A DNA stretch of 64,000 nt from Hexactinellida sp. DTS-2022 (taxonomy: Eukaryota; Porifera; Hexactinellida), in assembly GCA_028753945.1 (NCBI GenBank), contig JAPNXP010000011.1, forward strand, positions 1,674,001 through 1,738,000. Direction: 5' to 3'. Shown piece after piece: positions 1-64,000 of this stretch (positions are counted from its first letter, which is position 1; each line of letters begins with the position of its first letter). The position numbers and the translations under genes are program-made. The notes beneath the pieces are model-generated. The model was not told the DNA's origin and did no database searches. It was given only the letters and a program-made list of their open reading frames with translations.

Positions 1-338
1 ATTGAGAATGACAGTGATTTTTTGTCATTATGAGGAGATTTTCTGGTGTGTAAATTTTCGCCAAGCTAAGACATCCTTTCTGTTTTGCGAGAGTGCATCT
101 TAGATAAATTGTACCATTATTTTCATGGTACTTGACATATCGATATCCCTCAGAGATATAATTCACAGAATTTGATTTCTTTCCTTCTACCACAGAATAT
201 TCCATTTGATAGTTTCTGAAATATTTATTACGTTATATAGTAGACATTTTCTCAAGTGAAAACAAACAAAATAGAAGTGCAAAGTTACAACATTGATTCA
301 ATCAGTATCCGTAAATATCCTGTTGTATTGATGACATC

Positions 339-495
339 TTTTGGGTCAAATTCATACTCCCCATTTTATTTTGGGTCAAATTCCTACTTCCAATTTTATT
401 TTGGGTCAACTTCCGACATCAGTTTTGGGTCACATTCCTGCTACCAATTTTATTTGGGTCAAATTCCAACATTTTTTGGGTCTAATTCCTGCGTC
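339..495. repeat. Minisatellite-like tandem array, about 30-bp unit
   Basis: About five imperfect units, each beginning TTTTGGGTCAAATTCC, follow one another with a period near 30 bp; two later units are shortened. Reading frames through the array give short repetitive peptides that I regard as artefacts of the repeat. It lies just outside the left end of the P-like element and shares no sequence with it. Confidence 0.75.
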
Positions 496-742
496 TCGGT
501 GTGAAACTCCTAACAATATCTGTGATTCCCAAACTGGGGATCGTGGCCCCAAGGGGTTCAACGAAATCTATCAAGGGGTCACCAGTACCGTAGCTGGGAT
601 TAGAGTTTATCTGGGATATACTTGGGGCCTACATGCATAGTTACTATACAAATGGCACATCTGAGTTCAAGGGCAATAGCAAAATTCTAAATGATTGTAC
701 CGTCTGTGATTTGAATAACATTACAAATGGTCTTGACTACAC

Positions 743-967
743 CATGGCTTACTATATACTACGGCTTGCTAAGCATATGATTGCCCAAATAATTTCCAGG
801 CCATTAATTACATTCTGTTTGATCATGGATACATACAGCTATCGTTACATTTTCAACTATATTTAGGTTATCATATGTGGCGGAAACATCTAGACTACTT
901 TTGAGAATAGTTCCACATTAATTTTAACCACACTGACGTATTCAAAAATCCATACCATATATGGTAA
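743..967 (+). repeat. Left terminal inverted repeat of P1
   Basis: About 225 bp, from CATGGCTT to the palindromic ACCATATATGGT near its inner edge. It matches the reverse complement of 4610-4833 with only scattered differences. The Drosophila P element has 31-bp ends, so these are unusually long for the family. Confidence 0.9.
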
Positions 968-1366
968 TTGCGTTCATTTTATGATCATCTTGTCAAACTT
1001 TCCTGAAATATAACCCTGAAACTTTCATCTCGATACAACCCACATTATTTATATTTATAAGTAGTAATCAAAAGTGTTATATGATTCACTTAAGAGCCTT
1101 ATGACTAAAATTAATAGATTGTTGTTATCAAACCATAAATTTAGGAATTATCTGATAAATAAATACATAAATTCTATTAATTTATCATTTCTCTTCGAAA
1201 TCTCATTCTACATCATGATATCACATTGTAAATACCTGATTATGCCACTGACCTATCTAATTCATGTTTCTTTTCTCTCTTATTTCATATGTTTAGAGTT
1301 AATTAATCTAAATATTGTACAACATTTTATTTTCTAGCCTCATTTCTTCAATTCTCATATTTATTG

Positions 1367-2059
1367 ATGCCTAACAAATGTTCTGTTGTTGATTGCAACT
1401 CTGGTTACAAGGATGGCCCTAATAACCCTCGCTACAAATTTCCTCAGGACGAGCAATTGGCTGTTAAATGGTTGCGTTTTCTTAACAGGCCTGCTGATTA
1501 TGTTATTACCGATAACTCTTTCATTTGCTCACTTCACTTTGATAATAAATTTCTGAAAATTACTCACCATAGTTTCACAAGATTGAACTACAATCTCAAT
1601 CCAATTCCTACTATCCATCCACTTTCTATCCCTAAAAGTCAGGCAATTATCCCTTCTAATTCACGTCCACCACCAAAAGACCGGGTCTTCCAACCAGACC
1701 AAATTTCCATCTACGAGGAAAAGTTCAAAATTCAAAAATTTCAGGATATAATTGATTTCCTCGAAAAAGCTCCTGAGTATGCAAGTTTTAAACTGCATAT
1801 TGAAGATAGTTTCGTAACTGCGTACCATCTTGTTATTAGCTCTGGGTTAGCTGGTGTAAAAGAATGCATTACTATCTACACAGACTTCCAGGTTAAACTT
1901 AGCTATGAAGGTTCGCTTATTCCTCTTCCAAGTTACATCCTAAACTCTACTGACCATAAGATAACTCATTTGGATGCTCTTGAGAATTTACCAAATTATT
2001 GTCGAAATTTTGACTCCAAGTATCATGTTGATGTTATAAAGGAGCTAATTCAACTTTGA
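1367..2059 (+). CDS. THAP-domain N-terminal part of P1 transposase
   Basis: The first ATG (1367) opens a frame beginning MPNKCSVVDC. A THAP zinc finger fills about residues 1-85: the Cys pair in KCSVVDC, the conserved Trp in KWLRF, the Cys-His pair in ICSLHF, and a PIPTIHP segment like the family's AVPTIF end motif. This domain binds the transposon ends. The rest, to residue 230, looks like a linker with a short helical stretch. The frame ends at a TGA (2057-2059), but the next exon-like stretch is in the same frame. The TGA may lie in an intron whose acceptor is TTTCAG ending at 2067. If unspliced, this product would be a DNA-binding fragment without the catalytic core; Drosophila P makes a repressor by intron retention. 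Whether that happens here is inference. Confidence 0.85.
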   Translation: MPNKCSVVDCNSGYKDGPNNPRYKFPQDEQLAVKWLRFLNRPADYVITDNSFICSLHFDNKFLKITHHSFTRLNYNLNPIPTIHPLSIPKSQAIIPSNSRPPPKDRVFQPDQISIYEEKFKIQKFQDIIDFLEKAPEYASFKLHIEDSFVTAYHLVISSGLAGVKECITIYTDFQVKLSYEGSLIPLPSYILNSTDHKITHLDALENLPNYCRNFDSKYHVDVIKELIQL

Positions 2060-3916
2060 TATTTCAGCCCTCGTGGTAGACCGAAGTACTCATCACAGGT
2101 TCTGCGTTTCTCTCTATTGCTAAGATATACTTCTAATTCTGCTTATAGTTTCCTTAAGAAATACATTCCTCTCCCGAGCAACTCACTACTCCGAAAGCTT
2201 AAATCCCCTACTATAGACAACTGTCAAGCACTTCAAGTTCTACGTGACCAAAACTTGATTGGAAATGATATTGCAGTATTACTTGATGAAATGCATCTCC
2301 AATCTCAAGTTCAATTCGATGGCAATACACTCATTGGTTGCAATGCTGGTTTGGAAATGTACAGCAGTATATTATGTTTTATGGTAATATCCCTCCGAAA
2401 GTCTCTCCCATTTGTGATCTCCGCAGTACCTCTTGTAAAAAACTCTGGTGATATTGTTTACGACAACTTGGATACATGTTTGCGATTACTCACACAATCT
2501 CGGTTTAGAGTTAGAGCGATCATATCGGATAACCACACAACGAATGTGAAGGCTTACAATCGTCTCTTAACTAATTACAAATTTCAGGACAAAGATTACA
2601 AAATCAAGAACCACTACATTTCTAATGATAATATTTATCTTCTCTTTGACACATGCCACTTGATCAAGAACATTAGAAATAATCTGGTAGCCAAGAAATT
2701 TTTTGATATTCCATCTTTCGAATTTTCCTCTGTAAATCTAAATATTTCCTTTCAAGCAGGATTTGTTCGGTGGTCTCATCTCCATACTATTCACGAAAGA
2801 GATTTAATCTTATCCGCACACCTCCGTGCTGCTTATAAAATCAATTCATCTGTAATTCATCCTGGAAATAATAAGCAATCTGTTCCCTTAGCCCTTGCTC
2901 TTTTCCACGAATCAACTATAAGTGCACTTCGCTTATACCTTCCTGAGGATGCGGTTACTGCTGCATTTTTTAATCTAATTCGTATTTGGTGGCTCTCCGT
3001 CAATTCGAAGGAACGCTTTCACCCTCTTTTCCAAGGAAATGCTTTAGTTCCAAATGATTCTAAAGCAGAATTCCTTTGTTCCTTTAGTAATTGGCTAATT
3101 ACCTGGCAAGCCTCGGGAAGATTTGGTTTGTCTCAGCAAACATTTAAAGCCTTAATACAGACCAACTATGCCATCTCTGAATTATTTCTCGACTTACTCA
3201 CAGAAGGGTATGATTATGTGTTAACTGGACGTTTACAAAGTGATCCACTTGAGAGGAGGTTTTCACATTATCGGCAAATGAGTGGAGGGCGCTTTTTGGT
3301 CAGCTTGCAAGAAGTGATCAGATCAGAATCAATAATTAAGTTGAAATCTCTCCTGAAGCGAAATATTGACATCTCTTCTTTATCAACTCCGAATCAATCA
3401 ATTTCATCCATCAACGACTTTGCAAGGAGCATGCTCATAAATGATTGCGATCATTTACAACTGACAGAGGATTCACAGCAAGAAGTAGTTTACATAGCAG
3501 GGTATATAACATTGTCGCTATCAGAACATATCCAGTGTCCTGTCTGTTTGAGTTCCTTGAACAATAATCTTGTTTCATCTGAGTATGTCAGCAACTTAAA
3601 CCAAGGTGGTTTGACTCTACCCTGTACTTCATTACAACACTATGTGTTGAGTGCCTTCTGCTTACTTGAAGTTTCGGAAAGAGAAATTAGAAGTTCCAGC
3701 TTTCCCTGGAAATCTCTAGCGCTGGCACTACTCAGTATCGCAACAGTTGAGTGGGATTCTACCTTTGCTTGCAGTTGTCATTCAGAGAAGTCAAAAGAAT
3801 TAGTCAACAAGATCATTTCAAACATCTACTTTAACAACTTAAGAAAACAGGTCTCTGAAACTCGACGTAAGGACCAAGTGACACCTTTAAAATCAAATAA
3901 ACGACAGAAATTGTAA
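2060..3916 (+). CDS. P-type transposase catalytic part of P1
   Basis: From 2060 to the TAA at 3914-3916 this frame is open and in phase with the THAP part. The recognisable protein begins at PRGRPKYSS, right after a TTTCAG acceptor ending at 2067, so that is the likely exon start; no ATG suits a separate gene. Landmarks in order are LLDEMHL (first catalytic Asp), IISDNHTTN (second Asp), and DPLERRFSHYRQMSGG (the Glu with the family's closing motif). The order fits the RNase H fold with inserted GTP-binding region of P and THAP9 transposases. Near the C-terminus are paired Cys (CPVCLSS) and a basic tail. At roughly 600 residues it is about full length. I see no disruption except the TGA upstream. 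Confidence 0.88.
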   Translation, partial: YFSPRGRPKYSSQVLRFSLLLRYTSNSAYSFLKKYIPLPSNSLLRKLKSPTIDNCQALQVLRDQNLIGNDIAVLLDEMHLQSQVQFDGNTLIGCNAGLEMYSSILCFMVISLRKSLPFVISAVPLVKNSGDIVYDNLDTCLRLLTQSRFRVRAIISDNHTTNVKAYNRLLTNYKFQDKDYKIKNHYISNDNIYLLFDTCHLIKNIRNNLVAKKFFDIPSFEFSSVNLNISFQAGFVRWSHLHTIHERDLILSAHLRAAYKINSSVIHPGNNKQSVPLALALFHESTISALRLYLPEDAVTAAFFNLIRIWWLSVNSKERFHPLFQGNALVPNDSKAEFLCSFSNWLITWQASGRFGLSQQTFKALIQTNYAISELFLDLLTEGYDYVLTGRLQSDPLERRFSHYRQMSGGRFLVSLQEVIRSESIIKLKSLLKRNIDISSLSTPNQSISSINDFARSMLINDCDHLQLTEDSQQEVVYIAGYITLSLSEHIQCPVCLSSLNNNLVSSEYVSNLNQGGLTLPCTSLQHYVLSAFCLLEVSEREIRSSSFPWKSLALALLSIATVEWDSTFACSCHSEKSKELVNKIISNIYFNNLRKQVSETRRKDQVTPLKSNKRQKL

Positions 3917-3947
3917 AACCTAAGTTTACACAAACATTACTATATTA

Positions 3948-4510
3948 CACTAACCAGCCAAAAGTATTTGAACAATTGGAGTTTTAATGCAAACTGCAAT
4001 AATCGTCTGGTACTTATTAGAGGCTGTTTAAACTACTCAGAAATGACCTTAAATATCTTGCTAAAGTTATGAATTATATAATATTTTGAATTCACGTGAT
4101 TTAGTTAATATCCATGAAGTGGCATAAGTGTATCTGCCACGTGCCACTTGTGGCACAAGTGGCACAAATGGGAATGTGGCTGTATCCCAGTAGAAAATAA
4201 ACGTAATCATTTGAAATTATGCTCCTAGAGTAATTCAACCATGTGGAATTCAATTCTGCAATCAGAACATCTATATTCTCATTACATCTTGATCACCAGA
4301 AATTATATATTTAATTAGCTAATTATATAGTTAATGAGTTTAACACCTCGATATAAATGTAAATTCAAAAAATTTGCCATTTTATTATATATCACATATC
4401 GTTTTATGTAAATAGAAGTGTTGATGCATCTACCAATGCTATTTTGCTGATAGAAGCTTGAATGTATAAATACAAATTATTGCTGTTCAAATACTTTTGG
4501 CCGGCTAGTG
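3948..4510 (+). mobile_element. TA-target MITE, CACTRACCRGCC family, copy 1 (inside P1)
   Basis: The ends read CACTAACCAGCCAAAAGTAT and its inverse, flanked by TA on both sides. The 563-bp element has no coding. Similar copies lie at 4839-5391 and 25508-26078. TA target and CA-start ends suggest mobilisation by a Tc1/mariner-type transposase. It lies between the P1 stop codon and P1's right repeat, so it entered P1. Confidence 0.88.
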
Positions 4511-4609
4511 TATATTTCCGTTTATTATATAGTGATCCTTCGTATATGCCTTATTTGTAGTTAATACCAAAAATATGTTCATTCATAGCGAAGAGTTTAT
4601 GTATGCTTA

Positions 4610-4833
4610 TTACCATATATGGTATGAATTTTTGAATGCGTCATTGTGGTTAAAATTAATGTGGAACTATTCTCAAAAGTAGTCTAGATGTTTCCGCCAC
4701 ATATGATAACCTAAATATAGTTGAACATGTAACGATAGCTGTATGTATCCATGATCAAACAGAATGTAATCAATGGCCTGGAAATTATTTGGGCAATTCT
4801 ATGCTTAGCAAGCCGTAGTATATAGTAAGCCAT
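4610..4833 (-). repeat. Right terminal inverted repeat of P1
   Basis: Reverse complement of 743-967 with few differences. The outer edge ...GTAAGCCAT is followed by the 8-bp duplication GACTACAC. Confidence 0.9.
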
Positions 4834-4838
4834 GACTA

Positions 4839-5391
4839 CACTAACCAGCCAAAGGTATTTGAACAATTGGAGTTTTAATGCAAACTGCCATAATCGTCTG
4901 GTAACTTATTAGAGGCTGTTTAAACTACTCTGAAATGACTATAAATATCTTGCTATAGTTATAAATTAAATAATATTTGCATTCACGTGATTTAGTTAAT
5001 TTCCATGAAGTGGCATAAGTGTATCTGCCACGTGCCACTTGTGGCACAAATGGGAATGTGGCTGTATTCCAGTAGAAAATAAACGTAATGATTTGAAATT
5101 ATGCTCCTAGAGTAATTCGACTATGTGGAATTCAAATCTGCAATCAAAACTTCTATATTCTCATTCCATCTTGATGATCAACAATTATATATTTAATTGG
5201 CTAATTAGATAGTTAATGAGTTTAACACCTCGATATAAATGTAAATTCAAAAATTTTGCTATTTTATTATACTTCACATATCGTTTTATCTAAATAGCAG
5301 TGTTGATGCATCTACCAATGCTATTCTGCTGATAGAAGCTTGAACGTATAAATACAAATTATTGCTGTTCAAATACTTTTGGCCGCTAGTG
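4839..5391 (+). mobile_element. TA-target MITE, CACTRACCRGCC family, copy 2
   Basis: The ends are CACTAACCAGCC... and ...GGCCGCTAGTG with TA on both sides (4837-4838 and 5392-5393). It is very close in sequence to copy 1 and lacks coding. Its first three bases form part of P1's target duplication, which dates it before P1. Confidence 0.88.
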
Positions 5392-6527
5392 TATATGTTC
5401 TGCATCAAGTATTTTAAACTTGTTTTACACTGAATTGTCTAACTTATAAATGTTATCACAGTTGTCTCTTCAGGAGAGGATCTAGAAATTTTGTAATTCG
5501 ATAGCGGAGGGTTCACTGTAAAAACAGTTCAACAATTTGTTCTACCGTTTAATAAAATTCAACAATTTGTACACCGAACTATGGTAACGAGAGAGTAAAA
5601 TTTTCGGCCTTCTCCTATAGAAATTTTGATGCCGAACAAACCCTCTGGTCCCAACAGGGGTTTATTTAGGTGCCTGGTCGACACTTTAAGGTGCCGGCCA
5701 GGCATCAGTTGTGGTGAAAAAGTGCGTGATTTGCGATTGATTTAAGTGCCGGGTTGGGACTCAATTAAGGTTTCCGGGTGTATAGCCAGGTTTTTTGTCC
5801 AGAGATGATTGGAAACACAACTGTTAGTGCACCGTAGAAATTTACCTCCTTAAAATAATGCCGCATCATTGAATTATACTGATTATGTATTATGTATTAT
5901 GGATAATACCTCTTGGGTGCCGGAAAATCTCTACCTCTATAATAAAGTGCCAGCCACGAAAATCCTAGATAAACTCCTGGGTCCCAAGTTTATATCCCAT
6001 TACATAGTGGTCTATGTACCGCGATACCTAAATTTCCGAACCTTCTGGGCTCCCAAATAGTCAGGTTAATCGACGTAGCACTTATATAAAATATAAAGAA
6101 CTCTAGAAAATATATACGAGTATTGAGATTTTAGCCCGCAACTTGGGCGTAAAGGCCCTTGCACAGACCCTAACTATTTAAGCGTGCCCCTATGGCTTAA
6201 AACCTAAAGGGTGGGGTCAGAGGCGTGGCTAGCCCTGCATGAAGTTTCGGCATTGGGAAATTTTGGGTGCGTCGTTACCACACTATAGTAATATAATAGT
6301 GGGCATTATGGCTTTCAGAATAATTGTTTTGCAACCTGTGCCCCAGGTGCCGAACCATGTTAATGGCTCTAAGTGGGGCTACACTGGTTGCGACACGCAG
6401 TGTGGTAAATGGCTATTATGGGATAATAGGCATAAACGTTAATGGAAAGCATACAAGTTGCATTAGTAAAGGTAGGAAATCAATTCCGTAGAAATCAAAC
6501 TTAACTAGAAATATGCGAAAATGGGAC
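5392..6527. other. No gene recognised; locally less A+T-rich repeat debris
   Basis: 5620-6440 is richer in G+C than its surroundings and repeats words such as GGTGCCGG and GGTCCCAA, which suggests the worn interior of a transposon. Two short open frames (5869-6060 and 6239-6442) show no motif and I do not consider them genes. Confidence 0.4.
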
Positions 6528-6775
6528 AGCGGAATAAGATCAACTTTTAGGTAGGAATATGACCAACTAGCGTGATGCTAGGAATTAGATCAGCGCATTT
6601 TTTAAGTTAGGAATTACACCAACGCAGTGGTAGGAATTAGACCAACGCATTTTTTAAGTTAGGAATTACACCAACGCAGAGGTAGAAATTAGACCAACGT
6701 ATTTTAAAGTTAGGAATTACACCAACGGAGAGGTAGGAATTAGACCAATGCAGAGGTAGGAATTAGACCAACCAT
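6528..6775. repeat. Tandem array, about 52-bp unit made of two related 26-bp halves
   Basis: Alternating phrases TAGGAATTAGACCAACGCAT and TAGGAATTACACCAACGCAG recur about four times, with spacings of 51-52 bp. It lies just downstream of the MULE transposase's C-terminus. Whether it is the MULE's terminal region or an independent satellite cannot be decided here. Confidence 0.8.
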
Positions 6776-6931
6776 ATTTGTGACTTGAATTTGTAATATA
6801 ATAATTTATATACTATTGAATAAAAATGTAAGAAGTTATATAATGTTAGCAAAGAGAGTTATAAATTATATAAATATAATTATGAAATGCGTATGCATGT
6901 TAATTAATTAATGAGTGATGAATAAATGAGT

Positions 6932-8640
6932 TTAACACTCATTTAAATAGTGCATCAATTCGTTTATTTCTGTTCGACATATTGGACAGAGCATGTTCTC
7001 TTCAATAAAATGCCGGCCACAATCTCGACATAGATTAGCGTGACTACAAGGAATGAGAGCGTATGTTCCTGTTTTGGATGACAACAAATCATACAAGTAT
7101 TGTGGAAAGTATCATCATCACATCACAGTTTGACTCATCTAAAATTTCTGTGTTAATATCTGCAAAATGTCCAAAAACATGTTTTCCACAGCCACAAATT
7201 GTTGCTGAGACAGCAGCGAGGTATTGAGTAATTGAATATGTTCCTCCTTGTATTTTTTCTTTACATGTATTTCTGCGGGCAGCATTTTCCAATGTTTGTC
7301 TCTTTGGTTTTATTGTTAACTGAAGGCCTTACTCTAATCTTTGGTATTCCAATTCAAAATCAAGTATGACCTTTTTCAAATCAGATAAAAACTTCCATAT
7401 ATTTGGATTATGAACTGTGATGACGGATTTCATAGTTTTATGAAAGGTCTCTGCACCATTGTTTGTTGCATTCTATGCAGAAATACTGAAAGTTCCTTTT
7501 GTCCTATGATCCATGTCTTTTTATAATATACCTTCAACTTTTTGATCAGCGGATCCTCTATTTCATTACTATAAAATTTTTCCTCTTCTAATATGGAGAA
7601 GCATAGGCGCAAAGCACGGTGGTGCAGGTGGTGCAAGTGCACCACCGGCACAGCGATACAAGTGCGGTGGTGCAAGGTGGGGCTAACTCCACCTGTACTT
7701 TGTATTGTGGTGCACAACTGGCACTTTTGGCTAGAGGTCAAAAGTTTTCCCCTATGTGGAGAAGGCCCCTAAATTTCACTTTCAGGTAATAGTGGCAGTG
7801 CCATTAGTTTCATAAGCCAATTCGCCAATACTTGATCAGTCTTACACCATAATGCAAGGCCTAAGAGTTGCGTTTTCTTCCAGATTGCTTGTGTAAAATG
7901 GAACCAACAGCCTATAATATTTATCTCAGGGAAATAACGGGAGAATACATTGCGAGGTGCTCTTTCAAAATCGCAAACAGCAATCTTAGGCGAAAATTCA
8001 AGAATTATCTCGCGTATTTTCATCAAAATAATAGCATATAAGTCCTCTGTTTTAGTTTGCATTAATACGTGAATGGCTGGAATACAATGTCCGGTAAACG
8101 ATATGAAGATAGTAAAGAGCTGATAAAAAAATTGACGGTACCGTGTAAAAAGTTGCATCAAATTGGATTTGATCAGCAACTTTCAATTTCATCAGCATAA
8201 AGTCCGAGGCAAATATAACTGCATATGCTCCACCACTGTTAACGCTCCCCTTGCACAAATGAACAAATGGCGAATCTGGTATTAACTGACAAAAATGCCC
8301 AGGGTTCAGAGGGAGAGGTGGGAGTAATTTTCTTCTAAGTTTGCACATACTACTTTCCATCTGTCTAAACGTTACTGAAATGTTAGCGGGATCTTCACGA
8401 CAGGTTTCATTGAACACATGTCTTAGTCTCTCTGAAGAAGTTTCAGCAGCCCGTTTCAGTTTATTTTTGAATACGAATTCGTTTTGTCTATAAGCATTCT
8501 CATCATGGTCATGATCATGAGTTAATAATAATGTATTAGATTCATGGTCTATTTTAGCAAATCCTTTGCACCCTGGGTTTTTATAAAGTGTACCCCTCAC
8601 TGCTCACGTAAGTGAAATTTTTGGAAGCTCTGACTTTTAG
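6932..8640 (-). pseudogene. Decayed MULE transposase with FLYWCH-like start and RING-finger end
   Basis: Read on the minus strand, the pieces appear in the order expected for a Mutator-like transposase. A Cys/His-rich N-terminal part ends GCKGFAKID...THDHDHD, like a FLYWCH finger. Then come IQFDATFYTVP (first Asp), VCDFERAPRNVFSRYFPE (second Asp) followed by IIGCWFHFTQAIWKK, and the C-terminal NATNNGAETFHKTMKS block. The last part, IPCSHANLCRDC...CPICRTE, with an upstream CMICC, is a C3HC4 RING finger close to the TAA at 6932-6934. Frame changes occur around 8060-8180, near 7450 and around 7090, and an in-frame stop precedes NATNN. A 155-bp MITE interrupts it at 7602-7756. It is a dead copy. 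The GTG near 8600 is not a real start; the true N-terminus is upstream or lost. Confidence 0.85.
7602..7756. mobile_element. 155-bp MITE with perfect 8-bp target duplication
   Basis: TGGAGAAG occurs directly on both sides (7594-7601 and 7757-7764). The ends are CATAGG... and ...CCTATG. The interior repeats GGTGGTGCA and its inverse. An 8-bp duplication points to a hAT- or P-type mobiliser. It sits within the MULE transposase fossil and is therefore younger than that insertion. Confidence 0.85.
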
Positions 8641-8950
8641 GTATAGATAACCTCCTGATTGATAAAGGAGTGAGTTAAGCCTTTTTCCTTCAACTACTTC
8701 AAAGTTCATTATGTAATTATGTAACATTTATTTAGACTTTTATAGAATAGACGAGTAAACATACAATCTAGTAAAGCTAGTGATTTTTGTAAATAAGTGC
8801 TGTTGAAACAATAACAACCAATTTGTCGAATTTGATGAGAAATAACAAAATGTATTCACCTTTGTTGACTACATTTTAGTATGGTTGCACTGTTTCAATT
8901 CTAAATCTACGTATTGCTGACTGTATATTAGTAATAGATCAAGCATCATG

Positions 8951-9375
8951 TGCGTAGGTTTGATAGGGCCATGGCTCTACCAATGATTTATAGAGAATCA
9001 GTATTTTCTATTTTACATTATGAAAATTGTCCCATAAAGACCCTGCCTTAAGATGACTCATAACCCATACTACCATTCTATACCTCGAGGATCGCCCCTA
9101 TGTATGGCATTGCAATAGCTGCTTTTTATGGAACAAGAACACCTTGACCTTGAGACTAATACGAAAATAATTCAGTAACTAAATAGTAGGAATTTACTAT
9201 ACATGTATTGACAGCTTTCCAATAGTGAATTATTGTACAATGTGTCCTGTACGCAGTTTGTAGGGTCTTCATTAACCTTTGTAGCTTTGAAACCATTTTT
9301 TACCAGTACAGGGTTGCTTTTAGACAATATACGGACTAATTTCAATTGGAGCTTGTACCGATATAGTGATACCTC
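8951..9375 (+). repeat. Unclassified dispersed repeat, copy 1
   Basis: About 420 bp matches 61203-61620 in the same orientation along its length with moderate divergence. It starts with a hairpin around GCCATGGCTCTACC and ends near ACAATATACGGAC. I see no coding, tRNA-like start or A-rich tail. Confidence 0.7.
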
Positions 9376-9442
9376 TGTCGTTAGCTACATCTAAAGATTA
9401 TATACTATAAAACACAAGGGTGGGTATGTGTATATATATATA

Positions 9443-9616
9443 CAGTGGATGCCGGTTATAAGCACATCGTCGGGAACTGCACTTATGGTGCTTATAACCG
9501 GCATGTGCTTATAACCGACATAAATTATACAGGGTAGATGGCAAACGTTTTTCAACATAGTGTGCTTATATCCGATATGTTCTTATAACCGGTGTGCTTA
9601 TATCCGACATCTACTG
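9443..9616 (+). mobile_element. pogo-like MITE, CAGTGGATGCCGG family, copy 1
   Basis: The ends CAGTGGATGCCGGTTATAAG and ...TATCCGACATCTACTG lie between TA dinucleotides. The motif GTGCTTATAWCCG recurs on both strands. A close second copy is at 59611-59787. The 174-bp element has no coding. Confidence 0.87.
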
Positions 9617-9623
9617 TATATTT

Positions 9624-10134
9624 CAGGATTGTATCAACTCATTATGAGTTTGCAGAATCAACTCATTTTCTTGAATGAGTTGAATGAGTTGGTAACAGCA
9701 AAATGAATGAGTTGAATGAGTTGAATGAGTTGGTGACAGCAAAATGAATAGTTGAATGAGTTGGTAGACAAAAAATGAGTTGTTTTGCCAACTCAAAATG
9801 AGTTGATACAAACCTACTTCCGACCATGGCCAGACAACTTTCACTTTGTCGAGACATTAATGCCCAGGGAGATCCAAATTTGGCCGGACACTTTTGAGAG
9901 CCGACCTATGCAGCTGTAAATGTATTAATAAACTGAAGATTTAAGATATACGTTAGTTACAATTAGTTTAATAAAAATGAGTTGGGAGAATCAACTCATT
10001 TTCTTGAATGAGTTGAATGAGTTGGTAATAGCAAAATGAATGAGTTGAATGAGTTGGTGAAGGAAATTTGAATGAGTGAGCAGACAAAAAATGAATTGTT
10101 TTGCCAACTCAAAATGAGTTGATACAACCCTGTA
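9624..10134 (+). mobile_element. GAGTTG-rich inverted-repeat element
   Basis: The left end CAGGATTGTATCAACTCAT and right end ATGAGTTGATACAACCCTG are inverted repeats. Two similar blocks (about 9650-9815 and 9985-10130) carry many copies of AATGAGTTG. The ends resemble a hAT-type MITE with an internal duplication, but I cannot see a clean target duplication. Confidence 0.65.
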
Positions 10135-10500
10135 CTATATTTGTTTGTATGTTCCGAGTTGATTGAAGAAACTGGACGGTTTCCAAATGTGATTTTTGGC
10201 ACATAGAGATAACCTTTGGCACCCGCCAACAAGTTGAGGTTTCTACTCAAAATTTCTCATACATCGACAATTTATGACGTCATTGTCACATTTCGAGAAC
10301 CCTGAAAATTAATTTAATCGAACATAGTTCGCGCCCAGGAAGAGATAAAATCTTAAAATTTAATAGAACATTAATGATGCGGACACGTTGGTCACACCAG
10401 ATCGCAAATATGCTTACTCATTGTCGCATGATGACGTAATCAATCAATTTCACATTGTTAAATTTGACTATTTTAAGCCTCTATACGCTTCAGATTCACT

Positions 10501-11290
10501 TTAAAAGCACGCATAGTTGCTTTATTGATGGGAAATATATTAGGATTTAGTGATAGGTCTCATATTTTGATTTTATCCTCCTTCAAATAAATTGATATTG
10601 TAAATGGACCATGGATTATATCTAAATGGATTAATATGCGTATTGCGTACGTATTATACGCTAATGATGTAATCAAGGATATTTACAAGTAAATTCATTG
10701 GGATATTTTTTAATCTTAATGTAAATAGAAGAAGCTAGCAATTTATCAAATTTGGACTTTACAGACTTACTATGAGTCGAATAACAATACCAGAATATAT
10801 ACATATTATATATTATATTAATTAAAAATATTATACGCAAATGAATACATATCAAATAAACACGTATTAAAACTAGTAATAATTTAATACATACTGTCGT
10901 ATGAAATCCAAATTGATTTTCGCATGAACTACATTCAACAACAACATGACACTATGTGACAAATTTAGCTATTCTTCTCAACAAGGGTACATTATTAAAA
11001 TAATAGTTAAATTTACAAGAGTTCTTACTTTTTAATTTTTAACTGTAACATCTTTGAGAATTTGAGTTTAGAAAGGCCTATACTAACCAAGTTTTTAACT
11101 ATAAATTCTTTGAGATATTAAGATTTTTGTCTTGGTGTTCTAATTACTAATTAAATTACATTAATATGCCCAAAAAGTGAAACGCGGTCCCCTAAGAGGG
11201 AATACTGAAAGTTCTGGTGGCAAGATGAGGAGAATACGGATGGTTGAAACAAATGACGAGCGACTCCTTCGATTGCAACAGATGCGTGAT
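10501..11290. other. No gene recognised
   Basis: A+T-rich sequence between H1 and the Helitron fossil. Open frames here are short and without motifs. Confidence 0.5.
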
Positions 11291-13860
11291 AGAGACTGCT
11301 GCGTTTGCTAATCCAGATCCCAAAATATACACGGGGACGTCTCCAAGAGCAGTGCAAGCGTAATATACTTACCTTGCGAAAAGATACGCCAAACAAGAGA
11401 AAGGCCAGGATACGAGGTATCGTTTCTCGGCAGGGCTCACGTTTGCTATATGAGACTCCCAAGAAGAGAGTTGCACGTTGCTTTGATCTTCAAGAGCGAA
11501 CGGCCTCTCGGCTGAGTAAGGAAACGGACGAGAAGCGCGAAGTCCGTCTTATTGATAAGCGAGAGCGAAAGGCTGAGTTGTATGCTAAGAGGGTTAAATC
11601 CCGGATTGCTGTAAACTTTGCCAGATCCAAAACTGCCTCTGAAGTTCCAGATTGTATTGTACAAAAATATTCAGTTGGCAGTTTGACTTTCAGCTACTCT
11701 GTTTGTCTGGTAAAGTTTTTATGAAAGTGAAAAGCTATCGGGTAGTACTAAGTTGCGTTACAAGTTGACCCGCGTGGAAGAACGTTTCGAGATTAAATCA
11801 GAGCATACAACTCCGCTCTAGCGTTTGCTTCTCTTGGAGTGAACTTAGACAAGGGGCTGGCTAATGCTAAGGATGGGGTGTACACATTCCGTATAAACGG
11901 AACAGTGCACCATTTGATCGGCCAGTTGATGTCTCGAAAAGGCGAGTCACCCTGCTTTGCGGAGATCTATATACATGATGGTACTCCTGAGGCTGAGCTT
12001 GAGACCGTGAGCGGCATTTAGGAGAGGCTTCTCTCCCAGAGTTGAATGGTTACAATTTATGCTGCATGAGTATAACCCATATGTCTCTTTCTTCAGATAG
12101 GGAGTAGATCTGATGCGAGAGCAGGGGGACGCTGACGTGAGAATGATTATCCGAGCAGAAGGTGCTCTGGATCCTCGACGTTACAATGCGCCTACAAAAC
12201 CTGAAGTAGCTGTTATCATGCCAGGTGATGGCTATGGAGAGGAGGTGGCCAGCAGAGATATAGTGTTGCACGCGGACAGGCGGTCTTCAGCGTATAATAA
12301 GGACTCACCGCGCTTATGCTGAAATGCATTATGTCTTGATCTTCCCTTTAGGCAGGTGAAAATCCTCACGCTCGAGGTAAGGGTTGTGTCACCGCTATGT
12401 ATGGAGTACTATTCATACCGTCTGATGATCAGGAGCAAATAAAGTCGGCTGAATCTCTGTGGTAGACTCTTTCATCAGTACACTGTTGATATGTATGCCA
12501 ATATAGAACAGCAGAGGCTAAATTACATCAAGATGAACCAGCAGCAGATTCGAGTGGATCTTTACTGTGGGTTGTCTGATGCAGTTGCTGCAGGTGATAC
12601 AGACTCAAGAGAACTGGGACGTAAGGTTGTCCTTCCTTCTTCCTACACTGGTAGTCTTCGACAAATGTTTGAGTTGTACCAGGATGCGATGAGTATAGTC
12701 AGGAAATATGGTAAGCCAGACTTATTCATTACATTTACGTGTAATCCGAAGTGGGAGGAGATTACGTCTGCCCTCCTATTAAATCAGAAAACGAGCGATC
12801 GTCCTGATTTGATAGTACGAGTCTTCAGATTGAAGTTGCGAGAATTACTTCGGCATTTTTTGATAAAGCATGTACTGGGCAAACCACTAGCGCATGTGTA
12901 TACCATTGAATTGCAGAAGCGTGGTCTGCCTCACGCTCACATTCTTATTATACTCACTGACCGGGATAAGCCTAGAGACCCGCTTGAGTGTGATCGAATT
13001 ATTTGTGCTGAGCTTCCGGACCCTAACCTGCAACCTCGACTGCACTCTATCGTTAGACGCTGTGTGATGCATGGTCCATGTGGTGTAGCAAAAAAGAGTG
13101 CTCCTTGCTTAAGGGACGGGAAGTGCTCTAAGAAAAACCCAAAGGCATTTTCAGCAATCACACAACTGCTGAAGATGGCTACCCCAATTATCGTCGTAGA
13201 GACAATGACCGTGCTGTTAATGTGGGCGGGCGAAGATTGATAATAGGTGGGTAGTACCATACAATCCCTTTCTGTCATTGAAATTTAATGCTCATATTAA
13301 CGTGAAAATTTGTAGTACAGTGACTTCTGTCAAGTACCTGTACAGGTACGTGTACAAGGGACACTATAGAGCAGTTGTTGAATTCAAATCAGGCAGTGAG
13401 GCTGTGGAAACGGCTGACACCAAGCGTGTTGATGAATTCAAATCGGGCAGTGAGACTGTGAAAACTGCGGACACCAAGCGTGTTGATGAATTCAAATAAG
13501 GTAGTGAGACTGTGAAAACTGCTGACACAAAGCGTGTTGATGAAATATCAAACTATTTGGAGGGTCGGTATGTTTCTGCTACAGAGGCGTGTACCGTATC
13601 TTTGCATATGATCTCCATGCTAATCTGCCGCATGTGTTGAGGTTAGCTGTAAATCTGGAGAATCAGCAGCCGGTATATTTCGCTGAGGAGACTGAATACA
13701 CGGATATATTGAGTAAACAGCGGCACACAACTCTGACTGGATGTTTTGGCAAACCAGACCTTCCATAGCGCTAGGGATATAACTTACACAAATTTTCCTG
13801 ATATATTTGTGTGGGATAAATCTGAGTGTAATTGAAAACCAAGGGTAAAGAGGCATGGTA
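11291..13860 (+). pseudogene. Decayed Helitron: N-terminal and Rep regions
   Basis: Fragments run in the order of a Helitron protein. A basic Arg/Lys-rich N-terminus lies at 11305-11720. INGTVHHLIGQLM...ETYIHD-like text (actually AEIYIHDGTPEAEL) follows near 11900-12010. DVRMIIRAEGALDPRRYNAP and PEVAVIMPGDGYGEEVASRD lie around 12130-12265. The Rep domain frame is at 12491-13240, with PDLFITFTCNPKWEEI and KRGLPHAHILIIL (the His-x-His nickase motif). Then come NRWVVPYNPFLSLKF, KYLYRYVYKGH and EGRYVSATEA, ending about FPDIFVWDKS near 13830. The helicase half is absent, so the copy is truncated as well as broken by several frame changes. Helitrons move by rolling-circle replication; this copy cannot supply the protein. 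Confidence 0.9.
13381..13542 (+). repeat. 54-bp tandem triplication inside the Helitron Rep reading frame
   Basis: Three consecutive 54-bp units begin AATTCAAAT at 13381, 13435 and 13489. Each encodes 18 residues ending in TADTKRVDE. The length keeps the frame, though the third unit has gained a TAA. Most likely a local expansion after or shortly before inactivation. Confidence 0.9.
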
Positions 13861-14456
13861 CCATGATTGGCCGCATGTATTTTGAAATCGGAATATTTTG
13901 TCATCGGATAAGTGTGTCTGATGTGAATTTAATGAAGTTATCTTTGTGCAAAAATTAAAATCCCACAGGTTTATTTTGCCGCAGGATTTGGTGTAATATC
14001 CGAGTATTTTTTATTCTATTTAAAGACAAATCACTTCTTGAAAGTATTATTTGCTTATCAATCAGTTTTTTGTGATATTTAAGAGTAATATACAAAGTGA
14101 TACCTAGTAGTGTCAGAATGAGTTTTGACTGTTCTTCTGTACATTTCTATGGTATTATCGGATTTATTAGTCGTGTCGGATTTTCTAGTTGGATTATCTA
14201 GTCGGATCAACCATGAAAAGATTTGGGGAAAGTCATCTGACTTAGACTAAATGATGTACACTGTTACACCAATTGACAATATATTAACTACAAAATTAAC
14301 CTATTGTGACTCATTTAGTCTTCATTATAGTGTTGTTTAATTAGAATCATGAATCAAATCAATGATTTGTATTGATAAAATTCATGATTTTAATTAATTT
14401 GTAATGAATTCCGTAAAGTTACAATAATAATACCATTAAAAGAACAGATTACTTAG
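13861..14456. other. No gene recognised
   Basis: A+T-rich sequence. I see no repeat shared with the rest of the window and no credible coding. Confidence 0.45.
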
Positions 14457-14580
14457 ATGGAGCTCAGTTACTGGTAACTGAACTGCCATATAAGGAATTG
14501 TTTCAATTCTAAAAGATCCATAAGCTTAGAAATGAAATTTAGAATAAAACTTACTTCAGTTACCAGTAACTCAGCTCCAT
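14457..14580. mobile_element. Short snap-back element, 124 bp
   Basis: ATGGAGCTCAGTTACTGGTA at the left is repeated inverted at the right end (TACCAGTAACTCAGCTCCAT). The stem is about 25 bp. No clear target duplication. Confidence 0.6.
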
Positions 14581-14612
14581 ATAAGTATTTTGTATAAAAG
14601 AATTCCTTAAAG

Positions 14613-15400
14613 CAGTAATCCGCAACCTTTTTGAATCTCGAGGCCAATTTTCTATAGCCCACAGCTGTGCCGGCCACAAAAAGTGTATCACTTATTTGGT
14701 GGTTAATGTAGTAGTACAGTCGAAATCGAGTTTTTTTGCACCCCCTAAATGCATGGAAAAAGAGGCAAAAAAACAGAAACGCAAAAAAGCAATATTTAAC
14801 ATTATACAGTGCTATGAGGTTATGAAGAAACAAAGAGAAGCAAGGAGGCAAAATAACCCGGAGAGGCAAAAAACCCCGATTTCGACTGTATAGTATACTA
14901 AATGTTTATTGTTCAAAAAGGTGGATAACCTTAATTAACAAATTGCGCATAATATAATGAAATATTTTCCATTAAATGTCAACGTAAAATTAGCAGACTA
15001 GGCTCTGAATAGCGACGAAATATTTCATATAAACTGTCACAGAAATTTTGGTCCCCTTGGAAAATTGGTACCTCTGAGTTATTTTTATTTAGTTACTCAA
15101 TAATTAATTAGGCAGAATTAACTTGATGGATGATAAGATTTGGGAGACTCAAGATCTGATACAAGACGTGTACCAGTACCAAAAATGTCTGTCACTGGAA
15201 AATTGATCACCCGAGAAAATGGTCAGATGGTCTGATTTTCGGTGGAAAATGGTCCTAGGAACATTATATAATGCAATATAGCATGGAACTTCAAATCCAT
15301 AAGAGATTATATAAAACTATTATTGTCTGTAATTCTGGCGGGCGCAAAAAGTAATTTTCCGGCCGCATGCGGTCAGCAAATTATGGGTTGCGGAACACTG
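14613..15400. mobile_element. hAT-like non-autonomous element, 788 bp
   Basis: The ends CAGTAATCCGCAACC and GGTTGCGGAACACTG are inverted repeats. The flanks CCTTAAAG and CCCTAAAG match at 7 of 8 positions. GGCCGGCCACA-type words near the ends are usual in hAT elements. The interior carries a nested pogo-like MITE at 14717-14888 and no transposase. Confidence 0.85.
14717..14888 (+). mobile_element. pogo-like MITE, CAGTCGAAATCG family, copy 1
   Basis: The ends CAGTCGAAATCG and CGATTTCGACTG are flanked by TA. The 172-bp interior contains CCCTAAATGCATGGAAAAAG and is close to the copy at 35816-36002. It lies within the hAT-like element and is younger than it. Confidence 0.9.
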
Positions 15401-18400
15401 CCCTAAAGTATCAAAGTATAATCTACAAGGGTTGTCCTATTATTAATAGGGATGTTTAGTAAAGTATAAATATCAAAAAGCCGTAGTGCTCAAAATTGAA
15501 ATTTGTAGGTAGAATTCCATAACAAGAATGTATTGTGCTACATATTGAATTATACTAGATAGAAGTAACTTGTAAAAGTTCTATTGCTTTATAAATTTTA
15601 TAGTTTTAGTATCATTGAAAAAGCAAAAGTCGTATGGTGTTTCGTTTGCATGAAGAGGAGTCGGGAGGAGAAATTCTTCGTGAATTACGAGAAGCTTATG
15701 GGGACAATTGTGCTGTCTAACCCACTGTCTACTTGTAGATATAATGATACCAATATGGCTAGGAAACGGTTGATGAGTACGAATACCGTATATATTCCAC
15801 GGGACGGGAAACCAAGTTAATATCAACCTGATCATCCCTATCATTGATACAGATGGGCATCTTATGTTCAGACAGATATAAGAGATCCTGGGAATATCTA
15901 AACCCATGGGCGCCGAAACTCTCAAACGATAGGGGGGGTGTGACGTAATATTCAAATGTGAAAGTTCAAAAAACAATGCTTATGGGGATAAAATCAATGT
16001 TTGATGGGCATAATTGTAAAGATATATAGTTCATCCACTGATATTTATACAAACTCGTTATGGAATCAATAATTTTCAATTTTTTTCCCTTTAATTCTCC
16101 TCGGCCAGGGGGGGTGACACCCTCCCTGACCCCCCCCTTTCGGCGCCTTTGTATAAACCTACCATACATCGCGTTGCATTCTAGTCGAGGACTTGAAAAT
16201 GAGCCGAGTTGTTTCTAGTTGGGTGCCAAAACTTTGCACCGATGAAAATAAGCGCCAACGGAAGATAAGGGGCGGTTGCAGGTTCTGGCCAGGTCGGGGC
16301 AGGGGAGGATCTTTGAGTGAATCCTGAGCATGTCCCAAACAATAATACCAACAATTTGGGCAGGGGCCGAGAAATAAATATTATAATTTGGGGCTTCTCT
16401 TCTCCCCGGGATGCCCGGTACCCCCCAGCTGGGGGTAGATGTCAGTGCCAATTAATGATATCCTAGAAAGGTGAGGAGTTTCTTGATCGCGAGTAACCAG
16501 AGACGAATCATGGTACAACTTCCACCAAACCCTTTCAGAGTTCTGCCGGAAAGAGAATGTCCAGCGTATTCTGGGATATAAAGGGTCTGATAAAACAGGC
16601 TTCAATAGTGGCTACACAGTGATCAAAGAAGGAGAAAAATTGTGAAAATTCGGGTGTTAAATTAAATTATTTCACTTCCTATGCAAACAGCATACTCGAA
16701 AACTAGAAAAACCTTCCACAGCGGATAATCATTAGGAATCATTCCAATTTCACCTATCTGGAATCATAGATATGATATCAACTTCCTGGTTAAATTTAAG
16801 TTGGCAAAAATATCATTTTCTCTTTCAATCTCTAGGATTGCTTAAATAAATAGCAACATCAATGTGATGACATGTTTCGAAAGTATTTCTGATCTCCTTC
16901 AAATGATAAAAACATTGTACAAACTCATCAACTAATAATACTGATTTTCCTCTTCTCCACATTTCCCTTCGTTGAAATTAATTTAATGTATTGTTAGCTA
17001 ATCAAAAGTCAAAAATATACACTTGACTCATTGAGAATTGCTTAATAAACATGAATAATTAGTCATTCATTTACCCTATAAATTAAAACCATATTTAGAC
17101 CCGCAGACACCCGCATACATTATTATTTTACGATGGAAGTCCGATAAAATACAAGAATTTTCGCATTTTGATTTACTTAGTAATATATTATTATATTATG
17201 GTATGTTTATAATATATAGCTATGATGATATATTTCATGAATCAACTGAATTTAGACAATATAACATACAACATAATTAGGCTTACTACATACACCGTAT
17301 TTTATCAGCAATATCTTGTGTTTGGTGTTGTATAATCTCGTTGCTAGGTTTCTACTTTTATTTTCTTGTTAGATCAGTTTCATAGGTCTAAAACGTCAAC
17401 AATCGTTTCTGAAAGCATCATAATGACGTCATAATTCGAAGCATTGAAGCCATTAAAAAAATATGTTCGATTGACAGTGTATTTGACACCTTATGATTGA
17501 GAAAGGATACAAGAATAATATACTATATACGTGTACAGTGTTCTAAAAAAACGCTCTTTTCTGGACTTTAATGCCTTTTTCTATTAACTGAAGGACGCAT
17601 AATTAACAAATTTCTGTGTTAGTGCGAATACTAATTTACTGTCTACAGTCACTAAAATACTTATTCCACAACTCTTTTACATGGTTATATGTAATTAATT
17701 TAATGATTTTTTGGTATCTAAGAATTCCTAGATACCACACTTCAGTTATCAGCATTCATTTTGGTATAAATCGTTTGTGTATTTAGCATTGGTTTCCACT
17801 CTCAAAGGTCGTAAATTCAACAATCGGTGGTGATTTCTTTAGAATCTTTCTCTTGGATATAGAAGCTGTAGGATTTCTTTAAATTGTCTGTCTCTTGGAT
17901 AGAGAAGGTCTCAATTTAATGCCCTTTTCTGGGGAGAAAAAAAAGTTTTTTCTCGATTTTTCGGGGTGGTCTTTTCTGGAATAACTGATTATATTGTTCT
18001 AAAACGTATTTTAAAATCGTTTTCTCCTGATTTGACATTCATGACCACTGTGGGCTATTATAGAACCGAGTTGAAAGAACTGCTGGCAAAGTGAAAAACT
18101 AAGCAGTAAATTATCATCCAAAATGATTTTGCTAGACCCATCCCAGTCTCTAATTATTAATACTAATATATGTCATAACAAAATTGTATTGAGGTTCTGT
18201 TGTACGAAATAGTTTGTAAATATCACGACTTTTAAATTAAAAAACAAGATATTTCAAAGGTATTTTGGAATAAAAGTGCACACACCAGAGCACGATCCAT
18301 AAAAAGGAACACAAAAATAACATGAGGTACTAACATAGAACTAGAAATGTAAACAAGTGGCCACTGTCTACAGAGAGAGCAGGAAATGTGAACTGCCCCT

Positions 18401-18777
18401 GTAAGGTACAATAAAGCAAAGGATACTCGTTGCACCAAATAAAAACCGTATGAATATATGCAGTGGTGCTTGCGTAATTGCAACTGACATTTTGCACCAA
18501 TTTTTCCTACGAATAGGCGAAACTGCTAAAAAAGCTCTCTTGGTTACTGAAAGACATGCTAATATACCAATAAAGCTACTAAACCAATTGCTATTAGTCT
18601 AACAGTCTAATCCAAGAGTCATGAAAAGTAGTAACATATTGATTAAATAATAAGTTAATGAATTTACATGACTTAGATAATAATTTTTCTTCATGTATCT
18701 AGTAAATAGGTCAATGATGAAAAAAACAAAAAATTTGCATAGAAAACGAGGAAAGCAGAACTATAATAAATATATAC
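15401..18777. other. Intergenic or intronic; weak repeat traces, no gene
   Basis: 15908-16147 is bounded by GGGCGCCGAAA and TTTCGGCGCC with G and C runs just inside, probably a small inverted-repeat element. 16260-16600 is locally G+C-richer without recognisable coding. 16600-18777 is A+T-rich with no motif I can name. An open frame at 18232-18483 (minus) has hydrophobic stretches but no family resemblance. Confidence 0.4.
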
Positions 18778-19116
18778 CTCTTTAGTATTTCCCTTATCCA
18801 AATATTTGAGAAATTGTCCATTATTGAAATTCCAAATTTTTACTTCTCCATTATTACTACCTGTAATCAGTCTTCTACCAGAATTATCAAACGACATACA
18901 AGTAATTCCACCTCCATTATGCAAATCTGTATATTCAAAATGAAAGTTACCAGTTGATAAATCCCAGATTTTGACTACTGATGAGTCACATGCAGTAACA
19001 ACACAATCAAAACATCTATTATATAAAGCACATATAACAGGTGAATGATGGGAGGAACAATTCAATTGAAACTGAGTGTTAAAAGTAAAAATTGTGGGAA
19101 AATCACTACAAACTAC
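18778..19116 (-). CDS. WD40 exon C of WDR49/WDR64-like host gene
   Basis: A 339-bp exon (113 codons, phase 0 at both ends) runs from the acceptor TTATTAATAG to the donor GAG|GTATAT. It starts VVCSDFPTIFTFNTQF and continues directly from exon B, which ends NYNQL. Two WD40 blades are visible: ...VVTACDSSVVKIWDLSTG and ...LITGSNNGEVKIWNFNNG, each with the blade-closing W-D or W-N. The text CMSFDNSGRRLITGS is typical of WDR49/WDR64-family beta-propellers, which are usually linked to cilia or sperm tails. The next exon, expected in phase 0 below 18778, was not found in this window. Confidence 0.9.
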
Positions 19117-19737
19117 CTATTAATAAAATGAAAATAAATAAAACAGGTAATTAAATGGATAATTATTGAAAAACATTTGAAATTTTTAACAACATTTCTA
19201 ATAATAAAATGTGAATGGTCTTACAGGGAGTGTCAACCAATTTTTACCTACCCAGGTCAAACGTAAATTGAGTAAAACATCAGTGCTCCCGATGAGTCAT
19301 GACTTTTCGCTAAAGAGATTTTGAGTAAACTTATTTATTTTATTAAACACATGGATGACATGGATCCCAAGGTATTAAAAAAGTATTTCAATTTTGCTTT
19401 GTACTAAAATTCAATATTCAATGTATTAAAATTCATTTTCACATTCCTGGGCTAGCGAGAGTTTAATTCATTATTCCATACTAATTCTGCTAAATGATCT
19501 GAAATAAATATTTCACAAAATAGTAAATAGAATTGACGAAGCGGTATGCATACACACTACTCGGTCAAAGGAACAATGATTTTTATGCAGGACATCTAGC
19601 CTTACAATAACGTTGGTAGATGCTTTAAAATGTCCATCTCAATAAAACGATATTATAAGTTCTGTATAATTTAATTAAAAGAAATTATTAATTTAATTTT
19701 AGGCTGTTAAACTCATTAGATATATAATGAGCTAGTT
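19117..19737. other. Start of the intron between WD40 exons B and C
   Basis: A+T-rich intron sequence upstream of exon C in transcript order. No element recognised. The whole intron runs 19117-29985 and holds the elements listed below. Confidence 0.6.
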
Positions 19738-21593
19738 CAGTGGTCCGAAAACTTTTTTCAATAGAAGTCCCCTTCTCAATCAGCGAATTTTAGCGGACTT
19801 CTACGGTTAATTTGGATATAGAAATGTAAATGAACTGGCCATGAACATTTCAGTATCATATTATAATTTCCGAGAACGTGTTGAAATCCTAAATTTGCAT
19901 TTTATTGAAATCATCATTGAAAATATTTTAATGTAAAGTAAAGAAGAGTGAAACATATGCGACATATTCATCGACATTATTTAACAGAAATAATTGTAGC
20001 GCAAACTTTTAACTTAGAAACAATGTTTGTCAGTCCATTCCTGAGATCGTTATGAATAACAAGACGATTGCGAGCCTTAGCTTTGATGACAGGGACTGCA
20101 CTGAAAGCTGCTTCCGCTAAGTATGTTGTTTCAAACAGTAAGATACAATTATTTAATGAGATGGTGTTAAGAATTGGAGCCAGTATATGTCCTTTTTCAA
20201 TCCAGAAGTATATAAAGCCCCTTTATCGCAAAATCGCTTGCAGCTATGTTATTTTGTATATCTCTCAAATCTTCAATTCTTGCCAGAAATGTGAGAAACA
20301 TCTTCCGTAGTAGCAGTGAACGGGTCGATCACCAACTTATGTTTTGCAGGATCCTGAATTTCCATGAAGCGCGTAATCATTTCGGACTCTACATTCGTCA
20401 TATGCCTCACAAATTCTTTTATCAAGGAGATGATTAAGTTTCCTCAAGAATTTCGCTGAGACCCGGAAACATCTCAGTATTACCACGCTGAAGTTAATCA
20501 CACCAGAGTTTGGGGCGCTTACAAAAGGCATTCATTACTTGTTTACAATCAATAACTGTAGTTTCAGCGCCTTACAATTTCAAATTTGCATGGTTGAAAT
20601 TATAAAAAATGTCAGACAAACGCAACATGAACTCGTGTGACTCGAACTCACATTCAGTATCTCTCAGAAATTCTGTGACTTTGTTACACAATTAAAAAAA
20701 GTTGTCCAATGACACGTCCACGAGAGAGACACCTTACTTCAGTATGCAGAAGTAGAGTTGTATGTTTCTCATCAGAACATAGCTCAGAGAAATGTCGTGA
20801 GGTTTGAGAAGATTTATCGCTTTACGTAAACGTTCATCACATTGTGTTCAAATGGCCGCCAATGTTGTCTAATAATAAAGCAATGCATGATTCGGCAGTG
20901 AGGTGCAACAGCTTTCAAACGAGTGTGTTAGCCAATATTCTTCCTCTCATCGCTGCAGCACCGTCAGTGCAACATCCTACCAGGTTTTCATAATTAAGAT
21001 TGTGTTCTTTGAAGAAACAATCTATAGCAGCAAAGATTTCCGCACCTCTTCACTGAGTGAAGTATTTCATTTTGCAGATTATTGTTTTAAATATCTAACA
21101 TTTATGAGAAGTAGTGCCTCACCAGAAACAGTAGAAGGCTCCTCAAGCTTTATTTGCAAATTGGACTCTCGAACTTTATCTAGAAGTTGTTGCTGGAAAT
21201 TTTGAGCCATGACATCGATCCTCCTCTTCAGAGTTTCGGGTGATATAGAAAGGCTCTTGATCTTGTTTGCTACTTGTTCACCACACAACAACGAAGTAAT
21301 TAGTAAGTAAGATAGTTTTAGTAGTTCCACTTCGATGGTAGGGGGATTTTTGTATTTCGCGATGTTATTCACACCAACTACGATGCTTGTGCAGCAATAA
21401 CAAGGTCTTTGTTTTGCTGAGATAATGAATCCGTTATGATTGTGATCCTCTTAGCAATATATAGCACTCTCTTGCGCTGAAAGAAAAAATTATATATACA
21501 CCGTACATAATATTTTAGAGAGTCGATATGCTTATAATTATACTCAGGTAGATGAATGTAGTTAAAAGGGCGGTAACTAGATTGGGTAAGGAC
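19738..21593 (-). pseudogene. hAT transposase fossil (ZBED/Charlie-like)
   Basis: On the minus strand a hAT transposase can be followed in pieces: AAQASIVVGVNNIAKYKNPP, then ISPETLKRRIDVMAQNFQQQ, then VGCCTDGAAAMRG (the hAT Cys-Thr-Asp-Gly block), and near the C-terminus a dimerisation-region remnant with AEAAFSAVPVIKAKARNRL and DLRNGLTN. This resembles the ZBED5/SCAND3/FAM200-type group. It is broken by many stops and frame changes. The sequence from 19738, CAGTGGTCCGAAAACTTTTT, looks like a Charlie-type terminal repeat and would be the element's 3' end. The 5' side is cut by the fold-back insertion at 21594; no matching left end was found beyond it. Confidence 0.82.
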
Positions 21594-21689
21594 CATAGAC
21601 TCCTTAAGTAAAGGACTGGAACTTCGCGATCTCGGGGGTTTTATCTTGAGTCTGAGAGGCTCCAATTATAAAAATTGATAAAGAATTAA

Positions 21690-22098
21690 GTTCCGGTCTC
21701 CAAATGTGATTTTTGGATATAGGGGTAACTTTTGGCACCCGTCAACAATTTGAGGTTTTCACTGAAAATTTCTCACACCTCGACAAGTTATGACGTCATA
21801 GTCACATTTCGAGAACCCTGAAAAGTCACTTAATCGCACATAATTCGCGCACTCTGAGAGATAAAAATCTGAAAATTTAATAGAACATGCACATTAATGA
21901 TGCGGATACTTTGGTCACACCAGATTGCCAATATGCTTACTCATTATCACGTGATGACGTAATCACTAAAATTTCACATTTTTGAATTTGACTATTTAGG
22001 CCTATTTACGCTATATAATCAATGTTAGAAGTGTATAAACCATACACCAACCGCAAAGCGATTGGTGTGTGGTTGGATTCTTCCGCGAAGCGCATTAG
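21690..22098 (+). repeat. Helitron-like repeat H2 (left arm of fold-back)
   Basis: It contains the family body (CCAAATGTGATTTTTGG, TTATGACGTCAT, ACATTAATGATGCGGA) and the 3' hairpin. The tail is shortened between two GCGAAGCG words and ends CATTAG instead of CGCTAG. The first part of the 5' end is missing. Confidence 0.75.
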
Positions 22099-22136
22099 TA
22101 TCTATATAGATTGATGCTACAGTATATCTAAATAGA

Positions 22137-22560
22137 CTAGGGCGCTTCGCTTGCTAGGTCTCTTTGCGGCAGAACCCAACCACACACCAACCGCTTTGCG
22201 GTTGGTGTATGGTTTACATACTTCTAACATTGATTATAAAGCGTAAATAGGCCTAAATAGTCAAATTTAAAAATGTGAAATTTTAGTGATTACGTCATCA
22301 TGTGATAATGAGTAAGCATATTGGCAATCTGGTGTGACGAAAGTGTCCGCATCATTGATGTGCATGTTCTATTAAAATTTAAGATTTTTATCTCTTAGAG
22401 GGCGCGAATTATGTGTGATTAAGTGAATTATTAGGGCTCTCGAAATGTGACAATGACGTCATAACTTGTCGAGGTGTGAGAAATTTTGAGTGAAAACCTA
22501 AAATTGTTGACGGGTGCCAAAGGTTACCCCTATATGCCAAAAATCACATTTGGAAACCGG
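22137..22560 (-). repeat. Helitron-like repeat H3 (right arm of fold-back)
   Basis: Inverted partner of H2, separated from it by 38 bp. Its 3' terminus is CTAG when read on the minus strand, preceded by GCGAAGCGCC-like text and the ACCAACCGC hairpin. It retains the tail segment that H2 has lost. Confidence 0.75.
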
Positions 22561-22743
22561 AAACTTAATGCTTTATCAATTTATATAATTAGAGCCTCTC
22601 AGACTCAAGTTAAAACCCCCGAGATCGCGACGTTTCAGTCCTTTACTTAATCAATTTTTATAATTAGAGCCTCTCAGACTCAAGTTAAAACCCCCGAGAT
22701 CGCGACGTTTCAGTCCTTTACTTAAGGAGTCTATGGTAAGGAC

Positions 22744-23329
22744 ACAATTGGAGAATGGAATTTTTGACGCATTCCTTTACTTTTATTGTATGATACCCAG
22801 CAACCAAATTTTGAAGATATACGTATATGCATATGTCTACGTATAGGAACCACGATAATTCGACCAAAATATACCAAACCTTCTAATCTGAAAAAATCTT
22901 CTAGTATACATCCTTATTGTTATTGTCTTATACAATCAACATCTATTAATTGGGACACTTTTGTTTCAGTCCTTGCCCAAATAAAGTTGAGTTCCCAAGT
23001 AACAATGAGTATATATAAATTAGCGATCTAGCATTGATTTACAACAACTTCAATTCAAACTGTTATAACAATTCCTCCGCTGCCTGCACCCCGTTGGGGC
23101 TACTCACACACATAGCTTGAGCCTTAAATCAGTGGACCGTTTAGAACTATCCGTGAACAACAAGCTCAGAATCTCTAGGAGATCGCGACTTTACGGAAAT
23201 CAAGAAGAAATTATACCCGATTTAGATACTTTGTTATACGTTTATCAGAAATGATCAAGTTTATTACAAATTGTTCAGATCAATAAGAATTTTCTAATGA
23301 GAGAGCACCAACTTTGAACCCAATTACTA
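22744..23329. other. No gene recognised
   Basis: Sequence beyond the fold-back element. An 81-codon open frame at 22786-23031 has no motif. It may be the worn 5' part of the hAT fossil, but I cannot show this. Confidence 0.35.
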
Positions 23330-23455
23330 GTGTTTGTCCCGATTAACCGAATTTTTAAGTATTAGCTTATATGGTAAAGAATTGGTTCTTGGGGAGTTGT
23401 CCCAATTATGCGGTTGTCTCGATTAACAGGTGTCCCAAATAAGCGGAGTATACTG
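23330..23455. mobile_element. Partial pogo-like MITE
   Basis: The right end AAGCGGAGTATACTG is followed by TA. Upstream words TGTCCCGATTAACCG and TGTCTCGATTAACAG resemble the interiors of the MITEs at 31775 and 32348. The left end is degenerate or missing. Confidence 0.55.
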
Positions 23456-23460
23456 TATAT

Positions 23461-23545
23461 CAGGCTTGTCCCGGCCGCGGGCGACAATCCGGCTGTCGAG
23501 ATATTTCCATCCGGCCCGCCAACATATTTGAGAACTACTACAAGT
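23461..23545 (+). mobile_element. Isolated hAT terminal repeat
   Basis: CAGGCTTGTCCCGGCCGCGG followed by CATCCGGCCCGCC is the characteristic start of ZBED-type hAT elements (CAG...GCCCGCGGGC...CCGGCCCGCC). The opposite end was not seen, so this is a fragment or a solo end. Confidence 0.6.
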
Positions 23546-25507
23546 TAAGTCAAAGAGTTTTTAGAACCATATACGTTACCAGGCACGTGTCCAGTGGGAC
23601 GAGGGGACTGAGCTTCTTAAGGAGAATTTTGAGCCCCTTGCTGAGAATTTTCTTAAATGGTGTGATGTATCTAACAATAGGATTTGAGGTCGAATTGGAT
23701 ATTTTGGGGATTTCTATCTTACTCGTGCTCACATTTTTCAAAATAACCTCGAATAATCAATTGAAAAGCAATAGCTACTCTATAATTATATTTACAGAAT
23801 ATCCCCGGCCAAAAATGTTCCAGCCCGACATCGGCCCCTGCCCCTGCAGAATTCGGTCCCCAGTCGATCCATAGTTGAGATGTAGGTGTAATAATGGAAA
23901 TAATTACAATAATTACAATATTCGTTCGAGAGTGAAATCTGACGCGAGCGGTGGAGCTGAAACAAGATTCCAACTAACAGTGGCCAAATAATGAATACAA
24001 ATCCTAGGGGACTCAAATATTTATTCCCAGATGCTGAGCTAACATTTGCGATCGTGTTTCAATTTTGTATATGAAGAATTATTTCCACTTGGAACAATAT
24101 TTATTTGAGAAGAGATTGTATTATATTAGTCAATTAATGAATAAAACATCGAAATATAAAAATACTAAACCGATTATTACAATGAAATAGAAACTGCCTA
24201 TTGTGCATTACTAAATGATAAATTAACGGAGATTATCTTCCAGTTATCGTGATAAACGGCAAATTCATCAACGAACAATTCCAATATTTTGAATATTTTT
24301 AAATAGAATAGCTAAATCTCCTGAAAAATAATAGGGAAAAATACATTATCAGGACAATCAGGCTGTGATATTATTGTGATATTATTTGAAATAAATTTTG
24401 AAATTGGATTTGTTATCAGTATAGTGTATGCTTTAACTGATGTAACTATGGATGAAAAAGGAAAATAAATTTTATGGGTAGGATCGAGCCTTAAGGCTAT
24501 GCCCTGGACAATAATATTGTTGTATTTTTGAGCTAGAATTTTCAGATCTGTTCGTTTATCTTTGTTCGCAAAAACTAAATTACACTGCCTTTCGAGTTAT
24601 GTTCATGAAATTTATATTAAATGGTTCCATTAATATATCTACGTATCTTATAATAATTTCTACCGGTTCTATATTTTAACCCGATATATGATATATGACT
24701 TTGGTCTATACGATTTGGACACTGTGCATCAATTCAACAAAATCTACTTGCAGGGTTCAAATTTAGAAAATTATTCTATTAATCTTCTGATTCTTTTTTA
24801 TTTAAATTTAATTAGAAATTTGTTAACATAGTGGCACGTGCCACTTCGGCGCCGTCTTTCTTTCACTGATACTGAATTTTTATGCATGGTTCTCGCTAGT
24901 CTGGCTAGCAAAGAGATTCACCGTCAGAGACTTATTTATGCGGAGTGTATCATAAACGATTTGTTCTCAATATATATCCGACCCTGTTAAACTAATTGAT
25001 ATAGAATACTCAGTTTGATGATACTATTATATTTTCCCCCACCCCACACATATCACATCTATATCCAAATTTAGATCTAGATACATATAAAAACTGTCTG
25101 AATATCCTAGTTTTTGTCCGAATATCCAAAATAGTGTCCGAAAAGCACTCGTTTTGCCTAGGCAAAACCAAAGCGTGTCCTAGGGATAATTTGCCAAGTA
25201 AAGACACTTTTGCTGGATATACTCCATTAAACACACTTAAAAAACTTTTACTGGATAATCGGACACTTTTTAAATATATCGTAGTGAATTTGCCAAGTAT
25301 AAGATTCGTCAGCTTTAACCCGTTGAGTTTTTGAAAACTATTTGTTCAAATTTTAACTTGTATCGGAGTGTGATTTTATGTTAAGGAGTTTTGCAATAAA
25401 TATGCCGCTAAGATAGTGGCGATTTTGCTGGAGAAATTTATTGCTTCCGTAATCCAAAAATATGTGATACTTTATAACTGATCACATAAAATTCATTCAA
25501 TATTGTA
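23546..25507. other. Intron sequence, no gene recognised
   Basis: A+T-rich with one G+C-richer patch at 23800-23880. 25100-25280 contains repeated TGTCCGAATAT and AGTGTCCGAAAA phrases that suggest another degenerate TA-target MITE. No credible coding. Confidence 0.4.
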
Positions 25508-26078
25508 CACTGACCGGCCAAAAGTATTTGAACAGCAATAATTTGTATTTTACATTCAGGCTTCTAGCAGCATAATAACATTGGTAGATTCTTCAACACA
25601 ACTCTTTACATAAATCGATATGTAAAGTATAATAAAATAGCAAAAGATTTGAATTTAAATTTATATGGAGGTGTTAAACTCATTAACTATATAATTAGCT
25701 AATTAAATATATAATTTCTGATCATTAAGATGCAATGAGAATATAGAACTTCTGATTGCAGATTTGAATTCCACATGTTCGAATTACTCTAGGTGCATAA
25801 TTTCAAATCAATAAGATTATATTCTACTGAGATACAGCCACATACCATTTTGTGCCACTTGTGCCACAATTGGCACATGGCAGAGACACTTACGCCATTT
25901 CATAGATATTTTCTAAAATTACTTGAAATCACAATTTATATAAATTTATAACTATAGTAAGATATCTCATATATTAACGTCATTTCAGAGTAGTTTAAAC
26001 ACTAGTTAATTAGTTACCAGACGACCTTTGTGTCTGCATTAAACTTCCAATTGTTTAAATACTTTTGGCTGGTTAGTG
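25508..26078 (-). mobile_element. TA-target MITE, CACTRACCRGCC family, copy 3
   Basis: It starts CACTGACCGGCCAAAAGTAT and ends TGGCTGGTTAGTG with TA on each side. It is inverted relative to copies 1 and 2 and more diverged from them than they are from each other. 571 bp, no coding. Confidence 0.87.
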
Positions 26079-27152
26079 TATACAAGAAAGAATGTTGGGT
26101 TGATAATGTTTTCCTTGGGGCCATAGTACTTTGTCTCGACATATGAAAATTATTGCAGGACCTGAGAACCTTTCTTTTTCCCATATAATTTATAAGATAG
26201 GTGATTATAAGCTTTATGGTCGAAAAGCTCCTTACACTTGCTGCAGATGTTTTTGGACAGGTTGGAAAACTGTGTAGGATGCATAACATAGACGGAACCA
26301 TGTCTATTTTGCAGTGTGCTAATGAGTCAACAGCACTATCAGGATTCAACTTGCCTTTTTTTTTCTTTTGAACCCAAATTTGCATTTATGTCTCGATTTC
26401 TTAAGAACTAAATAGTATTAATTTGTCCATGTGCAAAAATACTTTTTTCTGAATTCCTCTATTGGCCTATTTCCCCTCAAAGTAAATCTCGGTTTGCGTT
26501 TCAAAAAACTTAATTTAATTTGTTCAATCATCGACCATTAATAATAGGCAAATAATTAAACGGGTATTGTACCTAAACAAGTATGCTGATCTAAATAATT
26601 CATGTAAGTCTATATATGTTTAGTGAATTAGAGGTCAAAGTATATTCTGCTCATTCGGATTACATCAAGTTCTTTGCTCAATATAAATTTTTCTTAAGAC
26701 TTTGTTGAGTATTTTTTATATCAATGATGTACAAATTTATGAACTATTAATATGTTAAGTTGAGGAATTATTTCAATGGGATGGTTTCAAATTATGCATT
26801 TACGAGAAGTTGAGAAAAGAAATTCGGAATCCTAGCGAAAGCAGATCAAACTGCCATGAGTGCCATCCAAGATGTAGTCCTAATTTTAAGTGCAGGCCAA
26901 TCCAGCAGAAAGAGAAAAGAAGAGATCTCTACAAAAATATTTGAGAGAAATGCTTTGAACAGAAAAATTAGGGAGAAAATCAGAAATTGCAAGACAAGAA
27001 ATACTGGTGTTCTGAAAGGTGGAGAGATATCATTGGAAGAAAACAAATTTGTATACTTTTTTATTTAGAAGTTGTTAAGTTAATAAATAAGATTAATTAG
27101 ATAAAATTGAGTTTCTATTATTAAATAATTAAATCAATAAAGGAGAGTATTG
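26079..27152. other. Intron sequence, no gene recognised
   Basis: Nothing shared with the rest of the window. A basic 70-codon frame at 26856-27068 has no known motif. Confidence 0.4.
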
Positions 27153-27411
27153 ATTAGACCACTGCGCCGGTCGTATGGGCATCCCGCACCCGCTCCGCGT
27201 CTATTGGTGATTGGCCCGCAAGAGTCAGTGCTATAATCAAATGAACCCGACCAAACTCGCATTATTTATCCCCCGCGCCCAATCCGCGAAACCAACGTAA
27301 CCATCAACCCCCCCGCCCGACAAAATATTCTGATTCTTTAACACGTAAGAGCCCGTGGATTGCGGGTCCCGCAACCTGAATTTATTAACCCGCCGCTCGC
27401 AGAGGTCTAAT
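27153..27411. mobile_element. G+C-rich inverted-repeat element
   Basis: The left end ATTAGACCACTGCG pairs with the right end CGCAGAGGTCTAAT. The interior is unusually G+C-rich with CCCGC and GCGGG words, as in some hAT MITEs. Target duplication not clear. Confidence 0.6.
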
Positions 27412-27721
27412 ATAAATACATTAAACAGGACTTATCGAAAAATTTCAGCAGATTGTACCTTTTTTGGATAAAAGCACCAAAATTTGTGATCATTTACTTT
27501 GATGTAGTGCGAACATTATTGGATATTGAAAGAGTGCCTATTCGGCCATGACAGCGCGACAAGGTTACAACGTCCGATAGGATTCGTGCGGCTTGTGACC
27601 CATAAAAACCTCTTCAAATTAAGCCATATCGCCTTTTATTGTTGAATTCGGATTCAGAGTAAATTTCCGATAATTTGAAATATCACAATACCATATTTGG
27701 AGATTTACCGCAATATCTAAC

Positions 27722-28001
27722 CAGGGTTTGACACAGATGTTATTCCTGGGGGGGGGGGGAATTTCCTGGAAACAGACTGTTCCCTTTATAATGAGCATCA
27801 TATACATGTAAAAGCCAAAATTAATGTTTTAGTTGGCATAATCATTCTATGCTTTAATCCTGTCTATATTAGCAATTACTTATCATCTATTTAATAACTA
27901 TGAACAAAGTTAAGACAATTCCTGGGATGGAGGCATCTTTCCTGGGGGGGGGGACATTTGTTGGGGGGAATCCCAGGCCCCCCCCTCTGTATCACACCCT
28001 G
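27722..28001. mobile_element. hAT-like MITE with G runs
   Basis: The ends CAGGGTTTGACACAGA and TCTGTATCACACCCTG are inverted repeats, with runs of 8-11 G or C inside. 280 bp. No clean 8-bp duplication; its right end almost touches the next MITE. Confidence 0.65.
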
Positions 28002-28008
28002 CTAATTA

Positions 28009-28446
28009 CAGTACACAATAGATATAGTGATATTGGGTATAGTGATATGTATATTGGATATAGTGATAATTTTGCAGCTTTAGGTGCGTCCCCGAGCAAA
28101 TCCCATACAAATTTTATTGGTTATACTAGTGATATCATTATTGGATATAGTGATAATTTGTGTACAGATTACACAAGAATATTGGATTTTTAACCTTCCT
28201 TGGACCCCATAATTTCATATTTTACAGTATAAATATCGTTATCACTTGAATTAAATAAGGAATTTGATCATGCTTTTCAGAATTTAAGTATTGACAATGT
28301 ATACAGTCATATATTAGATGCGGTGTACATAGTGATATAATGGGTATATATAGTGATATAATGGGTATAGTGATATATTGAATATAGTGATAATTTGGCC
28401 ACAAATCAGATGTCTCCACCATTATCACTATATCCAATATGTACTG
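28009..28446 (+). mobile_element. pogo-like MITE, CAGTACA family
   Basis: The ends CAGTACACAATAGATATAGT and ACTATATCCAATATGTACTG lie between TA dinucleotides. The interior repeats GGATATAGTGATAAT and ATAGTGATATAATGGGTA many times. No coding. Confidence 0.82.
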
Positions 28447-28514
28447 TATTTAGCTTGGGTTTACATCAATTAGGTTCCCTTTTGAGGGAGGTGCCCGTAA
28501 CTCAGAGGCCAGGA

Positions 28515-29000
28515 AAATAGTGGTTTGAGTGTGTGTATATATATTTGTTTGTGTGTTCGAGGTGATTGAAGAAAGTGGACGGTTTCCAAATGTAATTTTT
28601 GGCAAATAGGGGTACTTTTGGTACCCGCCAACAAGTTGAGGTTTCCACTCAAAGTTTCTCACATCTCGACAAGTTATGACGTCATTGTCACATTTCGAGA
28701 AGCGTGAAAATTCACTTAATCTCACACAATTCGCGCCCTCAAAGAGATAAAAATATGAGAATTTAATAGAATATGTAAATTAATGATGCAGACAAGTTAG
28801 TCACACCAGATTGCCAATATGATAACTCATTATCGCATGATGACGTAATTTTTAATTTTCACATTGTTAAAATTGAATATTTAGGCCTATTTACGCTGTA
28901 TAATCAATATTATGAGTATATAAACCACACACCAACCGCGAAGCGGTTGGTGTGTAGTTGTGTTCTGCCGCGAAGCGAGCTAGCAAGCGTAGCGCGCTAG
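28515..29000 (+). mobile_element. Helitron-like repeat H4 with complete 3' end
   Basis: Family body followed by a hairpin with 13-bp stem (ACACACCAACCGC, loop GAA, inverse). Then come CCGCGAAGCG and GCGCGCTAG, the terminal CTAG at 28997-29000. A hairpin close to a CTAG end and absence of terminal inverted repeats are Helitron features. The 5' edge is approximate. Confidence 0.75.
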
Positions 29001-29005
29001 ATACA

Positions 29006-29345
29006 ACTATTAAAACACAAGGCTGTACATATAAATATATTAGTATACATTTGTTTGTATGTTCCTGATTGAAGAAACTGAACGGTTTCAAATTTGATTT
29101 TTGGAATATAGAGGTAACCTTGGCACACGCCAAGAAGTTGAAGTTAACAACTCGAAATTTATCCACCTGAACAAGTTATGACGTCTTTGACACATATTCG
29201 AGAAATTGCTAATATGCTTCCTCATCATCGGATGATGACGTAATCTCAATAGTTCACATTGTTAAATTTGATTATTTTACCCGTTTTTACGCTTTATGAT
29301 CATTTTAGAAAATCTTACGCAAAGCGACCTAGAAAGCGAAAGGCA
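29006..29345 (+). mobile_element. Helitron-like repeat H5, directly after H4
   Basis: It begins CTATTAAAACACAAGGCTG only a few bases after H4's CTAG and follows the family order, but is more decayed and has lost much of the 3' hairpin (it ends near GCGACCTAGAAAGCG). Head-to-tail insertion at an existing 3' end is a known Helitron habit. Confidence 0.65.
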
Positions 29346-29985
29346 ATAGTTTACGATAAATATCTAATAATTATTATCAACCACGCTTCAGAGGGTTCCT
29401 GCGAAGTAAATCTAAAGTGGTAACTTTGGCGAGATGTCATGACCGAACAGGCACTCTTTCAACTACCTCAATATCCAAAATGTTCTCACAACGTCAAAAT
29501 GCATGTGTACAGATTTTGGTGCTTTTATAAAAAGATTGAAGAATTGTTGGTTATGCCACTGGACTAATCGCAAAATTATTAATTGTGGATTTATAGTAAA
29601 AGTAGGTAGTGAAAGATACGACAAATAATAAGTAGGTAGTGAAAAATACGACAAATAAAATATAATTTGTTTCAAACAAATTTTATATACAGGTAGAAAT
29701 ACAATAAACTAAACTATACATAACTAAGTGTAAACAAGTAGTAAACAAATTTAAGGTTGCAAAATAGCTATTTAAAGTAAGTACTAATAAATACCACAAC
29801 CAGTGATTCATACTGGATTTGGATGCGAAGTAGGAAATCTGGGATAGGTAATTCAAATACGCTGTATAAGTGGTATTTCTATTGGGGCACATGAAGGAGC
29901 AGGGGCCTAGCACCCCTGTATGAGATCCTGACAACTGTTAAGAACAATACAATATTGGAATTGGAAAATGTATAAAAATACTTAC
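29346..29985. other. Intron sequence next to WD40 exon B
   Basis: No element or coding recognised, apart from a short direct repeat (AAGTAGGTAGTGAAARATACG) near 29600-29650. Confidence 0.45.
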
Positions 29986-30239
29986 CAATTGGTTGTAATT
30001 TAAAGCACATGCACATATATCTGAAGCTATTTTGTGAAATTTATAACCAAAATTAAGTAAACAAGTGTATTCTGTCAAATCCCATACACGAATATTTTTC
30101 TCACTATCAATACTAATTAATCGTCTCTCAGTGTAGTGAATGACAAGAAAAATGATCCCAGATTGATGACCTGACAATCTGGCGATTGGATGAAGAGGAA
30201 TATAAGGATTCCATACACGAATAATACGATCAGAACCAC
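29986..30239 (-). CDS. WD40 exon B of WDR49/WDR64-like host gene
   Basis: A 254-bp exon bounded by the acceptor CTACAATTTAG and donor CAATTG|GTAAGT. Its first two bases complete a Gly codon begun by exon A (ACT G | GT GGT), giving ATGGSDRIIRVWNPYI. Then comes LSGHQSGIIFLVIHYTERR with the WD40 Gly-His start, IDSEKNIRVWDLTEYTCL with the closing Trp-Asp, and ICACALNYNQL. It ends in phase 0 exactly where exon C begins. The two-junction fit makes this a genuine gene and not a chance open frame. Confidence 0.92.
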
Positions 30240-30300
30240 CTAAATTGTAGAAGGATTATAAGGATTTCATACCAGAATAATACGATCAAAACCAAATAAT
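30240..30300 (-). repeat. Decayed tandem duplicate of the start of exon B
   Basis: Bases 30258-30294 copy 30200-30237 (ATAAGGATTYCATAC...AATAATACGATC) with few changes, together with some of the adjacent intron. The duplicate no longer has an AG in the acceptor position, so it should not be spliced as an alternative exon start. Confidence 0.75.
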
Positions 30301-30479
30301 TTGTGAAAGGTTGCAAAATCTATAAATTCGATTATATTTTAATAAAGTCAGGCCCTTCAATAATTAACATTCAAAGGGACCAGAATTAAAAGCGAACTCA
30401 ACTTAACTAAGGTTAAATACGACAGATAAAAAAAATTCTTGTATAAATCTGTAATTGTGAGACATAAACAATAGAAAGC

Positions 30480-31085
30480 AATAAACCAAAAAGAAAATGT
30501 CTCCATCTATTTTACTCTTTATTTTTTGTGGGTTTCAAAATTTATCCAATACAAATCTCCCATGGGGACTTTCCGTAAGTGGTGGTCGTTAATATGCTAA
30601 ATTTTGCCAATGTTGATATCTATGTTTGTTCCCAGAATCAATAATTAAAGATTATAAGCGTACGCAACTGGTAGTCGGTTACATTCTTCAATTATGACCG
30701 GGAAATTTATTTCAACCATTTTATCAAAGATGCCACCTAAAATGAACTAAATATTAATATTTTTGTGTTCAAAAGGTCACAATTAAAAAAGAATTAGGTT
30801 GAATCATCAGAATATGTATTTTGAAAATAGAGATTTTCAAATTCACTTTTCTATCAGGTGGAGTCTGAAGAAACCCCCCTATAGGACTTTTGTATTGGGA
30901 TAAAACTGCAGGCCCCATAAAATCGAGGTTTTGGAGGATACCTTGATTTATTTTTCATTTTGGATCTAGCTATGATGTCTTCTATCATATATGTGAAAAT
31001 TAAATACCTAACTTTAAAACGAAATATATGTGTTTTTTGGCTGGATCTGCCGTAATTTAACCTTAAACTATACTAAAGTTGTCAA
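30480..31085 (-). repeat. Dispersed repeat shared with the 40.5-41.5 kb element
   Basis: On the minus strand, from TTAAGGTTAAATTACGGCAG through AAATATATGTG... to text near CTCCCATGGGG, it matches the interior of 40700-41200 with gaps. It lacks the long terminal repeats of that element. No coding. Confidence 0.6.
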
Positions 31086-31774
31086 ATTTAAATTCATTAC
31101 ATGTGGCAATAAACTGACGTCACTGACGTTCGAATTATAAGATTTAACATTAACATTCCAAACATATAGAGGAATTACAAAGCAAATCATGCATTGCACG
31201 CGATTGTATAACATATGGCACGCGGTATTATAGAGTTCTCCACAACAGAGGAATATTCAAATTTAGCACAATTTTAAACATGTAGGGAATAATAATGTGT
31301 AATAAACTAAATAACAATGACTGAGTTCTGATTATAAAACTGAACATTTCAAATAAGCTCCAAGTGCATTCATGTCAAAGAGAAAATACTTGAAATCTAT
31401 AATTTGCCTCAACTACTCAAATCTTTGCACAAATTTTTGTGGACGCGCAAGAAGAGTAAAGTGACAGGATTAGTATTTGTTTGACTAAATCCGCATCAAC
31501 GTATAATCTTGTGGCCGTACTGTGGCTTGCGTAGTAAATTTCTTAAGATCAAAGTCATAAATCAAACCTTCAATTTTGTTATGTACTAGGCATATTTCGA
31601 TAAATCTATGCTATCACAAACTTACACTGAATTTGAAATCTGAATGGTCCCCTACTAAGCTGAAGTTGGGTTGATTCTAATTTATAACTAAAACTTACAA
31701 ATTCTCCTCCAATGGTGACTTAATAATATTATAAGATACACAATAATGTAAATATATATGGAAGAATAGTTATA

Positions 31775-31957
31775 CAGTTGACTCGGCTTAATAAAATCAG
31801 ATTGGGACAGGTCGCTTTGACCCGATTAAGCGAAAGAATCGTTTAAAGGAATATATTTTAAGCCAAAATGTAATTCCGTCCTATAAATCCAGTGAAACTT
31901 TGACCCGATTAAGCAAGAAATATATTAACCGGTGGCTCTACTAAGCGGAGTCCACTG
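31775..31957 (+). mobile_element. pogo-like MITE, CAGTTGACTCGGCTTAAT family, copy 1
   Basis: The ends CAGTTGACTCGGCTTAAT and ACTAAGCGGAGTCCACTG lie between TA dinucleotides. TTTGACCCGATTAAGCG recurs inside. 183 bp. It is close to 32348-32531. Confidence 0.88.
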
Positions 31958-32347
31958 TATTACAATATAAGAAAATATTCGAAAAAGAAAAGAATATTAA
32001 TCTCGTGGTGACCGGAATAGCGAAACGAACTTTTATCCACTGATGTAACAATTTTCTGATATATTAAAAACATTAATTGAAGAGTAATTAGATTTTTCAC
32101 TTACAAAATTAGTTTTTGTGAATCGCATTTTATCTATTCTTAATTTTCTGCACTCAATAGTAGAATTTTATTCAATTTTACAGCAAATTGAATTGAATTC
32201 TACAGCCAATTGAATTGTCAACCGGAAACTGCTAAAAGATTATTTTTTAAACAGAAGTTAGAAAGTTAATAGTGGCAAAACACAAATAGATTGTGAACAT
32301 TCTAAAGAATTGAAGCCAAAATGTTGTAATTTTTCTTAGAATAAATA

Positions 32348-32531
32348 TAGTCGACTCCGCTTAATAAAGCCACCTCGGGACCAGGTTGTTTTGACCCGAT
32401 TAAGCGGAGAAACCGATTAACCGAAAAAATTGTAAGCCAAACTGTAATTATGTCCTATAAATCCTGTGAAATCTTGACCCAAATAAACGAAGAAACCGTT
32501 AACCGTTGGCTCTATTAAGCGAAGTTGACTG
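32348..32531 (+). mobile_element. pogo-like MITE, CAGTTGACTCGGCTTAAT family, copy 2
   Basis: 184 bp, same ends and interior as copy 1, with the first base changed to T. Flanked by TA. Confidence 0.87.
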
Positions 32532-32749
32532 TATCCGAATTTCTGTAAAAACTTCATCACATAGAGCCAATTCTTTCTTCTAAATAACATATTTAAAACG
32601 ATTGTGCCTCCTAATACCAAAGTTATAGCAATCTTTTTAAAAAAAAGCCAAATTTTGGTTTGGCAACATGGATGACGAAAAAGAATTAATGCATTCTATG
32701 TCGCTCAAATTTGTAATAACACCACCAAATATCTCAAAAATGTACAATA

Positions 32750-33232
32750 CAGTAGAAATCGGTCAAGACGTACCTCCACTATACTATTAAAGTAATTTAG
32801 TTGTCACCTACTCACTTAAACTAAATAATAACTGAGGTCTTCTGATACTTTTCTAGAGTACGTGCTATCTGAATTAAATTACTTATATTTTATTTAGTTG
32901 GGAATCTAAATTGTACTTCTTATCCGAGTCGTATTAACTGAATCATTTACAGGTAAACCTCCCAAAGCGGCACCCATCGGGAGAATGTTTTTGTGCCGCT
33001 TCTCGGAGGTTGCCGCTACTCGGAGGTTGCTCTTAAGGTAAAACTCCCAAAGCGGCACCCATCGGGAGAATGATTTTGTGCCGCTTCTCGGAGGTTGCCG
33101 CTACTCGGAGGTGCCGCTTTTGGAGGTTTACCTGTATAATGGTCATATGTTAAGAAAATCGGTAATTAGGGAAAAGTAAGTAGTATTCGAGAGTACGTCT
33201 TAAGCCGTGTACGTACTAAGCGAGTTCCACTA
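32750..33232 (+). mobile_element. pogo-like MITE (CAGTAGAAATCGG) carrying a second MITE
   Basis: The outer ends CAGTAGAAATCGGTCAAGACG and CTAAGCGAGTTCCACTA are flanked by TA, with the last G changed to A. The 185-bp element at 32950-33134 is inserted within it. Confidence 0.75.
32950..33134 (+). mobile_element. Tandem-hairpin MITE, CAGGTAAACCTCCC family, copy 1
   Basis: The ends CAGGTAAACCTCCCAAAGCG and its approximate inverse lie between TA dinucleotides. The interior is two nearly identical halves, each containing CGGCACCCATCGGGAGAATG and CTTCTCGGAGGTTGCCGC, so each half folds on its own. Nested in the element above. A second copy is at 47511-47694. Confidence 0.9.
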
Positions 33233-34189
33233 TACATTGAATTACATTACTACACTGATTTGCACAGTCCAAATTTTACATTTAACTTTATCCGTTTATA
33301 GTGCCAATCAAGTGATTTATGTCACTTTTATGTCACTTCGTCATATATTTTAAAAACATTTATTTTATGATTGAAAACGATTGAGATTCACAAACCATGA
33401 CTACATCTGATATTTTTTTCAATATCAATAATTTTGACCACCATTTATCCAACCGCCACAATGTGTGGCCTTTGTACAGTTCGAAAAATTGATTAATTGA
33501 TCATAGCTTAATAATATATATCAACGCTCATCGAATTTTAAGTAGAGAGAAGCCTCACAAAAGAAGGCGAAAATGTTTTTTTGAGAAAAGACTGTACCAA
33601 GCAACAGACAGTGTCCTTGTCGATTATCGCTAGGATAATAATAAATAATTTAACTGATGTGATGTCAAATGGACTATGTATTCTAGGATATTATGTTGGT
33701 AGATTATTAAATCACTAAACCTAAATTGGTGATAACTTATCATAATTATTAAAATTAGTGTTGTCCATATTCTTTAATAGTCCACTTTGGGCCAATTGCC
33801 CACTGGTGGACTATTAGACTTAAAAGTGTGTACTAATTTTTACTTTTTTTGGTAAATGTACTTTTTTGCTAAATGAATTCAACATTCCTGAAGCAGTCAA
33901 TGAAGTAATTACGTTTTAAATGAAGAATAATTGACAGACTCTGTTACTTCATATATGAGAATAATTCACTCTAATTTAAAGAAAGCTAAGAAATCCTTGG
34001 ACCAAATAGATAATAGTGGTGACCTCCGAAATTCCTTGGGAAGCAAAACTAGGAAAGCTACCAGTCAAATCTTCAGGGAAATCCGGATTTTTGAATACTT
34101 CTTAGACAAGAAAGTCTTTGTTGAGAGTTAATTTGCAGCAATAAAAATACAGACTATACTTCATTTTGGAGCAATAAAGGGAGGTTGCT
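33233..34189. other. Intron sequence; no gene recognised
   Basis: A 66-codon frame at 33931-34131 (plus) is open and basic but has no motif. It lies just upstream of the RAG1/Transib-like fossil and could be part of its N-terminal region; this is unproven. Confidence 0.35.
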
Positions 34190-35560
34190 GCAATTGAAAA
34201 TTAATAACATTTAGTAATTGCAGCTCTACCATTGCAACTTTAGCCAATTACGAAGACATACGTAAGGTTTCCATTGTTGCTAAAGAAATAGCAGCTAATG
34301 GGGATTCAGTAATCTAAAACATAAAGTTATTATACTTGGAGTGAGTAGAAGAATATGCACACAATTTCGCTAAACATTGATCACAGAAAATATTATATTT
34401 CCTTCATATAGCAAGATAGGAGATCTGAGACATATTGATCTCTCGGCTTTCTATACTTTTGTATCCAGACCCAAAACATGAATTTGGTGCATACACTTCG
34501 TATTTCCTTAAAATTCAACAAACCTTGGAGAGAATATTATCTACTGTAGATCTTCCAGATAGCGAAGAATTTCGTTTAGAATTGGTGATGACCTAGAAGG
34601 GTCTGGTTGCCATAATATCTATAACTAGCAACACACCAACACAAGTATAAAGAATTTGATTATATTTTGCTCAAAGCCAATATCCATCTATACAAAATTG
34701 AACACGGTTGTTTGGAGAAATAACACTCCAAATTCTCCATTTTCACAGAGACCCATTTTGTTTGTGCTGCGAAGGAATGTACAGATAATTCCGAAATTGA
34801 TGGAACATATGATCAATGCACAAACAGCAAAGCTCGGAACTGGTGTATCTCACGATAGAGGTCTAGTTGTTGTCGATATTATTCGATCCAAGTTCGACGG
34901 AAAGATGGCTGCAATCCTTTCTGGTTCAGGAGGTGCTAGTTGTAAAATGTGCACTGTCACACATAAAAATTTGAAAGATAAAGTCTTTTTGTTGTTTTCT
35001 GGATTCCTCATCAACAGAACCATTACTGACGCTATACAGATATATCCTTTGCACTTCAAAGGCTTGACAGACATACCTATTTCGGCATGACAGACATACC
35101 TATTTCTATCATAGACATAAATTCAGCATCTCCACTACACTCACATACTTGCATATTTCGGTGGTATAATCTGCTCGTGTATCACCTCCATATCGAAAAG
35201 TATAGCTGGTCTCCAACTTCCCCCGCGATCAAACAGTCGATGAAATTTCTTCAAACTCGAATTCAAGAAAAGATTGGCTTGAAAGTTGACCAACCAGGTA
35301 GAAAAACCTCTACAGGAAACGTTGCTCGATGAAGATTTTCTGACGTAACAAGTTTTTTAGAGTGTGTACTATCGGAAATTGCAATTATCCATCGACAATC
35401 TTGGTTTATAACCACTTTTAATCCAACATATGTAACAACCGATAATTATATAAATATGACTGCATGAGAAAACTTACTGTCGAACTGTGGGACTGCGAAC
35501 AATTAACCGAAAAAGACAATACTTTATTCAACTTCTTGTACGCTTCGGACCAATTCGTAT
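34190..35560 (+). pseudogene. RAG1/Transib-like transposase fossil, copy 1
   Basis: Pieces in the order of the RAG1/Transib catalytic core can be read on the plus strand. HEFGAYTSYFLKIQQTLERI leads to DDLEGSGCHNIYN, the block that holds the first catalytic Asp (compare DGMGDVSEKHGSG in vertebrate RAG1). Then come NNTPNSPFSQRPILFVLRRN (RAG1 has a PNSELCCKPLCL stretch here), a Cys pair in GGASCKMCT, SIIDINSASPLHSHTCIFRW, and VDQPGRKTSTGNVAR (RAG1: MRMNGNFARKLM; Transib: TNDGNTARR). In this copy the second residue of the first block is Asp rather than Gly. Frame changes and stops separate the pieces. The C-terminal part with the last acidic residue is unclear. It shares all blocks with the fossil at 61725-63552. 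No RAG2-like Kelch repeats were seen. Confidence 0.8.
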
Positions 35561-35815
35561 TCAGTCGAAAGAGCTCAGGCAAGGTACATGAACCTAGTGG
35601 GCAGTGAACGGCGACAAATCATTGAGTTTATTGATTTAGTTCATATACATTCTCCGATCAATTCTAAAAACATGGGAATCAGTTTGCAAATCATCAACTC
35701 AATTTAATATATACTTAAACTTCATTCTCAGATCGTCAACCATCCTCAAATCAAAAACTCTTCTGTATATAAAAGTTAATTTAGATTGAGAATTAAAAGG
35801 TATCCAAGACATGTA

Positions 35816-36002
35816 CAGTCGAAATAGGGTATTTTTGCCACCCTAAATGCATGGAAAAAGAGACAAAAAACAAGATACGCAAAAAACCCCGTATTTAACA
35901 TTATACAGTGCTATGAGGTTATGAAGAAACAAGGAGAAGCAAGGAGGCAAAATAACCCGGAGAGGTAAAAAAACCCGTGGCAAAAAAACCCGATTTCGAC
36001 TG
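35816..36002 (+). mobile_element. pogo-like MITE, CAGTCGAAATCG family, copy 2
   Basis: Ends CAGTCGAAATAGGG and CCCGATTTCGACTG with TA flanks. The interior is nearly the same as 14717-14888. 187 bp. Confidence 0.9.
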
Positions 36003-36214
36003 TACGTACAAAAAAAGGTTAATATACAGTTCAAAAACTTTATAATCAAGATGACTTTGAGATCAAAAGATCACATTAAGATCAAAATAATATTTTCAGA
36101 TCAAAAGATCACATTCAGGTCAAAAGATCACATTCAGATCAAAAACTAATTTTCAGATCAGAAGATCACTTTCCGGTAAAACTCATTTTCAGATCAAACA
36201 AATAATTAGATTAC

Positions 36215-36600
36215 TGTTGTGATACTATATGGGGACTTGGGGGTGAGTGATAAAACTGTATCGATTACAAAATAGAGCAATTAGAATGATACTGAATAAA
36301 CTTACTCGAGCAAGATCACTTCCATTAAATCAATAACTGAAGATCCTTCCATTTCCAGATAGAATCGATCTAATATATAATGTGTGGTTTTATTATAAAG
36401 CTATAAATAATCTATCCGGATAAATAACCCATTTATTATGTCAAAGATTCAGCTGTAATAAAAAAATAACCAGACAAACTAATGGAGAACTTCTAAACAT
36501 TCCTAAGCTAACAATAGTAATATGTAGGAAAGTAACTTATACTAAGATGCCAAGTACTATAATAATCTGAGTGATGAAATAAATATATGGACAGCTTAAT
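36215..36600 (+). pseudogene. LINE reverse-transcriptase C-terminal tail
   Basis: The plus-strand frame RLQNRAIRMILNKLTRARS, then ILPFPDRIDLIYNVWFYYKA and INNLSG, is the post-catalytic region of non-LTR reverse transcriptases (typical text LQNRAARIIL...LPL..R.....FYKALNN). A preceding YGDLGVSDK-like segment matches the YGxxVWG position in another frame. Two stops and at least one frame change are present. No 3' UTR, poly-A or target duplication was identified. A short 5'-truncated relic. Confidence 0.7.
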
Positions 36601-38013
36601 TAAATTTAAATATGTCTAAGTTAGATAATACACAACGAAATCGTTATTCTTCTAATCACTACACTTTGGTGGGTTAATAATCAAGCATAAATTGTGGATT
36701 ATTTGACTTTGTGTAGATTGAATTTTTCTTTGCATTATTTGTTATCAATATTAGTGTTGTTTTACGGCATCAGAAATTGTTAAGCCATTAGTGGTTTGTT
36801 AAACCGGAAATTGTTTACTCTTTAGCCACCAGAAAAAGTGAGGTGGTGGTTTAGTTAGCCACCATCAAAATATAATTTTGTCGAGGGCTGGTAGTAAGTA
36901 AGCTAAGAATATGCAGAGATTTTTGCGTAATACCGAAGTTATATTGTATTTAAAGTGTAGTATTCTATAGCCGGCGTATTTCAGTTTTCTGAAATTTATC
37001 GGTCGATGAAGGCGGTACGAAACGGCCAAATGTGTCCATTACTTGGCTTGGGGGGAACAATGTTCTAATTATATCCTGCACTTACTGATGAACTGTATAA
37101 TTATCTCTGTATGTATATGATGATATTAAGTATAGTATTTTGTTTATACAGTAAAATGCATATCGGAGGGCCCTGAGTTAGTTAGATAAGCAAAAATAAA
37201 CGGTGGGGTTGGTTAACAGATCTGAGGCTACGGTTACAATTCGATTTCTCGACACGGTTAACCGGTTAACCGCCCATCCTACTCAATACAATAAATCCTT
37301 TATAAAGATTTGATTATACTACAGAATAAAACTCCGCTGTATAAAAAATAACCGCATAAGTAGATTAAATCATACATTTCGTGCTTTAGGTAAATTTAAA
37401 TTAACGTTGTCGAAGAAAATTTATTAAGTGGTGAAGAGAAATGGATTTAGGACTAACATATTCTGATAAAATTCAAATATTTATTACTTTATACATTAAT
37501 TTCCAAATAACTCTGATGATATTCAACAGTACGGCTAAGTGGTTAATAAAATATCTAACCGTTAACCAATGTCAGCAACGGATAACCGGTTAGCCGGTTA
37601 ACCGAATCCAGCCTTGCAACAATAATAATATTGCTAATAAGTATCCCTCAAAAAAAATAGTTTCATTTATTCATTAAAAATTATTTCAGTATAAAGAGTG
37701 CCGATTGATTTGAAAACTAGAAATATCTTGGAACATTGGTTCACATCGCTACGTAAGATAAATTATCGTATTTAATAATTAGTAATTACGAAATACAAGC
37801 AAAAAATTATTAAAGCTTTATCTACATAGCAATTCAAATGTGTTTTATGTAAACAAAAATATACTCGGAAAACAATCGTTCGCAGGAAATTCTCCCGCAA
37901 CAAAGATTCGCTAATATAATTTTATATTTCGGGTCAGAATCCTAGGCAACAGAACAAACTCAAAAATTTCTCCTTTTTAAAGTAATCCAGTTATTTCGCT
38001 TAGAAAACTTATA
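36601..38013. other. Intron sequence with hAT-like palindromic repeats
   Basis: Inverted phrases CGGTTAACCGGTTAACCG (about 37255) and GGTTAGCCGGTTAACCG (about 37590) look like the two ends of a small hAT-type element near 37180-37625. The pair AAACCGGAAATTG and GGTGGTGGTTTAG lies around 36780-36880. Nothing coding. Confidence 0.45.
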
Positions 38014-39346
38014 CAGCAAAACCTCCAAAAGTGAACACCTCTAAAGAATTTTCAACTACAGAATGTCAACACTTTTTCACGGTCCAGAATTTCCAATTAT
38101 TTTACAGAGTATTTACACTCCAACTTATCAACACCTCTGATAAGTCAAATGGTCACACTTAAACTCGTCCTAATGGTCCAAATTGTATAGGATATGACCT
38201 CTTAAAGTGAATAATTGATTTTGGAGGATTTTTTAGCCATGTTGGAAGTAAGTGGCAGCAATGTTTTCACAATTGTGAATGCATAGATAATTCATGATGT
38301 AGCTTCGACAGACAATATGTGATAAGCAGGGAATCAAAGGTTCACGAAGAGCTTATTGAACTTGAACTTTTAAGGATTCTACCAGAACGAACTGAACGAA
38401 CGCCAACGGTTGCCTGAACGGCAGTTGAACGAACTGTACGAACAAATTTAATGAACTGAAAAGACGAACTGAACGAACTGAACTGAATATTGATAAACCA
38501 TAAATACTGAATCGTTAATCGATACCTAAATGTATATACACTCCCCTACCAAGAGTACTCGTAATAAAAAAATCCTTTGGAAATAAGAGTATACTAAATC
38601 AAATATATCGCAGTAATCTAACAACATTGTATAAGATATGTCTATTTAAATCTCAGAATTGTATTCTACGCATCCGAATTATCCACAACAGAATCTTTCA
38701 AATAAATTTTGTATTTATTACTTTGATAAGTATCATCGTGTGTGACCATTTACGACTTTTCCAATTGCAACCATAGTACAAGATGGGAATAAATGGTATA
38801 TGGTGACAATGAATAATAATTTTCTAACAAATCAGTAGCTAGTAGAGGTGAAGGGATTTGCTATGGATACTTCGAATGCGTAGAATGCGAATCTGAATCA
38901 CAATCGCAATAACCCATATTTTGAATACAATACAATTATCAAGAGAATCACTATATTACTATTTTATATGGGGATGTTTTAATGTACGATTACTCTTGGT
39001 AGGTGAGTGTACATCACTATAAAAGTAAATATAAATATTACTACTCATATCTGCTTGCCATACCTAATAACCACCACAACCCACACATCTCAACTGAATT
39101 AATAAACTGAAATAATTGAACGAACTGGACGAAAGAACTAAACGAATAGAACTGAATGTGTTTCAATTTGAGATGAACTGAATGGGTTAGTTGAGCCCGC
39201 TAGTGAATATTACAATGAGTGGTGATAAATTACTATTGGAGGTTGAATCTGGACAGGACACATAGAAATAAATCATGAATAGTGAAGACTCTCAAAAGTG
39301 AAGATTTTGGATAGTCCTCAGGTGTTCACTTTCTGAAGATTTACTG
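38014..39346. mobile_element. Larger pogo/Tigger-like non-autonomous element
   Basis: The ends CAGCAAAACCTCCAAAAGTG and CACTTTCTGAAGATTTACTG are inverted repeats flanked by TA. AAGTGAACACCT is exact in both. The interior (about 38370-39200) holds a second inverted structure rich in GAACGAACTGAAC, probably a nested element. 1,333 bp with no transposase. Confidence 0.75.
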
Positions 39347-40520
39347 TAATTGTTCTAAAGTTGCATTATTCCTCCATGCAAATCTTGAGATCTAGAGCAA
39401 CATTTTTCGATTAATTCGTAACAACACCACACTTCAACTGTGTATTAAATGTATACGTGCTTAAATAATGATAGTATATTTATGTTACATAAACAGTGAA
39501 AGTATTTTATGGTAATTAAATAATGAAAGTATATTTATGGTAAGAGCAGGCAACGTTTAAAAGGTCAAATTTGATCCATCAAAAAAGCTGGTTCCTCCAT
39601 AGGATGATTGACAATTGGAAGTGACTAAATTATAAGGGCTGTAGATTTTCCTAATCCTGTAATTTAAAAGTTGGCAATTGAGAATGTTCATCGTGATGGA
39701 CAAACTATAGTCACAAATTATTGGGGACTCTAGACAGCTTCATGGCAACATGTTTCACGAATCTCAATTATATTGTCATAATTGAATTCCTCATACTCTA
39801 AAACCAAGGAAACCAAATTTTGGGAAGTAATATCATCAAATATTTCAGTTATGCTGTCCAGGTGGAATGTCAATTGTTGGATCCAAAAATATATTTATAA
39901 ATTTAGTTATAATTGTAATATTTCACCCAAAACTAGTGATTGAAAGTAAACTTAGTTTTCAATTACGTATAGGCATATATAATCTATATAAATTCAAGAA
40001 GTCTTGATAATTGGTCGATATTTATAGATTTAAACAAAATCTATATCACTGGAATTAACTGCGTTCTGTAAAATCTTATTTTGTAGATATATTGCCGAAA
40101 TATATCGTGGGCATCGTGGGCAAATGTTATTAAGTTTTTAAACTAACCACATCAGAATAAATTTAAGATATTTTTCAAGGGCGCGAAAATACGCGACGTG
40201 GGTCAGCTGATAACTTTTAAACAATAAATAATAGGATTCTAACGATTTTAAAAAATTATATCAGGTTCAAGAAATATAATCAATAATCATGGTTGAACAA
40301 TAAATTTTTATTAATAAACCTTAAATAAATTTTATTAGTGAATTATCATTAATCTTCTAGAACTGCGTTTAGGAACTATACATATATCAATTTTGATATT
40401 GCCATTCAGTCTACAGCTACCGATAACCTATATGTCAATAATACATCAATAAAGTCTATTTTGCATAGTTTTCCTACTTCCACTTCCATCCCTGAATATG
40501 CCCACTGTGCATTAACATTC
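39347..40520. other. Intron sequence, no gene recognised
   Basis: A+T-rich; no repeat shared with other parts of the window and no credible coding. Confidence 0.45.
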
Positions 40521-41498
40521 ATAGTGGGGTCAAAAATTAAGATTCCGTGACCAACCTCTCCGGCTAGTTAATTTTTATGCCTGATTCTGATACTTTAGGA
40601 TATATCTCGCGATTAATCTCCCATGCCGCTCTGGAAAGTTTGGGAAAACTTTTATATAGCGACACATTCAAAGGGCCTCCGGCCATCATTTTGAAAAATT
40701 AAGGTTAAATTACGGCAGAATCAAGCAAAAAACACATAAATTTCGTTTTGAAGTTAGGCGTTTGATTTTCACATATATGATAGAAGACACTATAGCTATC
40801 GAAACTGAAAACTAAATCTAATCATCTTCTATAAATTTGATTTTATGGTGCGGGCAGTTTTATGGTAATACAAAAGTCCCATAGGGAGATTTCTTCAGAC
40901 TCAACCTGATAAGTGTGTGGTTTGCAAGATCATTATTAGCTAAAGACATATTCTGTGCGATATATCACATAGATCATCGTTATGGGCGGTTGGTGGCCGG
41001 TTTAGAATTTTGATTTGACCTAAATAAAAAGAGTTGCGACCTTTTGAACTCAGGGTCTATTACCGAGATTTACATGGAGACATAATACATAGCGGGTTAA
41101 AAGGTTATTGCATGTATATAGGATAAGATATGCTTCAAATTCATAAAAACTTTTTGAGAATGGACCTCCCATGGTGAAAATTACGTAAGAATATTCAAAA
41201 TGATATTACATTAAAATATACTCCCGATTAAGTTTAAATTTTCAGTGCAGCTACTACTTATTGTATACTGTTCAAAAACACACTAATCTTAATTTCTGAA
41301 ATGTTCAGATAGCGGCCTTAATTTTTCAAAATGATTGCTGGAGGCCCTTTGAATTTGTCGCTATAAAAAAGTTTGCCCAAACTTTCCAGAGCGGCATGGG
41401 AGCTTAAATCGCGAGATATATCCTAAAGTATAAGAATCAGGTATAAAAATTAACTAACCAGAGTTTGGTCACGGAATCTTAATTTTTGACCCCACTAT
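40521..41498. mobile_element. Element with about 185-bp terminal inverted repeats
   Basis: ATAGTGGGGTCAAAAATTAAG at the left is repeated inverted at the right, and the arms (40521-40705 and 41306-41498) pair with moderate divergence, including AAGGGCCTCCGGC / GCTGGAGGCCCTTT. The 600-bp interior matches 30480-31085. No coding and no clear target duplication. Confidence 0.78.
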
Positions 41499-42892
41499 CA
41501 GTGTTTTTCCCACAATTTCAATCATGTTCTCGAGAGGATTCTTAGCTTGTCGTGTCAGTCGGTGCACGATTATTTTGGCCCATCATGAAACTTTGTAAGT
41601 GTTACCTCTTGGAAATGGGCGTTGAATATCAGATATATCGTCTGAAAGAAAGTTTAAACAGATGGTATACGAAGAGTGTTGCTGATACCAATGTTTAATG
41701 TAATGTGTTGTGTACATCAGACTCGGATAGAGAAGAGTTAATATTCGAGAGATTCAAGGAGGGATTCGAAAATTTTGGGGGAAATTCGGAAATCTTCTGG
41801 TTGTGGTCAATAGTACAAAATCAATATCGGGATTATGGAATGTGTCAATGTAATAACCTGCATAGTAGTAGATTCTTTGATACTTACAATAGTATATATT
41901 TTCAAGGTCGATATTTAATCAAGACAGTTTATAAACTGATTCAAGCTTTCTCTCAAACGCAAATAATGCCAAAGACGAAGCGGACTGGATCCTCTTAAGA
42001 AGTCCAGGACTTTTTTGCGCAACGGAAACCGGAAATTTTGTACGGAATCTTAAGTGGCGTCGTATTGTTAAGAATACTATATTTTTAGCAAATAAAAGTA
42101 CGTAATTCGTTTTAAAAATGATGACAATACAATTCATTTTCTGATAGAGATCTACGAAACAGTCATTGTATGGGGAATGCAAAATATTAAATCACAGATA
42201 AACTTAATTGTTAAGAATAATCCAAGTTTCAGACAATAATTGTATGTCCACAATGACAACAACCCATCGGGTCAAGGGAGTCAATTGACAGGACAATCCC
42301 AAGGGAATGGTGTGAGGTATGTTTCAACCCGCAGTTAGTGAGATAGTTTTAGTCATAGAGTGATATATTTATAGAATAATATTTTAAACAAATTTGTTGT
42401 TGTGAAATTTAAACCTATTTATTTATCCTGAATTTCAATCATATAATCCTTGATTCTTACGACTTAGGGTACTAGCTACCAATTTATTGAATATAGTAGT
42501 AATCACAAAGATCAACTTCTTTTTATATGTATCATACTTAAACTAGGAGAATGTCTGGAAAGAGATAATTATTTAAAAGATAAATAAAGATAAACTATTA
42601 ATTCAATCAGTTTTGACTATAAAAACCAATAAATTTGGGGCCCTCCTCCTTTTCCCCACACAGCCGTCCTATCCTCTCCATTCATAAAGTGTAAACCGCA
42701 CATCTATATCCATTCAATCGGCCCCCATTTTTAATTTAACTAGCCTTCGTTCTTATATATGTAACGACAAAACAGAATGAGCATCGCATTTATGCGCCCT
42801 GAAAATGCAGTTCCCAGGGAACTAAATAAACTATCAAAGGAAATAAGATAAGTTACACTTAATTACTCAAACTATGAAATTAAACAGTATTA
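41499..42892. other. Intron sequence, no gene recognised
   Basis: A 97-codon frame at 41705-41998 lacks motifs and codon-like structure. Otherwise A+T-rich sequence. Confidence 0.4.
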
Positions 42893-43120
42893 CAGTGAAC
42901 TCCAAGTCGGCTATAAATCGTCTTATAACGAATTTCAACTGTCAGGACATCTTTATATTTGACTATCTATAATAAAATAAATCGATATAATGAAATTCTC
43001 TATTTAAGGAGATATTTATTACCCCATAAATTTATGAGTAATTTTAATCAGCTCATAACAAATTTGGTTTAGAAAAAAATTAAATCGATGTCCGCACTCC
43101 GTTATAATGGGAGTTTACTG
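42893..43120 (+). mobile_element. pogo-like MITE, CAGTGAACTCC family
   Basis: The ends CAGTGAACTCCAAGTCGG and CCGTTATAATGGGAGTTTACTG are imperfect inverted repeats flanked by TA. 228 bp, no coding. Single copy in the window. Confidence 0.8.
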
Positions 43121-43619
43121 TACTTAATAATATACGATGTAACAAAGTTGTATAGTGTATGGTGGACTTACTTAATAGAAACTAATTAATTACTTAGTAT
43201 AAATAATATTAGTAGAAAATTCAAAATGTTCCCTCACTCAATTAATTCCACAGATAATTTACTTACGTACTAGTCGTCAGTTTTTACATCATAATTAACA
43301 GTACGTGATTCGCCATTGGGAATTCAACTCAAATTCAGTCAAATTAGTATGTTTGTTCAGTATACGTACCTTGGAAAGGAGGATATAACTTAAAATTAGA
43401 ATTAATATTTTTGGGAATGAGTATCTAAACACAATATTATGGGAATTATCTCACGAAGCAGTTCTGCCGTAATCCACACGACACACCGGTGGACCCAATG
43501 ATCAATGTGCCAGATGAAAATAGGCAGCGTAGTAATGCGATATGATGGGGATATCATTTGAATCAGTTTGCAGACAACCATATAATAGCGTTTGGAATCC
43601 ACTTAGCGGTTTTGAACCT

Positions 43620-43767
43620 TGGAAACTGAACATATCGAAGGAGATGGTAATTGTCTATTTCGATGCATATCCAAATTAATTACTGGGAGTGTAAACAGCC
43701 ATCGACAGCTTCGTTCTATCATCTCTCGCTTTATCGCAACTGAAGGAACAAAGAAACTAGGATGACA
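43620..43767 (+). pseudogene. OTU-protease fragment cut by P2
   Basis: The frame TEHIEGDGNCLFRCISKLIT...HRQLRSIISRFI carries the OTU catalytic Asp-Gly-Asn-Cys-Leu-Phe motif followed by the helix with RQLR. It breaks off at the left end of the P2 element and does not resume after it. It resembles but is not the same as the OTU domain at 48834-49400. Likely a piece of another transposon-borne OTU gene. Confidence 0.75.
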
Positions 43768-46422
43768 CATAGCCTACTCTATATATGGCCTGACAGTAAC
43801 CTAGAAAATGTGGACCAAGGATGAAGGAGAAGATGGTAATATTTATCCAACCACAATATTTAATTTCAAAAATAATAATCATAATCAACCACATTAATTA
43901 GAAATATTCTTGAAATATATACAATTATTGATCAGATTTTATTCCAAACTCTTCTATTGACGCATATTCACATCCTTTTATTTCGCTTTGGTATTTTATT
44001 CATATTAGCTTCTATTCATGCCTAACTCGTGTTCTGTCCCCGGTTGCAAGAGCAATTACAACCCAGATGACCATGTTCCTGTGTTCAAGATGCCTCAAAA
44101 TCCACCAACCCTGAATCATGCCTGGACATGCGCTCTTCGTCGCAAGGATATCGGTCACCTGAAGGTGGTCTATGTATGTATCGACCATTTTCAGAAAGAA
44201 GACATAGATTACACTTTCCAAGTCCCAAAAGGAGATAGTACTTTTACTGAAGTACCGCGGGCGAAGCCAAAGCTGAAAGAAGGCGCTGTACCAAGTATAC
44301 TAACTCGCTCCCCAGGCAGCCCAGCATATTACTCATCCAAACCTAACAAACGGAATCGCTTCCCATACGATGCAAAAGAGGAAGAATTGATGAACCATAC
44401 GATGCAAAAGAGGAAGAATTGATGAACCAAACACTACAACTCAGCTTGAGACCCGAGAGTCAAGAGAAAGAGAAGTTTGTGGTAACGCTCCACAGGACTT
44501 GAAAGATAAGTTAAGCTTGATTTCTTTACCTTATAGTTGGTTGGTGTGGTTCCGTAATGAAAGCAACATAACGTTTGTTCTCGCTAAATGGTAGAAAAAC
44601 TATCTCAGTAGATTTGTACCTTGAAATCAATGCTTATTTATCTACCTCAGCCTATTTTAATGGACAGAGTATATCCGTTTCCATTGCTGCAATTAGTGAC
44701 ATCCGAGAAATTTAATCTGTTTTGCAGTAACTTGCCCTTAAGTTCGGTTGTGTCAATTATATAATTCAGAAAGAACAAGTTTATCCAAGTTAGCTCCTCA
44801 TTTGACTATGGAGTCATGTTTTCCGTCTAGCATAGAGCTTCAAAATGTCAAACTGGTTTTGAAAGTCGTTAACGAATTAACAATATCTGCGCTAACTATC
44901 CAGAATATAGAAATAACACTTCGGAGTTTGTCGATACCCACCCTTCTTACTGTTTGGAAATTATTCAACGTTAACACACCATTTAAAGGAATACGATTGA
45001 ACGATAATTTCTCTAGACTTTTGACTTTTAATGACGAGCGATTTCTATTTTTGACTCGTGTAGTTTTGGTTAGATGCTTGGCAAACTTTACCAGAAAAAA
45101 TTGGCAAACTGAGTAAACAAACATACATCAGTTTTAGACATGCTTGTATTGCCTTACCACAAATTACCAACCATTTGACTCAACCTTGTGGCTTTACATA
45201 GTATGTGTTGTCCTCCCTTCTACAGATTGATCCCTTGGAACACAATTTCGGTCTATACCGTATGATGTCGGGTTCTAATTATCACATCTCCTATCTTCAA
45301 ATCCTTGAACCGAGCATCGACTTGAACTTTCTAGCATATTAAACATGTTTACTGACCAACAAGACACTTCCTTTCAATCTATTCAGTCATTTATTAAGTC
45401 ATTTTCTTGTCCGTATTCCACTACTGATGGTGAATTCAATTTGTAGTCATTTCTTGATGAGATTCATGACCTATCAACAATAGATTGTGGTTTACAGTTG
45501 CTTCAACCATTACCCTTTATTGCAGGCTATACTGTCCATCAGTACCTGAAACAAACAAAACCGTGTCATGTCTGTCTACATATGCTAACAGTTGATAAAG
45601 AATTTCCTCTTGATTTAGACCAGGACTCTCAGTATAAACTTCTGCAGCTAACGGAACGTGGCGGACTTAAATATCCATCTGAGCCTGTTTTAAATTCCAT
45701 ATTTGTTATATGGAAGACCTTTAGTACCATCGAAAACAATAAAGAGCTGATGGCGAAGCTTGTAAGTGGACCTTCTCGAAAAATACTAGTTGAACTCACG
45801 TTGATGTACATATTTGGAAGATTGCGATAATCGTATCCAAGTATTTGGAAGTCTACTTGTATTAGCTGTGGTGTGTTTAGTTTGAACATCTTATCGAAGC
45901 TCGTCTTTACTGCAGCGAATTGCTTTCTTGCAAACAAAGTCAAGAATTATAACTCGCTGGTTCTTTCAAAAAAGTAAAGAAAGCGTAAATTTAAGAAATT
46001 CGCTTAATTATGTGTCTACTTATTTGTATTTACCATGATTTGTATTACTCTGTTATTCTTATTTCTATTATGTAGTTAAGTGTGTCGTGTGTCACTGCTA
46101 GAGCCAGAGAGAGAAAGAGGAGAGAGGAAAGAAAGCAAATAATTGTGTATTATTACTGTATATTAATATTAGAAATTGTACTGTTTGTGTTTATTATTAT
46201 TATTAAATTATGAAAACCAATCACCGTTGTCATTACAGCTAATACTAATCACGGGCTAGCAGGGCTGAGTTATGTTTACGACCTAGAAAGTTATGTTTAC
46301 GACCTAGAGAGGTATAAAGAACTTAGTAGTTCAATATAGAAAACATTAAAAAATTAAAATTTCCCATCTTCTTGTGCATCCCTGGTACATCTACTGTCAG
46401 GCCATATATAGAGTAGGCTATG
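43768..46422 (+). mobile_element. Second P-type element (P2), internally deleted
   Basis: The ends CATAGCCTACTCTATATATG and its inverse match, extending loosely for about 75 bp. They resemble P1's CATGGCTTACTATATAC. It encodes a THAP domain and degraded transposase pieces on the plus strand. The flanks GGATGACA and CCTTATCG do not match, so the target duplication is lost or the edge has moved. Confidence 0.8.
44018..45976 (+). pseudogene. P2 THAP-transposase, decayed
   Basis: ATG 44018 opens MPNSCSVPGCKSNY, a THAP finger with the Cys pair, a conserved Trp (AWTCALRRKD) and a CIDHF Cys-His pair, ending EVPRAKPK. A 32-bp tandem duplication around 44370-44433 (ATGCAAAAGAGGAAGAATTG twice) shifts the frame. 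The catalytic region is shorter than in P1: the first two Asp blocks are not visible. The last block is present as LQIDPLEHNFGLYRMMSGSN near 45222-45290. The C-terminal part FIAGYTVHQYLKQTKPCHVC matches P1's VVYIAGYITLSLSEHIQCPVC. It diverged from P1 long before either copy inserted. Confidence 0.82.
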
Positions 46423-46723
46423 CCTTATCGTAATATGGTATAATGGATCCATATGGATTTGGAAGTTCGTATGGATTTAGCAAATCCGTATGGATTTGGA
46501 AATCTGTATATATTTTATAGAATTTGAAAATCAGCCATGGATTGAGGGTCCATATGGATTACGGATTTACGGATATGGAACGGATGGGAATTTTAATTCT
46601 AGATGTGATGGATTATGGAGCGGATATGGATAAGTCTTCCGATTCAATCGGACCCTCTGGTTGTGATTCGTTAGTAATCAAATGATGTAATTTGTTTTGG
46701 AAAGTATGTTATATATTATTGTT
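46423..46723. other. Short repeat-like patch, no gene
   Basis: 46440-46660 has many variants of CATATGGATTTGGAA, a degenerate ATGGAT-rich tandem pattern. Confidence 0.5.
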
Positions 46724-47240
46724 GCAGCGTATATACAAGATGAGCGTGCATGCATGTACGCTAGTGTATATGCACGAAAATGATAATATTCACTGTCGTG
46801 CATATACACTAGTGTATACGCGCGACAAGCTGATTTTTATAGTGGTTGTTCATTAATTCATTGTACACCCCAATGTTTTCAGGCATTTCACATTTTGTCT
46901 AAAATACCGTATTTATTTGAATAGTAGCCCCTATTCAAATAATCGCCTACCTCGAATAATCGCCCTCCCCTGAAATTTAATAATCGCCTAGGTTACTATT
47001 CGAATTAATACGGTATTTTAGACAAAATGTGTTATGCCTGAAAATATTGGGGTGTACAATGAATTAATGAACAACCACTATAAGAAATCAACTTTGTCGT
47101 GCGTATACACTAGTGTATATGCACGACAGTGAATATTATCATTTTCGTGCATATAGACTAGCGTACATGCATGCACGCTAGTTACTTAGCGTGCATGCAT
47201 GTGCACTAGTGTGCATGCATGCACGCTAATCTTGCATATA
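46724..47240. repeat. Palindromic element about 0.5 kb long
   Basis: The arms 46724-46965 and 46975-47240 are near-perfect inverses. The centre is ATAATCGCC-containing text between TACCGTATTTATTTGAATAG and its inverse. The arms contain GTGCATGCATG, CACTAGTGTATA and GGGGTGTACAATGAATTAAT. The right arm has about 50 extra bases, a local duplication of the GCATGCATGCACGCTAG block. No target duplication visible. Confidence 0.85.
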
Positions 47241-47364
47241 AGCTGCAATAGCGACATTAGAAGTGATTAAATTAGATCACAAGCTTCAAGCTGATATTCA
47301 ATTAGTATTAATAATTCCTTATGAAGAGGATAATGTCAACTCGCGCCTCTCATTCTATTAATAT
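47241..47364 (+). repeat. Repeat shared with 54400-54560 (inverted)
   Basis: ACATTAGAAGTGATTAAATT and CTTATGAAGAGGATAATGTC recur on the opposite strand at 54400-54560. Non-coding; the family is unknown. Confidence 0.65.
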
Positions 47365-47371
47365 ATTTGAG

Positions 47372-48403
47372 CGTGACCTACGTTATATAAGGTCTGTGCA
47401 CCAACTTTGTGAAACTGGACCATGAATTAAAGGAAGGCTATTGATAAATAGGTTATTTATCGTTATCTAAATAACTAGTAGTGATAGACCTCATAAATGT
47501 TCTATAACTACAGGTAAACCTCCCAAAGCGGCACCCATCGGGAGAATGATTTTGTGCCGCTTCTCGGAGGTTGCCGCTTTGGGAGGTTGCTCGTAAGGTA
47601 AAACTCCCATAGCGGCACCCATCGGGAGAATGATTTTGTGCCGCTTCTCGGAGGTTGCCGCTACTCGGAGGTGCCGCTTTGGGAGGTTTACCTGTATATA
47701 GGAACATGATATCAAGGTATATATAGCACCCTTCAGAATTGAGCAATGTCATCATTTGATACGTAATCGCTATTTTGAGTGGGTATTATGGTGTTTTTAT
47801 AGCCTGTTTTTAACATAGTTAGACGTGTTATAAATGTTCAAAATTTGAACATAATGATGCCCAGGACTTGTTAAAAGAAAAATATTGAAATTGTTAATGA
47901 AATGTTGACACATTCCTCGGTTGCCATGCATATGTATATTTCCTAAATGAGCCATAACTCAAGAACTATCGATTTTATGTAAACTATGCCAGTACTGATC
48001 TATCCGCAATTGGTAACTTCCTATACATTGACAATACATTTTCTAGGCCTAACTTCAATAATTTTTGAGATAATAAGATAATTAGCACTTAATTCCTTAT
48101 TAGGTAATGCACTCATTATCTCAAGAATTACTGTAGTTAGGCATATATAATGTATTATCAATGAAAACACATAATACCCACTCAAAATAGCGAGTACGTA
48201 ATCAAATGATGACATTGCTCAATTCTGAAGGGTGCTATGTATACCTTGATATCATGTTCCTATATAGTTATAGAACATTTATGAGGTCTATCACTACTAG
48301 TTATTCAGATAACGATAAATAACCTATTTATCAATAGCCTTCCTTTAATCCATGGTCCAGTTTCACAAAGTTGGTGCATAGGCCTTATATAACGTAGGTC
48401 ACG
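47372..48403. mobile_element. Fold-back element with 7-bp target duplication and a MITE in one arm
   Basis: The ends CGTGACCTACGTTATATAAG and its inverse are flanked by ATTTGAG (47365-47371, 48404-48410). The arms pair over about 240 bp after discounting the MITE at 47511-47694. The right arm keeps the uninterrupted sequence TATAACTATATAGGAAC. The loop (about 47800-48170) has no coding. Confidence 0.88.
47511..47694 (+). mobile_element. Tandem-hairpin MITE, CAGGTAAACCTCCC family, copy 2
   Basis: 184 bp, nearly identical to 32950-33134, flanked by TA. The opposite arm of the surrounding fold-back shows the empty site with a single TA, which confirms the borders. Confidence 0.95.
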
Positions 48404-48833
48404 ATTTGAGGTATTTCAAAGCATGTAATCAATCACCCAAGGATACAGTCCCTCAATAATAGTAAACGGGCTAATTTACTCCATCAATTAATTAATACCA
48501 AATTTTGTAGATTGAATAGTTTTTTTCACAAATGGAGGGAGAGTATTGTTTTAATTATTGCAAGGAGATGAGTTCGGTCATAAATGAGATATTAAATAAT
48601 TTGATAGTTTAATAGGATGACTTATTAGATTTCAAAGATTATACAAAGAATTGATTATATTATTCAAAATTCTACATAAAGTGTGTACACAATATCATTA
48701 ATACATTTAGAAATTAATCGTAAATCATTAATAGTTGTCCACAGAATTAAAATAAAATAACCATAATATGCGCGCGAAAATAAATATACTAAAACTTCGT
48801 CTCTATCTCCTTTTCTGATAATTCCAAGACTGG
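48404..48833. other. No gene recognised
   Basis: A+T-rich sequence between the fold-back and the OTU gene's stop codon. Confidence 0.5.
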
Positions 48834-49576
48834 TTAATAATGATTACCAGTATGTAGATTGTAAATTGATCCAGTGGTGTTGGCGGGTGGTGTATTAATT
48901 ACTTGATCTATACTAGCACCTTTTCCAGAGAAAACATTCCATGTGTTACCCGTATCTTTCGAAAAGACCCAAATATCTGTCCTAAATAAGAGACCTGCTG
49001 CAAATAATTCTAAATCTTCGCCCCATTTGGCATTACTCTTCATACCAGTTTTAGCCACATAATCTCCGATATTTCTTTAAGTATTTGGGTATTTATTATT
49101 AATAAATTTTCCACATATTACTCTTAATTTATTTATCATACTATCAACGATAAGTTTCCGTATTTCTTGACAATTATCCGAACAAACCGTAATCCAATAT
49201 GCTATAGAAGAAAACAAACAATTTCCATCTTCGGGGACATAATAAGTCTTGCTAGGTACATACTCATTCAGTGGTCTCTTTACATTACTGTTAATCTTGC
49301 TATGTACTGGCGATATTACAACATTTAAATTCAGATTATGACAAATATTTATCTGACAAGGGTGGGAGAGTGGCTCATAGGGTGGAAGGTCGTAATTCAT
49401 TGTAAAATTTCAATTATATCGATGTCAGTGATAATATCAACATTAGCTGCCTGGAGGACCACATTAGGGGCTGTGGATGCGACCTATTTTTCTATAATTC
49501 TCTTTTTTCGCGGAAATTCAGAGTCAAAAATCTTTCTCATTAAATATTTACCACTTTCAGACTGTACATCTATGCT

Positions 49577-50050
49577 ATTAAACACAAACATATGTGGATA
49601 TGTAGGTATGTGTATATATTTGTTTGTATGTTACGAGTTGATAGAAGAAAGTGGACGGTTTCCAAATGGGATTTTTGGCATATAGGAGTAACTTTTGGTA
49701 CCCGCCAACAATTTGAGGTTTCGACTCAAAATTTCTCACACCTCGACAAGTTATGACGTCATTGTCACATTTCGAGAACCCTGAAAAGTCACTTAATCGC
49801 ACATAATTCGCGGCCTTTAAGAGATAAAAATCTGAAAATTAATAGAACATGGACATTAATGATGCCAATATGCTAACTCATTATCGCATGATAAAGTAAT
49901 CATTAAATTTCACATTATTTTATTCGACTATTTAGGCCTATTTACGCTTTATAATCAATATTAGGGTATATAAACCACACACCAACCGCGAAGCGGTTGG
50001 TATGTGGTTGTATTCTGCCGCGAAGCGACCTAGCAAGCGAAGCGCGGTAG
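49577..50050 (+). mobile_element. Helitron-like repeat H6, near full length
   Basis: 5' phrase CTATTAAACACAAACATATG, family body with GTTATGACGTCATTGTCAC, hairpin ACCAACCGC-GAA-GCGGTTGGT, then CCGCGAAGCG and AGCGCGGTAG (the terminal CTAG is changed to GTAG). It interrupts the OTU gene. Confidence 0.78.
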
Positions 50051-50206
50051 TTATTATTTAAAGTTTGAACACATTTTTCAAAAACTTGAACAACATTATC
50101 TATATCTGAGGTTATATAACTCCTATGAATTTTGCTCCTCCGAGACCATTCCTCCTCACAATCTTCTTCATTAGATACTTCTAGTTTACGCTTGTTTGTT
50201 TTAAAT

Positions 50207-50543
50207 CAGGGGTTCGCAAACTTTTGCAGCATACAGGCCACACTTTAGGTAAGGAGATATCATTACCGGCCGCATCTCAAAAGATTGTTTTTTATTTTTA
50301 TGTATGAACATTTTTAGCCTTACTACACGTATATGTAGAAGAATCACTAAAGTATCCATAAATTTTCAAAATGGGGTGCCCAAGAAACAAAGCGAGATTA
50401 GCGACCGACTTATAAGGGGATAATTCCTTAAAATGAACCAAAAATCAAAATTTCATAGAACATTTAGGCATTGCTGCTACCGGCCGCACCAAAGAAGCAA
50501 TCCTGCCGCATGCGGCCTAAAAAGGTGAGTTTGCGAACCCCTG
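50207..50543. mobile_element. hAT-like MITE inside the OTU gene
   Basis: The ends CAGGGGTTCGCAAACTTTTG and AGTTTGCGAACCCCTG are inverted repeats. Flanks TTTTAAAT and CTTTAAAT match at 7 of 8 bases. CCGGCCGCA and TGCGGCC lie near the ends. The host frame reads SKIF before it and KTNKRKLEVS after it, so the insertion split a coding stretch. Confidence 0.9.
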
Positions 50544-53365
50544 CTTTAAATATTTTAGAAGCCAAGGGATGAAATCCAAATTTGAAAGCAGAAATTCTAT
50601 CATAAATATTACTATACATTGTACGAATAAAATCACCAGGTCTGATGTGTATATTAGATTCGAATATTGGATGTTTAACTATCCTAAACCAATTTTCTGC
50701 TATGGCATTACTTGCATTAGTTTCTTCTTGATCACCAGTTCGAGATAATATAATTCCAGTCCATAAAGGCAAGATTGGCATATAGTATGTTAACAAATAT
50801 TCTAAAATATCGGGACAATAGCAGCCATTTAGCATACTAATTTTATCAGTTTTTAAATCATTACGATTCTTAGATACTAGTGAATCAAAATGTCTACCCA
50901 AGGGTGATTTGGCACAATATGTAGTGGCATTTTCAACATGCATGCAATCATCTTCAGGTGGTTCCACCTAGTCAAGTTGATATAGCATGTCGCCTCTAAT
51001 TAAACCATCTAATTCCACTAAACTGGAGTTGAGAGTATCATCTTAATAATGTATAGATAAAATATTACTTAAATTATCTCTAATTTATCTCTATCTCTTG
51101 CATACTTTTTGCTTTTAAAATTATAGCAAACACGTGTAAAATAAGATGTTTTAAACTTTTTTGAATCTTAAATTTCTTATCTAAGTTATGACTTAATCCA
51201 TGCATTATGTGGGCGGAACATAAATATATATAACATTTAAGCTATTCATAACCTTTACATTTGTACTTACTACTTTCCAAAGACTCTCTAGGTAGCCTAA
51301 AATATTACTTTTATTAAAGGCTATACAAGTGCCATGAATCATAGCCCAACTGTAATCAATTTCAATTCTAGTTATGTGTATTTCTTTGTTGAGAACTAAC
51401 TTAGAGTTTAATTACCTTTTATATAGAAAATGTTTTAACTCTGCAGTACCATGGTCCGAGCTAATCATCTCTGCTACTGGTATCGGGATAGTATGGTAGT
51501 ATGGATGTTGTAGAGTGAGTGCATAATAGTAGATTGGTTTTGTGACGGATTGAGGTTTACAAATAAGAAAACCCGTAGCATCCCAAAATAAAATTATCTC
51601 CATATTTAAAAGTGTCAATAGCTCTATCGGTTGATAATAAACGGTTCCTTAACAAAAGTATTGTACGTAGCCAGGAATTGGTTTCTCATTTAATAAGTTA
51701 CGGTAGTATTCCTGAGTTGCAGAAATATCCGTGATCATATCGTTTGAAAATCTGGTAGACGAGTGAACTTCAAATTTTATCTGTCTTAAGCAATCTTGGG
51801 TCTTAAGATGAGAAAATTACCACTACAGTACTCGACAACATTATCCATACAACCAAATTGTTTATGAAAATACTGTTAAACAGATTTATGTTGTAGAATT
51901 CCACTTAGATGTGTTCGCTGAATACCAGATACATGGCGTGCATATTTGTTCTCTCCATTATTGTGTTGCACTGAGAGAGAACCTTTAGATATAAAGTGTA
52001 CCGCTAAGGTATTTGTAGATACTGGTAGACTAGTTTTGTTTTCATTTATGTAAAACTCAAACGAATAACAGTTAAGCAACTTACAGTCAGCACATGCTCG
52101 AAAGTATGGTGAGTTTACTTTACGACTATAAATCTTCTTAAACCAATAATTGTTAAATTTAAGAACACAAATGGGATAGATTTTAGATACTTAAGAAGAC
52201 ACATGGGATAGATTTTAAAAACTTTACTGCTACACAAAGCTGTCCAATCTCGATTTAACTTATCTCTTCCTTCTATATGAATAAAATGAATGCTATTCCA
52301 CTCGTGCACGCCCAGGAAAAATTCACCATTAACACTCAAATCGGGTACAAAGAAACATTCATTATACCCATGCAATTAGAAACAGTATAATTTACGTTGT
52401 TAATGATATTATTACTACACTTGATGGCGTCCTCGGCATTATATTCCTCTTCAACAAGATGAAGAGGTACATTTTCAGAAGTGGGGACAATTCTGGAGCT
52501 ACTTCTGGGTTAGCTATTATAGCTAAACAATCAGTATAAATGATTTTCAATACATCAACACCTTTACTCGAAAACTGATCACGTAAATCTGTTATCCAAT
52601 GTACGAATTCACTTAGTTGATCGTTGGTCAAAAGTGCGTATTGTTTTTTAAATAACTTGTCAATATATTTACGAACGAATCTATCACACTGTTCCAAATC
52701 TATCAAGTTTTCAAATTTCAAAAAGTTTCCAAAATAATTTGGTCTTCGGTAACCATAAAAATACAACCATCAACCCATAATTGAGACTGGCTATTGTTGC
52801 AATAATAGTATGCTTGTGTATAACTAATAGAATTACTATTGCTAAGATCAAATGAAACATGCTCGTCCTTTTGCTTAAGTTCACGGTAGGTAACCAAGTC
52901 AGATGCGGAGGAAGACCAAATTAACAATAATCTGTCATCCTGTAAATCAGGGTCAATGGATTCCCATGAAATTTATTTACGAACTACAGGGCTAAGACTA
53001 GATAGGGACACACATAGATATATTTCTCGCAGCATAACAGAGGTCTGTAACGAAGGTAACCCTTCAGGGCGGAGAGAGTCGAGACTTAAACTAACGAAAA
53101 ATGACATATTTTGAGAGGTGGGATCAGGATTAATTAATCGTTCTAACAATTCACGGATATTATGGGAAATGTTCTTGCATTTCAAATAGAGTTTTACGCG
53201 TTTAGTTGACTATTACGTGCATGAACTTTCTTGGAAATTACTCCCCAAATTGAATCTGCGACACTAGGACTGGTAGAAAGGGAATTCATAATCTCACTGT
53301 ATGATTGTGATGTGAATTCAACATATGAAAGTAATTGCTGGAGTCCTGGAGGAACTAAAAAAATG

Positions 53366-54084
53366 AGAGTGAAATTAAAATAGGGAATAGTTATGCATAT
53401 GGTATTTTCGTGAAAAAATGTAGTGGAAATACCTACACCCAGATTATTGCTAAAGAAAAATGCGGCACATACTTATGCCCAGCACATATTCAGATAATTA
53501 GGTAATTAGAAGCGAGTGTTAGTTCATACTTAAATAATTAATCAGGAAAAATATCATAATAATATAGTTAAGTGAATCTAATCTTTTATTTTAACATTGG
53601 ACATAAACGAATATTGTTTGAAACGAAAGAGTAGAACGATATTTAGAATATAGATTTTGGCCCTAGATAAACATATCAATAAATTTACTTTTAGAAAAGC
53701 TGGTTCAAGGGAAAGATTTGTAGAAATTTCGAGCCATGTATCGTGGAGAAGTAAATGTAAATCTAAATTGTAGAAACAAAATAATCAATATAATAGAAAG
53801 TAAATATAATACAGGGATTTTTAATTTTTGTATCTGTGAACATTCGCACGAACACCTTAATGTCCATGGGATAAATTTTATTGTCAGAACTCTTCTATAA
53901 TTACCAAAATATTTGATGTAGAGTTGGAACTGCTTTTTCAAGAACTAGAGAAATCCTAGGCTAAGATTTTGAGAGACAACAGGTCAAAAGATCCAATCTA
54001 TTCACTTCACAATTGATGATACCAGTGTATATTGTATTTTATGAATAATTGAAAAAATTTAAATTCTAATAAATAAAGATAATC
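53366..54084. other. No gene recognised
   Basis: A+T-rich. It may contain an upstream intron or promoter of the OTU gene, but nothing supports this beyond the acceptor-like sequence at its lower edge. Confidence 0.35.
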
Positions 54085-54139
54085 GGTTCGCGAGCCCTCC
54101 AAAGGAAGCCTTTTCGATCCCCAGGTTGAAAATCCCTGA
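54085..54139 (-). mobile_element. Isolated hAT terminal repeat
   Basis: On the minus strand CAGGGATTTTCAACCTGGGG is a standard hAT/Charlie start. No partner end found. Confidence 0.55.
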
Positions 54140-54399
54140 TATAATATATGTAAAACCATAAATCTTATGTAATAAGAAGAAACGAACTTCAAGAGTCAAT
54201 ACTCACAAGTCAAAGTTAGAAATGGTTAAGTTTCTTGGCTATATTGGATCAATCAATGGAGAGATTAGATAAATAAAATAACTGCGGGATTTGAATATGA
54301 TTTCTGAAATTAAAAGATTAGTTTGATATGTTGAAATAGTTTATTGATTCAATAAGCAAACAAACGATAAATAGTGTTGCTAATATCAAAGGACTATTC

Positions 54400-54560
54400 A
54401 CAGAATGAGAGGCGTGAGTTGACATTATCCTCTTCATAAGGAAATATTAATACGTATAGAATATCAGCCTGAAGCTAGTGATCTAATTTAATCACTTCTA
54501 ATGTCTACGTCAAATTGGAATTTACGCTATTGCTAGCTGTATGCATATAAATAGTAGGAT
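54400..54560 (-). repeat. Inverted copy of the 47241-47364 repeat
   Basis: It shares GACATTATCCTCTTCATAAG and AATTTAATCACTTCTAATGT with that copy; this one extends further towards TTTACGCTATTGCTAGCTG. No coding. Confidence 0.65.
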
Positions 54561-54889
54561 TTTAATGGAGACTCGATTTTGACAACTTCAATATTCATAC
54601 GTAAATATTTCAAAAAGTAATTGAAATTTCTATAACATAAACGTAGATATCTCTGGAGTTTACATGAATAATTTCAGCGCTTGATAATTAGTGTTAGTGT
54701 ATTAAAAAAGTGGGTGAACTAGTGCGGGTCAGGGGTCAATTATTTTTGTCGAAAATGAAAATCTTTTAAAATTGTAATGCTAGTTTCATAAACGTAGGTT
54801 TCTACTCTTTATAATGCTGTATAAATCATTTAAATTTGTGTCAGCAAGTTAGTCAACGTATTGACTGAAGTAGTGCTGGTCGAATTTTC

Positions 54890-55228
54890 AGCCAACTTCA
54901 CACTCGTAGTCATTATCACATTTCGAGAACCCTGAAAATGAACTTAATCAAACATAATTCGCGCCCTCTATGAGATATAATTCTGAAAATTTAATAGAAC
55001 ATGTACATTAATGATGTGGACAAGTTGGTCACACCTGATTGATGATATGCTTACTCATTATCGCATGATTACGTCATCACTAAAATTCACATTGTCAACT
55101 TTGACTATTTAGGCCTATTTACTCTTTATAATCAATGTTAGAAGTGCATAAATCACACATCAATCGCGAAGCGGTTAGTTTGTGGTTGTGCTCTTCCGCG
55201 AAACCACCTACCAAGCGAAGCGCGCTAG
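54890..55228 (+). mobile_element. Helitron-like repeat H7, 5'-truncated
   Basis: Body from TCACATTTCGAGAACCCTG onwards, a weakened hairpin (ATCAATCGCGAAGCGGTTAG), then CCGCGAAACC and GCGCGCTAG ending at 55228 before TTATT. 5' truncated, with an intact 3' terminus. Confidence 0.72.
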
Positions 55229-55640
55229 TTATTATTAAGTAGGAAGAAAATGAAATTTCTGATATTAGATTTTTATTTTTCATTTTACCATAAATTTTCA
55301 CTGTCACCATTAAATTGCGCCTAAACAGCTCAACCACAAATCTGAGATTTTGAAAAGTGGTTCCATTGGACTCGCAATGATTGATTACCCCATACACAAT
55401 GCAAATTATGCCAATAGGAAGCATAGTTTAGCTTAGAATAAAATTACAAAACTGGACTCTTATTTTCAACTATGATACGGCAGCAAGTATAACGGTATTA
55501 TAGTAGGCCATGCTGCAACTGATGGATAGAAGAGAGAGGAGTATGGCATTGTCAGATTGGGATGAGAGAGGAAATGTAATGCAAGAATACATACCCACGA
55601 TACTGAAATAGTCAAGCGCATGAACTAGCATCTCCAAGTA
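55229..55640. other. No gene recognised
   Basis: Short frames on the minus strand (55119-55424) run through H7 and have no motif. Confidence 0.4.
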
Positions 55641-56110
55641 CCTGACATCCAGACAGAGAGCTGCTGTGTGACCAAGATAGGCATCAAGGGGACACGAGAC
55701 GCACAGGAAGGCTCACAGTATCTGATGACACTTTTACAGTATGAAGCGGACAATATAGCGGCAGCGAGTTCACCAGCTGGCAAGGTCGGAGTAACTTTCC
55801 TATTTGAAGCTTGTGCTACCAGCAGAGTACCAGCAAACAGCCAAGGGGGAGCATTCTTCATATACAAAACTGGAACTAAAACGCAGAGGATCCTCATATT
55901 CGGGACAAAGTGAAACCTGGAGATGCTGCGGCTGTCCAAAACTGGCTGGATAACGGCACCTTTAATACGGCTCCCTCCCTGTTCACCCAGGTGTATGTGG
56001 TACATGCAATCCGTGGAGGGCCTCATCCTTGAGAGATAATCACCTGCTGATGAATCTGGGGCGCTGCTTCCCAACAAGACGGAGACATTAGCAAAGTGAA
56101 GAAACTAGGG
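55641..56110 (+). pseudogene. MULE transposase remnant (second lineage)
   Basis: The plus strand reads GVTFLFEACATSRVPANSQG, then RILIFGTKVKPGDAAAVQNW across a frame change, then LDNGTFNTAPSLFTQVYVVH, the MULE block that normally reads DGTFxxxPxLFxQxYxxH, and after another break ALLPNKTETL. Here the catalytic Asp is followed by Asn before Gly. The rest of the transposase (second Asp, Cys-His, C-terminal block) is missing. It is clearly different from the MULE at 6932-8640. Confidence 0.72.
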
Positions 56111-56469
56111 AGTATTGCAGAATTTAAAAAGCAGAGGGAGTACTGAGCTTATTAACGTGATAAGTAAATTTTATAACAACCTGAATAAATACAAAGTATG
56201 TATTGCCAAAATCACAGTTGCTTAAAACGGTAGTTGGTAGGAAATAGGCATTTTGGTCGCAGATACTCATACTCAAATGTGAAGTATTATTGACATATAG
56301 GTTATTGATAGCTGGGGATTGAATGGCATCGTCAAAAATGACGTTAGCAGTCTCTTAATTTTACTTCTGGGCGATCTGTTGTAATTCAATGAAATAATAA
56401 TTTTTGGTTTGTTAACAATATTTTATTATTCACCCATGGTTATTGTGCAAATGTGTTAAACATAGGAAA
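56111..56469. other. No gene recognised
   Basis: A+T-rich spacer between the MULE remnant and the CCCGG-rich element. Confidence 0.45.
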
Positions 56470-57200
56470 CAACCGGGATCCCGGTTTTAGTCCCGGCCCC
56501 GGGAAATCCCAGCTGTTTATAGAGTCCCGGTCCCGGTCCCGGTCCTGGTAAATATTGATGTTTTCCTGGGATTCCTAACAGGGAATGGACAACTCAAAGT
56601 TGTTAATTGAATGAATAAACATTGTCATTGAAGCTAAAATTCTAAAATGAACTTTTTTAATTAAGTATTCCAAGTCCTGTGACATAGTATTTATGAAATG
56701 GAAGGTGATATTAATATCAACTTTTTCTTTGATGTGGAAGTAAATCCTACAACTAACATCTAAATTCTAAATTATTAACTACGATCGACTAAAACAACCA
56801 ATATAACCCAAAGTGTCTATTCATTCTATATTACTATTTCATATCGGTAAGAAGTAAACTGCTGATTAACAGTGGAAATAAGATTGGCATAATCTAATTG
56901 GTGAATGGTGAATAATTAACTTTTGATTTTTGGTAGCTGTGTTTTTGCAAAACAAAATTGATAACATTATTCTACAATATGTATTGTAACTACTCCTTCC
57001 AATTCTTCGTCCCGTGGACCAAGTAAACTTCCCTACGTGTGGTAGAACCCCTAATGGGAACAACATGTCTATTGTAAGGGCCATCATTTGATTTACTTCG
57101 ATCCCGGTTCAATCCCGGTTAAAACCCGGTCCCGGAGAAAGATTATATTCCCGTTCCCGGTCCCGGTCCCGGAAAAGATATTGGTCCCGGTCGATAAGAG
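56470..57200. mobile_element. CCCGGT-rich inverted-repeat element
   Basis: Both edges (56470-56560 and 57100-57200) are packed with TCCCGG and GGTCCCGGTCCC, and AACCGGGATCCCGG at the left pairs with similar text at the right. The interior is plain A+T-rich sequence. It resembles a family of hAT-like non-autonomous elements with low-complexity ends; exact borders uncertain. Confidence 0.6.
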
Positions 57201-58051
57201 TTCATAGCTCGGTGCTCTGATTGATGAAATTATACTTAAGTGATCACTTGTTCTTATTATACAATACTGCTATAAATTTGCGTAATTACTGAGGTATACT
57301 ACTGAATTGCAAAAAATAATTAGCTTTTGGATTTTCATAGCAACACAAAGTGACAATGGAATTCACTGAAATATTTAAAGTTGCGCACTGTTTCGGAAGC
57401 TTTAATTTTTTTAAATCATTCTAGATATACTAATTAAGAAAATGTATTAATATCGGCTAGACATTCGTTAACATTTTTTTATCGCTCACTTTGAAATATT
57501 ATTACGTAAATATCTTTTAGATTTTTGAACTTATGAATTTGAAATCGAAATTTCCAGTCAAAATATGCGAGCTACACCCAATGCGATTTCAAATTGAGAT
57601 TCAGCATACTTGAATTGTATTATAAAGACTAAATTTAGCTACATACATCTTCGTTAGAAGTAATTATCAACATCAAACGACAAGTTATTTTTTAAATTTT
57701 GCTAACCGCAAAATGGAACCATCAATTTCTTTTGAGTTTGATAATAATTTCTATAGCTTGTAGGCTTTCAATCTACTAGCAATTTTGTTAGAGTGTTTCT
57801 ATTGTATTCAGCATGAAATAACAACTTTATTTAGCTTAAATACAACCCTGTATTTTTTCGCTACTTCCGGCTATGAAGCCACTGTGAAATTGTGCCTTCA
57901 GAATTGGCGTTGTGGTATAAATATTATTCCTACGATTTAATTAAAATATAATGAATAAAGGTCTTAGAGAAAACGATGGGGTACAAAAGGAAAGAGGCAT
58001 AATAATTGATAAATATATATGCACAATAATTAAAAGAAAATACGTACATAC
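57201..58051. other. Intron sequence next to WD40 exon A
   Basis: No element or coding recognised. Confidence 0.5.
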
Positions 58052-58358
58052 CAGTTGCAAGAATATTCAAACGTTTATTGTAGTCAAATGATTTCACTCC
58101 TTTCTGAATTTTAAAAACCAACTCGTCACCAGGAAGATGTTTTTTGGCCTGAAAAGTATTTGATACGTTTTTTCTCGATAGTGAAACAATAGATGGACGT
58201 TTTAATGAAGGAACTTGCAAATCCTTTAAAGCATTTTTCACATCAGTTCTACCAAAGGTCTTTGCAATCACAAGACTAGTACTCGGGTCGCTACAGCATG
58301 ATATTGTGCTATCAATCTCAGGGAAAAATTTCAAATCGTTAACCCAATCTTGATGCAT
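58052..58358 (-). CDS. WD40 exon A of WDR49/WDR64-like host gene
   Basis: A 307-bp exon between the acceptor GAATTTTAG and the donor ACTG|GTATGT. It reads HQDWVNDLKFFPEIDSTISC, SDPSTSLVIAKTFG, a Lys- and Ser-rich linker, then IQKGVKSFDYNKRLNILATG. The end is the start of a WD40 blade that finishes in exon B as GGSDRIIRVWNPYI. It ends in phase 1, which exon B completes. The opening Met codon is not evidence of a start, because it directly follows an acceptor and the family has blades upstream. Upstream exons were not found between 58359 and the window end. Confidence 0.9.
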
Positions 58359-59610
58359 CTAAAATTCAAAATATTACATGATAATGATAAAATTACTAAA
58401 TAATGGAAGTAATTAAAATCTAAGATACTATTTCAAATGCAGCAGCATAACCACCACGATGAGAGCGTCTAATAACTAAGAATGCCTACTTCGAGATTTT
58501 TAGAGATCTTAAATTTTAGGAAATGCCTTTCCAGTTCCCAAAACAATAAAAATAAGGAATTTCAAACTGCTCGAGGGCGTATATGGTTCCACCCCTCAAT
58601 GTAAATATATAAAAATTACATACCTATAATAAAGTCAAGAACCTATTTTGTATAATATAGATGATTAAGCGATGGCCGAAGCTTTCATTTGGAATGAAAT
58701 CCTGAATGAATATAGAAACTTGAGCTGCATAAATGATCAAATATCAAACATACGTATTTCTAGCAAGCGTTTGCGAATTAGTATAATAGTAAATAGTGTA
58801 ATTTTTGGGATACTCTAGCTAAGCAGTCAGGGCGCCCGAAAAATTCATACCTTGCTGGTTGTTTATGGCTCTCACCTCATAATACTAATCCATGATATCC
58901 ATAATCATTGAAATTATATGATCAGCATTTCTTTGTTCTTAATTGGTTTTCAAAGGACCATGCCAGAATTCCTTATAATAGATAATGATACAATTAATAA
59001 TAAATTGAGTAGTTCTAAATCATTATCGAAAGAATCTGGCAATTAGAAAAAGTACATTATGTGAAGATTTAATCACATAATTATCACAATTTGCCAATTA
59101 AAGATGCCTCAGTATTCTTAAAAAAAAGTTTAGTGTAGTAGTATAGTATTTAAATTAATTAACCTGCTTTGGAGTGGGATCTGAAGTTGATATAAATAAA
59201 TCCCCAGTTCAACTTTCAATTAAAAATCAGTTTCAGTTTTCACATTCAGAGCAAGCTTTGTTAAACTACACTGAACTATGTGAGAGAAACGTTACGTTAC
59301 ATTAACTTACATATCAATAATACATTCAATACATCCTCTCAGGTTTTCGTGGGGCATAGTAATTTAAAAAAATTACCATCGCGGTTCGGATGGTAGGAAG
59401 CTTCGTGGCACAACATAACCACGAACCAAACACTTCTGGGTTGGTGTGAGGATCAAAGTTTAACAATAATAATATATGGTAAATACTACAAAATATTCAA
59501 ATTGTAAATTTTAATTTTAATGAATAGTACTCCATATTTCGAATGATGAGTAAGAATATAGATAATTTTAATTTACTCTGAACTGTATAAATAATTTATA
59601 ATGACTAATA
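58359..59610. other. Upstream intron or flank, no gene recognised
   Basis: A+T-rich. GGGCGCCCGAAAAATTC near 58830 recalls the GGCGCC ends at 15908 but no partner is seen. No further WD40 exon found. Confidence 0.4.
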
Positions 59611-59787
59611 CAGTGAATGCCGGTTATAAGCACATCGTCGGGAACTGCACTTAATGTGCTTAAAACCGGCATGTTCTTATAACCGACATAAATTATATAG
59701 AGTATACTATGGCAACCATTTTCCAACATAGTGTTCTTATATCCGATATGTTCTTAGAACCGATGTGCTTATATCCGACATCTACTA
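59611..59787 (+). mobile_element. pogo-like MITE, CAGTGGATGCCGG family, copy 2
   Basis: 177 bp, same ends and interior as 9443-9616, flanked by TA. The right end has CTACTA in place of CTACTG. Confidence 0.88.
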
Positions 59788-59924
59788 TATTTCCTATTAT
59801 AATATCATTAGTAATTATTGTAAACAATTTTGAATACTTTAATGTCAAAAAGGCAAACCATCATAAGGGATTTTTACAATGAGCCCCAGAGAAGATTCTA
59901 GATTTCCTGTGAATTCTTCTATGA

Positions 59925-60502
59925 CAGTGGTTCTCAAACTTCTCACAGCGCGTACCACTTCATCAAAAATTATAGTCTCCGCGTTCCACCATAGTGATCG
60001 ATATTTAAATGCACCCCTGAAAATGACGTACAGCATATCGTACTAAAGTACATTTCCATTGTATTTAATAACATTTCAATTTTGATGTATTTTTAAAGTA
60101 TAATGATCTATCCCCTGACAAGGGCGTAGTTATGAGAAAGTCTCTGCGCGGTAAATGTACAATCAGCGAGCGAACCTAAGGGGTTTTTTGGAAGTATACC
60201 CCCAGGATATTTTTTCAGAGTTAATGTTAACTACTAATCTACCTTCAGAAAGCATAATTTACTAACAAAAACAAAATACAATTTATTTAGAATGTGTACT
60301 TTATCAACATTAGATAAATTGAAGCTATTGAAGGTGTTAAATTATATCAACAACAAACTGCCAAAAATTCAAATGGCTGTTTAGGAGAGGAGCAAGTGCC
60401 CCCCTTTCGCTACCTCCTCCCCCTCCGCCTATAGCTCCGCGTACCACTAGAATGAGCTTGCGTACCACCAGTGGTACGCGTACCACAGTTTTAGAACCAC
60501 TG
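59925..60502. mobile_element. hAT/Charlie-like non-autonomous element
   Basis: The ends CAGTGGTTCTCAAACTTCTC and AGTTTTAGAACCACTG are the standard Charlie type. Flanks TTCTATGA and CTCTATGA match at 7 of 8. GCGTACCAC is repeated near both ends. No transposase. Confidence 0.9.
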
Positions 60503-61202
60503 CTCTATGACATCTCAGTTCCAAATAAATCTTGATTATGAATCACAGCAGCTGACTAGTGCAAATAAACATAGGACAGACATTCCATTAATACTGCATT
60601 TAGTCCAATTGAGCTAACTAAACCTGATGAAATTTATTCACATCAGAAAACCCAGTATTTCCAGAACAAATATATGTGACATGTTAAACTTCACAATTAA
60701 GTACTCACGGATCCTGTTCAATTGCTAATGATGGCCCTTGTTATCCTGGAATTGGTTACAAAGATTTATTTTCCCCTCTTGATAAGAAAAACCGGTGTTT
60801 TCATTCAGATTGGTATTCTAAACAAATTACCTAAGGATTCCAATACACAAATAGAATAGTTAATCAATTCACCAAAACTAATGTCTAGTTTTTCCATCCC
60901 TGTAGGCCTTTTGATAATAAAGCAAACAAGAGTTATCACAGTGTGGCAAAATGGCGATTATGGGGTAATAGGTATTCACGTTGATGGTACATATAGTAAT
61001 GTTGCATTAGTACAGATATTAAATCGACTACGTAGATTCCAAAAATTACATTATTTTTTTCTAACTCTACTAGAAATGTGTGAAAATGAAATCATAAATT
61101 ATTAATTTTAAAAATTCTAATATGGGTCATTAATAATTAATATTTATCACTCTATATTTTATGCTAATTAGTAAATACATCATATATAATATGCGCATAC
61201 TT
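60503..61202. other. No gene recognised
   Basis: The frame at 60881-61105 (plus) shows no motif. Otherwise A+T-rich. Confidence 0.4.
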
Positions 61203-61620
61203 TGGTAGGTTTGGTAGAGCCATGGCTCTACCAATAATTTACAGAGAATTACTATTTTATAGCAAACATAATGAAAATCCTCCCAAAAGATGACTCATAA
61301 ACATAGGCCCGAACCTACCTATCTCTATCTCGTGGCTACGCCCATGTGTATGACATTGTAATAGCTGCGTCACCATAGGTTAATATTTTATGGAAACATG
61401 AACAAAATTAATATGCCTAGGAGGCTAATACAAAGCAACTAAATAGTACGAATTGATTAAACATTTATTAATAACTTTCTATTAGTGTATTATTGTATAA
61501 TGTATCTTGTTCGCAGTTTGTAGGCTCCTTATATACTTTTGTTGGTCTGAAACGATTTTCGACAAGTACAGGGTCGCTATTACACAATATACGGACCAAT
61601 ATATCACTATATCACGCACA
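61203..61620 (+). repeat. Unclassified dispersed repeat, copy 2
   Basis: It matches 8951-9375 from GGTAGAGCCATGGCTCTACC to ACAATATACGGAC. It lies just beyond the C-terminal end of the RAG1/Transib-like fossil and may have replaced the last part of it. Confidence 0.7.
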
Positions 61621-61724
61621 TTCTCGGTAAATTACGTCTTGCGAGCTAAGTTTTCCCGATATCGACTTACATACTTGTTACAGCCTTCTAAACACTCTTC
61701 TAAAATATTTTAAAAGCGTAGCCA

Positions 61725-63552
61725 CTATTATAAGAATGAATTATTTGGAAAGAATGGGAAAGTAATTTATGCAAGGAAGGTATTATGCTCGTCCATGCAA
61801 ACTTAATAATAATGAATTGATAAGTTCCTTTGCACAAATCCTCTAATTTAACACAGTATATCTGAACGCCGCTGTTGACCTATCTCAGAATTACTGATAG
61901 ATTGGTTTGAATTCTTTCTAGTGTTGGTTTATGAACTGGACCAATTGAACAAGTAGCCGATTTCAGGAACTCTCTCTTGTTCATGAAACAGTCACGAGCA
62001 ACATTCCCTGTAGTCGAAATACCTCCATGGCTAGAAGGAATGCCAACGCTGATATTACATCTTTCTTCAATGATTGATCTATTGCGTCTCATTGATGCTT
62101 GGACCTCAGAGTTTGAAGGCGACCATTGTGTGCGACCTGCATCCAGATGGTATATTAGGAGCATAAACCACTTGAAAACACAAAGATATGCATGTAAGGG
62201 AGAAGCTGCTATAATGTTGAAGTTGGAAGTTGATTGGTGAGTTATACCAACACGTTGATGAGAAGGTAATTTCTAAAATTGTTCTTCATTAACCTCACTG
62301 AAAATTTCATGAGCATCTTTGATGAATCTGTTAATGGGGAATCCAGATTCAACCCATTCTAAGCTTTTAATTTGGGACTCAGTCGCAGTACATAGATGAC
62401 ATGAAGCCCCTCCTGTCCATCCAATAGGCCAGCCATCTTAGTATCAAAAAGGGAACGAATTAATTTAACATTAATCTTGCCGCCAGCTAGATTAAACCTA
62501 TCATCCATGATATGATCAGTTTAAGGATTTATCAGAGACTCCATTATAAATTTGACATTGCCATAATCTTCTTTCAGAACTATTAAAGCAACTGGTCTGA
62601 AAGAGAAAGTCGATTTGGGAAACTTATTAAATAATATTTGGTTATGATTTGTATCTGTGATGGTTAGGACTTTAAATCCAAACAAGATAAAAAAATTAGT
62701 GGATAAATCTGGATTTGAAATGATTTGATTGTAGATGCGGTGAGTACCTGAACCATCCAGTCCATCTGATATTGTGACATTAAGAGGATATTGTGTATTT
62801 GAAATGGGATCTAAATTTTCAAGGGTACTTTGAATGGTGAGAGAAAGAATTGAATGATAAGATATAGCAATTCCAAATGAGAGGCCTTCATGGTTTTGAA
62901 CTATCCTCATCTCATCTGCTAAGGAGATTTTTCTCTACGAAATAGCGAGACTACTTTGTATGGTGGTAATGAAACATTTTCCCCTGTCAAGATCCGCTTT
63001 AGCTCTGAACATTTAGTTGAACCTATTTCTAAGATGTCTAACAAATGGGCTGACTTCCGAAATTTTAGTGACAACTATATTGAATGAGCCCTTTTCAATT
63101 ACTCTTTAAATACTCTTGAGATATCTCTATCATATGTCTCATTGGAAACCAATTTTAAAGTTAGTGCAACTAGTTTTTTTGGTCAATTAGTTCTCGTTCG
63201 GCTATAAAGTTAATATGTTCCAAAAGTACCTTAAGTCGTTGCCGTGCAGTTTTAGGTTGCAAACAAAAATATGTTTTTTAGAATCCGTTGCAATGTGTTT
63301 GGGAAAAACCTTAAGACCAGGAAGTGTCACATTTGAAAAGCCATCTGAATCTGATCCGGAATAATCTGAAATTCGTTTCTTTCGAGGTTGTTTTACTGGT
63401 AAAGGAATAGAATGAAATATCATATTTTCCCAAGTTTCTAAATCATTTCTTTTTCGGGAGGATTCCCTAGATTTTTGGAGTGAGTAGTACTTGTAACGTA
63501 TTACTTCGCTATCCTCCTCCAAAAGATGCCGCTTTTCAATTAGAGTTTGCAT
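61725..63552 (-). pseudogene. RAG1/Transib-like transposase fossil, copy 2
   Basis: The minus strand carries the more complete copy. A charged N-terminal part (QPRKKRISDYSGSDSD) is followed by HEGLSFGIAISYHSILSL. Then VTISDGLDGSGTHRIYNQ holds the first catalytic Asp, and KSTFSFRPVALIVLKEDY follows. After a break come GGASCHLCTATES (Cys pair), FNIIAASPLHAYLCVFKWFM and GGISTTGNVARDCF. Near 61740-61800 lies FAWTSIIPSLHKLLSHSF, matching the FHKTLAH block of vertebrate RAG1. The order and spacing follow the RAG1/Transib core. The final acidic residue of the active site is not seen; an unrelated repeat occupies that position. Several stops and frame changes show the copy is dead. TIRs with a CACNNTG-type heptamer were not located. 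Confidence 0.82.
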
Positions 63553-64000
63553 AGATTGAGTGATCCCTGCCGTGAGCTACATAATTATCATACGCGTCTT
63601 TATTAGAAATAAATTCACTCATACTGTGAAATATGAAGAGCTAGTACAGATTATAAATGTCATTATTCAAGCAAAATCTATTAATATTATTTTAAATCAG
63701 TATTCATTAACAATCTCAAGGGAAATTAGTAAATTCAAATAAATGATTAAAATGGGGAAAATTTAAAAATCGTCAGATATTTTTACCCACTATTTAGATA
63801 CTTTACCTCGAAAATATATTTGGGCGCCTTTGGGCGGGCGTAGAAATAATTTAAATCTGAACCTAGATAGATAGACAATATAAAAACGCAAACAATTCAG
63901 CTCGCAGTTGTTTGCATCCTAAGATCGGATAGGTGGAATATTTGCCACAATGCAAGAAGTTATTTATAAAATAGCCAGAAAAGAAATTCATAAAAAATAA
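63553..64000. other. Window edge, no gene recognised
   Basis: A+T-rich. It could hold the 5' flank or end of the RAG1/Transib-like element, but no terminal repeat was recognised. Confidence 0.35.

Follow-up and report, generated by a model that had tools for sequence, protein, structure and literature searches.

Does a broken reading frame on a hexactinellid contig descend from the transposases related to RAG1, and if so, to what kind of element does it belong? The window, the whole stretch of DNA analyzed here, comprises 64,000 nucleotides of contig JAPNXP010000011.1 from Hexactinellida sp. DTS-2022 (G+C = 34.6%). A preliminary description had marked positions 61725–63552 as a RAG1/Transib-like transposase fossil with most of the core blocks. 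The best explanation, which we give a probability of about 0.85, is a complete but inactive cut-and-paste transposon with a single gene, a member of the Transib/RAG1 superfamily and most likely of the Transib Subgroup I type.

Coding remains and limits of the window element

The blocks first named are real, lie on the minus strand and follow one another in the order claimed. DGLDGSGTH and FSFRPVALIV share one frame (ORF 62521–62934), and SCHLC, ASPLHAYLCVFKW, TTGNVARDCF and SLHKLLSH fall in another (62413–61703, two in-frame stops). The coding region is interrupted by frameshifts and stops, and the contexts of all three catalytic residues are kept, spread over several pieces (Table 1). In tblastn, 13 long ORFs of this genome align piecewise with the region between 63543 and 61474, with best combined E-values from 2e-32 (L021) to 3e-121 (L025); the resemblance of the blocks is not due to chance. 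Searched alone, 0/6 window pieces matched the Pfam RAG1 model, so the family link rests on the intact relatives described below.

The coding remains extend from about 63576 to 61474 and the element from 60937 to 64093, making the span originally proposed too short. On the 3′ side, homology among copies breaks at window position 60937; the 5′ end lies 93 bp beyond the window edge and was read in the adjoining contig stretch (L051). CACAGTG is directed inward at both ends and a 5-bp target duplication (TSD), ATAAC, is present on both sides, in agreement with the CACNNTG-type TIRs and 5-bp duplications anticipated from the coding blocks. In the 5′ repeat, outside the window, GGTAATAGG begins 12 nt after the heptamer.

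Table 1. Features of the window element and other transposon-related regions of the window (window coordinates)
Feature	Position	Strand	Basis
Inactivated Transib-superfamily transposon, 3157 bp	60937..64000 in window; 5′ end 64093	-	
5′ TSD partner of window element	64094–64098, outside window		
N-terminal part, broken transposase frame	63202..63576	-	tblastn
Degraded piece, end of NBD-like domain and start of next domain, 2 in-frame stops	62931..63173	-	
Core piece, first two catalytic Asp equivalents (DGLDGSG, LFDTKMAG), 2 in-frame stops	62398..62955	-	
Zinc-binding insertion, TTGNVAR block and HKLLSH block, 2 in-frame stops	61703..62413	-	
Third catalytic residue context (EECLEGCNKYVSRYRE, Glu kept), 1 in-frame stop	61602..61700	-	
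C-terminal coding remnant	61474..61605	-	
3′ TIR: CACAGTG heptamer, 20 nt, then GGTAATAGG	60937..60976	-	
3′ TSD, ATAAC in element orientation	60932..60936	.	
Second broken Transib/RAG1-like copy, at least 2 frames	34332–35422	+	no Pfam match of its own
THAP domain ORF, then P-element-like transposase ORF	1307–3916	+	Pfam THAP 6.6e-11, TNP-like RNase H 2e-10
MULE transposase domain	7769–8182	-	Pfam 1e-10
Helitron-like N-terminal domain	12443–13240	+	Pfam 1.3e-59
THAP domain	44009–44422	+	Pfam 2.1e-13

The host genome (112,398,167 bases in 18 contigs) contains at least 68 matches to the window region (40 of 144 candidates scored). Among the matches listed, eight places besides the region itself align with it for 1,400 bases or more, at 82–91% identity. 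Seventeen places match the left 330–367 query bases; in 12 of them the part from base 2301 onward directly abuts this segment, and a short deletion derivative has therefore multiplied. The deletion junction (window 63534/61600) was found in 6 of 14 short loci examined.

The second broken copy in the window is closest to the L027/L029 families, with about 40–58% protein identity. The genome searches also located rRNA operons on two contigs (L054 and L055), with small-subunit matches of 1052 bits over the whole model in L055 versus 1509 bits in the 5′-cut L054; the L055 gene is perhaps a shortened copy.

Intact relatives and superfamily assignment

At least 33 places in the genome matched the Pfam RAG1 model when 68 of 76 candidates were scored, and 15 of these exceeded the cut-off. 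Sixteen loci were taken whole and 13 were compared, with L023, L024 and L034 (split frames) left out of the comparison. Stop-to-stop frames in the 13 measure 532–757 codons, among them the open frames of sister families at about 700–757 codons, and the one protein encoded by each intact relative is a RAG1-core-like DDE transposase of about 710–740 aa. Protein identity is 41–69% between families over aligned parts and 98–100% between copies within a family. Locus L021, where a deeply divergent Transib-like ORF of 698 codons occupies 2716–4809 (+), is the outlier at 29–34% identity to the other ORFs. In L036, a Tc5/DDE_1-type transposase ORF (1953–2852, +; Pfam DDE_1 5.1e-37) adjoins an intact Transib copy.

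Complete copies, which the preliminary description had proposed to look for in the host genome, are present, including seven in one sister family. This L022-type family (98–100% DNA identity, query counted) has frames of 711–713 codons at three places and four different TSDs at four places, and has moved recently; the window family, with about 90% identity among its copies, is older. Since the genome carries sister families with uninterrupted ORFs and near-identical copies, the term "fossil" suits the window copy and is wrong for the group.

Assignment to the superfamily was examined at the levels of profile, fold and catalytic residues. The curated Pfam RAG1 cut-off is passed by 6/7 transposase ORFs, and the seventh, L030, scores 24.4 bits against a cut-off of 25, 0.6 bit short. 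A single ORF searched against the PDB matched HzTransib (8.9e-22), amphioxus RAG1L (9e-8) and RAG1 (9.3e-6), and a nine-ORF profile gave the same order: 6e-53 for HzTransib, 8.5e-27 for amphioxus BbRAG1L and 4.7e-19 at best for RAG1. An AlphaFold model of L033 (pLDDT 76.4, pTM 0.68) retrieved HzTransib (2.2e-20), mouse RAG1 (3.2e-19) and BbRAGL (3.7e-15) with Foldseek, and a P-element transposase stood 50th among the best 50 matches listed (8.8e-5). Equivalents of D, D and E, the catalytic residues of RAG1, are conserved in 9/9 aligned ORFs. At the position aligned to RAG1 Arg848, five ORFs have Thr, as does HzTransib, and four have Ser. In NCBIfam, one of two ORFs searched gave two weak matches, both to unrelated families, and the other gave no match.

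Pfam matches of the intact relatives, the PDB profile search and the fold thus agree on the RAG1/Transib superfamily, as first proposed. The silence of the Pfam RAG1 model on the window pieces alone is what an unrelated transposase with RAG1-like words arisen by chance would lead one to expect; set against the concordance of profile, fold, catalytic residues, TIR heptamer and 5-bp TSD, this explanation is already refuted and retains next to no probability. Pattern matches in prokaryote genomes (43) and viral contigs (35) were considered as relatives, and none was confirmed.

Bipartite ends with unequal spacing

CACAGTG at both ends and exact 5-bp TSDs were established for 12 elements, which represent eight families. 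The end search that supplied 11 of the 12 required CACNNTG and tolerated one TSD mismatch at most, so that ends of this type were selected for. Applied to 16 other loci, it found an end pair in 11 and none in L021, L030, L032, L033 and L036, each of which gave one candidate end, and no more, in a later pattern search. At the 3′ end of L021, GGAAATAGG lies 21 nt beyond CACAGTG; the 5′ end of this locus was not found. The TSD bases flanking the elements are G or C at 27 of 60 positions.

Next to the heptamer, a few bases are shared; the two ends then differ, yet they carry a common second motif. This inner motif is GGTAATAGG in the window family and GGAAATAGG, GGAAGTAGG, GGGAATAG and similar elsewhere, with a weaker version in L028 (7 of 9) that is unlike GGWAATAGG. 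Counted by hand, its distance from the heptamer is 10–11 nt at the 5′ end and 20–21 nt at the 3′ end. Exceptions are the window copy (12/20), whose 5′ end is one base longer than in its relatives L014, L044 and L050, and L031, whose 5′ end lacks 4 nt relative to the sister L035 and has the motif after 7 nt (11 nt in L035). The best shared inner 9-mer has an offset of 9 or 10 in 7/8 families and of 8 in the window copy. Asymmetric bipartite ends are present in 8/8 families with a summed score of 64, a value reached by 0/1000 base shuffles of the 3′ inner part (mean 40.5, maximum 47); the eight spacings are not independent, because the families are related. In most families, a change of the motif at one end is matched at the other, and the motif is therefore predicted to be a bound site. 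A genome scan for the heptamer, 12 nt and GGAAATAGG with up to three mismatches (297+351 hits versus 193+222 for the reversed control) proved too loose and was set aside.

The consensus heptamer of the vertebrate 12/23 RSS is identical to the ends described here, and there too a second motif occurs, at two spacings that differ by about one turn of the helix; the spacing itself differs, 12/23 against mostly 10–11/20–21 (12/20 in the window copy), and the nonamer, given as ACAAAAACC in PMC8289069, is not the inner motif found here. ProtoRAG of amphioxus shares the 5-bp TSD and bipartite asymmetric ends (PMC8289069) and differs in its 27/31 spacing, its inner element GCCATCTTG and its RAG2L gene (PMC8289069, PMC7204232). 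AanRAGL of Aureococcus has a 13-bp element and 4/13-bp spacers followed by a second element (PMC9435367), which by our arithmetic is 10/19 counted from the heptamer, close to 11/20 here; it has RAG1L and RAG2L genes, whereas a single gene is seen here. Within Transib, a few insect elements have a spacing of about 12/23 (PMC8355894), and the TIRs of HzTransib, unlike the unequal ends here, are called symmetric in PMC8289069.

Domain composition and placement

A zinc-binding region that is missing from HzTransib is present in 9/9 ORFs and aligns with RAG1 and RAG1L; from the LCTA cysteines to the LHS block there are 48 residues in L033 versus 13 in HzTransib, and on our reading the region probably holds α11–α12. 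Near the C-terminus, 8/13 ORFs carry a CxxCxxxGH...C zinc motif, one with SH for GH, that nearly matches CTT1 (Cx2Cx3GHx4C), the last gap being x3 or x5; among the 13 ORFs examined, it was not found in L021, L026, L028, L030 and L035. Upstream of the core, a helical stretch resembles the nonamer-binding domain (NBD) of RAG1. A profile of this stretch from eight ORFs (L021 left out) had the RAG1 NBD (3gna, E = 0.0093) as its best natural match in the PDB, with a designed protein ranking above it (0.0069). With hhalign it scored 29.5 against the mouse NBD (maximum of 100 shuffles, 17.2) and 20.0 against the amphioxus NBD* (shuffled maximum 19.1), and most of it lies at pLDDT under 50 in the L033 model. 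NBD homology is thus moderate and proposed tentatively.

The TTGNVAR block, which the preliminary description had placed between the RAG1 and Transib versions as a sign of an intermediate or separate branch, reads TGN-I/V-A/S-R in 9/9 ORFs, in keeping with that wording. In a tree of 12 sequences and 396 columns, eight ORFs join at 99.8/100, and the branching of L021, HzTransib and RAG1 is weakly supported (8.5/55). Tao et al. (2022, PMC9435367) described Subgroup I Transib as having asymmetric TIRs, CTT1, the ZnB α11–α12 region and an NBD, and as possible intermediates between Transib and RAG1L. Most features tested here match that subgroup as described there, and in this sense support the suggested intermediate branch. 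The likeness, judged by description, covers the single transposase gene, the asymmetric bipartite TIRs and the retained zinc-binding region; it may extend to the NBD-like domain and, in several families, to the near-match of CTT1, whereas in some families no zinc motif was found. All 12 paired-end elements here have CACAGTG at both ends and mostly 10–11/20–21 spacing, in which they may differ from the published subgroup. The families thus most likely belong to a kind already in print, to which they add a member with a clean 12/23-like layout.

HzTransib (PDB 6pqn), of Subgroup II, is likewise a RAG1-core DDE transposase without RAG2 and is the best sequence and fold match of the ORFs. A Subgroup II family that happens to have unequal ends is nevertheless unlikely: such ends do occur in some Subgroup II Transibs (PMC9435367), but 9/9 aligned ORFs keep the zinc-binding region said to be lost in that subgroup and 8/13 have the CTT1-like motif.

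The same two features, the C-terminal zinc motif and the zinc-binding region common with RAG1L, would also suit a RAGL transposon, with RAG1-like and RAG2-like genes, that has lost its RAG2L gene. We consider such a history quite improbable, as the ORF cores are 25–30% identical to HzTransib against 21–23% to BbRAG1L and 18–21% to mouse RAG1, and BbRAG1L and RAG1 are 37% identical to each other. The neighbouring RAG2-like gene predicted at the outset also failed to appear: in 7/7 families, one element each, no ORF of more than 135 codons lies outside the transposase, and in 5/7 no flank exceeds 800 bp. On this ORF result, the elements are not RAGL transposons of the kind set out in PMC7204232. 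The two longest ORFs outside the transposase begin with MNNK-type transposase N-termini. In L026 (27–4258) and L035 (539–4040), a separate MNNK-type N-terminus ORF stands upstream of the main ORF, divided from it by inserted sequence, a frameshift or an intron; these two loci may also accommodate a RAG2-like gene whose exons are short. A Pfam RAG2 search of the genome gave no match, which shows little because the control genome was also silent, and a RAG2-like gene may lie elsewhere in the genome.

Proposed mechanism and implications

For the Subgroup I-type transposon that we favor, we propose a transposase dimer whose core would grip the CACAGTG heptamers, cut by nick and hairpin, and integrate at staggered target cuts 5 bp apart. 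The inner motif would be bound by another part of the protein, formed by the NBD-like N-terminal domain and in some families possibly also by the C-terminal zinc knuckle. With the motif some 11 nt away from the heptamer at one end of the element and some 20 nt away at the other, such a complex should favor pairs made up of a short-spacer and a long-spacer end.

No paper on elements of this genome was found in the open-licence literature, searched without the host name. Eight families of one genome combine the RSS heptamer at each end with a conserved unequal spacing; several of these families include intact or recent copies, and no RAG2 was seen. They bear on how the 12/23 rule of V(D)J recombination arose and fit the printed idea that bipartite asymmetric ends are ancestral. 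Tentatively, and with the odds against it, these families could be read as a RAG2-free transposase lineage in a compact genome, in which exact CACAGTG heptamers are combined with a short/long end pairing rule read by the NBD-like domain. If this were true, a 12/23-type rule would be older than RAG2 and than RAGL transposons, about 11/20 would be the ancestral spacing, and there would be many living families in which to test the pairing rule. The eight families offer natural substrates for testing whether relatives of RAG1 alone read unequal ends.
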